Below, piece after piece: positions 1 through 51,107 of a stretch of 51,107 nucleotides of DNA (position 1 is its first letter; each line of letters begins with the position of its first letter). The notes under the pieces are model-generated. The model ran no database searches and was not told where the DNA came from. It saw only the letters and a list, made by a program, of their open reading frames with translations. A program made the translations under genes and the position numbers. The DNA lies in contig JANYIJ010000192.1 of the NCBI GenBank assembly GCA_025362095.1, positions 1 through 51,107 on the forward strand. The letters are read 5' to 3'. This stretch comes from Gemmatimonadota bacterium. Its GTDB lineage: Bacteria; Gemmatimonadota; Gemmatimonadetes; Gemmatimonadales; Gemmatimonadaceae.

Positions 1-2416
1 CCTCAACCGGATTCGCCTTCATCGCCCGCACCGCGGGCCCGAGGCACGCCACCATTGTCACGATCAACAGTGTCACTTCGGCCCCGATCAGCGCCGTCGC
101 GTCCACCGGATAGACGCCATACATCTTGTCCCAGAGCATGAACCCTGCCCACATGCCGAATCCGGCGCCCACTGCTGTTCCACCGAGCGCCATGATCAAG
201 GCCTCGGTGAGAACCAGCCTCACGACGTTCTCGCGTGTGGCGCCGAGCGCAATGCGCAGAGCGAACTCGCGCATGCGGAGTCCTGCGATGTACGAGATCA
301 CGCTGAAGAGGCCCGCCGCGCCAAGAACAAGCGACGCGATTCCGAGCAGCGAAAAGACCAGAGCCAGAAACCGTTCTTCCGTAAGCGAGTCGTCGTAGCT
401 CTGCGTCCAGGGAACTGTGCGCACGTAGCTGTTGGGCGGCAGCAGCGCGAAAAGGGTGCGCGCGATCTTCAAGCGCATCCCCGTTTGTGCCGCGACGGGT
501 CGCACGACGTAATGATGCGTCTCCCGGCTGCTGTCGGGTGCCGAGATGAACATGACCTCCGACGAATCCGCGCTAATCTCAGGAAACGGATTGAAGCCCT
601 GAAACTTGTCCTTCACCACTCCGACGATGTGCACCCAGGGCTGCTTCGACGCGAGGCCGCCGAGCTTCAGCATCCGTCCCACCGCGCTCTCATGCGGGAA
701 GAGCTTCCTTGCCGTCTTCTGGTCGAGAATCACCGCGCCCTCGCCCGCCGCGTCACCGGGCTCGAAGTCGCGTCCTTCAGTGATCTCGCGGCTCATCGTT
801 CGGAAGTAGTCGGTGCTCACGTTCGAACAGCTCGGCGCGGTTGACGCCTTCCCGCCTTCGATAGTGCGATCCGTGGTCACAGCCGTGTGATCGAATACGC
901 ACTGCGCGATCATCGCGGCGGAACTGACTCCCTCGAGCGAGCGAAGGCGTTCAAGCCCGTGACGGTACATGTCCACGAGGTCCTGCTTCGCCCGCAGCGT
1001 GTCGTCGTTCTTGAATCGATTGACGTACACATCCGCATTGATCAGGCTCTTCGCGTCGAAACCGAAGTCGTACCGCGACATGAGCACCGAAGATTTCAGC
1101 ATGAGGCTCGCGCCCACGAGCAGCGTCATCGAGAGTGCGAGTTCGGCCATCACGAGCCAGCGAAACCGCGTGCCGGCGCGTCCGGTCGTGCCGCCGGAAC
1201 TTTCCTTGAGCGTTCCCGCCGGATCCGTGCGGCTCGCCTGCCACGCTGGAATTCCGCCGGCGACGGCGATGGCGGTCATAACAGAGAATAGACTCGCGCC
1301 GAGAACACGCACGCTCCACTGCGGCTCGGGGAATCCCATCCATCGCATCTCGAGCGGTGACGCCCCTTTGATGAGTCCGACCGCCCACGTCGCGACGACT
1401 GCGCCAGCGATCGATCCGATCATCGCGAGCGCCGCCACTTCGAAAATCACTTCGCGAGCGATGTCCATCCGGCTGGCGCCCAGCGCGAGCCGGAGGGCGT
1501 AGTCGCGGCGGCGAACGGTGGCTCGCGCGAGCATGAGCGCCGCGACGTTTGCACATGCGATGATGAGCACGCAGATCGCCGCGCCGATCATCGCGCGATG
1601 CACGTCTTTGAGTGCAAGCGGGTTGGGTCGCATTGCAACGAACGCCCCCGCGAATGGCCGGTCATTCGGCGAGCCGAACACTGCGGTAAACCGCTTCATA
1701 ATCGCGTTGAAGCCGGGTTGCACATCTTTCAGGGTGACGCCGCGCTTCAAGCGCACAATGGGAATGCCGAATCCGCGGCTGGTGTCCGCAGCGACGGGAA
1801 TCCAGAACATCGCGCCGAGCGGCGAGTTTGCGCGCGGCGGCATCACGCCGACAATTGTGTAGACGTGCCCGGAGACGCTGAGCTGCGCGTCGCCGATTTG
1901 CTTCCTGTTCGCAAACCGCGCCTTCCAAAAGTCATCGCTGACGATCGCGATGCTTTCCGCGAGCCCATCGGCAGTTGTGGGAAGTCGTCCGATGCGGGTC
2001 GGCGCACCCAACAGCGCGAAGAACCCCGGCGGCGTGTACCCGAACGTCTGGCGGGCCACCGTCTGGCCCGCATCGACGTCGGCAAAGGATAGACCGACGC
2101 TGCTCATGCCTTCGATGCCGTTGATCCCCTTGAGCCCCTCAGCAAGTTGCTTCGACGACGGGCGTATTTTCGCGCTCCCGAACACGCGCACCTCGAACAG
2201 CTGGTCGACGTCGCGGTACGGCGATTCAGGATGCGTCATCGCGTCGATGAGCGCGAACACGGACGTGGAAAGTCCGAGCGCGATGCCGAGCGAGAGCGTG
2301 GCTATCGCGACGAAGCCGGGCGACCTGCGCAGCGTGCGGCTCGTGCGCGGAACCGACGCGAAGAGCGCGCGAAAAAACTCGACTATGTCTTTCACGCGGT
2401 CTCGAACCGTGGCCAT
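1..2416 (-). CDS. MacB/FtsX-like orphan ABC permease (ADOP type), C-terminal end cut by window edge
   Basis: Reading the minus strand from ATG at 2416 gives an uninterrupted frame of 805 codons that runs off the window at base 2. The last visible residues (ANPVE) match the usual end of this family (DPxxALRxE), so only about five residues are missing. The N-terminus carries the first transmembrane segment, with ATLSLGIALGLSTSVFAL following a short amphipathic region. A MacB-like periplasmic domain, an FtsX domain (IIACANVAALMLARA, then RRRDYALRLALGASR), a second periplasmic domain and a second FtsX domain (MREFALRIALGATRENVVRLVL) follow. The full duplicated architecture, about 800 residues, fits acidobacterial duplicated orphan permeases, which usually lack a neighbouring ATPase; none is visible here. 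Substrate is unknown. A GGAG lies about 10 nt upstream of the chosen ATG. Confidence 0.88.
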   Translation of the reverse strand, partial: MATVRDRVKDIVEFFRALFASVPRTSRTLRRSPGFVAIATLSLGIALGLSTSVFALIDAMTHPESPYRDVDQLFEVRVFGSAKIRPSSKQLAEGLKGINGIEGMSSVGLSFADVDAGQTVARQTFGYTPPGFFALLGAPTRIGRLPTTADGLAESIAIVSDDFWKARFANRKQIGDAQLSVSGHVYTIVGVMPPRANSPLGAMFWIPVAADTSRGFGIPIVRLKRGVTLKDVQPGFNAIMKRFTAVFGSPNDRPFAGAFVAMRPNPLALKDVHRAMIGAAICVLIIACANVAALMLARATVRRRDYALRLALGASRMDIAREVIFEVAALAMIGSIAGAVVATWAVGLIKGASPLEMRWMGFPEPQWSVRVLGASLFSVMTAIAVAGGIPAWQASRTDPAGTLKESSGGTTGRAGTRFRWLVMAELALSMTLLVGASLMLKSSVLMSRYDFGFDAKSLINADVYVNRFKNDDTLRAKQDLVDMYRHGLERLRSLEGVSSAAMIAQCVFDHTAVTTDRTIEGGKASTAPSCSNVSTDYFRTMSREITEGRDFEPGDAAGEGAVILDQKTARKLFPHESAVGRMLKLGGLASKQPWVHIVGVVKDKFQGFNPFPEISADSSEVMFISAPDSSRETHHYVVRPVAAQTGMRLKIARTLFALLPPNSYVRTVPWTQSYDDSLTEERFLALVFSLLGIASLVLGAAGLFSVISYIAGLRMREFALRIALGATRENVVRLVLTEALIMALGGTAVGAGFGMWAGFMLWDKMYGVYPVDATALIGAEVTLLIVTMVACLGPAVRAMKANPVE

Positions 2417-2488
2417 TCTGTGAAAACTCCGGTGTATCGGTACGCCGACACAGTGTCACCATGCGCTCCCGGCGTCAAGAACAAAAAC

Positions 2489-2570
2489 GCCGCAGGTCTA
2501 CGCAGATAGTCGCGCAATTTGCGAAAACCTGCGAAAACCTGCGTCTACCTGCGGCAAGTCCTTTTTTTTT
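2489..2570. repeat. Imperfect palindrome with internal direct repeat and T9 run, between divergent genes
   Basis: Arms at 2489-2505 and 2539-2555 are inverted copies differing at two of 17 positions. The loop holds two direct copies of the 10-mer gcgaaaacct (2521-2530 and 2531-2540). A run of nine T follows at 2562-2570, so the structure resembles an intrinsic terminator read on the plus strand, although it lies upstream of the M1 peptidase gene and in the leader of the divergent permease. It resembles in style the other intergenic palindromes in this window. Confidence 0.6.
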
Positions 2571-2640
2571 GGGATTGGCACGGAGTCATGATTCGCAGTA
2601 CGTTCGCGTGCGTCGCCGCATTTCAACGAGGAGAGATCGG

Positions 2641-4260
2641 ATGATTCGCAGGCTGCTTCAGTTTGCCATTGCCGCGTCATTGTTGCCATCGCCTCTCGCG
2701 GCGCAACCCGCGCACTACGGGCGCCAACCCGGCATCGACGTTCAGCACTACGCGTTCGCCGTCGCGCTGAACGACTCCACCGACGAGATCGCCGGCGATG
2801 CGACCGTCACCATAAAATTCACGCGCGACGGGCTCGCGACTTTCTTTCTCGATCTCGCGTCCGCTGCGGGCGGCAAAGGAATGACCGTTACCGCGGTCAC
2901 CGCCGACGGCAGCGCGCTCGCGTACTCGCATCGCGACGACCGCCTCAACATCACGCTCGGCCGCGCGACGAAAGCCGGCGAGCAGCGCAAGTTCACCGTC
3001 CGCTATCACGGCATCGCATCCGGCGGATTGGCAATCGGCAAGAATCGCTATCAGGAGCGCTACTTCTCCTCGCGCAACTGGCCCGACCTCGCGCACAGGT
3101 GGCTCCCGGTCATCGATCACCCGTCCGATAAAGCCACAGCCGAGTTTATCGTCACGGCGCCGGAGAAATATCTGGTCGTATCGAACGGCTTGCTGCAGGA
3201 GGAAATCCTCCTCGGCGATGGCCGCAAGACGACGCATTGGAAACAGTCCGTACCCACCGCGATCTGGCTCTACAACATCGCCGTTGCGCAGTTCGCCGTG
3301 CACCACGCGGGACTCGTGAAAGGCGTCGAGCTGCAATCGTGGGTGGCGCATCAGGACGCCGCCAAGTTCGCCGCGCTCGATGAACCGGGACGTCAGGCCG
3401 TCGAGTTCTTCAGCGAGAACATCGGGCCGTATAGCTACGAGAAACTCGCGAACGTCGCCGTTGCAGGCGGCGGCGGCGGGATGGAGCACGCGAGCGCGAT
3501 CTTCTACGGCGAAAATTCGGCGGACCGGCCCAATGCCGGCTTGGTCTCCCACGAGATCGCGCATCAGTGGTTCGGCGACGCGGTCACGGAAGACGAATGG
3601 GATGATGTGTGGCTCAGCGAAGGATTCGCGACCTACTTCTCGAACCTGTTCACGGAGCATTACAGCGGTCGCGAGGCGTTCGTTGATGCCCTCGTGCGCG
3701 GCCGCACAGGTGCGTTCCGCGCGGAGCGCCAGCAGAAGACGGCGGTCGTGCACCAAAATGCGAAGGCCACCGGCCCCGACCTCACGCAAGTGCAGTACGC
3801 GAAGGGCGGCTGGATCCTTCACGTGCTCAGAGGGCAGGTGGGCACGGACAATTTCTGGAAGGGAATCCAGAGCTACTATAAGCGCTATCGCGACGGCAGC
3901 GCGACTACCGATGATCTGCGCCGAGCGATGGAAGAGGTATCGGGCCAGGATCTCGCGTGGTTCTTCACGCAGTGGCTCACCCGCGTTGACGCGCCGGTGA
4001 TCGATGGAAGCTGGAGCTACGATGCGAACGCAAAAAAAATCATCGTCGAGCTCGCGCAGACTCAGCCGGGCCAACCATATAGAATGCCGATGGAAGTCGG
4101 CGTGGCACCCGACAGCGCCGGCGCTCCGATGAAAATCGAAAAGATCGAGATGACGCAGATGAAGCAGCGATTTGAAATACCGGCTGACCACGCGCCACGC
4201 GATGTGACGCTGGATCCAAACGTCTGGATGCTGATGGAAGCGAAATTCGTGAAGCGCTAG
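2641..4260 (+). CDS. Secreted M1-family metallopeptidase (copy 1)
   Basis: The product is 539 residues with an N-terminal signal peptide (MIRRLLQFAIAASLLPSPLAAQ). The zinc site is complete: HEIAH at residues 304-308 with the third ligand Glu327 in LSEGF, giving HExxH-x18-E. The upstream substrate-recognition motif is GGMEH (about 279-283) where most M1 enzymes have GxMEN, so the final Asn is replaced by His. The N-terminal beta domain of about 230 residues precedes the thermolysin-like domain. The open frame extends upstream to 2461, but ATG 2641 is chosen because GAGGAGA sits just upstream and a signal peptide starts there. It is followed 11 nt later by a close paralogue. By family it cleaves N-terminal amino acids from peptides in the periplasm or outside; the substrate is not predictable. 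Confidence 0.93.
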   Translation: MIRRLLQFAIAASLLPSPLAAQPAHYGRQPGIDVQHYAFAVALNDSTDEIAGDATVTIKFTRDGLATFFLDLASAAGGKGMTVTAVTADGSALAYSHRDDRLNITLGRATKAGEQRKFTVRYHGIASGGLAIGKNRYQERYFSSRNWPDLAHRWLPVIDHPSDKATAEFIVTAPEKYLVVSNGLLQEEILLGDGRKTTHWKQSVPTAIWLYNIAVAQFAVHHAGLVKGVELQSWVAHQDAAKFAALDEPGRQAVEFFSENIGPYSYEKLANVAVAGGGGGMEHASAIFYGENSADRPNAGLVSHEIAHQWFGDAVTEDEWDDVWLSEGFATYFSNLFTEHYSGREAFVDALVRGRTGAFRAERQQKTAVVHQNAKATGPDLTQVQYAKGGWILHVLRGQVGTDNFWKGIQSYYKRYRDGSATTDDLRRAMEEVSGQDLAWFFTQWLTRVDAPVIDGSWSYDANAKKIIVELAQTQPGQPYRMPMEVGVAPDSAGAPMKIEKIEMTQMKQRFEIPADHAPRDVTLDPNVWMLMEAKFVKR

Positions 4261-4271
4261 GGGAGAAGAAC

Positions 4272-6023
4272 ATGCAAAGAATTCTTTCAATCGCTCTCGC
4301 GCTCGCCGCAGCAACCGCGCCACTCGATGCGCGCGACACCTACCCCCGCCAGCCGGGCATCGTGATCCAGCACTACGTGTTCGGTCTCACACTGAGCGAC
4401 TCCACCGACTCGATCACAGGCGAAGCGCAGGTCACGATCCGATTCGTGAGAGACGGATTGAAAACATTCTTCCTGGATTTCGCGAACGAATCGAAGGGAA
4501 AAGGGATGACCGTCGACACCGTGCTGGCGGATGACAAGCCGGTCACGTTCAAACACTCGGACAACCATCTCGTCATCGCGCTCGCGCAGCCAGCGAAGTC
4601 CGGTGATTGGCATCGCTTCACGATTCGCTATCACGGCATCCCGGCGAACGGCCTCCGCACCGGCGTCAACAAATACAACGAGCGCTGTTTCTTCTCCTGG
4701 AACTGGCCCGACAAGGCGCGCGAGTGGCTGCCGATGATCGATCACCCGTCGGCGAAAGCCACGAGTGAGTTCGTGATCACCGCGCCGCAAAAATATTCCG
4801 TGATCGCAAACGGTCTCTTGCAGGAAGAAACGATCCTCGGCGATGGCCGAAAAATCTCGCACTGGAAAGAATCCGTGCCGATCGCCTCTTGGCTCAACGC
4901 GATCGGTGTGGAAGAGTTCGCCGTGCACCACGCCGGTCTCGTGAAAGGAGTGCCGCTGCAGACGTGGGTCTCGCACCAGGATCTACCCGCGAGCATTGAC
5001 CGGTTCGAAGCAACCGCGCGCCGCTCGATCGAGTTTTTCAGCGAGAACATCGGCCCGTACAGCTACGAAAAAATGGCGAGCGTGAACGCGCCATTCGATG
5101 GCGGCGCAACCGAGCACGCGAGCGAAGTCTTCTATGGCGACGGCGGCACGCGCGCCGGCGCGCCGCCGCCCGTTGCGGGTCGCGGCGGTGCGGCGGGCGG
5201 TCGCGCGGGTGGCGGCGGGCGCGCGAACGTGGTGATCGGCGGAGCCGGCGCGGGCGGAAGCGGCGGCGTGATCTCGCACGAGATCGCGCATCAGTGGTTC
5301 GGCGACGCCGTCACCGAGAGCGACTGGGACGACGCGTGGCTCTCAGAAGGATTCGCCACGTACTTCGCGCTGCTCTACGACGAGCACTACGTGGGCCACG
5401 ATCAGTTCATCAACGGCGTGAAGGGAATGTTCACGCGGGCGATCGCCGCTGAAGCACAAAGCAAGCTTCCCCTGGTTCATGAGAACATCGACGATCTGCG
5501 TGGCGTGATTCCGCAGCTCGTGTATCAAAAGGGCGGTTCGGTTTTGCAGATGCTGCGCGGCCAAGTCGGGACGCAAACATTCTGGAAGGCGATCCGCGAG
5601 TACTACGCGCGTCATCAAAACGGCAACGCGACGAGCGACGATTTGCGGCGCGCGTTCGAGCAGGCTTCTGGTCAGGACCTCAATTGGTTCTTCGACCAGT
5701 GGCTGCACGGGACAACAACGCCGGCGCTCGAGGGGAGCTGGTCGTACGATGCCGCGGCGAAGAAGATCGTCATCGATCTCGCGCAGACGCAGGCGGGCAA
5801 ACCGTTCAAGCTTCCGATCGAGATTGGAATTGTTGTCGACCCCGCCACCGCGGCGCCCGCTGGACGCGGCGGTCAGGCCGAACCGGCCGTTCGAATCGAG
5901 AAGATCGAACTGAATCAGGCGAAGCAGCGTTTTGAAATCGCCGCGGAAAAGGCGCCGAAGTCTCTTATGCTCGATCCGAATAGCTGGATCATGATGGAAC
6001 CACCCAAGTTCGTGGCGCGGTAA
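4272..6023 (+). CDS. Secreted M1-family metallopeptidase (copy 2, with Gly-rich insert)
   Basis: This is a 583-residue tandem paralogue of the preceding gene, with a signal peptide at residues 1-20 and GGGGAGAAG as a likely ribosome site. HEIAH lies at 336-340 and the third zinc ligand Glu359 is in LSEGF. The exopeptidase motif region reads GGATEH, so Met of the canonical GxMEN is Thr and Asn is His. Between this motif and the zinc helix is a low-complexity Gly/Arg/Ala-rich insert, about residues 291-332, absent from copy 1. A second smaller Ala/Gly/Arg insert lies near the C-terminus (TAAPAGRGGQ). Active-site residues are intact, but the altered motif and insert suggest changed substrate access. 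The pair is probably cotranscribed. Confidence 0.92.
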   Translation: MQRILSIALALAAATAPLDARDTYPRQPGIVIQHYVFGLTLSDSTDSITGEAQVTIRFVRDGLKTFFLDFANESKGKGMTVDTVLADDKPVTFKHSDNHLVIALAQPAKSGDWHRFTIRYHGIPANGLRTGVNKYNERCFFSWNWPDKAREWLPMIDHPSAKATSEFVITAPQKYSVIANGLLQEETILGDGRKISHWKESVPIASWLNAIGVEEFAVHHAGLVKGVPLQTWVSHQDLPASIDRFEATARRSIEFFSENIGPYSYEKMASVNAPFDGGATEHASEVFYGDGGTRAGAPPPVAGRGGAAGGRAGGGGRANVVIGGAGAGGSGGVISHEIAHQWFGDAVTESDWDDAWLSEGFATYFALLYDEHYVGHDQFINGVKGMFTRAIAAEAQSKLPLVHENIDDLRGVIPQLVYQKGGSVLQMLRGQVGTQTFWKAIREYYARHQNGNATSDDLRRAFEQASGQDLNWFFDQWLHGTTTPALEGSWSYDAAAKKIVIDLAQTQAGKPFKLPIEIGIVVDPATAAPAGRGGQAEPAVRIEKIELNQAKQRFEIAAEKAPKSLMLDPNSWIMMEPPKFVAR

Positions 6024-6051
6024 GCGGCACTCAGATTAGGTTTAGCTGTTC

Positions 6052-6124
<73 letters not shown>

Positions 6125-6153
6125 CTGCAGTTACCGATGTCCGAACGCGCCGC

Positions 6154-6741
6154 CTAGTGATACCCGCGCGTCAGCATCCGTTGCGCGGCGGCCTTGTACG
6201 ATCCGAGCGCACGATCCGGTACATGCCAGCCCATCGAATCTGCGAGCCGGTCGTAAACATTGAAGAGGTACGCGACGTGGATCGCATCCACCAGCGCTGC
6301 TTTCTCGACTCCCGTCGCAAATACCGCCCTGGCGTCGTCCGGAGTCAGCGCTTCGTGCTCAAGGGTCATCTTGCGCAGAAAGCGAAGCGTGGCCTTCAAC
6401 TTGGCATCGATAGCTGCGGACTCGAAATCGTCGAGCACCTGCTCCGTGAGTTTTTCGTCGAACGCGATCGCCGCGACCGCGGCGTGGGAGTTCGTTCAGA
6501 ACAAGCACTGGTTGAGCCGCGACACAAACGCCGCAAACAATTCACGCTCGCCCGCGGTCCAGGCAGAGGGTCCGCGCATCGCCTCGTGCGTGTGGATCGT
6601 GTGCGGCTCGCCAAAGAAGTCCTTCCGGTACGTAATCGTTCGCACGACGTCCGGCGCGCGAAAGCCGGACATCAACCGGATCATCGCGAATTTCATCCGG
6701 TCGGCCAGACGCTCGCCGCGTTCCACGACTTTCAATCTCAT
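6154..6741 (-). CDS. AhpD/carboxymuconolactone decarboxylase-like protein, candidate selenoprotein (CxxU)
   Basis: The minus strand from ATG 6741 encodes 81 residues ending SRLNQCLF, then an in-frame TGA (6498-6496), then continues without other stops as TNSHAAVAAIAFDEK to a true stop at 6154. Read through, this gives 195 residues with the typical layout of a carboxymuconolactone-decarboxylase/AhpD-like protein, whose active site is SRLNxCxFCxxxH. The TGA replaces the second Cys of CxxC, giving Cys79-x-x-Sec82 with the following His86 preserved. Codons on both sides match one family, so neither a frameshift nor two genes is needed. A SECIS-like hairpin follows the TGA. The family uses the cysteine pair for thiol-dependent peroxide or disulfide chemistry. 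The start overlaps the upstream gene's stop (ATGA). The alternative is a nonsense mutation. Confidence 0.78.
6469..6484 (-). promoter_or_regulatory. Candidate bacterial SECIS element
   Basis: In the mRNA sense (minus strand), 11 nt separate the in-frame TGA from a perfect 6-bp stem CGCCGC/GCGGCG closed by loop GGUC. The well-studied Escherichia coli fdhF element has an 11-nt spacer, a short upper stem and GGUC within its loop, which is the SelB contact. The loop guanines here lie 18-19 nt after the TGA, inside the range usually accepted for bacterial SECIS elements. The hairpin is GC-rich in a GC-rich genome, so chance pairing is possible, but spacing, loop sequence and position agree. Confidence 0.68.
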
Positions 6742-7043
6742 GCCCGCGCCACTGCATCGAGTGCAGCGCTCGCGCGCTCGCCGGCCGCTCCCAGCGCTGC
6801 CGCCACGATCAGCTCGAACAACTGATCTTCGCTGTACTGCTCGCGCAAACGATCCACGTCTTCGTCGGTCACCGTGTATGCGCGGTCTCGAATTTTTTGA
6901 ACGAGCACAGCAAGATCAGCCGGCGGTTTTCCCGCCGCTAAGTCCCGGCGCAGCGCGGCGTCGGTAGAGCCCGCGCCGTCGAGCACTGCGTTGCGGGTCG
7001 CGGCGAGAAACGGTGACAGCCGATCAGAATTCGTGGAGACCAT
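6738..7043 (-). CDS. Small AhpD-like partner protein lacking CxxC
   Basis: This 101-residue product lies directly upstream of the candidate selenoprotein and overlaps it by four bases (ATGA), which suggests translational coupling. Its helical C-terminal half (YTVTDEDVDRLREQYSED, then LFELIVAAALGAAGERA) resembles the AhpD/carboxymuconolactone-decarboxylase helical fold but has no cysteines, so it is unlikely to be a redox enzyme by itself. It may form a mixed complex with the downstream protein. The start is uncertain: ATG 7043 is chosen, but the frame is open to a GTG at 7100, which would add 19 mostly hydrophobic residues. No clear Shine-Dalgarno sequence decides it. Confidence 0.7.
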   Translation of the reverse strand: MVSTNSDRLSPFLAATRNAVLDGAGSTDAALRRDLAAGKPPADLAVLVQKIRDRAYTVTDEDVDRLREQYSEDQLFELIVAAALGAAGERASAALDAVARA

Positions 7044-7218
7044 TGGCTCGCGAGCGTAGGGGAAGAAAGCGTAGCCCGTTGCGATCCCTCCGACAAGCAC
7101 AGGTTGCGATCCGCGTGGAACTGGCCCGTCATTGCCCGTCGCACTACTATGGGGACAGCGGCGACTTTCGCGACGACGCGGGTCTCATCGCTGTCCACCC
7201 CCCACCTGGACGGGCCGA

Positions 7219-8664
7219 GTGCGCAAATTCGCAGGTCTCCTGCTCGGATCGCTGTTACTCGGCGCCTGCGCGGGAACCGGAGCCCCGCCGGATCCGCAGC
7301 TCGCGGCGCAGTGGATGCGCACCTCGCTCGCCTTTGCGCGCAGCGAGCGACTCGGTGCGCCGATCGCGGCGCGGGTTTCCGCGTACGGCTCGCTCGCACT
7401 CTACGAGGGATATGCGTCCGATGCACGTTCGCCGCTGCGGTCGCTCGCAGGCCAGCTCAACGGGCTGAGCGCGCTTCCGTCTGCGGGCGATGCTGGAACG
7501 ATGGACGGAGCGACTGTCGCTGCGGAGGCCGAGCGGGTCGTGCTCGACTCACTTTATCGCGACGGTTTCGCCAGCACGCGCCGCACGATCGACTCGCTCG
7601 CCAAAGCGCAGGTCGCCGCGCGCGTAGCTGCTGGTGTGAGCGGCGGTGTGCGCGACCGATCGCTCGCTCACGGACGCGCGCTCGGGAACGCACTGCTGGC
7701 GTGGGCCGCCACGGACAGCTTTTTCGCCACGCGCGGACGGCCGTGGGTCGCGCCTGTGCGCCGAGATCAGTGGGCCAACACGGCGACCACCGACCAGTAC
7801 ATCCCGCAGATGCTCTCGGGCGAGAGCGACGTCGTCGTGACCAAGAATCCGGGGACATCGATGGACTTCGAGCGCGTCTCGGAGAAATGGGTCTTCACCA
7901 ACCGGCCGAAAGCCGCGGGCTCCACGACGCTCCCTGCGTTCAATCCCACAAAACCCACCGAGCCGTATTGGGGAAAGCTGCGCACGTTCGTCATCAGAGA
8001 CGGCGACGAGTGCGCGCCGCCGCCCGCGCTGCCGTACTCCGAGAAACCCGGATCCGAATTTTGGAAAATGGGGAAAGAGTTCTACGACTCCGTGCGAGCA
8101 CTCACGCCGGAGAAAAAGCAGATCGCGCTATTCTGGGCCGACAACCCTATCGCGACGGGAACTCCGGGCTTCCACTGGACGAGCGTGGACAACCAGATGG
8201 TTGCGCGTCGAAAACTCTCCGCTGATCAGGCGGTCGAACTCTACGCGCTCACGTCGCTCGCAGTCGCCGACGCGTTCATTGGTTGCTGGAAGGAGAAGTA
8301 TCGCTCGCTCGTCGTGCGCCCCGTCGCGTATGTGCAGCGCGTGTTCGATCCGAAGTTCACGACGCTCTTCGCGACGCCGCCGTTTCCCGAGTATCCGTCC
8401 GGCCACTCGACGCTCTCCGGCGCGGCGGCCTACGTGCTCGCGAAAACACTCGGCGACACCATTCCGTTCGTCGACTCGACGCAGGTCGACATCGGACAGC
8501 CGCCGCGCGCGTACAAATCTTTCACGGCGGCGCGCGACGAAGTGGCGATCTCGCGGGTGTACGGCGGCATTCACTTCATGCGCGCGGTGACGCTGGGACT
8601 GGTGCAGGGGGAGTGCATCGCAAAGCGTGTGCTCGAGAAACTCAAGACGCGGAAAGGCGCTTGA
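7219..8664 (+). CDS. Vanadium-dependent haloperoxidase / PAP2-type phosphatase lipoprotein
   Basis: The 481-residue product starts at GTG 7219, where a lipoprotein signal begins (MRKFAGLLLGSLLLGAC, lipobox LGA-Cys17). The open frame reaches back to 7132, but the signal sequence fixes the later start. The C-terminal third carries the three oxyanion-binding motifs of the PAP2/vanadium chloroperoxidase superfamily: KEKYRSLVVRP near residue 358, PSGH near 393, and SRVYGGIHF near 446. This all-helical arrangement binds vanadate in haloperoxidases or phosphate in acid phosphatases; motifs alone do not tell which. It is probably tethered to the periplasmic or outer-membrane surface. The stop overlaps the TTG start of the next lipoprotein gene (TTGA). 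Confidence 0.88.
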   Translation: MRKFAGLLLGSLLLGACAGTGAPPDPQLAAQWMRTSLAFARSERLGAPIAARVSAYGSLALYEGYASDARSPLRSLAGQLNGLSALPSAGDAGTMDGATVAAEAERVVLDSLYRDGFASTRRTIDSLAKAQVAARVAAGVSGGVRDRSLAHGRALGNALLAWAATDSFFATRGRPWVAPVRRDQWANTATTDQYIPQMLSGESDVVVTKNPGTSMDFERVSEKWVFTNRPKAAGSTTLPAFNPTKPTEPYWGKLRTFVIRDGDECAPPPALPYSEKPGSEFWKMGKEFYDSVRALTPEKKQIALFWADNPIATGTPGFHWTSVDNQMVARRKLSADQAVELYALTSLAVADAFIGCWKEKYRSLVVRPVAYVQRVFDPKFTTLFATPPFPEYPSGHSTLSGAAAYVLAKTLGDTIPFVDSTQVDIGQPPRAYKSFTAARDEVAISRVYGGIHFMRAVTLGLVQGECIAKRVLEKLKTRKGA

Positions 8665-11600
8665 GTAAAGTGCGTTTTGCGTCGCTGCTGATTGTACTCG
8701 CGGCCTGTTCGCGCGCGCCGTCCGTCGATCCTTCATGGCATCAGGAGTCCGGCTACCGCTGGCGCGCGCTCGCAGTGCCCACGCGCGGTCACACGGGCTT
8801 CACGCAGCTCACGGCAGCCGCGACCGGCATTACGCATCGCAACGACGTTGACGATGAGCACGCGCTTGCCAACCGGAACCTGTTGACCGGCGCGGGAGTC
8901 GCGGTCGGCGACGTCGACGGCGATGGCCTCCCCGATCTGTTCTTCGCGTCCGTCGAACATCCGGCCGCGCTGTACCACAACAACGGCGGCTTTCATTTCA
9001 CCGACGTCACCGCCTCGAGCGGGATCGACACGAAAGGACTCGCCACCACCGGAGCGGTCTTCGCCGACGTAAATGGCGACGGCGCGCTCGATCTGATCGT
9101 CGGCACGCTCGGCGGCCCGCTCAAGCTCTGGCTCAACGACGGTCACGGACACTTTACCGATGCGACCGCGGCCAGCGGGCTCGACAGCGGCTACGCGGTG
9201 ACCACGCTCACGCTCGCGGACGTGGACGGCAGCGGGACGCTCTCGCTCTACGCCGCGACGTACAAAAAGCGGAACGCGCTCGACGAGTATCCGCCGCAAG
9301 AGCGCGAATTCAATCAGGTCGTGAAGAAGGTCGGCGAACAGTACGAAGTGCTCGACCCGTGGAAGTCCGTGTACCGGATCGTGGACAGTCCGACTCGCGG
9401 CGGCATCGTGCGCTCGCAGCGCGCGGATCCAGACCTCTTCTATAAGAGCGACGGGCACGGCCATTTCACGCGTGTGCCGCTCGCGCACAATCCGCGCTTT
9501 ACCGACGAAGACGGAAAGCAGCTCGCCCAGGAGCCGGATTATTTCACGCTCGCCGCGCGATTCTACGACGTGAACGGCGACGGCGCGCCCGACCTCTACG
9601 TCTGCAATGACTTCGAAGACCCGGACCAGTTCTGGCTGAACGATGGCAAGGGAAACTTTCGTCTCGCGCCGCGACTGGCCGTGCGCGAGACGAGCAACAC
9701 CTGCATGTCCGTGGATTTCTCAGACGTGGACCGCGATGGGCACGTGGACTTCTTCACGGCCGACATGCTCGCGCCCACGCTCGCGGCGCGGCAGCGGCAG
9801 ATCCCGACGCATACACCGCTGCCCAAAACCATCGGGCTCGGCACGGATCGTCCGCAGTGGATGCGCAACATGCTGCAGCTCGGTCGCGGCGACGGCACGT
9901 GGGCGCCGGTCGGCGACTATGCGGGGGTTGCCGCCACGGACTGGACGTGGGGCTCGGCGTTTCTCGACGTGGACCTCGACGGCTACGAGGACCTGCTCGT
10001 CGTGAACGGCCACCGGTGGGACGTTCGCGACGCAGACACGTTCGAGCGCCTCCGAAACAGTTTTCCGAGCGTGCCGTGGAATCGTCAGCAGGGCGCGTTC
10101 CCGCGGCTCGCCGCGCGCAGCGTCGCAATGCACAACAATCGCGACTCGACGTTCAGTGATGTGAGCCGCGCGTGGGGATTCGGCGTGGACGACGCGATCT
10201 CTCATGGAATCGCGCTCGCCGATCTCGACGGCGACGGCGCGCTCGATGTAATCGTGACGCGCCTCGACGCGCCGCCCGTCGTCTACCGGAACGAGACGGC
10301 CGCACCTCGCGTGGCCGTGCGTCTGAAGGGTCGCGCGCCGAACGGGCAGGGAATCGGCGCGCTCGTCACGGTGCGCGCGGCGTCGCTTCCCGTACAATCG
10401 CGCGAGATGACCGCCGGCGGATACTACCTCTCCGGAAGCGACGCCGAGCTGGCGTTCGCGACGGGCGCAGACAGCGCGGTGACGATCGAGGTGCGGTGGC
10501 GCGATGGGACGCTCAGCACTGTTTCCGGCGCGCGGCCCAATCGCCTGTACGAAATGGATCAGTCAGCGGCGGTTGCATCGCCGCCTCGTGCGCCGGCGCC
10601 CTCGCGAGCGGGCGGGCCACTCTTCGAGAACGCGACCGCGTTGCTCGGCGGACACACGCACGTCGACTCGCCGTTCGATGATTTTTCGCGCCAGCCTCTG
10701 CTGCCGAATCGCTTCAGCCAGCTTGGTCCCGGCGTCAGCTGGATTGATGTCGATGGCGACGGGCGCGTTGATCTCGTGGTCGGCACCGGGCGCGGCGGTT
10801 CGCTCGCCGTGCTGCGCAACGAAGGCGCGCGCTTCTCGCGCGTTGCTGTCGGCGGTGGCGCCGCGCGCTGGGACCTGACCACCGTTCTCCCCGTTCCCGA
10901 CGGACGCGGCGGCACGACACTGCTCGCTGGACAGTCGAACTACGAAACATCATCGCCCGCCGAAGCGCTCAGCGTGCCGTCGGTAATCGGATTTCCAATG
11001 CGCGGCGCGAGTGCGCAGGCGCCGCAGACCGTCGAGCGCGGCGACACCGCGAGCGTGGGTCCGATGGCGCTCGGCGACGTGAACGGCGACGGGCGACCCG
11101 ACCTATTTGTTGGCGCACGTGTGATCGCCGGAGCGTGGCCGCTCCCCGCGCCGTCGCGAATTTATTTGCGCGCTGCAGACGGCGGCTGGGTACGCGACAC
11201 GCTGAATGCGAAAATACTTTCGTCGCTCGGCCTCGTGTCGGCAGCGGTGTTCGCCGATCTCGACGGCGACGGCTGGCCCGAACTGATCGTCGCGACCGAG
11301 TGGGGGCCGGTGCGTGTGCTGCACAATGACAAAGGCCGGTTCCGCGACGTCACGCGCGAAATGGGCCTCGCGGATCGCACGAGCCGCTGGAACGGCGTTG
11401 CCGTTGGCGACTTCGACGGCGACGGACGACTCGACATTGTCGCGACGAGCTGGGGCCGCAACATTCCCTGGAAAGCCACGCCCGACCGGCCGCACGAACT
11501 GGTCGTCGGCAACTTTGGCGGCCAGGGACTCGGGCTCGTGTTCGCGCGCCGCGACTCCGCAAGCGGCCGCGAGATGCCGCTGGAATCGTTCTCGCGGCTC

Positions 11601-12356
11601 GGCGTGGCGCTCCCCGACGTGCGGCGCAGGATCGCGACATACACCGACTACGCGAAGTCGAGCGTCGATGATGTGCTCGGCACGTCCGCGAAAAATGCGG
11701 TTCGTGTTGGCGCAACAACGTTCGACCACACGCTGTTTCTCAATCGCGGCGATCATTTCGAGGCGCGCTCGCTCCCATCCGCCGCACAGCTCGCGCCGGC
11801 ATTCGCCGCCGTGGTCGCTGACTTCGACGGCGACGGGCATGAGGATCTCTTCCTCGCGCAGAATTTTTTCGCGACTGAGATCGGCACGATGCGCTTCGAC
11901 GCTGGTGCGGGTGTGCTGCTTCTCGGCGACGGGCGCGGAAGTTTTCGCGCACAGTCGGTGTTGCAATCGGGAATCGAAGTGCTCGGCGATCAGCGCGGCG
12001 CCGCCGCGGCCGACTACGACGGCGATGGCCGCGTAGATCTCGCGGTCACACAGAACGGCGCCGCGACGACGCTCTGGCATAACGTGCGCGCGACGCCGGG
12101 CCTTCGCGTGCGCCTCGACGGTGGGCCATCGAACCCCCTCGGCATCGGCGCTCAGCTGCGAATTATTGCCGGCGCGACACGCGGACCTGTTCGCGATATC
12201 CACGCGGGAAGCGGCTACTGGTCGATGGATGGCGCGGTGGCCGTGCTCGCATTGCCCGCAGGCGCCACCGCCGTTTGGGTCCGGTGGCCGGGAGGGCGCG
12301 AGGAGACGATTCCCCTCGGCGCCGGTCAGCGCGAGGTCACGATCCGCGCGAAGTAG
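8661..12356 (+). CDS. Double-module FG-GAP/UnbV (CRTAC1-like) lipoprotein
   Basis: From TTG 8661 the product is about 1231 residues; GTG 8670 is an equally possible start. It opens with a lipoprotein signal (FASLLIVLAAC). It then contains many FG-GAP/VCBS blades with calcium-type loops, such as DVDGDGLPDLFFAS, DVNGDGALDLIVG, DLDGDGALDVIVT and DFDGDGRLDIVAT. Two ASPIC/UnbV-type domains occur: one mid-protein (VRLKGRAPNGQGIGALVTV ... VEVRWRDG-like) and one at the C-terminus (VRLDGGPSNPLGIGAQLRI ... WVRWPGG). So it is two complete CRTAC1-like propellers in tandem, about twice the common length. Family members are extracellular with unknown biochemical role. It overlaps the haloperoxidase gene by four bases and the convergent gene's 3' end by 20. 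Confidence 0.9.
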   Translation: MSKVRFASLLIVLAACSRAPSVDPSWHQESGYRWRALAVPTRGHTGFTQLTAAATGITHRNDVDDEHALANRNLLTGAGVAVGDVDGDGLPDLFFASVEHPAALYHNNGGFHFTDVTASSGIDTKGLATTGAVFADVNGDGALDLIVGTLGGPLKLWLNDGHGHFTDATAASGLDSGYAVTTLTLADVDGSGTLSLYAATYKKRNALDEYPPQEREFNQVVKKVGEQYEVLDPWKSVYRIVDSPTRGGIVRSQRADPDLFYKSDGHGHFTRVPLAHNPRFTDEDGKQLAQEPDYFTLAARFYDVNGDGAPDLYVCNDFEDPDQFWLNDGKGNFRLAPRLAVRETSNTCMSVDFSDVDRDGHVDFFTADMLAPTLAARQRQIPTHTPLPKTIGLGTDRPQWMRNMLQLGRGDGTWAPVGDYAGVAATDWTWGSAFLDVDLDGYEDLLVVNGHRWDVRDADTFERLRNSFPSVPWNRQQGAFPRLAARSVAMHNNRDSTFSDVSRAWGFGVDDAISHGIALADLDGDGALDVIVTRLDAPPVVYRNETAAPRVAVRLKGRAPNGQGIGALVTVRAASLPVQSREMTAGGYYLSGSDAELAFATGADSAVTIEVRWRDGTLSTVSGARPNRLYEMDQSAAVASPPRAPAPSRAGGPLFENATALLGGHTHVDSPFDDFSRQPLLPNRFSQLGPGVSWIDVDGDGRVDLVVGTGRGGSLAVLRNEGARFSRVAVGGGAARWDLTTVLPVPDGRGGTTLLAGQSNYETSSPAEALSVPSVIGFPMRGASAQAPQTVERGDTASVGPMALGDVNGDGRPDLFVGARVIAGAWPLPAPSRIYLRAADGGWVRDTLNAKILSSLGLVSAAVFADLDGDGWPELIVATEWGPVRVLHNDKGRFRDVTREMGLADRTSRWNGVAVGDFDGDGRLDIVATSWGRNIPWKATPDRPHELVVGNFGGQGLGLVFARRDSASGREMPLESFSRLGVALPDVRRRIATYTDYAKSSVDDVLGTSAKNAVRVGATTFDHTLFLNRGDHFEARSLPSAAQLAPAFAAVVADFDGDGHEDLFLAQNFFATEIGTMRFDAGAGVLLLGDGRGSFRAQSVLQSGIEVLGDQRGAAAADYDGDGRVDLAVTQNGAATTLWHNVRATPGLRVRLDGGPSNPLGIGAQLRIIAGATRGPVRDIHAGSGYWSMDGAVAVLALPAGATAVWVRWPGGREETIPLGAGQREVTIRAK

Positions 12357-13116
12357 GTTTCTTTCTCGCCGGCCCCGACTTCGTCCAGATCGCAATCACG
12401 CCGCATCCGGCACTGCGCCCCGCGAACTCGCCCGGCACGTCAGACGCTCCAGTGTAGATCTCAAGCGCCGCGATGTCCTTGATGGGGATCGTCGGCCCGA
12501 AGTACGGGTCAACTCGTTCGTCAACGATGTACTCGGGCTTGCACTGCATCGGCGCGCGCGTCATCTGGATGAAGCATCCCGATCCGCCGCCGCAATGCAC
12601 TTCTACGCCGCGCAGACTTCGCATCGCGTCTTGAAGGTTGGCGTATCCGGCAGCGTCGATCTGTTCGCGCGTGATGTACTGGCCCTGCCCGGTGACCCGG
12701 CGTCGCTCGAAGTCGACCAGGCGCCTATCAACCGCAGGCGGGGCGGCGACGCTGACGCGCGGTAGCGATTGCGCCGAACCGCCTGCGGCACTCGACGAGT
12801 CCAGCTCGACGGTGCGTGCCATGTGCTCGCCGGGCACCAGGGCGACGACGAGCGGCGTAATCGGATAGCCGGCGGCGCGTACGAGAAACCTGACCAGACC
12901 GCTGGGCAGCGAATCAAACCTGAAATCACCGACGGAGTCGGACACGACGGTCCGCGAGTTTCCCGTAAGGATGATTTCGACTTTCGCGAGCGGGGCACCG
13001 GAGACCTTGTCTACGATCGTCCCACTTAGCGTCGCACGGTTCGACTGCGCCCGCGCCCACGGTGCGGCAAGCAGGATACCGACTAGAATCCGCAGAACTC
13101 GCGCATAAGACCTCAC
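12337..13116 (-). CDS. Carboxypeptidase-regulatory-like domain plus orphan TonB plug-like domain
   Basis: The 259-residue product begins at GTG 13116, where a signal peptide starts (VLRILVGILLAAPWARAQ); a TTG nine bases upstream (13125) is an alternative, and the frame stays open to 13290. Residues about 28-100 form a carboxypeptidase-regulatory-like beta sandwich (ATLSGTIVDKVSGAPLAKVEI). The rest resembles the plug domain of a TonB-dependent receptor (YITREQIDAAGYANLQDAM, then VDERVDPYFGPTIPIKDIAALEIYTGA), with no beta barrel. Three or four cysteines cluster in the plug (HCGGGSGC, QCKPEY). Such barrel-less plug proteins are frequent in Gemmatimonadota-like genomes and their role is unknown. 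It is divergent from the SusC-like gene. Confidence 0.75.
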   Translation of the reverse strand: MRSYARVLRILVGILLAAPWARAQSNRATLSGTIVDKVSGAPLAKVEIILTGNSRTVVSDSVGDFRFDSLPSGLVRFLVRAAGYPITPLVVALVPGEHMARTVELDSSSAAGGSAQSLPRVSVAAPPAVDRRLVDFERRRVTGQGQYITREQIDAAGYANLQDAMRSLRGVEVHCGGGSGCFIQMTRAPMQCKPEYIVDERVDPYFGPTIPIKDIAALEIYTGASDVPGEFAGRSAGCGVIAIWTKSGPARKKPTSRGS

Positions 13117-13143
13117 GCTTCGCAAGCTACAGCCTATCAATGC

Positions 13144-13172
13144 TTGCGCAATACGCACGACCTTTGCATAGT
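13144..13172 (+). promoter_or_regulatory. Weak sigma-70-like promoter candidate for the SusC/SusD-like pair
   Basis: TTGCGC at 13144-13149 and CATAGT at 13167-13172 are separated by 17 bases, about 110 bases upstream of the SusC-like start, in the space shared with the divergent plug-domain gene. The match to consensus is only partial, so this is a tentative call. Confidence 0.25.
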
Positions 13173-13283
13173 GTTCGTTGGACACAGCACCAGTATCGCC
13201 CTGTTGAGCTAAGCCCCACAAAATTGTCCCGCTGCTCTGAGCGACGCCGTTCAGTGTTCCCCCACCCGCACCAAGGCATCTCA

Positions 13284-16200
13284 ATGACACGTGCGTGGAT
13301 TCGTCGATCTCTGCATCTCGCTGCAGTATTCGCTTCGCTGGCGGTGTACGCAGGTGCCGCCCAAGGCCAAAGCATGACCTTCAGCGGAAAGGTCACCTCG
13401 CAGGGAATACCGCTCGGTGGCGCAAGTGTCGGGCTGCAGGACATCGGCGCCGGCGCGATTACCGACGCCGAGGGCAAATACACGTTCAAGATCGACGTCG
13501 CGAAAGCTCGCGGCCGCACGCTGAACCTCACCGCGCGCATGATCGGCTTCAGCCCGAAGCTGGCGCCAGTGGTGATCGCGGCCGGGCGTGTCGATAAAGA
13601 TTTCGAACTTGTGAAGGACGTGCTGAACCTCGAGCGGATCGTGGTGACCGGCGTCAGCGGCGCGACTTCGCAGAAGAACACCGCGTTCGCCGTCGGAGTG
13701 GTAGATGCGACGCAACTGAAAGAAGCACCGGCCACATCGCCGCTCGGCAGCCTCGAGGGGAAAGTGGCGGGTGCCAGCCTCGTGACTACGTCCGGGCAGC
13801 CGGGCTCCGAGCCGGCAATTCGGCTTCGCTCCGCGACGAGCCTCACGGGCACTTCGGATCCGCTGCTGATCGTTGACGGAACCATTACGCGACTTGGCCT
13901 CGCCGACATCAACAGCGAGGACATCGAGCGCATCGAAGTGATCAAAGGCGCCGCCGCGAGTTCGCTCTACGGATCGGACGCGGCCAATGGTGTGGTGCAG
14001 ATATTCACGAAGCGTGGTGCGAACCTCGCTGAGGGCCAGACGAACTTCACGTTCCGCAACGAGTACGGTTCGAGCGCGCTCCCGCGGAAGCTGCCGAACA
14101 ACACATCGAACGACTATCTGGAAGATGCTTCACACCAGTGGATCCTCGACGTCAACGGGAACCGCCAGGAGAAGCCGGACAAGATCTCGAACAATCCGTA
14201 CCCAGTGACGTACGACCAGTTCAACCAGGTGTTCAAGTCCGGGATCGACATGACGAACTACATGTCGATCGGGCAGCGCCGCGGCTCGACGAACTTCAAC
14301 GTCTCGTTCCAGAACACCCACGAGACCGGCGTGATGGCGATTCTGAAAGGCTTCAGCCGGCAGAACCTTCGCGTCAATCTCGACCAGGCGCTTTCCGACA
14401 AGTTTGATATCTCCGCCGGCGCGTTCTACGGTCGCTCGACCTCCGACCAGCAGGGTGACGGAACGACCAGCGTGTTCTTCGGCCTCCGCTTTCTGGAGCC
14501 GAACATCAATCTGCTGGCGACGAATCCCGACGGTTCGCCATACGTTGCGAACATCAAGCAGCCCCCGCTCTCGAACAACGTCGTGAACCCGCTGTACGGG
14601 CTCTTCACCCGTCAGATTTCAACCGATCGCGACCGGTTCACTGGCACGTTCAAGGCGCGTTACCGGCCGTTTGAATGGCTCACGGCTGAAGGCAACGTGA
14701 ACTACGACGAGTCGAACCAGGCATACAAGAGGCTGACGCCGTTGGGCTTCCTCTCCTCGAGCGGCGCCGCCAGCAAGGGCTCGCTGTACGAGTCGCAGGC
14801 GAACAACCGCTCGAACAACATCGGCGCGACGCTCACTGCATCGAAGTCGTGGAAGTGGCTCACGAACACCACCAAGCTCGCGTGGATCTTCGAGGACCAG
14901 ACCAACGCATTTCTCGAGGTGAACGCTACGGCGCTCGCCTTGCCAAAAGTGCCGGAGTTCTCGGCGGCGCTGCAGGATCCAGCGTTCCCGGTGCAGCCAG
15001 GCTCGTCCACTCAGATCACCCGCAACCAAGACATCTTCGCGGTCACCACGTTCACCATCAAAGACCGCTACATCTTTGACGGCCTGATTCGCCGCGACGA
15101 ATCGTCGCTCTTCGGCGCCGCGCGCCGCGGAGCCGATTACCAGCGGCTTTCGTTCGCGTACCGTCTCTCGCAGGACTTCCACATCAAGGGCGTGGACGAG
15201 TTCAAGCTGCGCGCGTCATATGGAACGGCCGGACTTCGTCCGCCGTGGGACGCGCAGTACGAAGTGTTCCAAGTCGTGGGAGGAAGCCCGCAGAAGGTCA
15301 CGCTGGGAAATCCGGACCTGAAACCAGCGTACTCGCGCGAACAGGAGTTCGGCTTCAACATGGCCTTCCTGCACGACTACACGCTCGACTACAGCTACTC
15401 GAACAAGATCACTTCCGACCAGATCATGCAGGTGCCGGTATCGGCGGCGACTGGGTATCTAAACGAGTGGAAGAACGCCGCCACGCTCGCAGGGAAAACG
15501 CACGAGATCGCGCTCGGCGCGGTGCTGGCGTCGAAGCGCGACTTCTTCTGGCGCCTCAGCATCTCGGGAGACCACACCACGCAGAGGATCACGGCGCTGA
15601 GCGTTGGCTCGTTCAACGTCGGCCCCGATGCCACCACCGCGATGTTCCACATCTGCGCTCCGTGCGATTTCGGAATCATTTACGGCAATCAGTGGATCCG
15701 CACTCCCACGCAGCTTCAGAATTCGCTCACGTCTCATCAGATCGGCGGCGCGGCGAGCGACTATCAGCTCAATGAGAATGGCTTCTTCGTCGCGAAGTCG
15801 GCGTACCATACCATCAACGAGCGGCCGCTCATCGCGTCTGATGCGAGCGGCACGACGGTGCTGCCGATCGGCAACGTCAATCCCGACTTCAACCTTTCGC
15901 TGAATACGAACTGGCAGTACAAGGCGCTCTCGCTGAACGCCGTGTTCACGTATGTGAAGGGCGGAAACATCTACAACATGACTCGCCAGTGGGGCGGGTT
16001 CAGCGAGAACCGCGATCCGGTCTACGACCAGCGCGGCAAGCCGGCGCTCGAGCAAAAGCCGGTGACGTACTACGCCGCCTTCTACGACGGCATCACGCCG
16101 AACGACTACTTCGTCGAAGACGGCTCGTACATCCGGCTGCGTGAGTTGTCGTTCAACTATCAGTTGCCGAAATCGTTCGTGAGCGGGCTCAAACTCGGCG

Positions 16201-16382
16201 GCATCGAGTCGGCGCGCATCGGCCTCGTGGGTCGCAATCTCTGGACCTCCACGAAATACTCGGGATACGACCCCGACGTTTCCAACGCGGGAAGCGGCTA
16301 CAGCCACTTCCTCCAGCGCGTAGACTACTTCTCATATCCTGCGTACCGCACGATCACTCTCATGCTCGAACTCGGCTACTAG
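13284..16382 (+). CDS. SusC/RagA-like TonB-linked outer-membrane transporter
   Basis: The 1032-residue product starts at ATG 13284, with AAGG seven bases upstream and a signal peptide (LHLAAVFASLAVYAGAAQGQ). A carboxypeptidase-regulatory-like domain follows (about residues 30-110, FSGKVTSQGIPLGGASVGL). The plug domain (about 125-235) includes PLLIVDGTITR and the SusC-type box DIERIEVIKGAAASSLYGS. A long beta barrel then ends in an aromatic residue (TLMLELGY), as expected for outer-membrane assembly. The SusD-like gene follows 31 bases later, so the two probably form one uptake complex. No glycoside hydrolase is nearby, so the substrate may not be a polysaccharide. The barrel contains an unusual CAPC pair (HICAPCDFG), perhaps a loop disulfide. 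Confidence 0.93.
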   Translation: MTRAWIRRSLHLAAVFASLAVYAGAAQGQSMTFSGKVTSQGIPLGGASVGLQDIGAGAITDAEGKYTFKIDVAKARGRTLNLTARMIGFSPKLAPVVIAAGRVDKDFELVKDVLNLERIVVTGVSGATSQKNTAFAVGVVDATQLKEAPATSPLGSLEGKVAGASLVTTSGQPGSEPAIRLRSATSLTGTSDPLLIVDGTITRLGLADINSEDIERIEVIKGAAASSLYGSDAANGVVQIFTKRGANLAEGQTNFTFRNEYGSSALPRKLPNNTSNDYLEDASHQWILDVNGNRQEKPDKISNNPYPVTYDQFNQVFKSGIDMTNYMSIGQRRGSTNFNVSFQNTHETGVMAILKGFSRQNLRVNLDQALSDKFDISAGAFYGRSTSDQQGDGTTSVFFGLRFLEPNINLLATNPDGSPYVANIKQPPLSNNVVNPLYGLFTRQISTDRDRFTGTFKARYRPFEWLTAEGNVNYDESNQAYKRLTPLGFLSSSGAASKGSLYESQANNRSNNIGATLTASKSWKWLTNTTKLAWIFEDQTNAFLEVNATALALPKVPEFSAALQDPAFPVQPGSSTQITRNQDIFAVTTFTIKDRYIFDGLIRRDESSLFGAARRGADYQRLSFAYRLSQDFHIKGVDEFKLRASYGTAGLRPPWDAQYEVFQVVGGSPQKVTLGNPDLKPAYSREQEFGFNMAFLHDYTLDYSYSNKITSDQIMQVPVSAATGYLNEWKNAATLAGKTHEIALGAVLASKRDFFWRLSISGDHTTQRITALSVGSFNVGPDATTAMFHICAPCDFGIIYGNQWIRTPTQLQNSLTSHQIGGAASDYQLNENGFFVAKSAYHTINERPLIASDASGTTVLPIGNVNPDFNLSLNTNWQYKALSLNAVFTYVKGGNIYNMTRQWGGFSENRDPVYDQRGKPALEQKPVTYYAAFYDGITPNDYFVEDGSYIRLRELSFNYQLPKSFVSGLKLGGIESARIGLVGRNLWTSTKYSGYDPDVSNAGSGYSHFLQRVDYFSYPAYRTITLMLELGY

Positions 16383-16413
16383 GCCGCGAGCCCAACCAAT
16401 GAGGACGTCGATA

Positions 16414-17985
16414 ATGAACCTGACACGACTCGTTAGAGGGCTTGGCATCGTGGCCGCCATGGTGGTGGTCGGATGCAAGTCACTCGACATCAAGAATCCG
16501 AACGCGCCGGATGCCGTGCGCGCGCTCGCCGATCCGGCCGCACTCGAGGCTGTCGCGAGCGGCTCGTTGCGCACGTGGATGAACACGTACGAGACGAATC
16601 CCAGCACGGTGCTGTGTGTGCAGGCCAACTCGTGCACCGCGAGCTGGAACAACGACAACATGCGGCATTACGGGGACGTCCCAGGCACTAGCTCCGACTG
16701 CGCGCAGCGCTGCGGATGGGCGAACGACCCGAGCGCCGTCCAGCGCGACAGCCCGTTGAACTACTGGTCCGGGTACTACAGCGCGCTCTCGTCTGCGAAC
16801 GACGTGCTCAAGGCCATCCGCCAAAACAAACTGGTGATCGTCGACGTGGCGACCACTAAGCGAGCGGAGACTATAGCGCAGTTGATGCAAGCCGCAAACA
16901 TGGCCGAGCTCGCCCTCAACTACGACAAGGGCTACATCGCGTTCGACTCCACAGATCTGACTGCGCTCGTGTACGTGGATCGCAAGAAGATGCGCGACGC
17001 CGCGCTGTCCAAGTTTGACGCGACCATCGCGCTCGCAGGCGCGAATACCTTCACCACGCCGGCGGGCTGGACCAACGGCAACGCGTATACCAACGTCCAG
17101 ATCGGCAAGATTGCAAACACGATGGCCGCGAGGCTGCTGGCGTACTGGGCGCGAAGCGCGGCCGAAAACGCGACGGTCGACTGGGCGCGAGTGGCGACGT
17201 ATGCGTCGAAGGGCATGTCCACCGGCGGCAGGTTCGACTTCGTTTTCGTCGGCGACGGCTGCACCGCATTCTGCCCGGAAGTGCTCACCTGGTTCGACGA
17301 CCCGACCTCGGGCCGCGTGCATACCCGCATCGCGCACATGCTGGACGCGACGCAGCGGGACCCGTTTGACTCAGTGGCTGGCGGAAGCCCGCCACCGCAT
17401 TCGGCTGACAAGCGATACGGGGACGGATCGTACGGCACCGCGAGCATGGTCTCGGGCTACGGAAACATTCCGAAGACCGCAGCAGCTGGAACGGATTTCA
17501 TGTGGTCCTCACAGAACGTGATGCGGCCGAGCCGTGGTCAGTACCACCAGTCGAACACCGGATTCATCCGGTGGGATTGCGACGGTCAGGACGACGCGAA
17601 CTCCATCGGCAACGGCTATTGTCCGTACCCGGTTCTCATGGCGGCGCAGAATGACCTGATCTGGGCCGAAGCGCTCCTCCATACGGGCGATCTGGCCACG
17701 GCAGCGACTCTGATCAACAACTCACGCGTCACACGCGGCGGACTGCCCGCAGCGACGGCGGCCGACGGCCTGGCAGGCCTCACGACCAAGCTCAACTACG
17801 AGCAGGAAGTGGAGCTCTTCTCGCTTGGCGCAACGTCGTTTTATAACAATCGCAGGTACGACAACCTGATCGCGGGCACGCCGGCGGAGATGCCGGTGCC
17901 GTGGAAGGAACTGGGAGTGTTCGGTCAGCCGCTCTACACGTGGGGAGGTCCGGGTAACCCGAGGCAGTCACCGACGCCTCCGTAA
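16414..17985 (+). CDS. RagB/SusD-like outer-membrane lipoprotein
   Basis: The 523-residue product is placed at ATG 16414 because GAGGA lies eight bases upstream; an in-frame ATG at 16399 lacks one. It begins with a lipoprotein signal (LGIVAAMVVVGC) and the SusD-like phrase LDIKNPNAPDAV. The helical TPR-like body ends with YEQEVELFSLGATSFYNNRRYDNL, typical of SusD C-terminal regions. It sits directly after the SusC-like gene and should act as the substrate-capturing lid. Several cysteines (SCTASW, DCAQRC, DGCTAFC) are more than usual for the family and may form disulfides. A strong terminator follows. Confidence 0.85.
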   Translation: MNLTRLVRGLGIVAAMVVVGCKSLDIKNPNAPDAVRALADPAALEAVASGSLRTWMNTYETNPSTVLCVQANSCTASWNNDNMRHYGDVPGTSSDCAQRCGWANDPSAVQRDSPLNYWSGYYSALSSANDVLKAIRQNKLVIVDVATTKRAETIAQLMQAANMAELALNYDKGYIAFDSTDLTALVYVDRKKMRDAALSKFDATIALAGANTFTTPAGWTNGNAYTNVQIGKIANTMAARLLAYWARSAAENATVDWARVATYASKGMSTGGRFDFVFVGDGCTAFCPEVLTWFDDPTSGRVHTRIAHMLDATQRDPFDSVAGGSPPPHSADKRYGDGSYGTASMVSGYGNIPKTAAAGTDFMWSSQNVMRPSRGQYHQSNTGFIRWDCDGQDDANSIGNGYCPYPVLMAAQNDLIWAEALLHTGDLATAATLINNSRVTRGGLPAATAADGLAGLTTKLNYEQEVELFSLGATSFYNNRRYDNLIAGTPAEMPVPWKELGVFGQPLYTWGGPGNPRQSPTPP

Positions 17986-18016
17986 CCTGCGGACCGAGGA
18001 CCGAAAAGACCGAAGA

Positions 18017-18057
18017 CGGAATGGGCGGGGAGGCCGGTGGCCTCCCCGCCCATTCCG
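18017..18057. terminator. Bidirectional intrinsic terminator between convergent genes
   Basis: Arms 18017-18035 and 18039-18057 form a perfect 19-bp stem around a three-base loop. Reading plus, CTTTTATTT follows the stem; reading minus, the stem is followed by a T-rich stretch (TCTTCGGTCTTTTC). It lies between the SusD-like stop and the heptaheme cytochrome stop and can serve both. Confidence 0.88.
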
Positions 18058-18060
18058 CTT

Positions 18061-19212
18061 TTATTTCGTTGGTGCCTTGGAGTAAATGCCTATCAAATGG
18101 CTGCGCAGGTCAGGCGAAAACTGGGTGGTCGGCGTGTTGAACCGGATCAGCCGGGTCCTTCGCGTTGGCATGTGGCAGTCGATGCAGTCCGTTATCAAGC
18201 GGGTGCCGATCTTCTCCGCCTGAGGATGGCCGGCGGTCGTGTGGCACGTCAGGCACTTCGGCACGAACAGCGCCACCGCTCGTTGCGGCTGGTGAACGTC
18301 GTGGCAGGTCGAGCAGGACATATTCGGGCTTGAGACGAAGCACTTCGAGCGCCGCAGCATCCCGACCTGATTGCCGTGGACGTCCGGCACCGAGTCGGCG
18401 CGGTCGGGCTCGGGCACGAAGAAGTCATCGAGCTTGTCGCCAGGCTGGAACGAAAAGGAACGCGCACTTGGCTTTCGAAGGCCCGAATGGCACAGCGCGC
18501 AGCTGTCGAGCCGCCTCTCCCTTGGCAGGCTCGCCGGGTTGATGATGTATCGTCCCTGCGCGTCCGCAGGGCGCGAGGTCTGATACTCGACGTGCTGGCG
18601 TGCGGGGCCGTGGCACTTTGAGCAGGAAACCCCCAGCATGTATTCGCCCGAGTACCTCGGCTCGCCGCCGGCCGGTATTGGCCGGAAGTATGTGCTGTGA
18701 CACTCCAGGCACTGCGCGGGCACGAATCGCCCGAAGTCGATCTTTCCATCACTGTAACCCGGACTGTTGATCCACTCGTCCGTCGCCGTCAGATAGGAAA
18801 CCGGCAGTTGGAAGAGGAGGCCGTCGCGCCAGTAGAGATAAGATTGCCCCACTCTCCCGGATCCGATCACCAGGTCGATGCGTTCGGTTTTAGATCGAAC
18901 GGCGGAGGCGTCGAACGCCGTTTGGTAGAACCCGCTACCGGACGTTTCCATCCTGAAGTAAATGTTCTGCCGCGCCGTGCGCAGAACGTTGTGCCCGGCA
19001 GTGAAGCGTCCCTTGATTGACTGGGAGTCCCCCGCAGCCGACGTATGAAAGTGAGCGGTCCCCACGAAGCTGTCGACGATCTTGCCGTGACATCCCTTGC
19101 ACGCCGCGGATCCCGGCTCGGGTCCGGATGCCGTCGCCGCCAATGGCTTCTGTTCACATCCGGCCGCGAGGAGCAAGAGGAACGCGAGGAGCGAGCGGGG
19201 ATCGTAGGCCAT
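18061..19212 (-). CDS. Heptaheme c-type cytochrome lipoprotein
   Basis: The 383-residue product has a lipoprotein signal (LLAFLLLLAAGC) and seven CxxCH heme-attachment motifs: CKGCH, CLECH, CSKCH, CALCH, CSTCH, CLTCH and CIDCH. The arrangement resembles cytochrome c554/tetraheme-type multiheme electron carriers. Because it is a lipoprotein it should sit at the periplasmic face of a membrane or on the cell surface. It is the last gene of a three-gene operon: the upstream stop is one base before its ATG. Partner proteins suggest surface exposure, but the acceptor or donor cannot be inferred. Confidence 0.9.
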   Translation of the reverse strand: MAYDPRSLLAFLLLLAAGCEQKPLAATASGPEPGSAACKGCHGKIVDSFVGTAHFHTSAAGDSQSIKGRFTAGHNVLRTARQNIYFRMETSGSGFYQTAFDASAVRSKTERIDLVIGSGRVGQSYLYWRDGLLFQLPVSYLTATDEWINSPGYSDGKIDFGRFVPAQCLECHSTYFRPIPAGGEPRYSGEYMLGVSCSKCHGPARQHVEYQTSRPADAQGRYIINPASLPRERRLDSCALCHSGLRKPSARSFSFQPGDKLDDFFVPEPDRADSVPDVHGNQVGMLRRSKCFVSSPNMSCSTCHDVHQPQRAVALFVPKCLTCHTTAGHPQAEKIGTRLITDCIDCHMPTRRTRLIRFNTPTTQFSPDLRSHLIGIYSKAPTK

Positions 19213-19213
19213 C

Positions 19214-20365
19214 TTAGGGTTTTAGAAGCCTGTCCTTCGTCCACATCACGACGGTGGCACACGCCCGCCCATTCACCTGAAACTGCGCGGGCGTCTCGAG
19301 CGCCGAGCTGTACGTCTCGATCGCACCAACGATGTCCGTGTTGAACTGACCGTCGATGTCACCCGGCGCATAGGAATCGAACCGAGCGTCATTGACGAAG
19401 AAATTGACGCAGCCCCCGGGCCGCGACGACTGGATCGTCCGGCCGCCGTTGCCGTTCGAGATTTTCAGTCCCGGCACCACCTGCAAGAGATCCGTGAGAA
19501 CGAACGCGTGGCGCCGCTCGATTTCGTCCGGCGTCTGGAAATGTCCGAAACCGTGCAGTTTCCGCTCGTTGAATCCGACCTTGTCGAGCCCGCTGTCCAT
19601 CTTGCCGACAACCTTCACGGCTGAGAGCAGGCGGGCCTCGGAGACCACGAAATCGAGCCGGCGCGGTTCCCGCTGATTGAGCATCGCTGCCTGAGTCACG
19701 GCGGCGAAGCCGATGCGCCGCGCCACCACTTCGAGCGTCCCCGACGGTAATCCCTCGAGCCGATACCGGCCCAGGCTGTCGGTCCGTGTTAGGCTCGCTG
19801 TGCCCGCGACGGCGACCTGCGCCCCGGCGACCGCAGCGCCGGATGCCTGCGTCACTCGGCCCGTCAGCACGGCGTTGCGTTGCGTGCTGGTCGCGATAGT
19901 AACTCCCATCGTCGCGAACAATGTGCCGTTCATCACGAGGGGCACTTCCGCCGTCACCTGAGCGCCGCGCGAGACCTGCACCGTGCCGTTGAGCGAACTC
20001 GGCAGGCCGCAAATCACGAATCGTCCATCCGCGCCCACGCGCGATGTGCGCACGCGCTCCGCGCTCGCGCCGGAGACCAAGTCCTTGTACACGAGCGACG
20101 CAGAGCCGCCCGCGAGCGCCGTGTCGGCATCGGCATCGGTCAGGAAGCCCATCACGATCGCGCCGCCGCGGTTCACGCCGCCGCGCGGGCACAAGCGATC
20201 GCGGAGCTCTTCGATCGACAGCTTCCGGAGGCTGTCGACCACCGCGCCGGGGAGCGACGCGCCTGCGGGCGACTGCGCCGCGGCGCGCGCAATCGGGCAC
20301 GCCATCAGTGCGACCATCATACCGGCGCGCGCCACGCAGCCAGTGAACCGCATCGTGCCCAGCAT
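19214..20365 (-). CDS. Secreted protein with carboxypeptidase-regulatory-like repeats and orphan plug-like domain
   Basis: The 383-residue product starts at ATG 20365, eight bases after the upstream stop; ATG 20353 is an alternative. A signal peptide (MMVALMACPIARAAAQ) is followed by two beta-sandwich regions, the second clearly carboxypeptidase-regulatory-like (AVLTGRVTQASGAAVAGAQV ... DSLGRYRLEGLPSGTLEVVA). The last 130 residues resemble a TonB plug (VLTDLLQVVPGLKISNGNGG ... FFVNDARFDSYAPGDI ... IVGAIETYSS) without a barrel. It is a second member of the type seen at 12337-13116. It sits between a small lipoprotein and the heptaheme cytochrome in one operon. Confidence 0.75.
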   Translation of the reverse strand: MLGTMRFTGCVARAGMMVALMACPIARAAAQSPAGASLPGAVVDSLRKLSIEELRDRLCPRGGVNRGGAIVMGFLTDADADTALAGGSASLVYKDLVSGASAERVRTSRVGADGRFVICGLPSSLNGTVQVSRGAQVTAEVPLVMNGTLFATMGVTIATSTQRNAVLTGRVTQASGAAVAGAQVAVAGTASLTRTDSLGRYRLEGLPSGTLEVVARRIGFAAVTQAAMLNQREPRRLDFVVSEARLLSAVKVVGKMDSGLDKVGFNERKLHGFGHFQTPDEIERRHAFVLTDLLQVVPGLKISNGNGGRTIQSSRPGGCVNFFVNDARFDSYAPGDIDGQFNTDIVGAIETYSSALETPAQFQVNGRACATVVMWTKDRLLKP

Positions 20366-20373
20366 CGACCGCT

Positions 20374-20940
20374 CTATGGGAGCGGCACCGTGCCGGACCG
20401 CCCGCAGGCTGTGCCCGTCGCGGTCGGCTGGCTTGAGGGCGACGTGGCGGTGATCAACTCGTCGATGCCTCCCTCGCACACCGTGCCATTCACGGTCACG
20501 TTCGTGGCCGTCAGGTGCAGGCTCGTCGCGCCGTATGCGTCGGTCGTGATCGCTATCGTGCCGGTCACGGCGATGTTGCTCACGATGAAAGTCCTGGTCG
20601 TCGTACCGGAATTCACGACGCAAGCGGTGAGCGAGCCCGTGAGCGTCAGTGTCCCGCTTCCTGTTCCAGACGAGGACGTGCCTGCGAGCGTGCCCTGATA
20701 TGATCGTTGCCCGCCGTTCGGACAGCCGGCGCTATAGGCCAGTGCAAGCGAAAATGGACTCGTCAGCGGTTCCTTCTTAGAATTGATCGCAGACGCCACG
20801 CCGCTCCAGACGAAGGAGAGCATCGCGTACGCGTCGTCGTTGCTGACCGACGCGATCATACTCGTGTCGATGCCCACTTTCGTGCAGCCGGTGAAGGGAA
20901 TGACGGCGAGCAGGGACAGCGAGAAGAGGCGATGACGCAT
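20374..20940 (-). CDS. Small lipoprotein of unknown function
   Basis: The 188-residue product starts at ATG 20940 with GGAG four bases upstream and has a lipoprotein signal (FSLSLLAVIPFTGC). The mature part is rich in Thr, Ser and Gly and predicted beta strands (GSGTLTLTGSLTACVVNSG, TFIVSNIAVTGTIAITTD), with Cys residues that could pair. No family is recognised. It is the first gene of the operon with the plug-domain protein and the heptaheme cytochrome, and is divergent from the kinase gene with 107 bases between them. Confidence 0.7.
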   Translation of the reverse strand: MRHRLFSLSLLAVIPFTGCTKVGIDTSMIASVSNDDAYAMLSFVWSGVASAINSKKEPLTSPFSLALAYSAGCPNGGQRSYQGTLAGTSSSGTGSGTLTLTGSLTACVVNSGTTTRTFIVSNIAVTGTIAITTDAYGATSLHLTATNVTVNGTVCEGGIDELITATSPSSQPTATGTACGRSGTVPLP

Positions 20941-21047
20941 CGGGCTCCGATAAGAAAGCTGCACCACCGACATAGTAGCCTTCGCGCACGGCCGGCACCA
21001 CAAGCAACCCTCGCGTTGACCCTGTCGCCGTGGCATGTTGTGGCTCA

Positions 21048-23678
21048 ATGACGTCCGAACTCGACCGCCTCCAAGCGGCACTCGCTGGCGACTACACGCT
21101 GGAGCGTGAGTTGGGGCGTGGCGGCATGGCCACCGTCTACCTCGCCATTGACGTCAAGCACGGGCGGCAGGTCGCCGTGAAAGTTCTTCTCCCCGAGCTC
21201 TCGACCTCGATCGGAGCAGACCGTTTTCTCCGCGAGATCAAAATCTCCGCGCGCCTCGCGCACCCGCACATCGTGCCGCTTCACGATTCGGGCGAAGCCG
21301 ACGGCAGTCTCTACTACGTCATGCCGTTTCAAGAGGGCGAGTCGCTACGCGATCGCCTTGAACGCGACGGCGCGCTTCCACTGGATGAAGTGGCGAAAAT
21401 CGTCCGCGACGTAGCCGAGGCGCTCACCTTCGCGCACCTGCAGGGGGTGATTCACCGCGATATGAAGCCGGAGAATATTCTCCTCGCCGGCAACAGCGCG
21501 GTGGTCGCGGACTTCGGAATCGCGCGGCTCATGCACGACACGGGATCGCACCGTCTCACCAGCGTCGGCATCGCAGTCGGCACCCCGGCGTACATGAGCC
21601 CGGAGCAAGCGGCGGGCGAGAGCGAAGTGAGCGCCGCCGCAGACATCTACAGCCTCGGATGCGTCGCGTTCGAGATGATCACGGGCAAGGCGCCATTCAC
21701 TGGTCCGAGCATGCAGGCCGTGATGGCGCGCCATGCAATGGCGCCGGTGCCGTCGATTCATGCGATGCGCGCGAAAATTTCCGGCGACATCGATCTTGTG
21801 TTCGAGCGCGCGCTGAGCAAGACCGCGGAGGAACGCTTCACGACGCCGCTGGACTTCTCCGATGCCCTCACCCAAGCGCTGGCCCTCGATCCTTCAACCG
21901 GCGCGGCTCGCGCGTGGATGCGCCGGCATGTCACACTGACTCGCGCGATCGTCGGCGTTGCGGCTGCCGCGCTTGTGATTGGCGGAGGGGTGATCGTCTC
22001 CAGGCGCCGGGCCGCCGCCGCGCACATTCCGATGATCGCGGTGCTGCCGTTCCAGAATCTCGGCGGGGCAGAGGATGAGTACTTCGCAGACGGCGTGACC
22101 GACGAAATGAACTCCCGCCTCGCGAATATCAGCACGCTCGGCGTTATTTCCCGCGCCAGCTCCACGCGCTACAAGAAATCGACGCTCAGACTTCGCGATA
22201 TCGCGCTCGAACTCGGCGCCGATTACATCCTCACCGGCACCGTGCGCACGGATCGCGCGGCCGACGGCTCCGGCAAAGTGCGCGTCACGCCCGCACTCGT
22301 GCGCATCTCGGATTATCGCGAGATCTGGAGCCCGTCCCCCTACGATGCGAACCTCGTGCCGGGAGACCTCATCACGCTGCAGGCGACCATCGCCGAAAAG
22401 GTCGCGTCCGAGATGAACGTCAAGTTGCTCGCCGCCGAGCGCTCGGGGCTCGCCGCGCAGATGACCGAGAGCCGCGAGGCGTACGAATATTTTCTGCGCG
22501 GCAATGCGGCAGCCACAGACTACGTGTCCGAGCCGCAGACGAGGAGCGCCGTGGAAATGTTCGAGCGCTCAGTGCAGATCGACCCGAACTTCGTTCAAGC
22601 GTGGGCGAAGCTCGGGGTGTCGGAGAGCAACTACTACTATTTCTTCGACCGTTCGCCGGCGCGCCGCGCGAAGGCGGAGGAGGTCGTCAGTCGCGCCGTC
22701 GCGCTCCAGCCGGCAAAGCCTGAGGTGATTCTCGCCGTCGGATTTCTCAACTACTGGGTGCACTCCGATTTCGAGGGCGCGCTCCGGGAGTTCGAAAAAA
22801 TCCGCCGCTCGCAGCCGAACAACTCAGAACTCCTCTGGGCCGTCGCCCAGACCAAACGGCGCGAAGGGAAATGGGACGAGTCGCGCGTGCTGTTCGAACG
22901 GGCCTCCGCACTGAATCCTCGCTCGGAAGGATACCTCGTCGATCTCGCGACCACCGATCTCGCGATGCGACGCTTCGACGAATCGGGTCGATACTTCGAC
23001 AAGGCGCTGGTGCTCAATCCAAAATCGCCGGTCGTGCACGTGCAGCGCGCGCTCGAGTTGCTCTCGTCCAACGGCGATGTCTCCGCCGCGCAACTGGCGC
23101 TCGCGGAAGGCATGCGACAGGTGGGCACACGGGCGATTCTCGCGATGCTCGTGCACCCGAACTTTCGCAACCGCATTGGCTCGCTCGGCGCTGTGTTCGG
23201 TGACAGCCTGACCGCGCTTACGCTGAACTCCGGCGTTCTCGATACGGCGGCGTATTTTCTCTCGAAGGGCGAATGGAGCCGGCTGCTGCAGAAATCGGCG
23301 CTGGCACGAGCGTATTTCGATTCGGCGCGCAGCGTACTGGCGCCGCGCGCGGTGCAGCGACCGAACGATCCCGCGGTCCACGCCGATCTCGGGATGGCGT
23401 ATGCCGGCATGGGGCAGCACGACCAAGCCATCGCCGAGGCCCAGCTTGCCGTCCGGCTGCTTCCGCTCTCCAAGGACGCGGTGGGCGGGCTAAACCACGA
23501 ATTCAATCTGGCGATGGTGTACACGATGGTCGGCGAATCCGACTCCGCGATCACCACGCTCGACATGCTTCGTCGCTTGCCCAGTGCCGCGACCGAGGCG
23601 GTGATCCGCACAGATCCGCGCTGGGCGGCGCTGCACAGCAATCCACGATTCTCAAGCTTGCTGCAGCCGATCAAGTAG
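21048..23678 (+). CDS. PknB-type Ser/Thr protein kinase with TolB-like and TPR extracytoplasmic region
   Basis: The 876-residue product starts at ATG 21048. The kinase domain (about residues 15-280) has the glycine loop ELGRGGMATVY, the lysine in VAVKVL, the catalytic loop HRDMKPEN, DFGIAR and the activation segment GTPAYMSPEQAAGE. A single transmembrane helix near 300-320 (IVGVAAAALVIGGGVIV) is followed by basic residues. The outer part begins with a TolB/FlgO-like domain (MIAVLPFQNLGG, DGVTDEMNSRLA, GADYILTGTVR) often found in such kinases, then TPR repeats to the C-terminus. The kinase is thus cytoplasmic and the TPR sensor faces the periplasm. It precedes the RiPP operon in the same direction, but that operon has its own promoter. 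Confidence 0.92.
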   Translation: MTSELDRLQAALAGDYTLERELGRGGMATVYLAIDVKHGRQVAVKVLLPELSTSIGADRFLREIKISARLAHPHIVPLHDSGEADGSLYYVMPFQEGESLRDRLERDGALPLDEVAKIVRDVAEALTFAHLQGVIHRDMKPENILLAGNSAVVADFGIARLMHDTGSHRLTSVGIAVGTPAYMSPEQAAGESEVSAAADIYSLGCVAFEMITGKAPFTGPSMQAVMARHAMAPVPSIHAMRAKISGDIDLVFERALSKTAEERFTTPLDFSDALTQALALDPSTGAARAWMRRHVTLTRAIVGVAAAALVIGGGVIVSRRRAAAAHIPMIAVLPFQNLGGAEDEYFADGVTDEMNSRLANISTLGVISRASSTRYKKSTLRLRDIALELGADYILTGTVRTDRAADGSGKVRVTPALVRISDYREIWSPSPYDANLVPGDLITLQATIAEKVASEMNVKLLAAERSGLAAQMTESREAYEYFLRGNAAATDYVSEPQTRSAVEMFERSVQIDPNFVQAWAKLGVSESNYYYFFDRSPARRAKAEEVVSRAVALQPAKPEVILAVGFLNYWVHSDFEGALREFEKIRRSQPNNSELLWAVAQTKRREGKWDESRVLFERASALNPRSEGYLVDLATTDLAMRRFDESGRYFDKALVLNPKSPVVHVQRALELLSSNGDVSAAQLALAEGMRQVGTRAILAMLVHPNFRNRIGSLGAVFGDSLTALTLNSGVLDTAAYFLSKGEWSRLLQKSALARAYFDSARSVLAPRAVQRPNDPAVHADLGMAYAGMGQHDQAIAEAQLAVRLLPLSKDAVGGLNHEFNLAMVYTMVGESDSAITTLDMLRRLPSAATEAVIRTDPRWAALHSNPRFSSLLQPIK

Positions 23679-23694
23679 AACGGCGCCGACGCGG

Positions 23695-23723
23695 TTGCAC
23701 CTGCCCCCTGACTTTCGTATATC
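23695..23723 (+). promoter_or_regulatory. Sigma-70-like promoter of the RiPP/LodA operon
   Basis: TTGCAC (23695-23700) and TATATC (23718-23723) are separated by exactly 17 bases and lie about 60 bases upstream of the precursor start, right after the kinase gene. Each hexamer is close to consensus, unusual for this GC-rich region. Confidence 0.55.
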
Positions 23724-23724
23724 C

Positions 23725-23741
23725 GTAGGATTCTGTCCTAC
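23725..23741. promoter_or_regulatory. Perfect inverted repeat just downstream of the -10 element (possible operator or leader hairpin)
   Basis: GTAGGA (23725-23730), five-base spacer, TCCTAC (23736-23741). Its position at or next to the predicted transcription start suits a repressor site, or a short hairpin at the 5' end of the mRNA. Confidence 0.4.
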
Positions 23742-23781
23742 CGAATGCCTTCACCGGCGGACGCTCGCCAAGGAAAACTGT

Positions 23782-24279
23782 ATGGGTACCCCACCGAATT
23801 CGACGACCGCGCACGCCCGTGTTGTCAGCCGCGCCTGGACCGATCCCGCATATCGCAACCGGCTTACGACCGATACGCACGCTGCGCTCGCGGAAGAAGG
23901 CATCAACGTCCCCGCCGGGATGCAGGTGAAGGTTCTGCAGAACACGCCGACGCTGCAGCATCTCGTGCTGCCGGTTGCCCCAGGCGCTGGTGCTGCGACG
24001 GCGGGCGATGGGATCCCATCGTCCGCGCTCGGCATCATCGGCGGCGCGTCGGATGGAATCATCGGTTCAAAGACCGGTGATGGCACAATCGGCCCGAGCC
24101 AAGGCACAATCGGTCCGAGCGGCGGCACGATCGGCCCGAGCCAAGGCACAATCGGTCCGAGCGGCGGCACGATCGGTCCGAGCCAGGGCACGATCGGTCC
24201 CACCGGCGGCACGATCGGCGGCGGGAAAACCGGCGGCGACGGCATCATCGGCGGCGGAACCAACAAGCCGAAGTCGTAG
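23782..24279 (+). CDS. NHLP-leader RiPP precursor with tandem heptapeptide core
   Basis: The 165-residue product starts at ATG 23782 with AAGGA seven bases upstream. Residues about 13-67 match the nitrile-hydratase-alpha-like leader (NHLP, TOMM_pelo type): VVSRAWTDPAYRNRLTTD, AALAEEGINVPAGMQVKVL, and the end LQHLVLPVAPG. The C-terminal part is unlike nitrile hydratase: a Gly/Ala linker, then seven heptads at 101-149 of pattern G-T-I-G-P-S-Q/G, then a Gly-rich tail ending NKPKS. The core has no Cys and no aromatic residue. It is followed 36 bases later by a RiPP-type radical SAM gene. The leader plus adjacent maturase makes a ribosomally made, modified peptide likely; the modification and final product are unknown. 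Confidence 0.85.
   Translation: MGTPPNSTTAHARVVSRAWTDPAYRNRLTTDTHAALAEEGINVPAGMQVKVLQNTPTLQHLVLPVAPGAGAATAGDGIPSSALGIIGGASDGIIGSKTGDGTIGPSQGTIGPSGGTIGPSQGTIGPSGGTIGPSQGTIGPTGGTIGGGKTGGDGIIGGGTNKPKS
24082..24228 (+). repeat. Seven 21-bp coding repeats (GTIGPSx heptads)
   Basis: Seven adjacent 21-bp units encode GTIGPSQ, GTIGPSG, GTIGPSQ, GTIGPSG, GTIGPSQ, GTIGPTG and GTIGGGK. The first four units behave as a duplicated 42-bp unit, differing only at a few third positions. The Q/G alternation at position 7 indicates a 14-residue higher-order repeat, and the last unit is degenerate. Confidence 0.9.
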
Positions 24280-24315
24280 CACATCGCGCGTCTCTAACCG
24301 ACCGCGAAGCTGGAC

Positions 24316-26259
24316 ATGTCAATCCCCGGTAAAATCCGGACCACTCTGGTGTGCATGCCGTGGTCGTCGACAGCACGGCCGAGTCTCGCGCTCGGCCTGC
24401 TGCAGGCGGGCGTGCGCGCGCGCGGACTTCGCTGCGATACGTACCATCCGAATCTCGAGTTCGCGTCGATGGTCGGCGCCGAGGCGTACGCGTTCGTGTC
24501 GGACACTCGATCGTGGTTCGCGCTCGCCGAGCATCTGTTCGCAGTGGACATCTTCGGCACCGAGGCGCTCGATTCGGATCGCTTTCTCGCCGGACTGTGC
24601 GGCCAGGGTCCGCTCGCCGACGGCGAGCGTCCGATGTTTTCGTTCGACACGCTGCTGACGCTTCGCGACCTCATCGTGCCTGCGTTCCTCGACCAGTGCA
24701 CGAGTGCGTTGCTCGACGACGACCCGAACATCGTTGGATTCTCGTGCGTGTTCAATCAGGTCATGCCGAGCCTCGCGCTCGCGCGCCGTCTGAAGCAGGC
24801 CGACGCGCAGCTGACGACGCTGCTCGGCGGCGCGTGCGTGCACGGCGACATGGGGCGCGCGTATGCTCGCGTCTTTCCGGAGATCGTAGACCATGTGTTC
24901 ACGGGCGAGTCCGACACGCTGCTGCCTGAGTTCCTCGAGCGATTTGCGGAGGGACGCGACTTCTCCGATATGCCGGGCATCGCGAGCGGCGCCGCGGGAG
25001 GAGAGCAGGCGCCGATGGTCGTCGCGATGGACAAGCTTCCAACGCCGATATTCGACGACTACTTCGCTCAGCGTGAGGCGCTGCAGCTCGCCGGAAAGAA
25101 ACTCGAGCATGTGCGCGAGCTTCCGTACGAGTCGTCGCGCGGCTGCTGGTGGGGCGCGAAATCGCATTGCACCTTTTGCGGACTGAACAACGAGGGGCTG
25201 AGTTTCAGAGAAAAATCGACAGACAGAATACTCGCCGAACTCGCAGAGCTCTCCGCGCGCTACTCCTGCACGAGCTTCTCCGCAGCCGACAACATTCTTC
25301 CGCATTCCGGCTACACCAATCTTCTGCCGCGGCTCGCGGCTCAGCCCACGCAGTACTCGTTGTTCTACGAGATCAAGGCGAATCTGTCGCGTGATGACGT
25401 TCTCGCGCTGAAGTCGGCCGGTGTGAACCGGGTACAGCCGGGCGTGGAAGCGTTCAACGATCACGTGCTCAAGCTGATGCGAAAGGGCGTGACGGCCGCG
25501 CAGAACATTCAGCTGCTGAAATGGCTCGTGGAGCACGGCGTGGATCCGTTCTACAATCTGCTCGTGGGATTTCCGGGCGAAACGGAAGAAGACTACGAGG
25601 AAATGCTCGCGCTCCTGCCGCAGCTGTATCACCTCCCCGCGCCGACAGTCGGCTGCGCGGTGCTCGCGGAAGTTCACAGGTTCTCGCCGTTCTTCGACGA
25701 CCCGGCCTCGTTCGGCATCACCGGCACGCGCGCGTTCGCGTACTATGGCAATCTCATACCGCCCGATCTGATTGCTGCCGAGGAGTTCGCGTATTTCTTC
25801 AACCGCGACATCCCTGCCGACGCGCCGATTCACAAGTTCGTGCGGGCCCTCAACGCGTCGCTCGACGCGTGGACGAAATATCGCGGCCGCAAGCAGGCGC
25901 ATCTTGGCGAGGGATTCATCGCGATCACGCGGTTCGAGAACGGCGCAGAGGACCTCACTGTGCTCGGCCGACTCGAGTCGCTCGCGCTGGCGCTGGTGGA
26001 CGCCGCGACTTCCCGCAGCAAGGTCGCACGTCGTGTGGAGGAGTTGTTGCCGGGCGCTGCAGAGAGAATTGATGCGGCCATGACCTCGCTCGTGGCGTCC
26101 GGATTCGCCGTTGAGACCGGCGGCCGCATTGTTGGAGTCGTTCCGTTTGCGCGCGCGATCGACGCCGCCAAGCTGGAACAGTGGGTGACGCACCACGCCG
26201 AATCGACAGCGGCCGCTCTCCACTCCGATTCGGCGCTGGCACAACTTTCCCACTCGTGA
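24316..26259 (+). CDS. RiPP maturation radical SAM protein (B12-binding-like N-terminus)
   Basis: The 647-residue product has an N-terminal region resembling cobalamin-binding domains (IVGFSCVFNQVMPSLALARR, then LLGGACVHGDMG and VFTGESDTLLPEFL). The radical SAM cluster motif is Cys277-x7-Cys285-x2-Cys288 in SSRGCWWGAKSHCTFCG, the spacing typical of the RiPP maturation radical SAM protein 1 group. The TIM-barrel segments EIKANLSRDDVLALKSAGV and VGFPGETEEDYEEM follow. A winged-helix-like C-terminus may bind the leader. Such enzymes generate a 5'-deoxyadenosyl radical to alter peptide backbones or side chains. Genes before and after (precursor, oxidase) are packed tightly, so the precursor at 23782 is the probable substrate; maturation of the oxidase is the alternative. 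Confidence 0.9.
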   Translation: MSIPGKIRTTLVCMPWSSTARPSLALGLLQAGVRARGLRCDTYHPNLEFASMVGAEAYAFVSDTRSWFALAEHLFAVDIFGTEALDSDRFLAGLCGQGPLADGERPMFSFDTLLTLRDLIVPAFLDQCTSALLDDDPNIVGFSCVFNQVMPSLALARRLKQADAQLTTLLGGACVHGDMGRAYARVFPEIVDHVFTGESDTLLPEFLERFAEGRDFSDMPGIASGAAGGEQAPMVVAMDKLPTPIFDDYFAQREALQLAGKKLEHVRELPYESSRGCWWGAKSHCTFCGLNNEGLSFREKSTDRILAELAELSARYSCTSFSAADNILPHSGYTNLLPRLAAQPTQYSLFYEIKANLSRDDVLALKSAGVNRVQPGVEAFNDHVLKLMRKGVTAAQNIQLLKWLVEHGVDPFYNLLVGFPGETEEDYEEMLALLPQLYHLPAPTVGCAVLAEVHRFSPFFDDPASFGITGTRAFAYYGNLIPPDLIAAEEFAYFFNRDIPADAPIHKFVRALNASLDAWTKYRGRKQAHLGEGFIAITRFENGAEDLTVLGRLESLALALVDAATSRSKVARRVEELLPGAAERIDAAMTSLVASGFAVETGGRIVGVVPFARAIDAAKLEQWVTHHAESTAAALHSDSALAQLSHS

Positions 26260-26261
26260 AA

Positions 26262-28115
26262 ATGGCCGATATCGTTCGCGCAGCGATTCATCCTGGCATC
26301 GGAATCGCCCGGGTAGGCAACAGCCGTGAGGAATTCTTTATTGGTCCCGAGCTGCCCTATCCGGTCGCTGCTCCGAAGGGCGGCTACAAGGACAAGCTCG
26401 GAGCGCTGAAGCGGCAGGCCGCGCGATTTCGCGTATACGGCTACGACGCAACAGGAAAAATCGTCGCGGAGCTTACCAGCGCGAACGCTGATGTTGCGTG
26501 GACCGTGCACACCGCGAACAAGAAAGCGGCCTGGTACAACTTCGATTCCGCGCTCGATATTCCCGAGGCGGTTCCAGCCGCGCGACGCAATGCGGCAATC
26601 GCAGGCGCGGATCGCGACCGGCTGGTGATCGATCCCGGTCCGCGGCGCATTGCAGGCGCGAACAAAAAGGGAAAAGAGTTTGAGCTCACTGGCGGCACGT
26701 TTCTCGAAATTTCCGTCGCGCTCGGCGAGCTTCGGACAGACGACGCGGGCCGTCTCGTAGTGCTCGGCGGCCATGGCGTCTCCGGCAGCGCCGCGCCGAA
26801 TAATACGATCTATTCGTGCACCAACAACGACGGCTGGTACGACGATACGTCCGACGGACCCGTCACTGCGGAGGTGCGCATTGGCGGGCGCTCGATTCCC
26901 GTTGATCCCGCGTGGGTCGTCGTCGCCCCGCCGAACTACGCGCCCGATATCATCTCCGTGCCGACGATGCACGACGTGATCTCCGACGCATGCCGTGCGG
27001 TCTGGTTCGCGCCCGTGACGAAGCCAAGCTTCACGAAGCACATCCTGCCGATTCTCGAAGCGTTCGTGAATCTTCAATGGGTGAGCTTCGGGTTTCACGT
27101 GCAGTTCGGCTGGAAGGGTCCGAACAATTTTACGCGCCCGGATTTTCTCGCGAAGCTTGCGGATCCGTCGCCGGCGTTTTCAGAGCATCGCCGGCAGGTA
27201 TTCAACATGTTTCGGAAACCGACGTACACCTCGTTGGGTGTCGACGCGTGGCCGCAGCTGTATGGCGACGGCACGGTGATCTCCGGCGAGATCGGCACGG
27301 ACACCGACCTGCGCCAGTATCTCGCGCTCACCTCCACGCAGAGCGCGTATCTGCAGGCGTGGTCGAACGGAGTTTTCCACGCCGACTGGAATCCCGCCGC
27401 GCTGCCGCCCGCGCAGCAGATCGAGGACGTTCCACTCCAGCAGCAGCCGCACACGCTCGACGAAGCCTCGCTGAAGTTCTGCCTCGGCGGCGCGTTTCAT
27501 CCAGGCTGCGAGATGACTTGGCCGATGCGACATTACACGATGTACAGCGCGCCGTTCCGCGTGCGGCCGCGCGCGGCGGGCATGCCGGAGCCCGACTACG
27601 GCGACGAGCTGACACCCGCGTTCGTCGCGTCCGAAACAGGCCCGCTTTTCGCGCAGGGTCCCGGAGGACTCACGCGTTGGATGGCGGTGCCGTGGCAGGC
27701 CGACACGGGAAGTTGCCGCGCTGGATACGAGGGCGCGTACGATCCGTACCTCCCAACCTTCTGGCCCGCGCGCGTTCCAAATCACGTGCTCTCGCAAGCG
27801 GACTACGAGAAGGTGATGAATCGCAAACTTCCGCTCGCTGAGCGGCAGGCCGCGTTCGAGCGTCGCTCCACGTGGTACCGGATCCTCACGGGGCCGGCGC
27901 CCTTTCCACAGCTCATGCAGCTGCTCGGCGATTTCGGCGAGCTCGGCGTTCTCGAGCGAAAGGCCGGTCCCAAGGGCGACGCGGATTTTCCGGACGTGAT
28001 GTACGTCGAATCCACGCCCGGCATCGAGACGGATGCGCCGTTCGACCGGAACCTGCGCACCGAGCCGGCATTTCGAAGGCTCCGCAGTGCGCGGCGGCCT
28101 CGCGAAGGCGATTGA
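26262..28115 (+). CDS. LodA/GoxA-like cysteine-tryptophylquinone oxidase
   Basis: The 617-residue product begins ADIVRAAIHPGIGIARVGNS, the hallmark start of LodA-like proteins. ATG 26262 is chosen; a GTG at 26256 overlapping the upstream stop is possible. The middle has GGHGVSGSAAPNNTIYS and WYDDTSDGPVTAEV, conserved in the family. The cofactor region contains CLGGAFHPGCEMTW (Cys407, Cys416) and VPWQADTGSC (Trp478). In LodA a Cys and a Trp in these segments are cross-linked to form CTQ; Cys407 with Trp478 is the likely pair, Cys416 the alternative. LodA oxidises lysine and GoxA glycine, releasing ammonia and hydrogen peroxide; the substrate here is unknown. The next gene is the expected flavoprotein partner. 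Confidence 0.9.
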   Translation: MADIVRAAIHPGIGIARVGNSREEFFIGPELPYPVAAPKGGYKDKLGALKRQAARFRVYGYDATGKIVAELTSANADVAWTVHTANKKAAWYNFDSALDIPEAVPAARRNAAIAGADRDRLVIDPGPRRIAGANKKGKEFELTGGTFLEISVALGELRTDDAGRLVVLGGHGVSGSAAPNNTIYSCTNNDGWYDDTSDGPVTAEVRIGGRSIPVDPAWVVVAPPNYAPDIISVPTMHDVISDACRAVWFAPVTKPSFTKHILPILEAFVNLQWVSFGFHVQFGWKGPNNFTRPDFLAKLADPSPAFSEHRRQVFNMFRKPTYTSLGVDAWPQLYGDGTVISGEIGTDTDLRQYLALTSTQSAYLQAWSNGVFHADWNPAALPPAQQIEDVPLQQQPHTLDEASLKFCLGGAFHPGCEMTWPMRHYTMYSAPFRVRPRAAGMPEPDYGDELTPAFVASETGPLFAQGPGGLTRWMAVPWQADTGSCRAGYEGAYDPYLPTFWPARVPNHVLSQADYEKVMNRKLPLAERQAAFERRSTWYRILTGPAPFPQLMQLLGDFGELGVLERKAGPKGDADFPDVMYVESTPGIETDAPFDRNLRTEPAFRRLRSARRPREGD

Positions 28116-29185
28116 GTTTCAGCGATTATGACGTCGTAGTCGCTGGCGCCGGACCGGCGGGTTCGGCCGCGGCAATCACGCTCGCGCGGGCAGGGGTGAA
28201 TGTGTTGCTCGTGGATCGTGAGCGGCGGCCCACGCTGCCTGTTGGCGAATCGCTTCCGCCCGTTGCGACGACGATTCTGTCTGAACTCGGGGTGATCGAG
28301 CGACTGGGTTCGCTGCTCGAGCCTTCGTTCGGCACCCAGTCGGCGTGGGGCAGCGATCGCGTGACGGACGTCGATTTCATTTTCGACGCGCGCGGCTGCG
28401 GGTGGCGGCTCGATCGCGCGCGATTCGATGCAGAGCTGCGCGAGCTCGCGCGCGATGCCGGCGCGGAACTGATGAGCGTGGATGTTCGCGCGGATATGCG
28501 CACGGATATGTGTGCGGTGGAGCGCGCGCGATTCGTGGTGGACGCCACGGGGCGCGCTGCGCGGGTCGCCCGCGCTAGGGGTGCCACCCGCCAGAGCGAA
28601 GGCAACCTTGTCGCGTTCGCGGCGCTGTTCGCTGCGGAGTGCCGTGCCGGGGAAGGCGATGAGGACTCACGAGTGCTGGTCGAGTCGGTGCGCGACGGCT
28701 GGTGGTATACCGCACGCTTGCCGAACGGCAATCGTCTAACGGTGTTCCTCACCGACGCGCCGGGCACCGCGGCGCGACGCGCGATGCAGCCAGCCGGCTT
28801 CGACGCGATGCTCGAACGCAGCGTGCATGTCGCCGCCAGGCTCCGGGAAGCGGGTTACATGCGAGCGACTGCACCTCAATCATTTCCCGCGAATAGCGCC
28901 GTTCTCACGACTGTAGCGGGACCGGATTGGATCGCCGTCGGCGACGCAGCGGCGAGCTTCGATCCGCTCTCGTCGCAGGGGATCTATACGGCGTTGTATA
29001 CCGGTGTGACCGGAGCGCACGCGATTTTGTCGCGGATCGACGGAGACGAAACGTCGCTCGCAGGGTACGATCAGCGAGTCCGCGAGATATTTGATGCATA
29101 TCGCGTGCGCCTCGCGGAGTATTATGGGATGGAGGAGAGATGGCGCGATGCTCCTTTTTGGGCCTCGCGGCAGTCGTGCAGTTAG
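28112..29185 (+). CDS. LodB-like FAD-dependent oxidoreductase
   Basis: The 357-residue product starts at TTG 28112, overlapping the LodA-like stop (TTGA). It opens with an FAD-binding Rossmann motif (YDVVVAGAGPAGSAAAITLA) and has the second FAD segment WIAVGDAAASFDPLSSQGI, the GD-box of halogenase/geranylgeranyl-reductase-like flavoproteins. PVGESLPP near residue 48 is also typical. In the LodA/LodB and GoxA/GoxB pairs such a flavoprotein is required to form the CTQ cofactor, probably by hydroxylating the tryptophan; that role is inferred from position and family. It could also act on the RiPP precursor. It is the last gene of the operon, its stop lying inside the terminator stem. Confidence 0.87.
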   Translation: MSFSDYDVVVAGAGPAGSAAAITLARAGVNVLLVDRERRPTLPVGESLPPVATTILSELGVIERLGSLLEPSFGTQSAWGSDRVTDVDFIFDARGCGWRLDRARFDAELRELARDAGAELMSVDVRADMRTDMCAVERARFVVDATGRAARVARARGATRQSEGNLVAFAALFAAECRAGEGDEDSRVLVESVRDGWWYTARLPNGNRLTVFLTDAPGTAARRAMQPAGFDAMLERSVHVAARLREAGYMRATAPQSFPANSAVLTTVAGPDWIAVGDAAASFDPLSSQGIYTALYTGVTGAHAILSRIDGDETSLAGYDQRVREIFDAYRVRLAEYYGMEERWRDAPFWASRQSCS

Positions 29186-29229
29186 CTCCAAGCTCGGAGT
29201 TCAACAAACTTCGGTAGGAGCTATTTTTT
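29183..29229 (+). terminator. Intrinsic terminator closing the RiPP/LodA operon
   Basis: TAGCTCC (29183-29189) pairs with GGAGCTA (29217-29223), enclosing a second stem CGGAGTT/AACTTCG, and is followed by six T at 29224-29229. The flavoprotein stop codon is the first three bases of the stem. Confidence 0.8.
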
Positions 29230-29253
29230 CTTGGTGTCTGCTGAGGAATGCAA

Positions 29254-29718
29254 ATGCGAATCATGCCTCTCGCGATCGTCCAGCTTCTCGTCCTCTCGAT
29301 TCCGCTCTCAGCGCAGGGCGGCCGACGCGCCGGCGCCGCGTCGGCAGGAGGCGCGGGCTGTGCGCAGCCCCTTGCGACACTCGGCCCCCGGTGCGCGCGG
29401 TATTTCCCCGATTCGCTGAAGCTCACTGACGCGCAGAATCAGAGCATCGCGCGCCTTCGCGAGAATTTCAGGAAGGCGCACGCCTCACAACTGCAGCAGC
29501 TGCGCTCGTACGGTCAGTACGGGAAGTCGGCCGGTCAAACCGGCTCTTCGGCTGCGCTCTCCGGTGCCGTTTCCGCGCAGGGCGACTCACTGCGCAAGAC
29601 ACTTCGCGTTGCGCAGAAGCAGCTCGAGCTGCAAGTCGAATCGACGCTCAATCCACGACAGCTCGCGTTCGTGAAAGCGGGCCGGCCGGCAAAGCGAGCA
29701 GGGAAGCGAAAGCCATGA
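29254..29718 (+). CDS. Periplasmic LTxxQ-motif (Spy/CpxP-like) protein
   Basis: The 154-residue product starts at ATG 29254, six bases after GAGGA; an ATG at 29248 overlaps that site. A signal peptide (AIVQLLVLSIPLSAQ) precedes an Ala/Gly-rich linker and then a helical region with the LTxxQ-type phrase SLKLTDAQNQSIARL and a second Gln-rich helix (VAQKQLELQVESTLNPRQL). Spy/CpxP-like proteins are small helical periplasmic chaperones or metal/stress sensors; the match is by pattern only. The Lys/Arg-rich C-terminus (GRPAKRAGKRKP) is notable. Its stop overlaps the next start (ATGA). Confidence 0.65.
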   Translation: MRIMPLAIVQLLVLSIPLSAQGGRRAGAASAGGAGCAQPLATLGPRCARYFPDSLKLTDAQNQSIARLRENFRKAHASQLQQLRSYGQYGKSAGQTGSSAALSGAVSAQGDSLRKTLRVAQKQLELQVESTLNPRQLAFVKAGRPAKRAGKRKP

Positions 29719-30416
29719 TCCGACGCGCGCTGCTCGCGCTGCTCGCGCTGATCTCCATTCTGATCGCCACCGCCCCGGCGAACAGCCAATCCTCTCGCGC
29801 CGACTGGCCAGCCGATCCACACGACACACGATTGTTCTTCGGTCCCACGGGCCGTGCTCTCGAGAAAGGGAGCTGCTACTTCTCCGATCTCTATCTCTTC
29901 CTGCTCAACGTCGCCTGTGGCGTCACCGATCGATTCATGTTGGGCGGCGGGATGTCCATCTTTCCATCCAACGACTTCTTCGGCAACAACCTCTACTACC
30001 TCACGCCGAAAGTTGCGCTCGTGCAGCGGGAAGCGTTCAACGTTTCCGTCGGCGCGCTCGTCGGCTTCGCCGGCCACGCTGCCGGCTCTGCGGGAATGTT
30101 CTACGTCGCAGCGACCAACGGCCGGCCGGATCTCTCGTTCACCTACGGCGCTGGTTACGCATACGCGCAGGACAAGATCACCAGCGACGCGCTGCTGATG
30201 CTCGGGGGCAACGCGCGCATCTCACGCCGCGTCTCGCTGATGAGCGAGAACTACATCTTCACCGGCGCGAACGGCGGATACGTCGTTCCGATTTACGGTG
30301 TGCGGCTCATCGGCGACAAACTCTCGGCCGACTTGGGATTCGCGAACTTCATCGGCCGCGACAGCCCTGGAATCTTCCCCGGTATACCGTGGCTCGGCAT
30401 AGCCATAAAGTTCTAA
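29715..30416 (+). CDS. Predicted outer-membrane beta-barrel protein of unknown function
   Basis: The 233-residue product has a signal peptide (ALLALLALISILIATAPANSQ) and then alternating amphipathic strands with Gly and aromatic residues (CGVTDRFMLGGGMSIFPS, NLYYLTPKVALV, FTYGAGYAYAQDK), ending in GIAIKF with a C-terminal Phe as outer-membrane barrels do. No family is recognised. It overlaps the upstream LTxxQ gene by four bases, so the two are probably made together. Confidence 0.7.
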   Translation: MIRRALLALLALISILIATAPANSQSSRADWPADPHDTRLFFGPTGRALEKGSCYFSDLYLFLLNVACGVTDRFMLGGGMSIFPSNDFFGNNLYYLTPKVALVQREAFNVSVGALVGFAGHAAGSAGMFYVAATNGRPDLSFTYGAGYAYAQDKITSDALLMLGGNARISRRVSLMSENYIFTGANGGYVVPIYGVRLIGDKLSADLGFANFIGRDSPGIFPGIPWLGIAIKF

Positions 30417-30435
30417 CTGCCGTACGTTCCGCACC

Positions 30436-31722
30436 ATGAAAAACGCCGACAACTCCCGCCGCGCTTTCGTTCGCTTCCTCGCCGGCTCGCCCCTCTTTCT
30501 CGCCGCCGGAATCGATGGAAAATCTCTGCATCGCCTCATTACTGGCAGCACGCGTGATCAGGGCGAAGCATTCGATCTGATCGATCAAGTCTCGCAAGAC
30601 CGCCAGATCTCCTCACCGGGCGAAGCCCTCGATATTTTTGATTTCGAGCCGGTCGCCAAAGCAAAGATCCCGCCCGCGCACTGGGGCTACCTTATCACCG
30701 GCACCGACGACGACGGCACCATCAAAGCCAATCGCGACGGCTACGCAAAGTGGTCGCTCCGCCCGCGCCGCCTCGTCGACTGGAGTCACCTCGATACCTC
30801 CGCGACGCTCCTCGGTCACAAGTACGACACGCCGATTGTCATCTGCCCGCTCGGCTCACAAAAAGCATTCCACTCCGAAGGCGAACTCGCCGTCGCGAGG
30901 GCAGCGAAAGCAAAGAACCACCTTCAGGTGCTCTCGACCGTCGCCACGACGAGCATCGAAGACGTCATCGCCGCGCGCGGCGCGCCGGTCTGGTGGCAGC
31001 TCTATCACACGAGCGACTGGAACCAGACGCGCGCGATGATCAAGCGCGCTGAGGCTGCAGGCGCGCCGGCAGTAGTCTTCACGGTGGATCTCATCGGCGG
31101 CAGCAATCGCGAGACGATGTTCCGCGAAGCGATGAACGACACGCGCACATGCACCAACTGTCATTCCGGTGGACAGCCGAGGCCGGGCGTGAGTGGGCGG
31201 GTGGACGATCGCGACAATCGCAGAAAGCCGGCGTTTGCAAACCCGGCCCCAGGCGCGCCGATCCCCGAGGCCGGCCCGCCGACCTGGGATTACGTGAAGC
31301 GCATCAGAGACACGACGTCCATGAAGGTGTTCGTGAAGGGGATCCTCACGCCTGAGGACGCCGAGTTGGCGATCCAGCACGGCGCGTCGGGAATCTTCGT
31401 GAGCAATCATGGCGGGCGCGCGGACAACAGTTTGCGCGCGACGGTGGAATGCTTGCCGGACATCGTGAAGCAGGCGCGAGGGAGGTTGGTGATCGAACTC
31501 GACGGCGGCGTCCGCCGCGGGACGGACATCTTCAAGGCCCTTGCGCTCGGCGCAAACGCAGTCGGAATCGGCCGGCCGTACATCTGGGGGCTCGGCTCGT
31601 TCGGTCAGGAAGGGGTCGAGGCGGTAATGATGATCCTTCGAAAGGAACTCGAAATCGTGATGAAGCAGTGTGGAACGACTTCTGTGCGAGGGATCTCGCC
31701 TGCTTATCTGGCGTCGAGATAG
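30436..31722 (+). CDS. Tat-exported FMN-dependent alpha-hydroxy-acid dehydrogenase with CxxCH motif
   Basis: The 428-residue product belongs to the lactate oxidase / glycolate oxidase family. The catalytic segment SNHGGRADNS supplies the active-site His and Arg, and ELDGGVRRGTDIFKALALGA with GIGRPYIWGL forms the FMN phosphate site. The N-terminus (SRRAFVRFLAGSPLFLAAG) has the twin-arginine motif and a hydrophobic stretch, indicating export of the folded, FMN-loaded enzyme. In the variable loop is Cys239-T-N-Cys242-His243, a heme c attachment motif, followed by a Pro/Arg-rich segment. If a heme is attached in the periplasm, electrons from the hydroxy acid could pass to a cytochrome chain rather than to oxygen. 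The substrate (lactate, mandelate or other) cannot be told. Confidence 0.87.
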   Translation: MKNADNSRRAFVRFLAGSPLFLAAGIDGKSLHRLITGSTRDQGEAFDLIDQVSQDRQISSPGEALDIFDFEPVAKAKIPPAHWGYLITGTDDDGTIKANRDGYAKWSLRPRRLVDWSHLDTSATLLGHKYDTPIVICPLGSQKAFHSEGELAVARAAKAKNHLQVLSTVATTSIEDVIAARGAPVWWQLYHTSDWNQTRAMIKRAEAAGAPAVVFTVDLIGGSNRETMFREAMNDTRTCTNCHSGGQPRPGVSGRVDDRDNRRKPAFANPAPGAPIPEAGPPTWDYVKRIRDTTSMKVFVKGILTPEDAELAIQHGASGIFVSNHGGRADNSLRATVECLPDIVKQARGRLVIELDGGVRRGTDIFKALALGANAVGIGRPYIWGLGSFGQEGVEAVMMILRKELEIVMKQCGTTSVRGISPAYLASR

Positions 31723-31741
31723 GGAAAGTCTTACCCCTTTA

Positions 31742-31915
31742 TCACGGATTGCGCGGATTGGTACAAGGGCGATTTCACGGATACTGCAACTGCAAAAAAC
31801 CTCGGGGGAACTGCAACTTCAGCGTGCTCGCCGAAGTTGCAGTTCCCCCAAAAAGTCTTTGTTGTTGCAGTATCCGCGAGTTATCGCTTTTTAGTTCTCC
31901 GCGTAATCCGCGATC
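31742..31915. repeat. Long imperfect palindrome between convergent genes
   Basis: The inner part is a perfect 17-bp stem (31804-31820 with 31833-31849) around a 12-base loop, followed on the plus strand by AAAAAGTCTTT. The outer arms, to about 31742 and 31915, remain alignable as an inverted repeat (CACGGATTGCGCGGAT against CGCGGATTACGCGGAG; GGATACTGCAAC on both sides). Total arm length is about 80 bases. It lies between convergent genes and could end transcription from both. Part of the right arm recurs at 47082-47140. Confidence 0.75.
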
Positions 31916-31940
31916 AAGTGGTTAACCTCCCCACTCAACT

Positions 31941-34157
31941 CTATTTGGATCCTTCATTCCAGAACGGCGGCGTCGTGCCCGCCAGCCAGCGCACGAAATA
32001 ATCCCAGCGTTTCCGCATCATCCAATCCGACGCAGCACCGTACCCGTGCGGCACGTTGGGAATGATGATCATGTCGAATTCCTTGTTCGCCTTGATCAGC
32101 GCATCGACCACCACCATCGTCTCCGCGCTCGGCACGTTGTTGTCGATCGAGCCGTGCGCGAGCAGCAGATGCCCCTTTAGATTTTTCGCGAAGTTCTGGT
32201 TCGCCTCGCCGTCGTAGTTCGAGCTGCCGTCGGTTCCGTCCGCGCCTTTTGTGAGCAACCCCTGATAGCGCTCGCCCCAATCGTCTTCGTATAAGCGCTG
32301 GTCGTGGTTGCCTGATTCGGCGATTCCAACTTTGAAGAAATCCGGATAGCGGAACATCGCGCTCGTCGTCGCGAAACCACCGCCGGAATGTCCCCAGATC
32401 GCGGCTTGATCGATGTCGATATACGAATACTTTTGCGCCAGCTGTTTCATTCCCGCGATTTGATCCGGGATCGTATTGTCGCGTCCCATCATGCCGTAGT
32501 ACGCGTCTTCGAATGATTTCGAGCGGCCGGGCGTCCCCATGCCGTCGATCGTGACGACGACGAATCCGAGCTCCGCGAGCGCCTGACGATCGCCATGCGC
32601 GGCGGAGAATGAACGCGAGCCCGTGCTCCCCGACTGCGGCCCGGGATAGACGTTGTTGATGATTGGATATTTCGCGCCCGGCGTCATGTGAAGCGGCGTG
32701 AACATTTGGCCGTAGATCGCTGTCTTGCCGTCGCGCGCGACGAGTTTGATCGGCATTGGCGGTTTCCAGCCCGTCGCCACGAGCTTGGATATGTCGGCCT
32801 TCTCGAGCGGCATGATCAGCTTGCCCGTTGCGGCATCGCGCAGTCCGACCACAGGCGGCGCATCCGGCTGTGAATACGTATCGACGATGTACTTCATGTC
32901 CGTCGAGAGCACCGCCGTGTGGTCGCCGATATCCGGCGTGAGCGAGACGAAAGTTTTTCCATCGAGCTTCACGCGATACATATGACGGTAGTACGGATCC
33001 TCGGCGGGATCCTTTCCCTCGGCCGTGAAGAAAATCGTGCGCGACGGTTCATCGAACTTCGTGATGCCAAGCACCGGCCCGTCGCCCGCTGTGATCTTGT
33101 TCTTGAGCGTGCCGGAGGTGAGGTCGTAGAGATAGAGCTGCGAAAAGTTGTCGCGCTCGGATGTCCAGACGAATTCATTGGTGGCCCACAAAATTTGCCA
33201 CTGCGCATGCGACTCATAGTGCGTCGGCACGGTCTCTTCGTAGACTTTGCGCACCGCGCCGTTCGCGGCATCCGCGACGCTTAGCCAGTCCCGCTTGTGA
33301 TCGCGCGTGACCGATGCCACGGCGAGCTTCGATCCATCAGCGTTCCACTGATAATCATCCATGCGGATGTTGTCGCCGATTGTGCCGCGATGAAAATCGG
33401 TGGGCATCTGCAGCTTCGTGAGCGTGCCGGCGTCGACGTCGATGATTACGCGCGTCATCATCGCCATCGCCGAGTCGCCCGGGAGCGGCATCTTCTGCAC
33501 CGTCAGCGTCGGATGGCCTGCGGTCGTGTTCACCAAATACATCTCGCCGACATTCCGCTCGTCCTGCTGCTGCGTCGCCACTCGTCGCGAATCCGGCGAC
33601 CACTGCACCATCGCGCGATCGCTCGAAGCCCACCCCGCATTGTCCGTGGCGTAACCGTTGTATTTTGTGCCATCGCGCGTGAGCTGCTTCTCAGAACCAG
33701 AAGCAACATCGCGCACCCATAAATTCCAGTCTTTCACGAACACGCCGCGCTTCCCATCCGGCGACGTCGTGAGCGGCTGTCCGCTCAAAGAAGTTCCGGC
33801 ACGCCCGCCGCCACCAGCGCGCCCGCCACCACCGCCGCCCCGGCCACCGCGTCCACCACCCGCAGCCGTAATCGTGAGCCCCTCGCACTCCGTGACCGTC
33901 GCATCGCAGCGCTTGCGCGTTTTCGCGCCAGGATCGATCACCACGACCTCCGTCCCCGCGAGCGTCGTATTCCGATACCAAAACCGCCCATCCGGCGCCC
34001 ACGTCGGCGTGACGGCTCCGCCGACCACCAGCCCGTTCAGCGCCGGTGCGAGCATCGCCCGTGCCCGATCATAGTCCGCTCCCGTGACCGCGCGCGCTTG
34101 CGCGCCGAGTGTAGCGGCCGTGAATACCGTGAGTGCAGCAATGCGAAGTGCGCGCAT
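31941..34157 (-). CDS. Secreted S9-family prolyl-oligopeptidase-type peptidase (DPP IV-like)
   Basis: The 738-residue product starts at ATG 34157 with AGGAA seven bases upstream; the frame is open to 34226. It has a signal peptide (RIAALTVFTAATLGAQA), an N-terminal beta-propeller region and a C-terminal alpha/beta hydrolase domain. The catalytic triad can be assigned as Ser591 (WGHSGGGF), Asp672 (GSIDNNVP) and His704 (NVPHGYG). A Gly/Arg-rich low-complexity insert spans residues 99-122 in the propeller, like that of the second M1 enzyme. By family it removes N-terminal dipeptides or cleaves after proline in short peptides outside the cytoplasm. Confidence 0.92.
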   Translation of the reverse strand: MRALRIAALTVFTAATLGAQARAVTGADYDRARAMLAPALNGLVVGGAVTPTWAPDGRFWYRNTTLAGTEVVVIDPGAKTRKRCDATVTECEGLTITAAGGGRGGRGGGGGGRAGGGGRAGTSLSGQPLTTSPDGKRGVFVKDWNLWVRDVASGSEKQLTRDGTKYNGYATDNAGWASSDRAMVQWSPDSRRVATQQQDERNVGEMYLVNTTAGHPTLTVQKMPLPGDSAMAMMTRVIIDVDAGTLTKLQMPTDFHRGTIGDNIRMDDYQWNADGSKLAVASVTRDHKRDWLSVADAANGAVRKVYEETVPTHYESHAQWQILWATNEFVWTSERDNFSQLYLYDLTSGTLKNKITAGDGPVLGITKFDEPSRTIFFTAEGKDPAEDPYYRHMYRVKLDGKTFVSLTPDIGDHTAVLSTDMKYIVDTYSQPDAPPVVGLRDAATGKLIMPLEKADISKLVATGWKPPMPIKLVARDGKTAIYGQMFTPLHMTPGAKYPIINNVYPGPQSGSTGSRSFSAAHGDRQALAELGFVVVTIDGMGTPGRSKSFEDAYYGMMGRDNTIPDQIAGMKQLAQKYSYIDIDQAAIWGHSGGGFATTSAMFRYPDFFKVGIAESGNHDQRLYEDDWGERYQGLLTKGADGTDGSSNYDGEANQNFAKNLKGHLLLAHGSIDNNVPSAETMVVVDALIKANKEFDMIIIPNVPHGYGAASDWMMRKRWDYFVRWLAGTTPPFWNEGSK

Positions 34158-34240
34158 TCGTGTGTTCCTGAATTGATGTGAAATTGAGATGACCAAACTT
34201 GCCTCCGTTCGCTCGCTTCGCGCCACTGTCTCTGGGTGTT

Positions 34241-34443
34241 TAGCTCACAGCTCAGGTCTGCAAGCTCACGTCTCGCAGCTAGGCACTTTCAAAGCTACGA
34301 GCTCTCTGGCACTGCAAGCGCCGAGCTGGCAGTGCCTGCAAGCTGCAGTTACATCGAGCTCTGAGCTTGCAGTTACATCGAGCTCTGAGCTTTGAAACTG
34401 CCTAGCTGTGAGACTGGAGCTTGCTGACTTGAGCTGTGAGCTA
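34241..34443. repeat. 56-bp inverted repeat with repetitive loop, between divergent genes
   Basis: Arms 34241-34296 and 34388-34443 are equal in length and match as inverted copies at 50 of 56 positions. The 91-base loop contains further AGCT/GAGCTC-based complementary words and a tandem 24-mer. The sequence is built almost entirely from AGCT, CTGCA and GCAGTT words. It lies in the 331-base space between the S9 peptidase start and the plus-strand permease start; no gene is seen there. Confidence 0.88.
34345..34392 (+). repeat. Perfect tandem duplication of 24 bp
   Basis: Bases 34345-34368 and 34369-34392 are identical 24-mers beginning gcagttacatcgagctc. The second copy runs into the right arm of the surrounding inverted repeat. 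Confidence 0.9.
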
Positions 34444-34488
34444 TTTAGACGGTTGCAACCACTTTCGATCTGGTTGTGTCTATAGATC

Positions 34489-36984
34489 ATGCCGAATCTC
34501 AAGTTCGCTCTTAGGACAATCCTGAAGAACCCGTTCGTCAGCGCGATCGCGATCCTCTCGCTCGCGCTTGGCATAGGAGCCAACTCGGCGATCTTCTCGC
34601 TGTTCAACGAGATGCTGCTGCGACCGCTGCCAGTCGTGGAGCCGCAGCGCTTGGTAAACTTCGCAGCCCCCGGGCCTATGCAAGGCTCGAACAATTGCGG
34701 GCTCGCCGGCGAGTGCGACGAGGTGTTCAGCTATCCAATGTTCCTCGATCTCCAGAAAGCGAACACCGGCTTCTCGGGGATCGCAGCGCATACCGCGTTC
34801 AACGCGAACGTCGCATACAACGGCGTCACAGTGAACGGCGAAGGCATTCAGGTTTCCGGCTTGTACTTTCCTGTGCTCGGTGTGCGCCCAGCGCTCGGAC
34901 GTTTGCTCGGCCCTCAGGACGACACGCCTGTCGGACAGAACTTCGTCGTGGTGGTCAGTTACGCATTCTGGAGTTCCCAGCTCGGCAACGATCAGCAAAT
35001 CATCGGCCAGACGATCATCGTGAACGGACAGTCGATGAATGTGATCGGCGTCGGTCCGAACGGATTCGAAGGAACGACGCTCGGCGTGACGCCCGCGGTA
35101 TTCGTCCCCATGTCGATGCGCGAGCAGCTGAAGAGCGGCAACGACAACGACCTCACGAGCCGAGATCACTACTGGGCATACCTGTTCGCGCGCCTGAAGC
35201 CCGGTGTGTCGGTTGAACAGGCCACGACTTCAATCAACGGCGTGTACACACCGATCCTTAGTCAGGTCGAGGCGTCGCTGCAAAAGGGGATGAGCGACTC
35301 CACGCTCAAGCGTTTCAAGGCGAAGCTGATCACCACAGCCGACGGACGGCGCGGTCAGAGCACGCTGCACAAAGAAACGAAAACGCCCATTCTGCTGCTG
35401 CTCTGCATCACGGCGATCGTGCTGCTCATCGCGTGCGCGAACATCGCGAACCTCCTGCTCGCGCGTGGCGCGGGCCGCTCGATGGAAATGGCGGTGCGCC
35501 TTTCGCTCGGCGCGACGCGAGGCCAGATCGTGGCGCAGCTGCTCAGCGAGAGCGTGCTGCTCGCACTGATCGGCGGCGCGGCGAGCATTCTCGTGGCAAA
35601 ATGGACGCTCGCGGCGATGGCGGCGCTGATGCCCGCCGACATGGTGCGCGACTTGCACTTCTCGCTCGACGGAACGGCGATCGTATTCACCGGCGTGCTG
35701 TCGCTTGTCACCGGGTTCGCGTTCGGCGTGTTCCCGGCGCTGCACAGCACGAGCGCCGAGCTGGCGAGCGTGATGCGCGAAGCGGGGACGAAACAAACGG
35801 GAGCACGGACGGCCGCCCGTTTTCGCACGTCGCTCGTAACAGCGCAGATCGCCCTTTCGATGGCACTGCTCATGTGCGCGGGGCTGTTTGTAAAAAGCCT
35901 CAAAAACGTCAGCAGCGTGGATCTTGGCATCAAGATCGATCACATCACGACGTTTGGAATCTCGCCGAGTCTGAATGGGTATTCGGGAGCGCGCAGCAAG
36001 ATTCTGTACGAGCAGCTGACCGAGGCGCTCGCGGCGACGCCGGGAGTCACGGGCGTGACCACGGCCCGCGTGCCGCTGCTCGCCGGCAACAATTGGGGGA
36101 ATGGCGTGCGCGTGGAGGGATATCCGCACGGGCCGGATATCGATATGGGCTCGCGGTTCAACGGCGTCGGGCCCGGATATTTCAAAGTGACCGGCGTGAC
36201 GATGCTCTCTGGACGCGATTTCACAGAAGCCGATGCGCTCGGCCGCCCGAGAGTCGCGATCGTGAACGAAGCGTTTGCAAAAAAATTCAAGATCGGCAAG
36301 AATGCAGTTGGCAAGCGCATGTCGCGCGGCGGCGACACGCTCGATATCGAAATCATCGGCCTCGCGAGCGATTCGAAGTACAGCGACGTGAAGCTGCCGA
36401 TCCCGCCGGTGTTTTATCTGCCTGTTCGCCAGGATTCGTCGATCGGAAGCCTGCACTTCTACGTGCGAAGCGGCATCGATCCGACGGCGATCATCCGCGC
36501 GGTTCCCGGTATCGTCCGGCGGTTCGATCCGAACCTGCCGGTCGTCGGACTGCGCACGCTCGAACAGCAGGTGAAGGACAACGTCTTTCTCGATCGCATG
36601 ATCAGCACGCTCAGCGCTGCCTTCGCCGCGCTGGCGACTCTGCTCGCGGCGATCGGTCTCTACGGCGTGCTCGCGTATTCAGTCGCGCAGCGCACGAGAG
36701 AGATTGGCGTGCGCATGGCGCTCGGCGCAGACCGCGGCAGCGTGCAGATGATGGTGTTGAAACAGGTCGCGCTCATGACGCTGATCGGGGGAGTGGTGGG
36801 TTTGATCGGCGCACTCGCACTCGGCGCGGCGGCGAAATCGCTGTTGTTCGAGCTGAAGGGGTACGATCCGATAGTGATGGCTGGATCGATCGCGGCGCTG
36901 ACGGCAGTGGCGTTCGGGGCGGGGTACTTGCCCGCACTGCGGGCGTCGAGGATCGATCCGATGCAGGCGTTGCGGCACGAGTAG
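34489..36984 (+). CDS. MacB/FtsX-like orphan ABC permease (ADOP type)
   Basis: The 831-residue product starts LKFALRTILKNPFVSAIAIL, then SLALGIGANSAIFSL, and ends IDPMQALRHE, the standard ends of duplicated orphan permeases. It has an N-terminal transmembrane helix, a MacB-type periplasmic domain, FtsX domain 1 (LLIACANIANLLLARGAGR, then MEMAVRLSLGATRGQIVAQLL), a second helix near KQTGARTAARFRTSLVTAQIA, a second periplasmic domain, and FtsX domain 2 (REIGVRMALGADRGSVQMM). No ATPase is adjacent, as is common in this group. It is the intact counterpart of the gene at the left edge. Role unknown; possibly transmembrane signalling or lipid/peptide export with an ATPase elsewhere. Confidence 0.92.
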   Translation: MPNLKFALRTILKNPFVSAIAILSLALGIGANSAIFSLFNEMLLRPLPVVEPQRLVNFAAPGPMQGSNNCGLAGECDEVFSYPMFLDLQKANTGFSGIAAHTAFNANVAYNGVTVNGEGIQVSGLYFPVLGVRPALGRLLGPQDDTPVGQNFVVVVSYAFWSSQLGNDQQIIGQTIIVNGQSMNVIGVGPNGFEGTTLGVTPAVFVPMSMREQLKSGNDNDLTSRDHYWAYLFARLKPGVSVEQATTSINGVYTPILSQVEASLQKGMSDSTLKRFKAKLITTADGRRGQSTLHKETKTPILLLLCITAIVLLIACANIANLLLARGAGRSMEMAVRLSLGATRGQIVAQLLSESVLLALIGGAASILVAKWTLAAMAALMPADMVRDLHFSLDGTAIVFTGVLSLVTGFAFGVFPALHSTSAELASVMREAGTKQTGARTAARFRTSLVTAQIALSMALLMCAGLFVKSLKNVSSVDLGIKIDHITTFGISPSLNGYSGARSKILYEQLTEALAATPGVTGVTTARVPLLAGNNWGNGVRVEGYPHGPDIDMGSRFNGVGPGYFKVTGVTMLSGRDFTEADALGRPRVAIVNEAFAKKFKIGKNAVGKRMSRGGDTLDIEIIGLASDSKYSDVKLPIPPVFYLPVRQDSSIGSLHFYVRSGIDPTAIIRAVPGIVRRFDPNLPVVGLRTLEQQVKDNVFLDRMISTLSAAFAALATLLAAIGLYGVLAYSVAQRTREIGVRMALGADRGSVQMMVLKQVALMTLIGGVVGLIGALALGAAAKSLLFELKGYDPIVMAGSIAALTAVAFGAGYLPALRASRIDPMQALRHE

Positions 36985-37026
36985 GCAACTGTCCCCGCGA
37001 AGACCGCAGAGCTACAATGCGGTCTC

Positions 37027-37785
37027 ATGCTCCCCGATCACTTTCTTCTCCTCTTCGCCGCCGGCTTGTTAGCTGGCACCATGAATGCCGCCGCCGGTGG
37101 CGGAAGCTTCGTGACTCTTCCATCGCTGGTCTTCGCTGGAGTCCCGAGCGTGATGGCCAACGCGACGAGCACCGTCGCGCTTTTTCCAGGCACGCTCGCG
37201 AGCGCGTACGCCTATCGCCACGACGCAAAACCGTTCGGTCATGTCTCGATGCGCGTGATGCTCGCGGTGATGATGGCCGGCGGATTCGCGGGCGCCATGC
37301 TGCTGCTCTATACACCCGCGCGCACGTTCGACCGCATCATTCCCTGGCTGTTGCTCTTCGGCGCGCTGACGTTCACATTCGGCCCGCGCGTAAATGCATG
37401 GCTGCGAAAGTTCGTGCACATCGGCTCGCGAACGGTAGTGATCGTCCAGTTTTTTCTCGGAACGTACGCCGGCTACTTCGGCGGCGCCGTTGGAATCATG
37501 ATGATGGCGGCGTGGTCTTTGCTTGGAGTGACAGACATCAAGGCGATATCGGCCGCGCGAATGACTCTCGTTGGCGCGGCGAATTCAGTGGCCGTGGTCA
37601 TCTTTATCGCATCGCGGCTGGTGTGGTGGCCGCAGATGATTGTGGTGATGATCGCGGGGGTCCTCGGGGGATATTTTGGAGCGCGAGTTGTGAGGAGATT
37701 GCCGCCGGCCCGGATTCGCCTCGGGATTTCAATGGTGAGTTTCGCGATGACGGCGGCAGTGTTTTACAGGCAACTGAAGCTGTGA
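37027..37785 (+). CDS. TSUP (TauE/SafE) family membrane transporter
   Basis: The 252-residue product is hydrophobic throughout with about seven to eight transmembrane segments. The N-terminal signature LLAGTMNAAAGGGSFVTLPSLVF and the central repeat GTYAGYFGGAVGIMMMAAWSLLGV are typical of the TauE/SafE family, which exports or imports sulfite, organosulfonates or related anions. The substrate cannot be inferred. It starts 42 bases after the permease gene in the same direction; a weak ribosome site gives little support, but this is the first ATG of the conserved N-terminus. Confidence 0.88.
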   Translation: MLPDHFLLLFAAGLLAGTMNAAAGGGSFVTLPSLVFAGVPSVMANATSTVALFPGTLASAYAYRHDAKPFGHVSMRVMLAVMMAGGFAGAMLLLYTPARTFDRIIPWLLLFGALTFTFGPRVNAWLRKFVHIGSRTVVIVQFFLGTYAGYFGGAVGIMMMAAWSLLGVTDIKAISAARMTLVGAANSVAVVIFIASRLVWWPQMIVVMIAGVLGGYFGARVVRRLPPARIRLGISMVSFAMTAAVFYRQLKL

Positions 37786-37800
37786 GCTCGGCGAAACTGA

Positions 37801-37968
37801 AATGCAGAATGCAGAAAAGGACTGCGGGATGCGGAGAAGAAGACAGACGAGAGATTGAATGTGGAATGCAAAAAGAGCGCGAACTCGAGTGAGTCGCGCC
37901 CTTTCCGAATCCGTACTCCCATCTTCGTCCTACTCCGCACCCCGCATTCCTTTTCTGCATTCTGCATT
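37801..37968. repeat. 36-bp inverted repeat enclosing a second hairpin, between convergent genes
   Basis: Arms 37801-37836 and 37933-37968 match as inverted copies except at two positions. Both contain tandem GCAGAAT-type words. Inside the loop is a second GC-rich hairpin (about 37872-37886 with 37891-37904) with one bulge. The element fills the space between the TSUP gene and the convergent LTxxQ gene together with the heptamer array that follows. Confidence 0.85.
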
Positions 37969-37970
37969 CT

Positions 37971-38032
37971 GCAGTTTGCAGTTTGCAGTTTGCAGTTTGC
38001 AGTTTGCAGTTTGCAGTTTGCAGTTTGCAGTT
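37971..38032. repeat. Heptanucleotide tandem array (GCAGTTT)n
   Basis: Nearly nine uninterrupted copies of the 7-mer GCAGTTT start immediately after the right arm of the palindrome and end 16 bases before the stop codon of the minus-strand gene. It is perfect, so it may be variable in copy number by slippage. Confidence 0.92.
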
Positions 38033-38047
38033 CCCGTCAGGAACGTC

Positions 38048-38572
38048 TCACTTCTGCGCCGCGGCAGTTGGAGCCTCCGCCCGGCAGGAGAACATTCCCC
38101 CTCGCGTCCCACCCGTCGGCCTCGGCGCTCCGCTTCTCCCACCGAACGTGGCAAAAATCGAATCTCGTTTCTTCAACTGCTCCGCAGTAAGCACCGCATC
38201 TGACTCCCGACGCGACGAATCCCGCGCCGGCCGAATAATCTGACACGCTGCTTCTACGGCAGAATTCACTCGATCCGTTCTCTTCGAAAGCACTGCTTCA
38301 ATCTTCGCCCGCTGATCCACCGTCAAATTCAGCGATTCATACCAGCTTGGCAGCGCACCTGGCGTTCTCGGTCCTCTATTCGCCGAAGGTCCACCCCGCC
38401 CAAACCCGCCGCGCGGATCATGTGGATCGCGCGGCCCTCCACCCGAGCGCGACGGCCTGACCATCACTCGTTCCATCGTTCCGCCCACGAACGCTCCTGC
38501 GAGAAACGCGATCACGAGCAGGACCATCGCCTGAGCGCGAACGCGGCCGAGCGATTCTACTCCTTCCTTCAT
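38048..38572 (-). CDS. Membrane-anchored LTxxQ-motif protein (Spy/CpxP/RseM-like)
   Basis: The 174-residue product has one N-terminal transmembrane helix (AMVLLVIAFLAGAFVGGTM), a Gly/Arg/Pro-rich linker (SRSGGGPRDPHDPRGGFGRG) and a helical domain with SLNLTVDQRAKIEAVL and DAVLTAEQLKKRDSIF, the paired LTxxQ pattern of Spy/CpxP-like periplasmic sensors. It is the third gene of the ECF sigma operon and overlaps the anti-sigma stop (ATGA). It probably senses envelope or metal stress together with the anti-sigma factor; this is inferred from context. Confidence 0.7.
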   Translation of the reverse strand: MKEGVESLGRVRAQAMVLLVIAFLAGAFVGGTMERVMVRPSRSGGGPRDPHDPRGGFGRGGPSANRGPRTPGALPSWYESLNLTVDQRAKIEAVLSKRTDRVNSAVEAACQIIRPARDSSRRESDAVLTAEQLKKRDSIFATFGGRSGAPRPTGGTRGGMFSCRAEAPTAAAQK

Positions 38573-38937
38573 TTCTCGTACCCTCCCAGGAGAATTTCTG
38601 CGGGCGTGACTGCAGCCGCGTCGTCGCCGTCGCCGAGCACTGAGGCGGCGGTCAGCGCGTCGGCGACTTCATCGGTCCCGATCGCATCGATGCCGGTTTC
38701 GCCCGCAACGCTGCGGAAGAGTGCCGCCGAAATGATCATCATCACGATGAGCGCGGCGAGCAGCGGTGCGCGCCAGTTCGCGAGCATCGCGAGCGGCGTG
38801 CCACTGCGGCGCCTGCGTAGCGCGCCCGCCGCGGCATTGCGCACACTTGCGACGCGCCGCGCGAACGCGAGCGGCGGCTGCGTAGGATCGAGCGCGCTCA
38901 GATCCGTGGGAAGTTCAGAGAAAGTCTCGTCAGTCAT
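38569..38937 (-). CDS. Probable membrane anti-sigma factor
   Basis: The 122-residue product starts at ATG 38937 inside the end of the sigma gene (8-base overlap). It has a cytoplasmic N-terminal part of about 50 residues with basic stretch ALRRRRSG, one transmembrane helix (APLLAALIVMMIISAALF) and a short acidic periplasmic tail. It lacks the zinc-finger anti-sigma motif HxxxCxxC. The anti-sigma call rests on its position, size and topology. Confidence 0.6.
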   Translation of the reverse strand: MTDETFSELPTDLSALDPTQPPLAFARRVASVRNAAAGALRRRRSGTPLAMLANWRAPLLAALIVMMIISAALFRSVAGETGIDAIGTDEVADALTAASVLGDGDDAAAVTPAEILLGGYEK

Positions 38938-39502
38938 TCGAGTACTCCCGAAGCAGGCTTGGGCCCAGTCGTTCGCGCAAAAGTTTGCGGGCGACGAACA
39001 GATGTTGTCTAGATCGGACTTCGGTAATCTCCAATCGTTCAGAAATATCTCTGTGCGTCCATCCATCCATGTCGTGCAGCAGTACTATTTCCCGCTGCGT
39101 TTGACTCAGTGTTGCGAGCGCTTTTTGCAGCGTATCGGCCAGTTCCGAACGTGCTGCGTCGATGTACGGCGAGTCTTCTGCTTCGGCGATCTCGGGCAGC
39201 AGCTCCGACGTTTCCCGGATCTTTCTATACGTGCGATGGCTCAGCGCCCGGTTCCGCACGATCATCATCAGCCACTGCACGAACTTCGAGGTTTCGCGGC
39301 AATCTTCGAGCCTGTCGACGGCCTTTACGAACGCGTCCTGCACCACATCTTCAGCATCCTGCCTGTTGCCGAGCACCCCGAGCGCGACGGCAAACGCCGA
39401 GCGGTAGTAGCGCCGCACCAGCACATCGAAGGCGTCGGAGTCGCCGCGCAGACAGAGCGCGACGAGATCGGCGTCGGGAGGGGTGGGAGACGGGCTCGAC
39501 AC
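38930..39502 (-). CDS. ECF-family RNA polymerase sigma factor
   Basis: The 190-residue product starts at GTG 39502. Region 2 is seen in FDVLVRRYYRSAFAVAL, NRQDAEDVVQDAFVKAV and KFVQWLMMIVRNRALSHR; region 4 in ALATLSQTQREIVLLHDM and WTHRDISERLEITEVRSR, a helix-turn-helix for the -35 element. It heads the operon with an anti-sigma-like membrane protein and an LTxxQ sensor, so it likely controls an envelope-stress or metal response and probably its own operon. Confidence 0.93.
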   Translation of the reverse strand: MSSPSPTPPDADLVALCLRGDSDAFDVLVRRYYRSAFAVALGVLGNRQDAEDVVQDAFVKAVDRLEDCRETSKFVQWLMMIVRNRALSHRTYRKIRETSELLPEIAEAEDSPYIDAARSELADTLQKALATLSQTQREIVLLHDMDGWTHRDISERLEITEVRSRQHLFVARKLLRERLGPSLLREYSND

Positions 39503-39534
39503 GGACTCTTTATTGACTGCCGGGGTGGGGAAAG

Positions 39535-39605
39535 CGTTAGAGAGTCGCTCTAACGGGGAGGTTTTCGGGAGACTGTGGGCTTGGCAACCTTGTGTAGTTT
39601 ACACA
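39535..39605. promoter_or_regulatory. Two short perfect inverted repeats in the divergent control region
   Basis: CGTTAGAG-AGTCG-CTCTAACG (39535-39555) and TGTGTA-GTT-TACACA (39591-39605) lie between the sigma gene start and the sensor kinase start. They are candidates for regulator binding sites; no specific regulator is indicated. Confidence 0.4.
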
Positions 39606-39639
39606 TGGCTTATAGACCGCGCGGTGCACGGGCGGTAAG

Positions 39640-42216
39640 ATGGGGGTGAAAATGGGATGCAGTGGGGCCCCACCCCGCATATCCCACCCCTCACCAGTCA
39701 CCCGTCGCCGCAGTTACTTGCTCCCAATAGTCGAAGAAGGCTCAGGACCCAACACCATTCTCGCGGCCACCGAGCCCGCCACCTCGCGATGGATCAGCGA
39801 GGCCACGGCGCGCCATACGGGAACGCTGCTCGTCTACCTCGCCGTCATCGGGCTCGGCGCCCTCCTCGGCGCGACCGTCGACTACCGCACATACATCGTC
39901 CTCGGCTCGTGGGCCGGCCTGAACCTCATCATCGCGCCGTGGGCCGCGCGACCGAACGAGTACGCCACGCGACTCAGGCGCTACGCGTGGACGCTCGTGA
40001 TGGACGTGGTCTTTCTCGGTGGCGTCTACTATTTCATCGACGCGGCGCAGTGGCTCGGCGCAGTTTTCTTCATTCACAGCGCGCTCGTCGCAGCGGCCAC
40101 GCTGCCGCGACGCTGGGCGATCTACATCGCTGCGCTGATCGTCGCGGTGTTCGTCGTGCTGGTGTGGATGGCCGTCGCCGGACCATCGCCGATCCATTCC
40201 CCTGTGGGGCTCCCGTCGGTACAGGGAAATTACAAATGGGCGGTGGGTTCGATCGCGGCGGCCATTGGATTGATCGTCGTGCTGATGATGCTCCAGCTGC
40301 GCCTCGTCGAGACGATTCGCGACGCGGAGCAGCGCTATCTCCTCCTCGTGCAGTCCGCGCCCGACATGGTCATGACGTTCGACCAGGCGGGACGTTTTCT
40401 CGAGGTGAACCCCGCGACAGTCAAGCAGAGCGGATACAAGTGGGATGAAATAAAAAAACTTGCGAACACATCGTTCTTTCCGCCGGAAGACTGGCCGAAA
40501 ATCATGGACGCGCGCGAGCGCACGCTGAACGGCGAGATCGTCGAGATGGACGTCCGCTACGTTCGGCGCAGCGGCGAAGTGCGCTGGATCCAGACGCGCA
40601 GCGCCTCGTTCCGCCGTCGCGGGGAATCGACGGCGGTGCTCGTGCTCGCGCGCGACATTACCGAAGCCAAACGCCAGACCGACTCGCTGCGAGAGAACGA
40701 CGAGCGCTTCCGCCTGATTGTCGACGCGCTGACGCTCGGGTTCTACACAATCGACACCGAGGGAAGACTTACTGCGATCTACGGCAAATGGGCCGAAGGA
40801 AAAATCGCAGAGGGAAAAACTCTCATCGGTTCGTACGGCCTGGAATTTCTCTCGCTGGAAGCTGCGGGTCCCTTCCGCGAGGCGAACGCGCGCGCGCTCG
40901 GCGGCGAGGACGTCACTTTTCATTGGAGTCTCAAGGGGAACGCCGAGCGGGGCGAGCGATTCCGTCGCGCGCACCTCGCGCCGCTGCGCGACGCGAATGG
41001 CGTGATCAACGGCGTCGCCGGCGTGTGGACCGATGTCACCGACGCGACGATCGCCGAGCGCGAGCGCGAAACGCTGCGCGGGCGCCTTGCCGACGCCGAA
41101 CGCATTGAGTCGCTCGGCAAGCTCGTGTCGGGCGTTGCGCACGAGCTCAACAATCCGCTTGCGGCGATCTTGAATTTCACGGAGGATCTCCTCGCCGATC
41201 AGCGCACCGGCGACGAACGCATGGCGCTCGAAGTGATCCAGGCGCAGGCGCTGCGGTCGCGTACGATCGTGCGCGATCTGCTCACATTCGTACGCAAGGG
41301 CGATCGTCGCACCCGCAAACCGGAGACGCCGGGCCCGATTCTCGAGACGCTAATTCGCACCGTGCGTCCGGGGCTTGCGACGCAGGGTGTTTCATTCGCC
41401 GCGAGTGTCACGGAGCCAGAGACGCCGCTGCTGATGGATCGCGCGGGGTTCGAGCAAGTGGTTACCAATCTCGTCGCGAACGCTTCGCAAGCGGCGGGTG
41501 CGGGCGGCGCGGTGCGGCTCCTCGCGCGGCTCACCGATGACTGGTACGAAGTCGTGGTCGAGGACAACGGCGCAGGAGTTCCCGAAGAGCATTTCGGAAA
41601 AATCTTCGAACCGTTCTTCACTACGAAGGCGACAGGGCAGGGCGTTGGCCTCGGTCTCTCGGTCTCACTCGGTATTGTTCAGGCGCACGGCGGAACGCTG
41701 GTCGCGGAGAATCGCGGGAAGGACGCCGGTGGCGGCGCACGTTTCACGATGCGCCTTCCACTCACGGAAATGCGCGAGAAGCGCAACACTCCCACGCATA
41801 TCGAAGCGCCGATGCCGGCGCGCAAGCCGAGCCTGTTGATCATCGATGACGAAGAGTCGATTCGTCACGCGCTGCGCCGTTATTTCGAGCGCCGCGGCTG
41901 GGCGGTGGAAGAAGCGCACGACGGCGCTGACGCGATCGTGAAACTCGAGCGCGCCGATGCGGCCGCGGTGCTCGACGTGATTCTTTGCGATCTGAAAATG
42001 CCGGGCATCTCGGGCCAAGAACTCTACACGCGGCTCCTCCGCGAACGTCCGGCCCTCGCGCAGAAGTTCATTCTGGCCACGGGCGACGCCGGCTCACCGG
42101 ATGTTGCCGACTTTCTCGCCGCAGTGAAGGTGCCGGTGCTCGAGAAACCGTTTGAGCTGCGATCGCTCGAACTTCTCGCTCAGCAAGTTCGGGGCGGTGC
42201 TGCGGCTGGGACCTAG
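39640..42216 (+). CDS. Membrane hybrid histidine kinase (PAS-PAS-HisKA-HATPase-REC)
   Basis: The 858-residue product has about six transmembrane helices in residues 60-220, then a PAS domain (about 235-350, [15 protein letters not shown]), a second PAS-like domain (about 355-475), a HisKA domain with phospho-acceptor His501 ([10 protein letters not shown]), an HATPase domain ([32 protein letters not shown]) and a C-terminal receiver with Asp784 (LCDLKMPG). The first 50 residues are poorly conserved-looking, so the true start may lie downstream of ATG 39640. It faces a convergent hybrid kinase. The signal is unknown. Confidence 0.88.
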
Positions 42217-45200
42217 CGCGTTCCAACCTTGGAAAGCGCTACTTCAAGCGCCTGCACCGTAATCGGTTTGCTTACGTAATCATCCATGCCCGCCGCGAGA
42301 CAAAGCTCTCGATCCCCGTCCATCGCGTTCGCGGTCATCGCAACGATCCGAACCTTGGCGCCGTCCGGCCGCAGCCGAATCCGGCGCGTCGCCTCGAGGC
42401 CGTCGAAGATCGGCATCTGCACGTCCATGAAAATCACATCGTACGGGAATCGCTCCGACATCTCCACCGCCTCCTGCCCATCGGCGGCGACGTCCACGCG
42501 GCAGCCGAGCCGCTCGAGCATCTTCACCGCCACCATTTGATTCACCGGATTGTCTTCGGCGAGCAGCACGCGCGCGAAGTTCGACCGCACGACATTCGCG
42601 CTCGTGCGCATCTCCGTGGTCGATCGTATGGCCGCTGACGACTGAGTCGTGCCGGAAGCCGGGCGCTTCCGCTCGTTCAACAAGTGACGCGTAACGATCG
42701 GCACACTCTCACTCCACCCGCGCGGCCCCGAGAGCACCGCCTCGAGCGAATGCAGCAGCGTCTCCGGCCTGAACGGCTTCGTGAGATATGCATTGAAGCC
42801 GCCCTTATGGAATCGCTCGGCGTCGCCGCGCTGCGCAGCTGAAGTCGCGAGAATGAGTGAGATATCCGCGAGCGCAGGATCTTCGCGCACTGCCTTCGCC
42901 AGCATTTCACCGTCCATTCCCGGCATCAGAAAATCGAACAGCGCAACGCGAATCGGATTGCCCGCTTTCGCAGCCGCCTCCAGCAGTTCCAGCGCCTGGG
43001 CCCCGCTCGTCGCCGCCTGTACGTGCATCCCCCACGACTTCATGAATTCCGTCTGCACCTGCACGTTGATCGCCACGTCGTCCACCACTAGCGCGCTCAC
43101 GCCGTCGAGCGCCACCGTTGGTATTGGTTCCGGCACCGGACTCGTGTCCTCCGGCAGCGGCAGCGTGAACCAGAAGGTGGAGCCCGATCCATCCGCGCTC
43201 ATCACGCCGATCTCGCCGCCCATCAATTCCACGAGCCGTTTAGAAATCGAGAGACCGAGTCCCGTGCCGCCGAACCTGCGCGTCGTCGACGCATCCGCCT
43301 GCGTGAACGGCTGGAAAAGCGCGTTGAGCTTTTCCGTCGGAATACCAATGCCCGTATCCGTGATCTCGAATCGGAAGCGTCCCGCGCCGTCCGTACGGAT
43401 CGACTCCACCGAAATCACCACGTGCCCCTTTTCTGTAAACTTGAGCGCGTTGCCCGCGAGGTTCAGCAGCACCTGTCTGATTCTGCCGGAATCGCCGATC
43501 ACGCGGCGCGGCGCATCGGTCGCGTAGCGCACTACGAGTTCCAAATTCGCCTCGAGCGCGCGCGGCACGAGCAGCTCCGCCACTTCCGCGACCGCAACCT
43601 GAAGATCGAACGGAATCGGCTCCACACTCATCTTTCCCGCTTCGACCTTCGAGAAATCGAGGATGTCGTTGATCACGCTCATCAGCAGCTGCGCCGAGTG
43701 CTTGATGGCGTCTACATATTGCCGCTGCTCGAGTGAGAGCGCGGAATCGCCGAGCAGGCTCGTCATGCCGAGCACGCCGTTCATTGGCGTGCGGATTTCA
43801 TGCGACATCATCGCGAGGAATTCGCTCTTCGCGCGCACCGCCATCTCCGCCTGTTCCTTCGCGTGAATCAGCGCGGCTTCGGTTTGCTTGCGAACGGTAA
43901 TGTCGATGAGAATCGCGATGTACAGCGTCTCGCCGCGCACGTTTACCGCGGCGAATCGCACGTCGATCGGAAACGTCGCCCCATTCGGCTGCACGCCGAA
44001 CGCTTCGTTGCCCGCTTCATTCAGGTAGGCGGCAACGTCGCCCGTCCAGGGAATGGCGCAGGTCACGAACCGCGTGACCGGAAGACCGGTGATCGGCTCG
44101 CCGCGCGTGCCGAAGTTCGCGTTGGCAAAACGATTTGCGCGCGCGACGTTGCCCGCTTCATCGAGAATCAGCACGCCGTTCGGTGAAGAGTCGATGATCG
44201 CGCTGAGGGTTTCCTCGCGCATCACGAGTTCTTCTTCGGCGGCGCGGCGTTTCTTCTCGACGGTTTCGGTCGCGCGCCGCTGGAGATACGCCATGACGAC
44301 GGCGGCGATCAAGATCAGGATCATCGCGAGCAGCACGCGCCGCAGCACCATCACGAGCGCGAGCGCTTCGCCATCGTCCATCTCGTAGATCAGTCCGACG
44401 TCGAGCTGCGGAATCCAGGTCCACGCGCCAACGACATCGCGTCCGCGATAGTCGTGATAGGGCGATACGGTGATCCCGGTTTCTCCCGAGAGCGCTCTCT
44501 GCGCGGCGTATGTGAGCGGACGATCTTTCTCCGCAACGGTGGGCTTGAAACCAGTGCTCACGTCGCCGCCCGGATCGCGCACCTGAATGTGCAGCGCCGA
44601 TGTCGACATCGTGTCGGGGGCAATCATTCCGATCTGCCGGAGTTGCGCGTCGAACCGCGACTCCGTGACCATCAAGCCATCTCGAGAGAAGAGATATGAC
44701 TCGGCCGTCTGCCCCTGCCGGTTGCTCGTAAGCAGGCGGCGGAGCTGACCCTCAGGCCGCAAACGAAGTGCGAGCGCGCCGACGAGTTTTCCGTGTTCAT
44801 CGTGAATCGGGGTGGCGACCCACATCGTGGGAACACCCGCGCGCATGTTTCCGTTCTCGTCGGGAATGGGATTGACTGAAAGATACGGCCGCGACATGAC
44901 GGTCTCGCCGGCCACCACGCGCTTGTACGGTCCATTCTGCCAGGGAAGAATTACACTGTCGATCGACTCGCCTTTCGAGCCGGCAATAACGCGGCCAGTG
45001 GTATCGAAGATCGTGTAACCGCCCAGATGGTACGCGCGCACGACGGTGCCGAGGATGCGCTCGATGTCGCGCGCCTCGGGGAGCGCGCGCAGTGCCGCGG
45101 CTGATGCATGACCGCCTGCGGCCACTGCCGCGATCGCTCTCGTGAGATTCGCCAGGCCGGGTGCGGCGGCCCAGCTCTCGGCCTTCAATTGTTCGTCGTC

Positions 45201-45398
45201 GGTCCAGAGAATGATGGAATGTCTAATGGCCTGCAGACGAGAGTCGAGAAGGTCTGCAGCAGTGTCGCGTGAGCGGCGTTCGACGGTCTCGCCCGCGAGA
45301 AGGGCGAGACCGATGAACAGCACGACCAGCGAAACCAAAATGGTTCGAGGGAGGGTGCTGGGTTTTGCGGTGAGGGCGGGGGAACGGGTGAGGCTCAT
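42213..45398 (-). CDS. Hybrid histidine kinase with extracytoplasmic Cache-like sensor and two receivers
   Basis: The 1061-residue product has an N-terminal helix (TILVSLVVLFIGLALLAG), a periplasmic dCache-like sensor to about residue 340, a second helix (LAMILILIAAVVMAYL), a PAS domain (SAIIDSSPNGVLILDEAG), HisKA with His533 (MMSHEIRTPMNGVLGM), HATPase (GTGLGLSISKRLVELMGG), and two receiver domains with Asp822 (LFDFLMPGMDG) and Asp992 (FMDVQMPIFDG). This BarA-like order lacks a visible Hpt domain. Its stop shares the CTAG with the convergent kinase gene. Confidence 0.92.
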   Translation of the reverse strand: MSLTRSPALTAKPSTLPRTILVSLVVLFIGLALLAGETVERRSRDTAADLLDSRLQAIRHSIILWTDDEQLKAESWAAAPGLANLTRAIAAVAAGGHASAAALRALPEARDIERILGTVVRAYHLGGYTIFDTTGRVIAGSKGESIDSVILPWQNGPYKRVVAGETVMSRPYLSVNPIPDENGNMRAGVPTMWVATPIHDEHGKLVGALALRLRPEGQLRRLLTSNRQGQTAESYLFSRDGLMVTESRFDAQLRQIGMIAPDTMSTSALHIQVRDPGGDVSTGFKPTVAEKDRPLTYAAQRALSGETGITVSPYHDYRGRDVVGAWTWIPQLDVGLIYEMDDGEALALVMVLRRVLLAMILILIAAVVMAYLQRRATETVEKKRRAAEEELVMREETLSAIIDSSPNGVLILDEAGNVARANRFANANFGTRGEPITGLPVTRFVTCAIPWTGDVAAYLNEAGNEAFGVQPNGATFPIDVRFAAVNVRGETLYIAILIDITVRKQTEAALIHAKEQAEMAVRAKSEFLAMMSHEIRTPMNGVLGMTSLLGDSALSLEQRQYVDAIKHSAQLLMSVINDILDFSKVEAGKMSVEPIPFDLQVAVAEVAELLVPRALEANLELVVRYATDAPRRVIGDSGRIRQVLLNLAGNALKFTEKGHVVISVESIRTDGAGRFRFEITDTGIGIPTEKLNALFQPFTQADASTTRRFGGTGLGLSISKRLVELMGGEIGVMSADGSGSTFWFTLPLPEDTSPVPEPIPTVALDGVSALVVDDVAINVQVQTEFMKSWGMHVQAATSGAQALELLEAAAKAGNPIRVALFDFLMPGMDGEMLAKAVREDPALADISLILATSAAQRGDAERFHKGGFNAYLTKPFRPETLLHSLEAVLSGPRGWSESVPIVTRHLLNERKRPASGTTQSSAAIRSTTEMRTSANVVRSNFARVLLAEDNPVNQMVAVKMLERLGCRVDVAADGQEAVEMSERFPYDVIFMDVQMPIFDGLEATRRIRLRPDGAKVRIVAMTANAMDGDRELCLAAGMDDYVSKPITVQALEVALSKVGTR

Positions 45399-45555
45399 TG
45401 CGGTCCAAATATACCTTTAATGTCCCTGAACGAAGGAACGGGCTGGGGCGTATAGTTTTACGAACCGGCTGACACGGATTTCACGGATCAGCGGCCGGAT
45501 ATTTTGAGCGGCGCCGACGCCCTCGTCCACCCTCGAATTGCCTTAGCTTTAAAGG

Positions 45556-47040
45556 ATGATCGTCCGCCCCCTCCGGAACTTTATCTCGCTCCTCGCACTA
45601 ACCTCCGCCTGCGCCCCTCCCGCGCAAATCGGTGGTGCACCCTCTACCGCGCCCGCTCCCTCCACCGAGTGGCCCTCGCAACAGTCGACCGGCGCCGGCG
45701 CGAAGTTTAGCGGCGTCGAAATGCAGCGCGCGACGCGTGGCGCAATTGTGCCGCCTGACGTCGCGAACCACATGACCCGTCTGACCATCGCCGATGTCGT
45801 CGATCTCGCCCTCGGCAACAGCCCGCAAACGCGCAATACCTGGGCCCTCGCGCGTGCATCGGCGTCGGCATATGCGTCATCGCGCGGCAAGTTCCTCCCT
45901 TCCCTCGAACTCGACGGCGCCGGCGGCCCTTCAAAAGCCGTCACTTTCAGCAATTCGCTGCTCCCCGCGACCCGCTCCTCGTTTACAACTTCGCTGAACC
46001 TCTCGTACGTCCTGCTCGATTTCGGTCAGCGCGGCGGCGCCATGGCTGCTGCGCACGAAGCACTGTTCGCCGCCGATCTCACGCATAACGCGACCGTACA
46101 AAACGTCGTGCTACAAGCCGAGGGTTCCTACTTCTCGTATCAGGCGAGCCGCGGCCTGTTCGACGCCGCCGACGCCGCGGTAAAAACTGCTGAAGCAAAC
46201 CTCGCCGCCGCCGATCGCCGGCATGAAGTCGGCCTTGCGACGATTGCCGACGTTCTCCAAGCGCGCACCGCGCTCGCGCAGGCAAAACTCAACGCGCAAA
46301 CCGCCGGCGGGAATGTTCAGGCCGCCCGCGCGCAGCTGGCACTCGCACTCGGCCTCGCCGCCAACGCAAAGTTCGACGCCGCGCCCGATACCGGCCTCGC
46401 TCCGGTGATGCAGCTCGCAGAGAACATCGACTCGATCATCGAACGCACCGTAAGAGATCGACCGGACGTTGCCGCCGCCCGCGCCCTCGCGCGCCAGAGC
46501 CAGCAGCAAATTCGCCAGGCAAGATCCGCCGGTCTCCCGACTCTCACGTTCGGCGCCAGCGAAGGAAATGTTCAGAGCGGCAGCGCCGCCCTCGCCGGAA
46601 GTACCTACGCCCTAACGTTTGGCGTTCAGATCCCGCTCTTCTCGGGATTCAGCAAGGATTATGACATCGTCACCGCGCAGGAAAACGCCGCAGCATCAGC
46701 CGCCCGCGCCGAGCAAACACGACTCCTAGCCATCTCTCAAGTCTTCACGAGTTATTACGGTCTCCAAACCGCAACCCAGCGCGTCGCCACAAGCGCCGAA
46801 CTCCTCACGAGCGCAACTCAAAGCGAAGAGGTCGCCAGAGGCCGCTATGCCGAGGGCGTTGGAAATATCCTCGATTTATTGACTGCGCAGAGCGCGCTTG
46901 CCGACGCAAGAGCTCAGTCTGTGTTAAGTCGCTGGACCTGGTACGCATCTCTCGCGCAGCTGTCCCACGACGCCGGCGTCCTGGGCACACGAGGCGAACC
47001 CAACGTCTCACTAACTCCCGTCTCACCTGGACGCCCGTAA
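45556..47040 (+). CDS. TolC-family outer-membrane efflux lipoprotein
   Basis: The 494-residue product has a lipoprotein-like signal (RNFISLLALTSAC) and the two internally repeated OEP halves of TolC-type channels: LTIADVVDLALGNSPQTRN, FTTSLNLSYVLLDFGQRGG, then ALTFGVQIPLFSGFSKDYD. It is the first gene of a TolC-HlyD-RND operon, with the next ATG three bases after its stop. It forms the outer-membrane exit duct. Confidence 0.92.
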   Translation: MIVRPLRNFISLLALTSACAPPAQIGGAPSTAPAPSTEWPSQQSTGAGAKFSGVEMQRATRGAIVPPDVANHMTRLTIADVVDLALGNSPQTRNTWALARASASAYASSRGKFLPSLELDGAGGPSKAVTFSNSLLPATRSSFTTSLNLSYVLLDFGQRGGAMAAAHEALFAADLTHNATVQNVVLQAEGSYFSYQASRGLFDAADAAVKTAEANLAAADRRHEVGLATIADVLQARTALAQAKLNAQTAGGNVQAARAQLALALGLAANAKFDAAPDTGLAPVMQLAENIDSIIERTVRDRPDVAAARALARQSQQQIRQARSAGLPTLTFGASEGNVQSGSAALAGSTYALTFGVQIPLFSGFSKDYDIVTAQENAAASAARAEQTRLLAISQVFTSYYGLQTATQRVATSAELLTSATQSEEVARGRYAEGVGNILDLLTAQSALADARAQSVLSRWTWYASLAQLSHDAGVLGTRGEPNVSLTPVSPGRP

Positions 47041-47043
47041 ATA

Positions 47044-48246
47044 ATGATGCCGAGCGAGCGCAGTACCCCCAAGAATTTTTCGCAGTATCCGCGAGTTATC
47101 GCCCTTCTTACAAATCCGCGTAATCAGCGGAAAGTGGTTGCAGTTGCAGTGGTAGCTCTCGCCTCTGCCTGCACCAAAGCCGCGACTCCCGTTAAGCCTC
47201 CGGTAACAGTCAGCGTCGCAACCGCAGAAATCGGCAACGCCCCCTACGTAGTCCACGCCAACGGTCTCGTAGAACCTGCGCAGTCCGTAGCCGTGCAATC
47301 CCAAGTCGGCGGCGTCCTCACAAAGGTCCGTTTCAAAGAAGGCGACGAAGTAAGAGCCGGCCAAATACTTTTTGAAATCGACCCAAGACCTTTCAAAGCC
47401 GCTCTCGACCAAGCCTTAGCAGTCCAGGCCCGCGACGAAGCCAATGCCGCCGCGCTCCAGCGCGACGCCGATCGCTACGCCTCTCTCGTCCTCAAAGATT
47501 TCGTAACCAAATCGCAGGCCGATCAAACGGCCGGTCAGGCGGCCGCCGCGAAATCACTCGTCGCCGCCGATCGCGCTCAGGTTGAAAACGCCCGCTTCAA
47601 TTTCGAGAACGCCACCATCGCCGCGCCCATCACCGGCAAAACCGGAGTCCTGTTCGTGAAGCAGGGCAACCTCGTGAAGCCCGGCAGCAATCCACCGCTC
47701 GTAGTGATCAACCAGATCCATCCGATCGACGTGCATTTCACCGTGCCCGATCGTGAACTCCCGCTCGTCCAGAAGTATTCCGACGGCAAAAAGAAACTCC
47801 GCGTGATCGTCACCCCGCGCGGCGTCGCGTCAGCCGAAGAGGGCGAGCTCAACATGCTCGACAACGGCGTCGACACCACAACCGGAACTGTCACGCTCAA
47901 AGCACAGTTCCTGAACGCTGCCGGCCACCTCTGGCCCGGACAGTTCGTCGCCGTCGATGTCCAGGTCTACGTGCAGGAAAACGCCGTGCTCGTCCCGACA
48001 TCTTCCGTGCAAACCGGACAGGACGGCCAGTTCGTTTTCATTGTCACCGCCGAAAAAACCGCAGTCGTGCGTCCCGTTACCGCCGGCCTGGTGGTTGGTG
48101 ACCGCACGGTGATCGAGAAGGGTATTGATGCTGGAATGGTCGTCGTCACCGATGGCCAGTCGCGCCTGACCCCGAACGCGAAAGTCGAGGTAGCCCAGCC
48201 CGCACCCGCCGCGAAAGCGGCAAGGAATCCCGGAGGCGCCCCATGA
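47044..48246 (+). CDS. HlyD/AcrA-type periplasmic adaptor of RND efflux pump
   Basis: The 400-residue product has a lipoyl/barrel-sandwich half (VQSQVGGVLTKVRFKEGDEV and APITGKTGVLFVKQGNLVKPG), a helical hairpin between, and the membrane-proximal domain (VLVPTSSVQTGQDGQFVFIV). The lipoprotein signal VVAVAVVALASAC is preceded by about 30 residues encoded partly by a dispersed intergenic repeat; a GTG at 47134 is a shorter possible start. ATG 47044 keeps the basic NQRK before the hydrophobic stretch and close coupling to the upstream gene. It links the TolC-like channel to the RND pump. Confidence 0.9.
   Translation: MMPSERSTPKNFSQYPRVIALLTNPRNQRKVVAVAVVALASACTKAATPVKPPVTVSVATAEIGNAPYVVHANGLVEPAQSVAVQSQVGGVLTKVRFKEGDEVRAGQILFEIDPRPFKAALDQALAVQARDEANAAALQRDADRYASLVLKDFVTKSQADQTAGQAAAAKSLVAADRAQVENARFNFENATIAAPITGKTGVLFVKQGNLVKPGSNPPLVVINQIHPIDVHFTVPDRELPLVQKYSDGKKKLRVIVTPRGVASAEEGELNMLDNGVDTTTGTVTLKAQFLNAAGHLWPGQFVAVDVQVYVQENAVLVPTSSVQTGQDGQFVFIVTAEKTAVVRPVTAGLVVGDRTVIEKGIDAGMVVVTDGQSRLTPNAKVEVAQPAPAAKAARNPGGAP
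47082..47140 (+). repeat. Copy of the intergenic repeat embedded in the adaptor gene's 5' end
   Basis: The segment begins with the same 21 bases (starting gcagtatccgcgag) as 31867-31887, diverges for about 10 bases, then again shares TCCGCGTAATC and AAGTGGTT. It is translated in frame as part of the extended N-region of the HlyD-like protein. A shorter remnant, GATTTCACGGAT, occurs at 31771-31782 and at 45477-45488 upstream of this operon. Confidence 0.7.
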
Positions 48247-51107
48247 ACTTCACGGCTCTGTTCATCAAACGCCCCGTCATGACCACGCTGGTCATGGTGG
48301 GGATTTTGGGTTTTGGGCTCATGTCGTATCAGCAACTCTCGGTGAGCGATCTGCCGAGCGTCGACTACCCCACGATCACCGTGAACGCGTCGCTCCCCGG
48401 CGCGAGCCCCGAAACTATGGCGTCGTCCGTTGCGACGCCGCTCGAAAAAAGTTTTACGACGATCGCCGGCATCGATAACATGGTCTCCACCAGCTCGCTC
48501 GGCGGAACCTCGATCACCGTGCAGTTCACGCTGGACAGAAACATCGACGCAGGCGCGCAGGACGTTCAAACCGCCATCGCACGTACCCTCGGCCAGCTCC
48601 CTCAGGGAATGCTGCCGCCGTCGATGAACAAAACGAATCCGGCCGATCAGCCGATTCTCTATATCAATCTCCACTCGGCGACACTGCCGCTCGCGCAGCT
48701 CGACGAATACGCCGAGACCGTGATGGCACAGCGCATCTCCACGGTGAGCGGCGTGGCCGCGGTGAACGTGGGCGGCGCGGCAAAGTATGCGGCCCGCGTG
48801 CAGGTGGATCCACGTCAACTCGCGAGCCGCGGCATTGGCATCGACGAAGTCGCAACAGCGATCAACACGTCGAACGTGAACATTCCGAGCGGCGTGCTCT
48901 GGGGAAAGAGCAAGGCTTTCACCGTACGCACCAACGGCCAGCTCGGGACCGCCGCGGAGTTCGGCGACCTCGTCGTGACTTACAAAAACGGCGCGCCCGT
49001 ACGGCTGAAAGAAATCGGCCACGTGCTCGACGACATCCAAAACAATCGCACCGCCAGCTGGCTCGACGGCGAAAGGTCAATTTCGCTCGCAATTCAAAAG
49101 CAGCCCGGCACGAACACCGTCGAAGTTGCCGATGCCGTGAAAGCGCTGCTCCCCGTGCTGCGTTTACAAATGCCCGCAAGTGTTGACGCCGTGATCTTCT
49201 ACGATCGCGCGCAGGGCATTCGCGATTCCGTGCACGATGTAAAGGTCACCCTGGGACTGACGCTCACGCTCGTCATCCTCGTGATCTTCCTCTTCCTGCG
49301 AAACATCTCGGCCACCGCCATCCCGAGTCTCGCGCTGCCGATGTCGCTGATGGGGACGTTCGCGGTGATGCACCTGCTGAACTACAGTCTCGACAATCTC
49401 AGTTTGATGGCGCTCACGCTGGCCGTCGGATTTGTCGTGGACGACGCGATCGTGATGCTCGAGAACATTGTCCGCCACATGGAGATGGGAAAACCGCCCA
49501 TGCAGGCCGCGCTCGACGGCGCGGCGGAAATCGGCTTCACCATTATCTCCATGACGGCGTCGCTCACGGCCGTTTTCATTCCACTGCTCTTCATGGGCGG
49601 AATCGTCGGCCGACTGTTCCGCGAGTTCGCGGTGACGATCGCCGTCGCAATTCTCGTCTCGGGCTTCGTGAGCCTCACGCTCACGCCGATGCTCGGCGCG
49701 CACTTCCTGAACGAAGGGCGAGTGCACGGCTCGCACAATTTTATTTTCGACGCGTTCGAGCGGCTCTATCAGGCCGCGCTGCGCGCATACACGAGCACGC
49801 TGCACTGGGTCATGCTGCGCCGGCCCATCGTGCTTGTCTTCTCGGCGGTCACGCTCGTGCTCGCCGGCTTCATGTTCACGGTGGTGAAGAAGGGCTTCTT
49901 CCCGAGCGAGGATCAGGGCATTCTCCGCGCGGCGGTCGAAGGCGCGCAGGGAATCGGGTACGACGATATGCGCGACAAGATTATCGCGCTCGCAGCGATT
50001 GGCAGAGCAAATCCGAATGTGAGCGCCGAGAGTTACGCGGTGGCGAGCGGATTCGGTGGCAGCTCGGCCACAGTAAATACCGGGCGCATCACGTTCAGGC
50101 TGGTGCCGCGCAAGGAGCGCAAACTTTCCGCGGACGAGCTGGTGCCGGTGCTGGGTAACGCGCTGCGCGCAGTGCCGGGTGTGGCGAGCTATGTGGTGAA
50201 CTCGCCGACCATTCAGATTGGCGGGCGCAGTTCGAAAGGTCAGTATCAGTACACGATGATTGGCGGAAATTTGCCGAGCTTGTACAAGGCCGCGCAGACG
50301 ATGGAAGGAAAGATGCGCGAGATCAATGGAATCGTAGATGTGACCACCGATTTGCAGATCGCAAATCCCATGGCGAGCATCGAGCTCGACAGAGATGCCG
50401 CCGCGCGATTCCAGCTGACGCCAGAGCAAATCGAGCAGGCGCTGTACAACGCGTACGGCAGCCGGCAGGTGAGCACGATCTACACGCCGCAGAACGAGTA
50501 CTTCGTGATTCTCGAGCTGCTTCCAGAATATCAGAAAGATCTCGGCGCGCTGAGCATGCTCTATGTGCGCTCCCGCACCGGCCAGTTGGTGCCGCTCTCG
50601 AGCGTAACGCGCAACAAGCCGACGGTGGGGCCGATGCTCGTGAATCATACGGGGCAGATGCCGAGCGTGACGATCTCCTTCAATACGCGCATCGGTGTGA
50701 GCCTCGGCGAGGCGACGAATGCCGTGGAGGCCACGGCAGCAACCGTGATGCCACAGGATGTGACCGGCGCTTTTTATGGAGCGGCGCAGGTTTTCCAGGA
50801 TACACAGAAAGGACTGATCACGCTGTTCATCATTGCGATTTTCGTGATTTATATCGTGCTGGGAATTTTGTATGAGAGCTTCATTCATCCGCTGACGATT
50901 CTCTCGGGAATTCCGTTCGCCGCTTTCGGCGCGCTGCTCGCGCTGATTATCACGAGAACCGAGCTCACGGTTTATGCGTGGGTCGGAATCATCATGCTCG
51001 TGGGACTCGTGAAGAAGAACGCGATCATGATGGTCGATTTCGCGACCGAGGCGGAGAAGAAGGGGAAGAACGCGTTCGATTCGATTCAGGAGGCGTGCTT
51101 GGTGCGC
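48243..51107 (+). CDS. RND efflux inner-membrane transporter (MdtB/AcrB-like), C-terminus cut by window edge
   Basis: The frame from ATG 48243 is open for 955 codons to the window end; it overlaps the adaptor stop (ATGA). The N-terminus NFTALFIKRPVMTTLVMVGI and the signatures LPSVDYPTITVNASLPGASP and VILVIFLFLRNISATAIPSLALP are typical of hydrophobe/amphiphile RND pumps, closest in style to MdtB/MdtC. The proton-relay pair is present as Asp400-Asp401 (VGFVVDDAIVMLENI). The last visible segment (VGIIMLVGLVKKNAIMMVDF) is the second-repeat counterpart, so roughly 70-100 residues are missing. Substrate is unpredictable. Confidence 0.94.
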   Translation, partial: MNFTALFIKRPVMTTLVMVGILGFGLMSYQQLSVSDLPSVDYPTITVNASLPGASPETMASSVATPLEKSFTTIAGIDNMVSTSSLGGTSITVQFTLDRNIDAGAQDVQTAIARTLGQLPQGMLPPSMNKTNPADQPILYINLHSATLPLAQLDEYAETVMAQRISTVSGVAAVNVGGAAKYAARVQVDPRQLASRGIGIDEVATAINTSNVNIPSGVLWGKSKAFTVRTNGQLGTAAEFGDLVVTYKNGAPVRLKEIGHVLDDIQNNRTASWLDGERSISLAIQKQPGTNTVEVADAVKALLPVLRLQMPASVDAVIFYDRAQGIRDSVHDVKVTLGLTLTLVILVIFLFLRNISATAIPSLALPMSLMGTFAVMHLLNYSLDNLSLMALTLAVGFVVDDAIVMLENIVRHMEMGKPPMQAALDGAAEIGFTIISMTASLTAVFIPLLFMGGIVGRLFREFAVTIAVAILVSGFVSLTLTPMLGAHFLNEGRVHGSHNFIFDAFERLYQAALRAYTSTLHWVMLRRPIVLVFSAVTLVLAGFMFTVVKKGFFPSEDQGILRAAVEGAQGIGYDDMRDKIIALAAIGRANPNVSAESYAVASGFGGSSATVNTGRITFRLVPRKERKLSADELVPVLGNALRAVPGVASYVVNSPTIQIGGRSSKGQYQYTMIGGNLPSLYKAAQTMEGKMREINGIVDVTTDLQIANPMASIELDRDAAARFQLTPEQIEQALYNAYGSRQVSTIYTPQNEYFVILELLPEYQKDLGALSMLYVRSRTGQLVPLSSVTRNKPTVGPMLVNHTGQMPSVTISFNTRIGVSLGEATNAVEATAATVMPQDVTGAFYGAAQVFQDTQKGLITLFIIAIFVIYIVLGILYESFIHPLTILSGIPFAAFGALLALIITRTELTVYAWVGIIMLVGLVKKNAIMMVDFATEAEKKGKNAFDSIQEACLVR

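Follow-up and report, generated by a model that had tools for sequence, protein, structure and literature searches.

Proteusins are RiPPs with an NHLP leader, and an epimerase, a dehydratase or an N-methyltransferase is typical of the polytheonamide cluster. TigB/TigE is the system of a methyl-cyclopropylglycine RiPP (NF047709), TigE being a SPASM enzyme, and we know of no quinone-cofactor enzyme that is an established RiPP tailoring enzyme. In polytheonamide biosynthesis, PMC11285071 describes PoyC as a Cbeta-methyltransferase with a Cx7Cx2C motif, methylating Ile3 and Val5, 10 and 21. LodA and GoxA are encoded in operons in which the gene of a flavoprotein partner, LodB or GoxB, overlaps that of the CTQ oxidase (excerpts of PMC4417212, PMC7876137). 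Maturation of the quinohemoprotein amine dehydrogenase QHNDH involves a CTQ protein, a flavoprotein (QhpG) and a radical SAM enzyme (QhpD) in one operon, with QhpD acting on the CTQ subunit (excerpts of PMC7876137, PMC8172795).

Within the window, the whole 51,107-nucleotide stretch of Gemmatimonadota DNA analysed here, a four-gene operon was confirmed that encodes an NHLP-leader precursor, a TIGR03975 radical SAM protein, a LodA-family oxidase and a LodB-type flavoprotein:

23782..24279, + strand: RiPP precursor, 165 aa, ATG start at 23782 (TIGR03793, NHase_alpha, periodicity)
24082..24219, + strand: tandem repeat of the precursor core, 42-nt unit x 3.3 or 21-nt unit x 6.5 (repeat scan)
24316..26259, + strand: B12-type radical SAM protein with Cx7Cx2C (TIGR03975 561.7 bits, cut-off 281.85; Radical_SAM 75.9 bits)
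26262..28115, + strand: LodA-family CTQ oxidase (LodA_N, LodA_C, alignments to LodA and GoxA)
28112..29185, + strand: LodB/GoxB-like flavoprotein, TTG start (GoxB, LodB and QhpG matches)
29183..29229, + strand: terminator-like hairpin with U6 tail (fold z = -2.6)

All four genes lie where the original prediction had placed them, its spacing of 36, 2 and -4 nucleotides in operon order agrees with the gene coordinates, and its gene identities are supported by matches to TIGR03793, TIGR03975, LodA_N/LodA_C and the GoxB/LodB profiles. The intrinsic terminator it had drawn also held up, as a hairpin at 29183-29223 followed by U6 to 29229 (65-nt fold z = -2.6, with 2/200 shuffles equally good), though the hairpin after the LodB gene was not among the sites listed by a simple terminator scan. 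Its near-consensus promoter was not confirmed, as 0 promoter-like sites were found against a chance expectation of 0.8. That the operon holds no dedicated exporter or protease remains correct, and a search of the genome for the exporter-peptidase TIGR03796 returned nothing over cut-off (best 333.7 versus 853.3).

The precursor matches the leader_NHLP model TIGR03793 over residues 11-68 (55.1 bits, cut-off 50.9) and scores 45 bits with the NHase_alpha profile. Its repetitive core carries ten G[T/I]IG motifs with an Ile present in each repeat, and 42 of 87 core positions match at a lag of 7, a value reached by 0/10,000 shuffles. The radical SAM protein contains CWWGAKSHCTFC, a C-x7-C-x2-C motif at residue 277; the Pfam B12-binding profile scored 25.7 bits, under its cut-off of 32.1. 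Judged from these matches, the precursor and radical SAM pair looks like those of proteusin RiPPs, and the enzyme is predicted to be a peptide C-methyltransferase. The polytheonamide PoyC/PoyB proteusins likewise have an NHLP-type leader, an adjoining Cx7Cx2C B12-type radical SAM enzyme and an Ile/Thr-rich core. In contrast to that cluster, no epimerase, dehydratase or N-methyltransferase gene was found by profile searches among the four genes of the operon, which instead has a LodA-LodB pair and short glycine-rich repeats. Thr-Ile-Gly is repeated in the core as it is in TigB/TigE; the precursor scored 14.5 bits with the TigB model NF047709, under the cut-off of 70, and the radical SAM protein here, unlike the SPASM enzyme TigE, is of the B12-type TIGR03975 family. 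Around other TIGR03975 genes (13 loci), NHLP leader-like matches were seen only at L161 and L162, that at L161 being weak.

The oxidase passes the Pfam cut-offs for LodA_N (275.8 bits) and LodA_C (140 bits) and contains the CTQ residues C485 and W501, together with Asp481 and His413. C485 aligns to C516 of LodA, and the alignment to GoxA places C485, W501 and D481. The fold families, the CTQ residues and the overlap of the LodB-type gene with the oxidase gene are shared with the LodA/LodB and GoxA/GoxB operons, but the oxidase gene here follows genes for a RiPP precursor and a radical SAM protein, and its product reaches neither equivalog cut-off (lysine 6-oxidase NF038172, 216.7 bits versus 600; glycine oxidase NF038173, 452.7 bits versus 750). 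The Tyr766/His767 loop, which has a role in the glycine oxidase, is absent from it in the GoxA alignment. The flavoprotein is closest to GoxB (252.7 bits) and LodB (216 bits), with neither equivalog cut-off of 400 reached, and scores 185.8 bits with the QhpG model, also under the equivalog cut-off; it is predicted by homology to be the CTQ maturase of the operon's oxidase.

We favour, with a probability of about 0.53, a reading in which a small RiPP operon of the proteusin type has a quinone oxidase as an extra module, and in which the LodA-family protein deaminates the same peptide that the radical SAM enzyme modifies. Presented by its NHLP leader, the repetitive core would be C-methylated at unactivated side chains by the radical SAM enzyme, which is of the PoyC-like B12 type; the Ile (or Thr) residues in the GTIG repeats are the likeliest targets. 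The CTQ of the LodA-family protein would be formed from Cys485/Trp501 by LodB. Once mature, the oxidase would act on the peptide by oxidative deamination, at the side chain of a Lys or at the N-terminus exposed when the leader is cut off, and an aldehyde or a ketone would remain. We infer the action on the peptide, as well as the amine taken and the residues methylated. The tight four-gene unit ending in a terminator was counted as support, and the original suggestion that both enzymes modify the peptide is strengthened, short of proof, by the proteusin-like pair and by other operons joining LodA to RiPP-type genes. No Lys position is common to the RiPP-linked precursors. To our knowledge, the characterised LodA/GoxA enzymes all act on free amino acids, which counts against a peptide substrate. 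The occurrence of the full combination in a single MAG and the missing exporter-peptidase match in the genome also weigh against the favoured reading.

In addition to the gene content, layout and cofactor residues observed at this locus, LodA was seen to recur beside other RiPP-type genes. The survey took in the best 80 of 570 LodA relatives from one search, and the 159 stretches fetched correspond to 158 LodA genes (one gene is split between L307 and L308) and, with 4 places fetched twice, to 154 distinct places outside the window. Operon neighbours were called at 138 loci with a home-made gene finder, which gave 91 neighbours, 73 of them compared with Pfam at E 1e-9 (with the 25 commonest of 31 families listed for the first batch), and the remaining 21 stretches were read by eye. 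RiPP-type genes were found in the LodA operon at 5 of the 154 places, 4 of them independent (L024 and its relative L308, L026, L301 and L247), a count that may be too low; contig ends cut off many of the flanks. The partners are a borosin-like methylase, class V lanthipeptide-like enzymes, YcaO-TfuA or an aroma-sacti-domain peptide, several of these assignments using matches under curated cut-offs. The CTQ Cys, Trp and Asp are kept in all five RiPP-linked LodA proteins aligned (5/5). As a separate observation, the L026 precursor has a tblastn match in L085. Two LodA loci were found in viral_contigs, without RiPP relatives.

No recognised RiPP-type gene was found in the LodA operon at the other 149 of the 154 places, so most LodA proteins act elsewhere. 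This fits a reading in which modification of the peptide is left solely to the radical SAM enzyme and LodA-LodB, merely co-transcribed, oxidises a free amino acid to yield antimicrobial H2O2, as excerpts of PMC4417212 and PMC4699246 report for known LodA/GoxA amino acid oxidases. That two such weapons share an operon is nevertheless a rather unlikely account, since on its own it gives no reason to expect LodA time and again in operons of quite different RiPP chemistry, and the oxidase lacks the glycine oxidase loop. We consider it doubtful to a greater degree that the LodA-LodB pair simply came to lie downstream of an NHLP/radical SAM pair to which it is unrelated, each pair acting separately. 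The patchy distribution of the operon, with LodA in 1/99 relatives, and a combination found once, in one MAG, would agree with such an accident, but the 2-nt and -4-nt junctions, the common terminator and the similar associations at other loci argue against it. In a phylum sample of 395 genomes with 9 LodA places, the chance of a TIGR03975 neighbour at any of these is about 1e-4 if 3,500 genes per genome are assumed.

The second alternative of the original prediction, that the radical SAM protein helps to form the CTQ of LodA, much as QhpD acts on the CTQ subunit of QHNDH, with the peptide as carrier or product, draws on the analogy to QhpD/QhpG and on a weak match of the QH-AmDH gamma model PF08992 over the CTQ region (9.9 bits versus 25; NF037958, 14.5 versus 50). 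However, the radical SAM protein here is of another family than QhpD, and the CTQ protein is LodA-type where that of QHNDH is gamma-subunit-type. A relative of the radical SAM protein was found in 0/159 LodA stretches outside the window (tblastn, E 1e-3), against a LodB relative in 148/159, and the 7 other genomes with TIGR03975 over cut-off among the 395 do not overlap with the 6 that have LodA_N. LodA-LodB normally occurs without a radical SAM gene, which makes a role of this radical SAM protein in LodA maturation improbable; excerpts of PMC7876137 report the flavoproteins LodB and GoxB as needed for CTQ in LodA and GoxA. The alternative is thereby weakened to the point of being highly improbable and was set aside. 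Sets of radical SAM, LodA and LodB genes without an NHLP precursor, named beforehand as a case that would refute the original prediction, were not encountered, because no second radical SAM-LodA-LodB set was found.

Returning to the proteusin with an added oxidase, it is about an even bet that LodA-LodB moves between RiPP pathways as a tailoring module, installs carbonyls on the peptides by oxidative deamination and has been taken into quite different RiPP classes, proteusin/PoyC-type here and borosin-like, class V lanthipeptide-like, YcaO-TfuA and aroma-sacti-domain elsewhere. A first LodA tree with three RiPP-linked rows seemed to place these in one 5-row group (support 90), in which L021 and L061 have a divergent LodB and no recognised RiPP gene. 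A single RiPP-specific clade was rejected with five RiPP-linked rows, for which the label is scattered over the tree (5 label changes, as low in 500/500 shuffles). Well supported branches force at least 3 label changes, and three could also reflect one gain and two losses; the differing RiPP chemistry between loci argues for several separate recruitments.

The literature searched contained no paper that connects LodA with RiPPs, and the novelty here apparently lies in a proteusin carrying a quinone oxidase and in a recurring, apparently undescribed LodA-RiPP association. The latter is a hint that a type of peptide tailoring has been missed. Should LodA take peptides as substrates, ribosomal peptides could be given reactive carbonyls by a new route, of use in ligation or crosslinking, and part of a widespread oxidase family would gain a role. 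With four small genes the question can be tested directly, and each of the four other LodA-RiPP loci, where the RiPP chemistry differs, provides an independent test system. A contaminant contig is not supported: GC is even, and the FMN dehydrogenase and S9 peptidase genes downstream of the operon occur in the same arrangement in two genomes of the same genus (G014 and G011), with 80-86% protein identity.

The operon is a four-gene unit on the + strand with intergenic gaps of 36, 2 and -4 nt, as the original prediction had described it, and its genes are as follows.

23782-24279, + strand, RiPP precursor with an NHLP leader (55.1 bits, cut-off 50.9, NHLP leader model)
24316-26259, + strand, radical SAM protein (TIGR03975, 561.7 bits, cut-off 281.85)
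26262-28115, + strand, LodA-family oxidase (LodA_N 275.8 bits, LodA_C 140 bits)
28112-29185, + strand, LodB-like flavoprotein, fourth gene of the unit

The predicted NHLP leader was confirmed by a model match over its cut-off, and the repetitive core by ten G[T/I]IG motifs, with lag-7 matches at 42 of 87 positions, a value equalled by 0 of 10,000 shuffles. A hairpin with a U6 tail closes the unit at 29229 (z = -2.6, equalled by 2 of 200 shuffles), in agreement with the proposed terminator; the proposed near-consensus promoter was not recovered, the promoter scan returning 0 sites with 0.8 expected.

Our best reading of this arrangement is that the oxidase is a tailoring enzyme of the peptide: LodB would mature LodA, and mature LodA would then deaminate an amine of the peptide. 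This reading is preferred because the operon is tight and because LodA is found beside different types of RiPP enzyme. Every RiPP-linked precursor contains a lysine, but at no common position; the N-terminus exposed when the leader is removed would be an equally likely target. The main rival is that LodA oxidises a free amino acid, the resulting H2O2 adding to the action of the peptide. The window oxidase scores under both equivalog cut-offs (GoxA 452.7 against 750, LodA 216.7 against 600) and, unlike glycine oxidase, lacks in the alignment the stretch holding Tyr766/His767, residues with a functional role in that enzyme.

The CTQ-site Cys, Trp and Asp are retained. Window C485 aligns with C516 of LodA, which a LodA gene survey (PMC4417212) lists as half of the CTQ residue pair, and C485, W501, D481 and H413 align with the corresponding GoxA positions. 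D481, C485 and W501 are invariant in the window oxidase and the four RiPP-linked oxidases of L024, L026, L301 and L247 (loci described below); H413 is not, L301 differing. At another locus (L160, 3559-5373), the LodA gene, whose start looks twin-arginine-like, is apparently split in two frames and followed by LodB.

It had also been suggested that the radical SAM enzyme matures the oxidase, and this was not supported. Outside the window, 159 LodA stretches were surveyed, comprising the best 80 of 570 relatives in the genome collection, plasmids, two viral contigs and genomes of four phyla. In these stretches, including the best 80 of 570, tblastn at E 1e-3 found no relative of the window radical SAM protein and none of its NHLP precursor, while a LodB relative was present in 148 of the 159. 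By a stricter count LodB lies close to LodA at 130 of 138 loci, with a contig end at 4 of the 8 lacking it. At L024 LodB is absent nearby, and a GoxB-like gene lies on another contig of the same genome. Judged by these surveyed loci, LodA apparently does not need the radical SAM enzyme. The flavoproteins LodB and GoxB are reported to be needed for CTQ in LodA and GoxA (PMC7876137), and in 10 genomes lodA and lodB are reported to be separated by a small additional gene (PMC4417212).

For the radical SAM enzyme, a guide is PoyC of the polytheonamide pathway. According to a review (PMC11285071), this B12 radical SAM Cbeta-methyltransferase is distinguished by a unique motif, Cx7Cx2C, and acts on Ile3, Val5, Val10 and Val21. 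The window enzyme, like PoyC, has Cx7Cx2C (at residue 277); as its gene adjoins the NHLP precursor, whose core has an Ile in each repeat, C-methylation of these recurring Ile residues would be the first prediction. The TIGR03975 match spans the entire protein, and the B12-binding Pfam scores 25.7 bits, under its cut-off of 32.1. Elsewhere, a TIGR03975 gene without LodA (L164, 1193-3837) adjoins a relative (29% identity) of the L024 methylase, and another (L163) is followed directly by a 157-aa open frame with C-terminal collagen-like GPGG repeats (5975-6448), possibly an unusual precursor.

Among 154 distinct LodA places outside the window (a raw count, including the best 80 of 570), RiPP-type genes were recognised beside LodA at 5, of which 4 are independent, and several of these assignments rest on below-cut-off matches.

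L024 (Caldilineaceae): precursor-like protein, 3 nt, TP-methylase family protein, 50 nt, LodA
L308 (relative of L024): same gene order; methylase 91%, precursor 68% with several indels, LodA 95-98%
L026 (Bryobacteraceae): LodA, LodB, 144-aa protein, APH-type kinase, HopA1, LanM-cyclase-end-like protein; gaps -14 to 17
L301 (relative of L026's genome): 90-aa protein, 113 nt, YcaO, TfuA-related protein, LodA, LodB, ends overlapping
L247 (phylum of L026): LodA, LodB, 85 nt, 61-aa peptide

The L024 methylase (PF00590, 73 bits) is read by us as borosin-like, and its precursor matched RiPP leader models only under their cut-offs. At L026 the 144-aa protein carries GTDDRGCPVD repeats without a family match; the kinase scores 52.1 bits (cut-off 23.2; LxmK model 38.2, far under 315), HopA1 130.5 (cut-off 22.7) and the LanM-cyclase-end-like protein 212 (under 304). 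HopA1 and APH proteins are known markers of class V lanthipeptide or thioamitide pathways. The L301 YcaO is over its cut-off (TIGR00702, 190 bits against 75.65), its TfuA-related protein under (200.4 against 235.2), and its 90-aa protein has no RiPP family match; the L247 peptide exceeds the aroma-sacti domain cut-off (34.5 bits against 30). At a Myxococcota locus (L204, 1468-7785) LodA comes after genes for a cytochrome P450, for a PigE-like aminotransferase fusion and for two proteins without an NCBIfam match; this looks like another biosynthetic operon. In two genomes LodA-LodB precedes similar proteins of 262-276 aa that look exported (L249, 11746-12576, without an NCBIfam match; L250, 11918-12706).

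In a LodA tree of 108 rows, the five RiPP-linked rows are scattered, with 5 label changes, of which well supported branches force at least 3, and no clustering relative to shuffles. Since one gain followed by two losses would also amount to three changes, the tree does not fix the number of recruitments. A candidate single RiPP-linked group, with three RiPP-linked rows in a 5-row group (support 90), dissolved once five RiPP-linked rows were included; no recognised RiPP gene was found in the loci of its other two rows.

In the open-access full text searched, no paper joined LodA, RiPP and radical SAM; CTQ with RiPP returned only a review, the passages there being about QhpD of amine dehydrogenase, and LodA with lanthipeptide matched only the author name Lodato. 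The word radical is absent from PMC4417212, where peptide is used a single time, of a protein fragment, and LodA, GoxA and oxidase are absent from PMC8120280, on thioamidated RiPPs. These negatives are no proof of novelty.

The operon has a patchy distribution. Of 99 relatives, only one, the window's own genome, was hit by a LodA protein search; across the phylum, 6 of 395 genomes carry LodA_N, at 9 places, and 8 of 395 carry TIGR03975 over cut-off, also at 9 places. Co-occurrence of the two families holds for the window's genome and for no other of the 395, and the exact gene combination is that of a single MAG; the chance expectation of TIGR03975 neighbours to LodA is ~1e-4, assuming ~3,500 genes per genome. 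The assembly is 92% complete in 253 contigs, and the contig looks native because GC is even and the downstream FMN dehydrogenase and S9 peptidase, 80-86% identical in protein to those of two same-genus genomes (G014 and G011), keep the same arrangement there. This FMN-dependent dehydrogenase (PF01070, 30436-31722), adjoining the operon and native to the genus, has a start of twin-arginine-like type and contains an insert, CTNCHSG, resembling a heme or metal site. A tandem pair of M1-family peptidase genes, 11 nt apart, lies at 2461-6023 of the window, and a contig-start fragment of the same genome (G000:C99:1-345) resembles the N-terminal portion of the NHLM peptidase-exporter model, at 39 bits and so far under cut-off, and could be part of a processing exporter.
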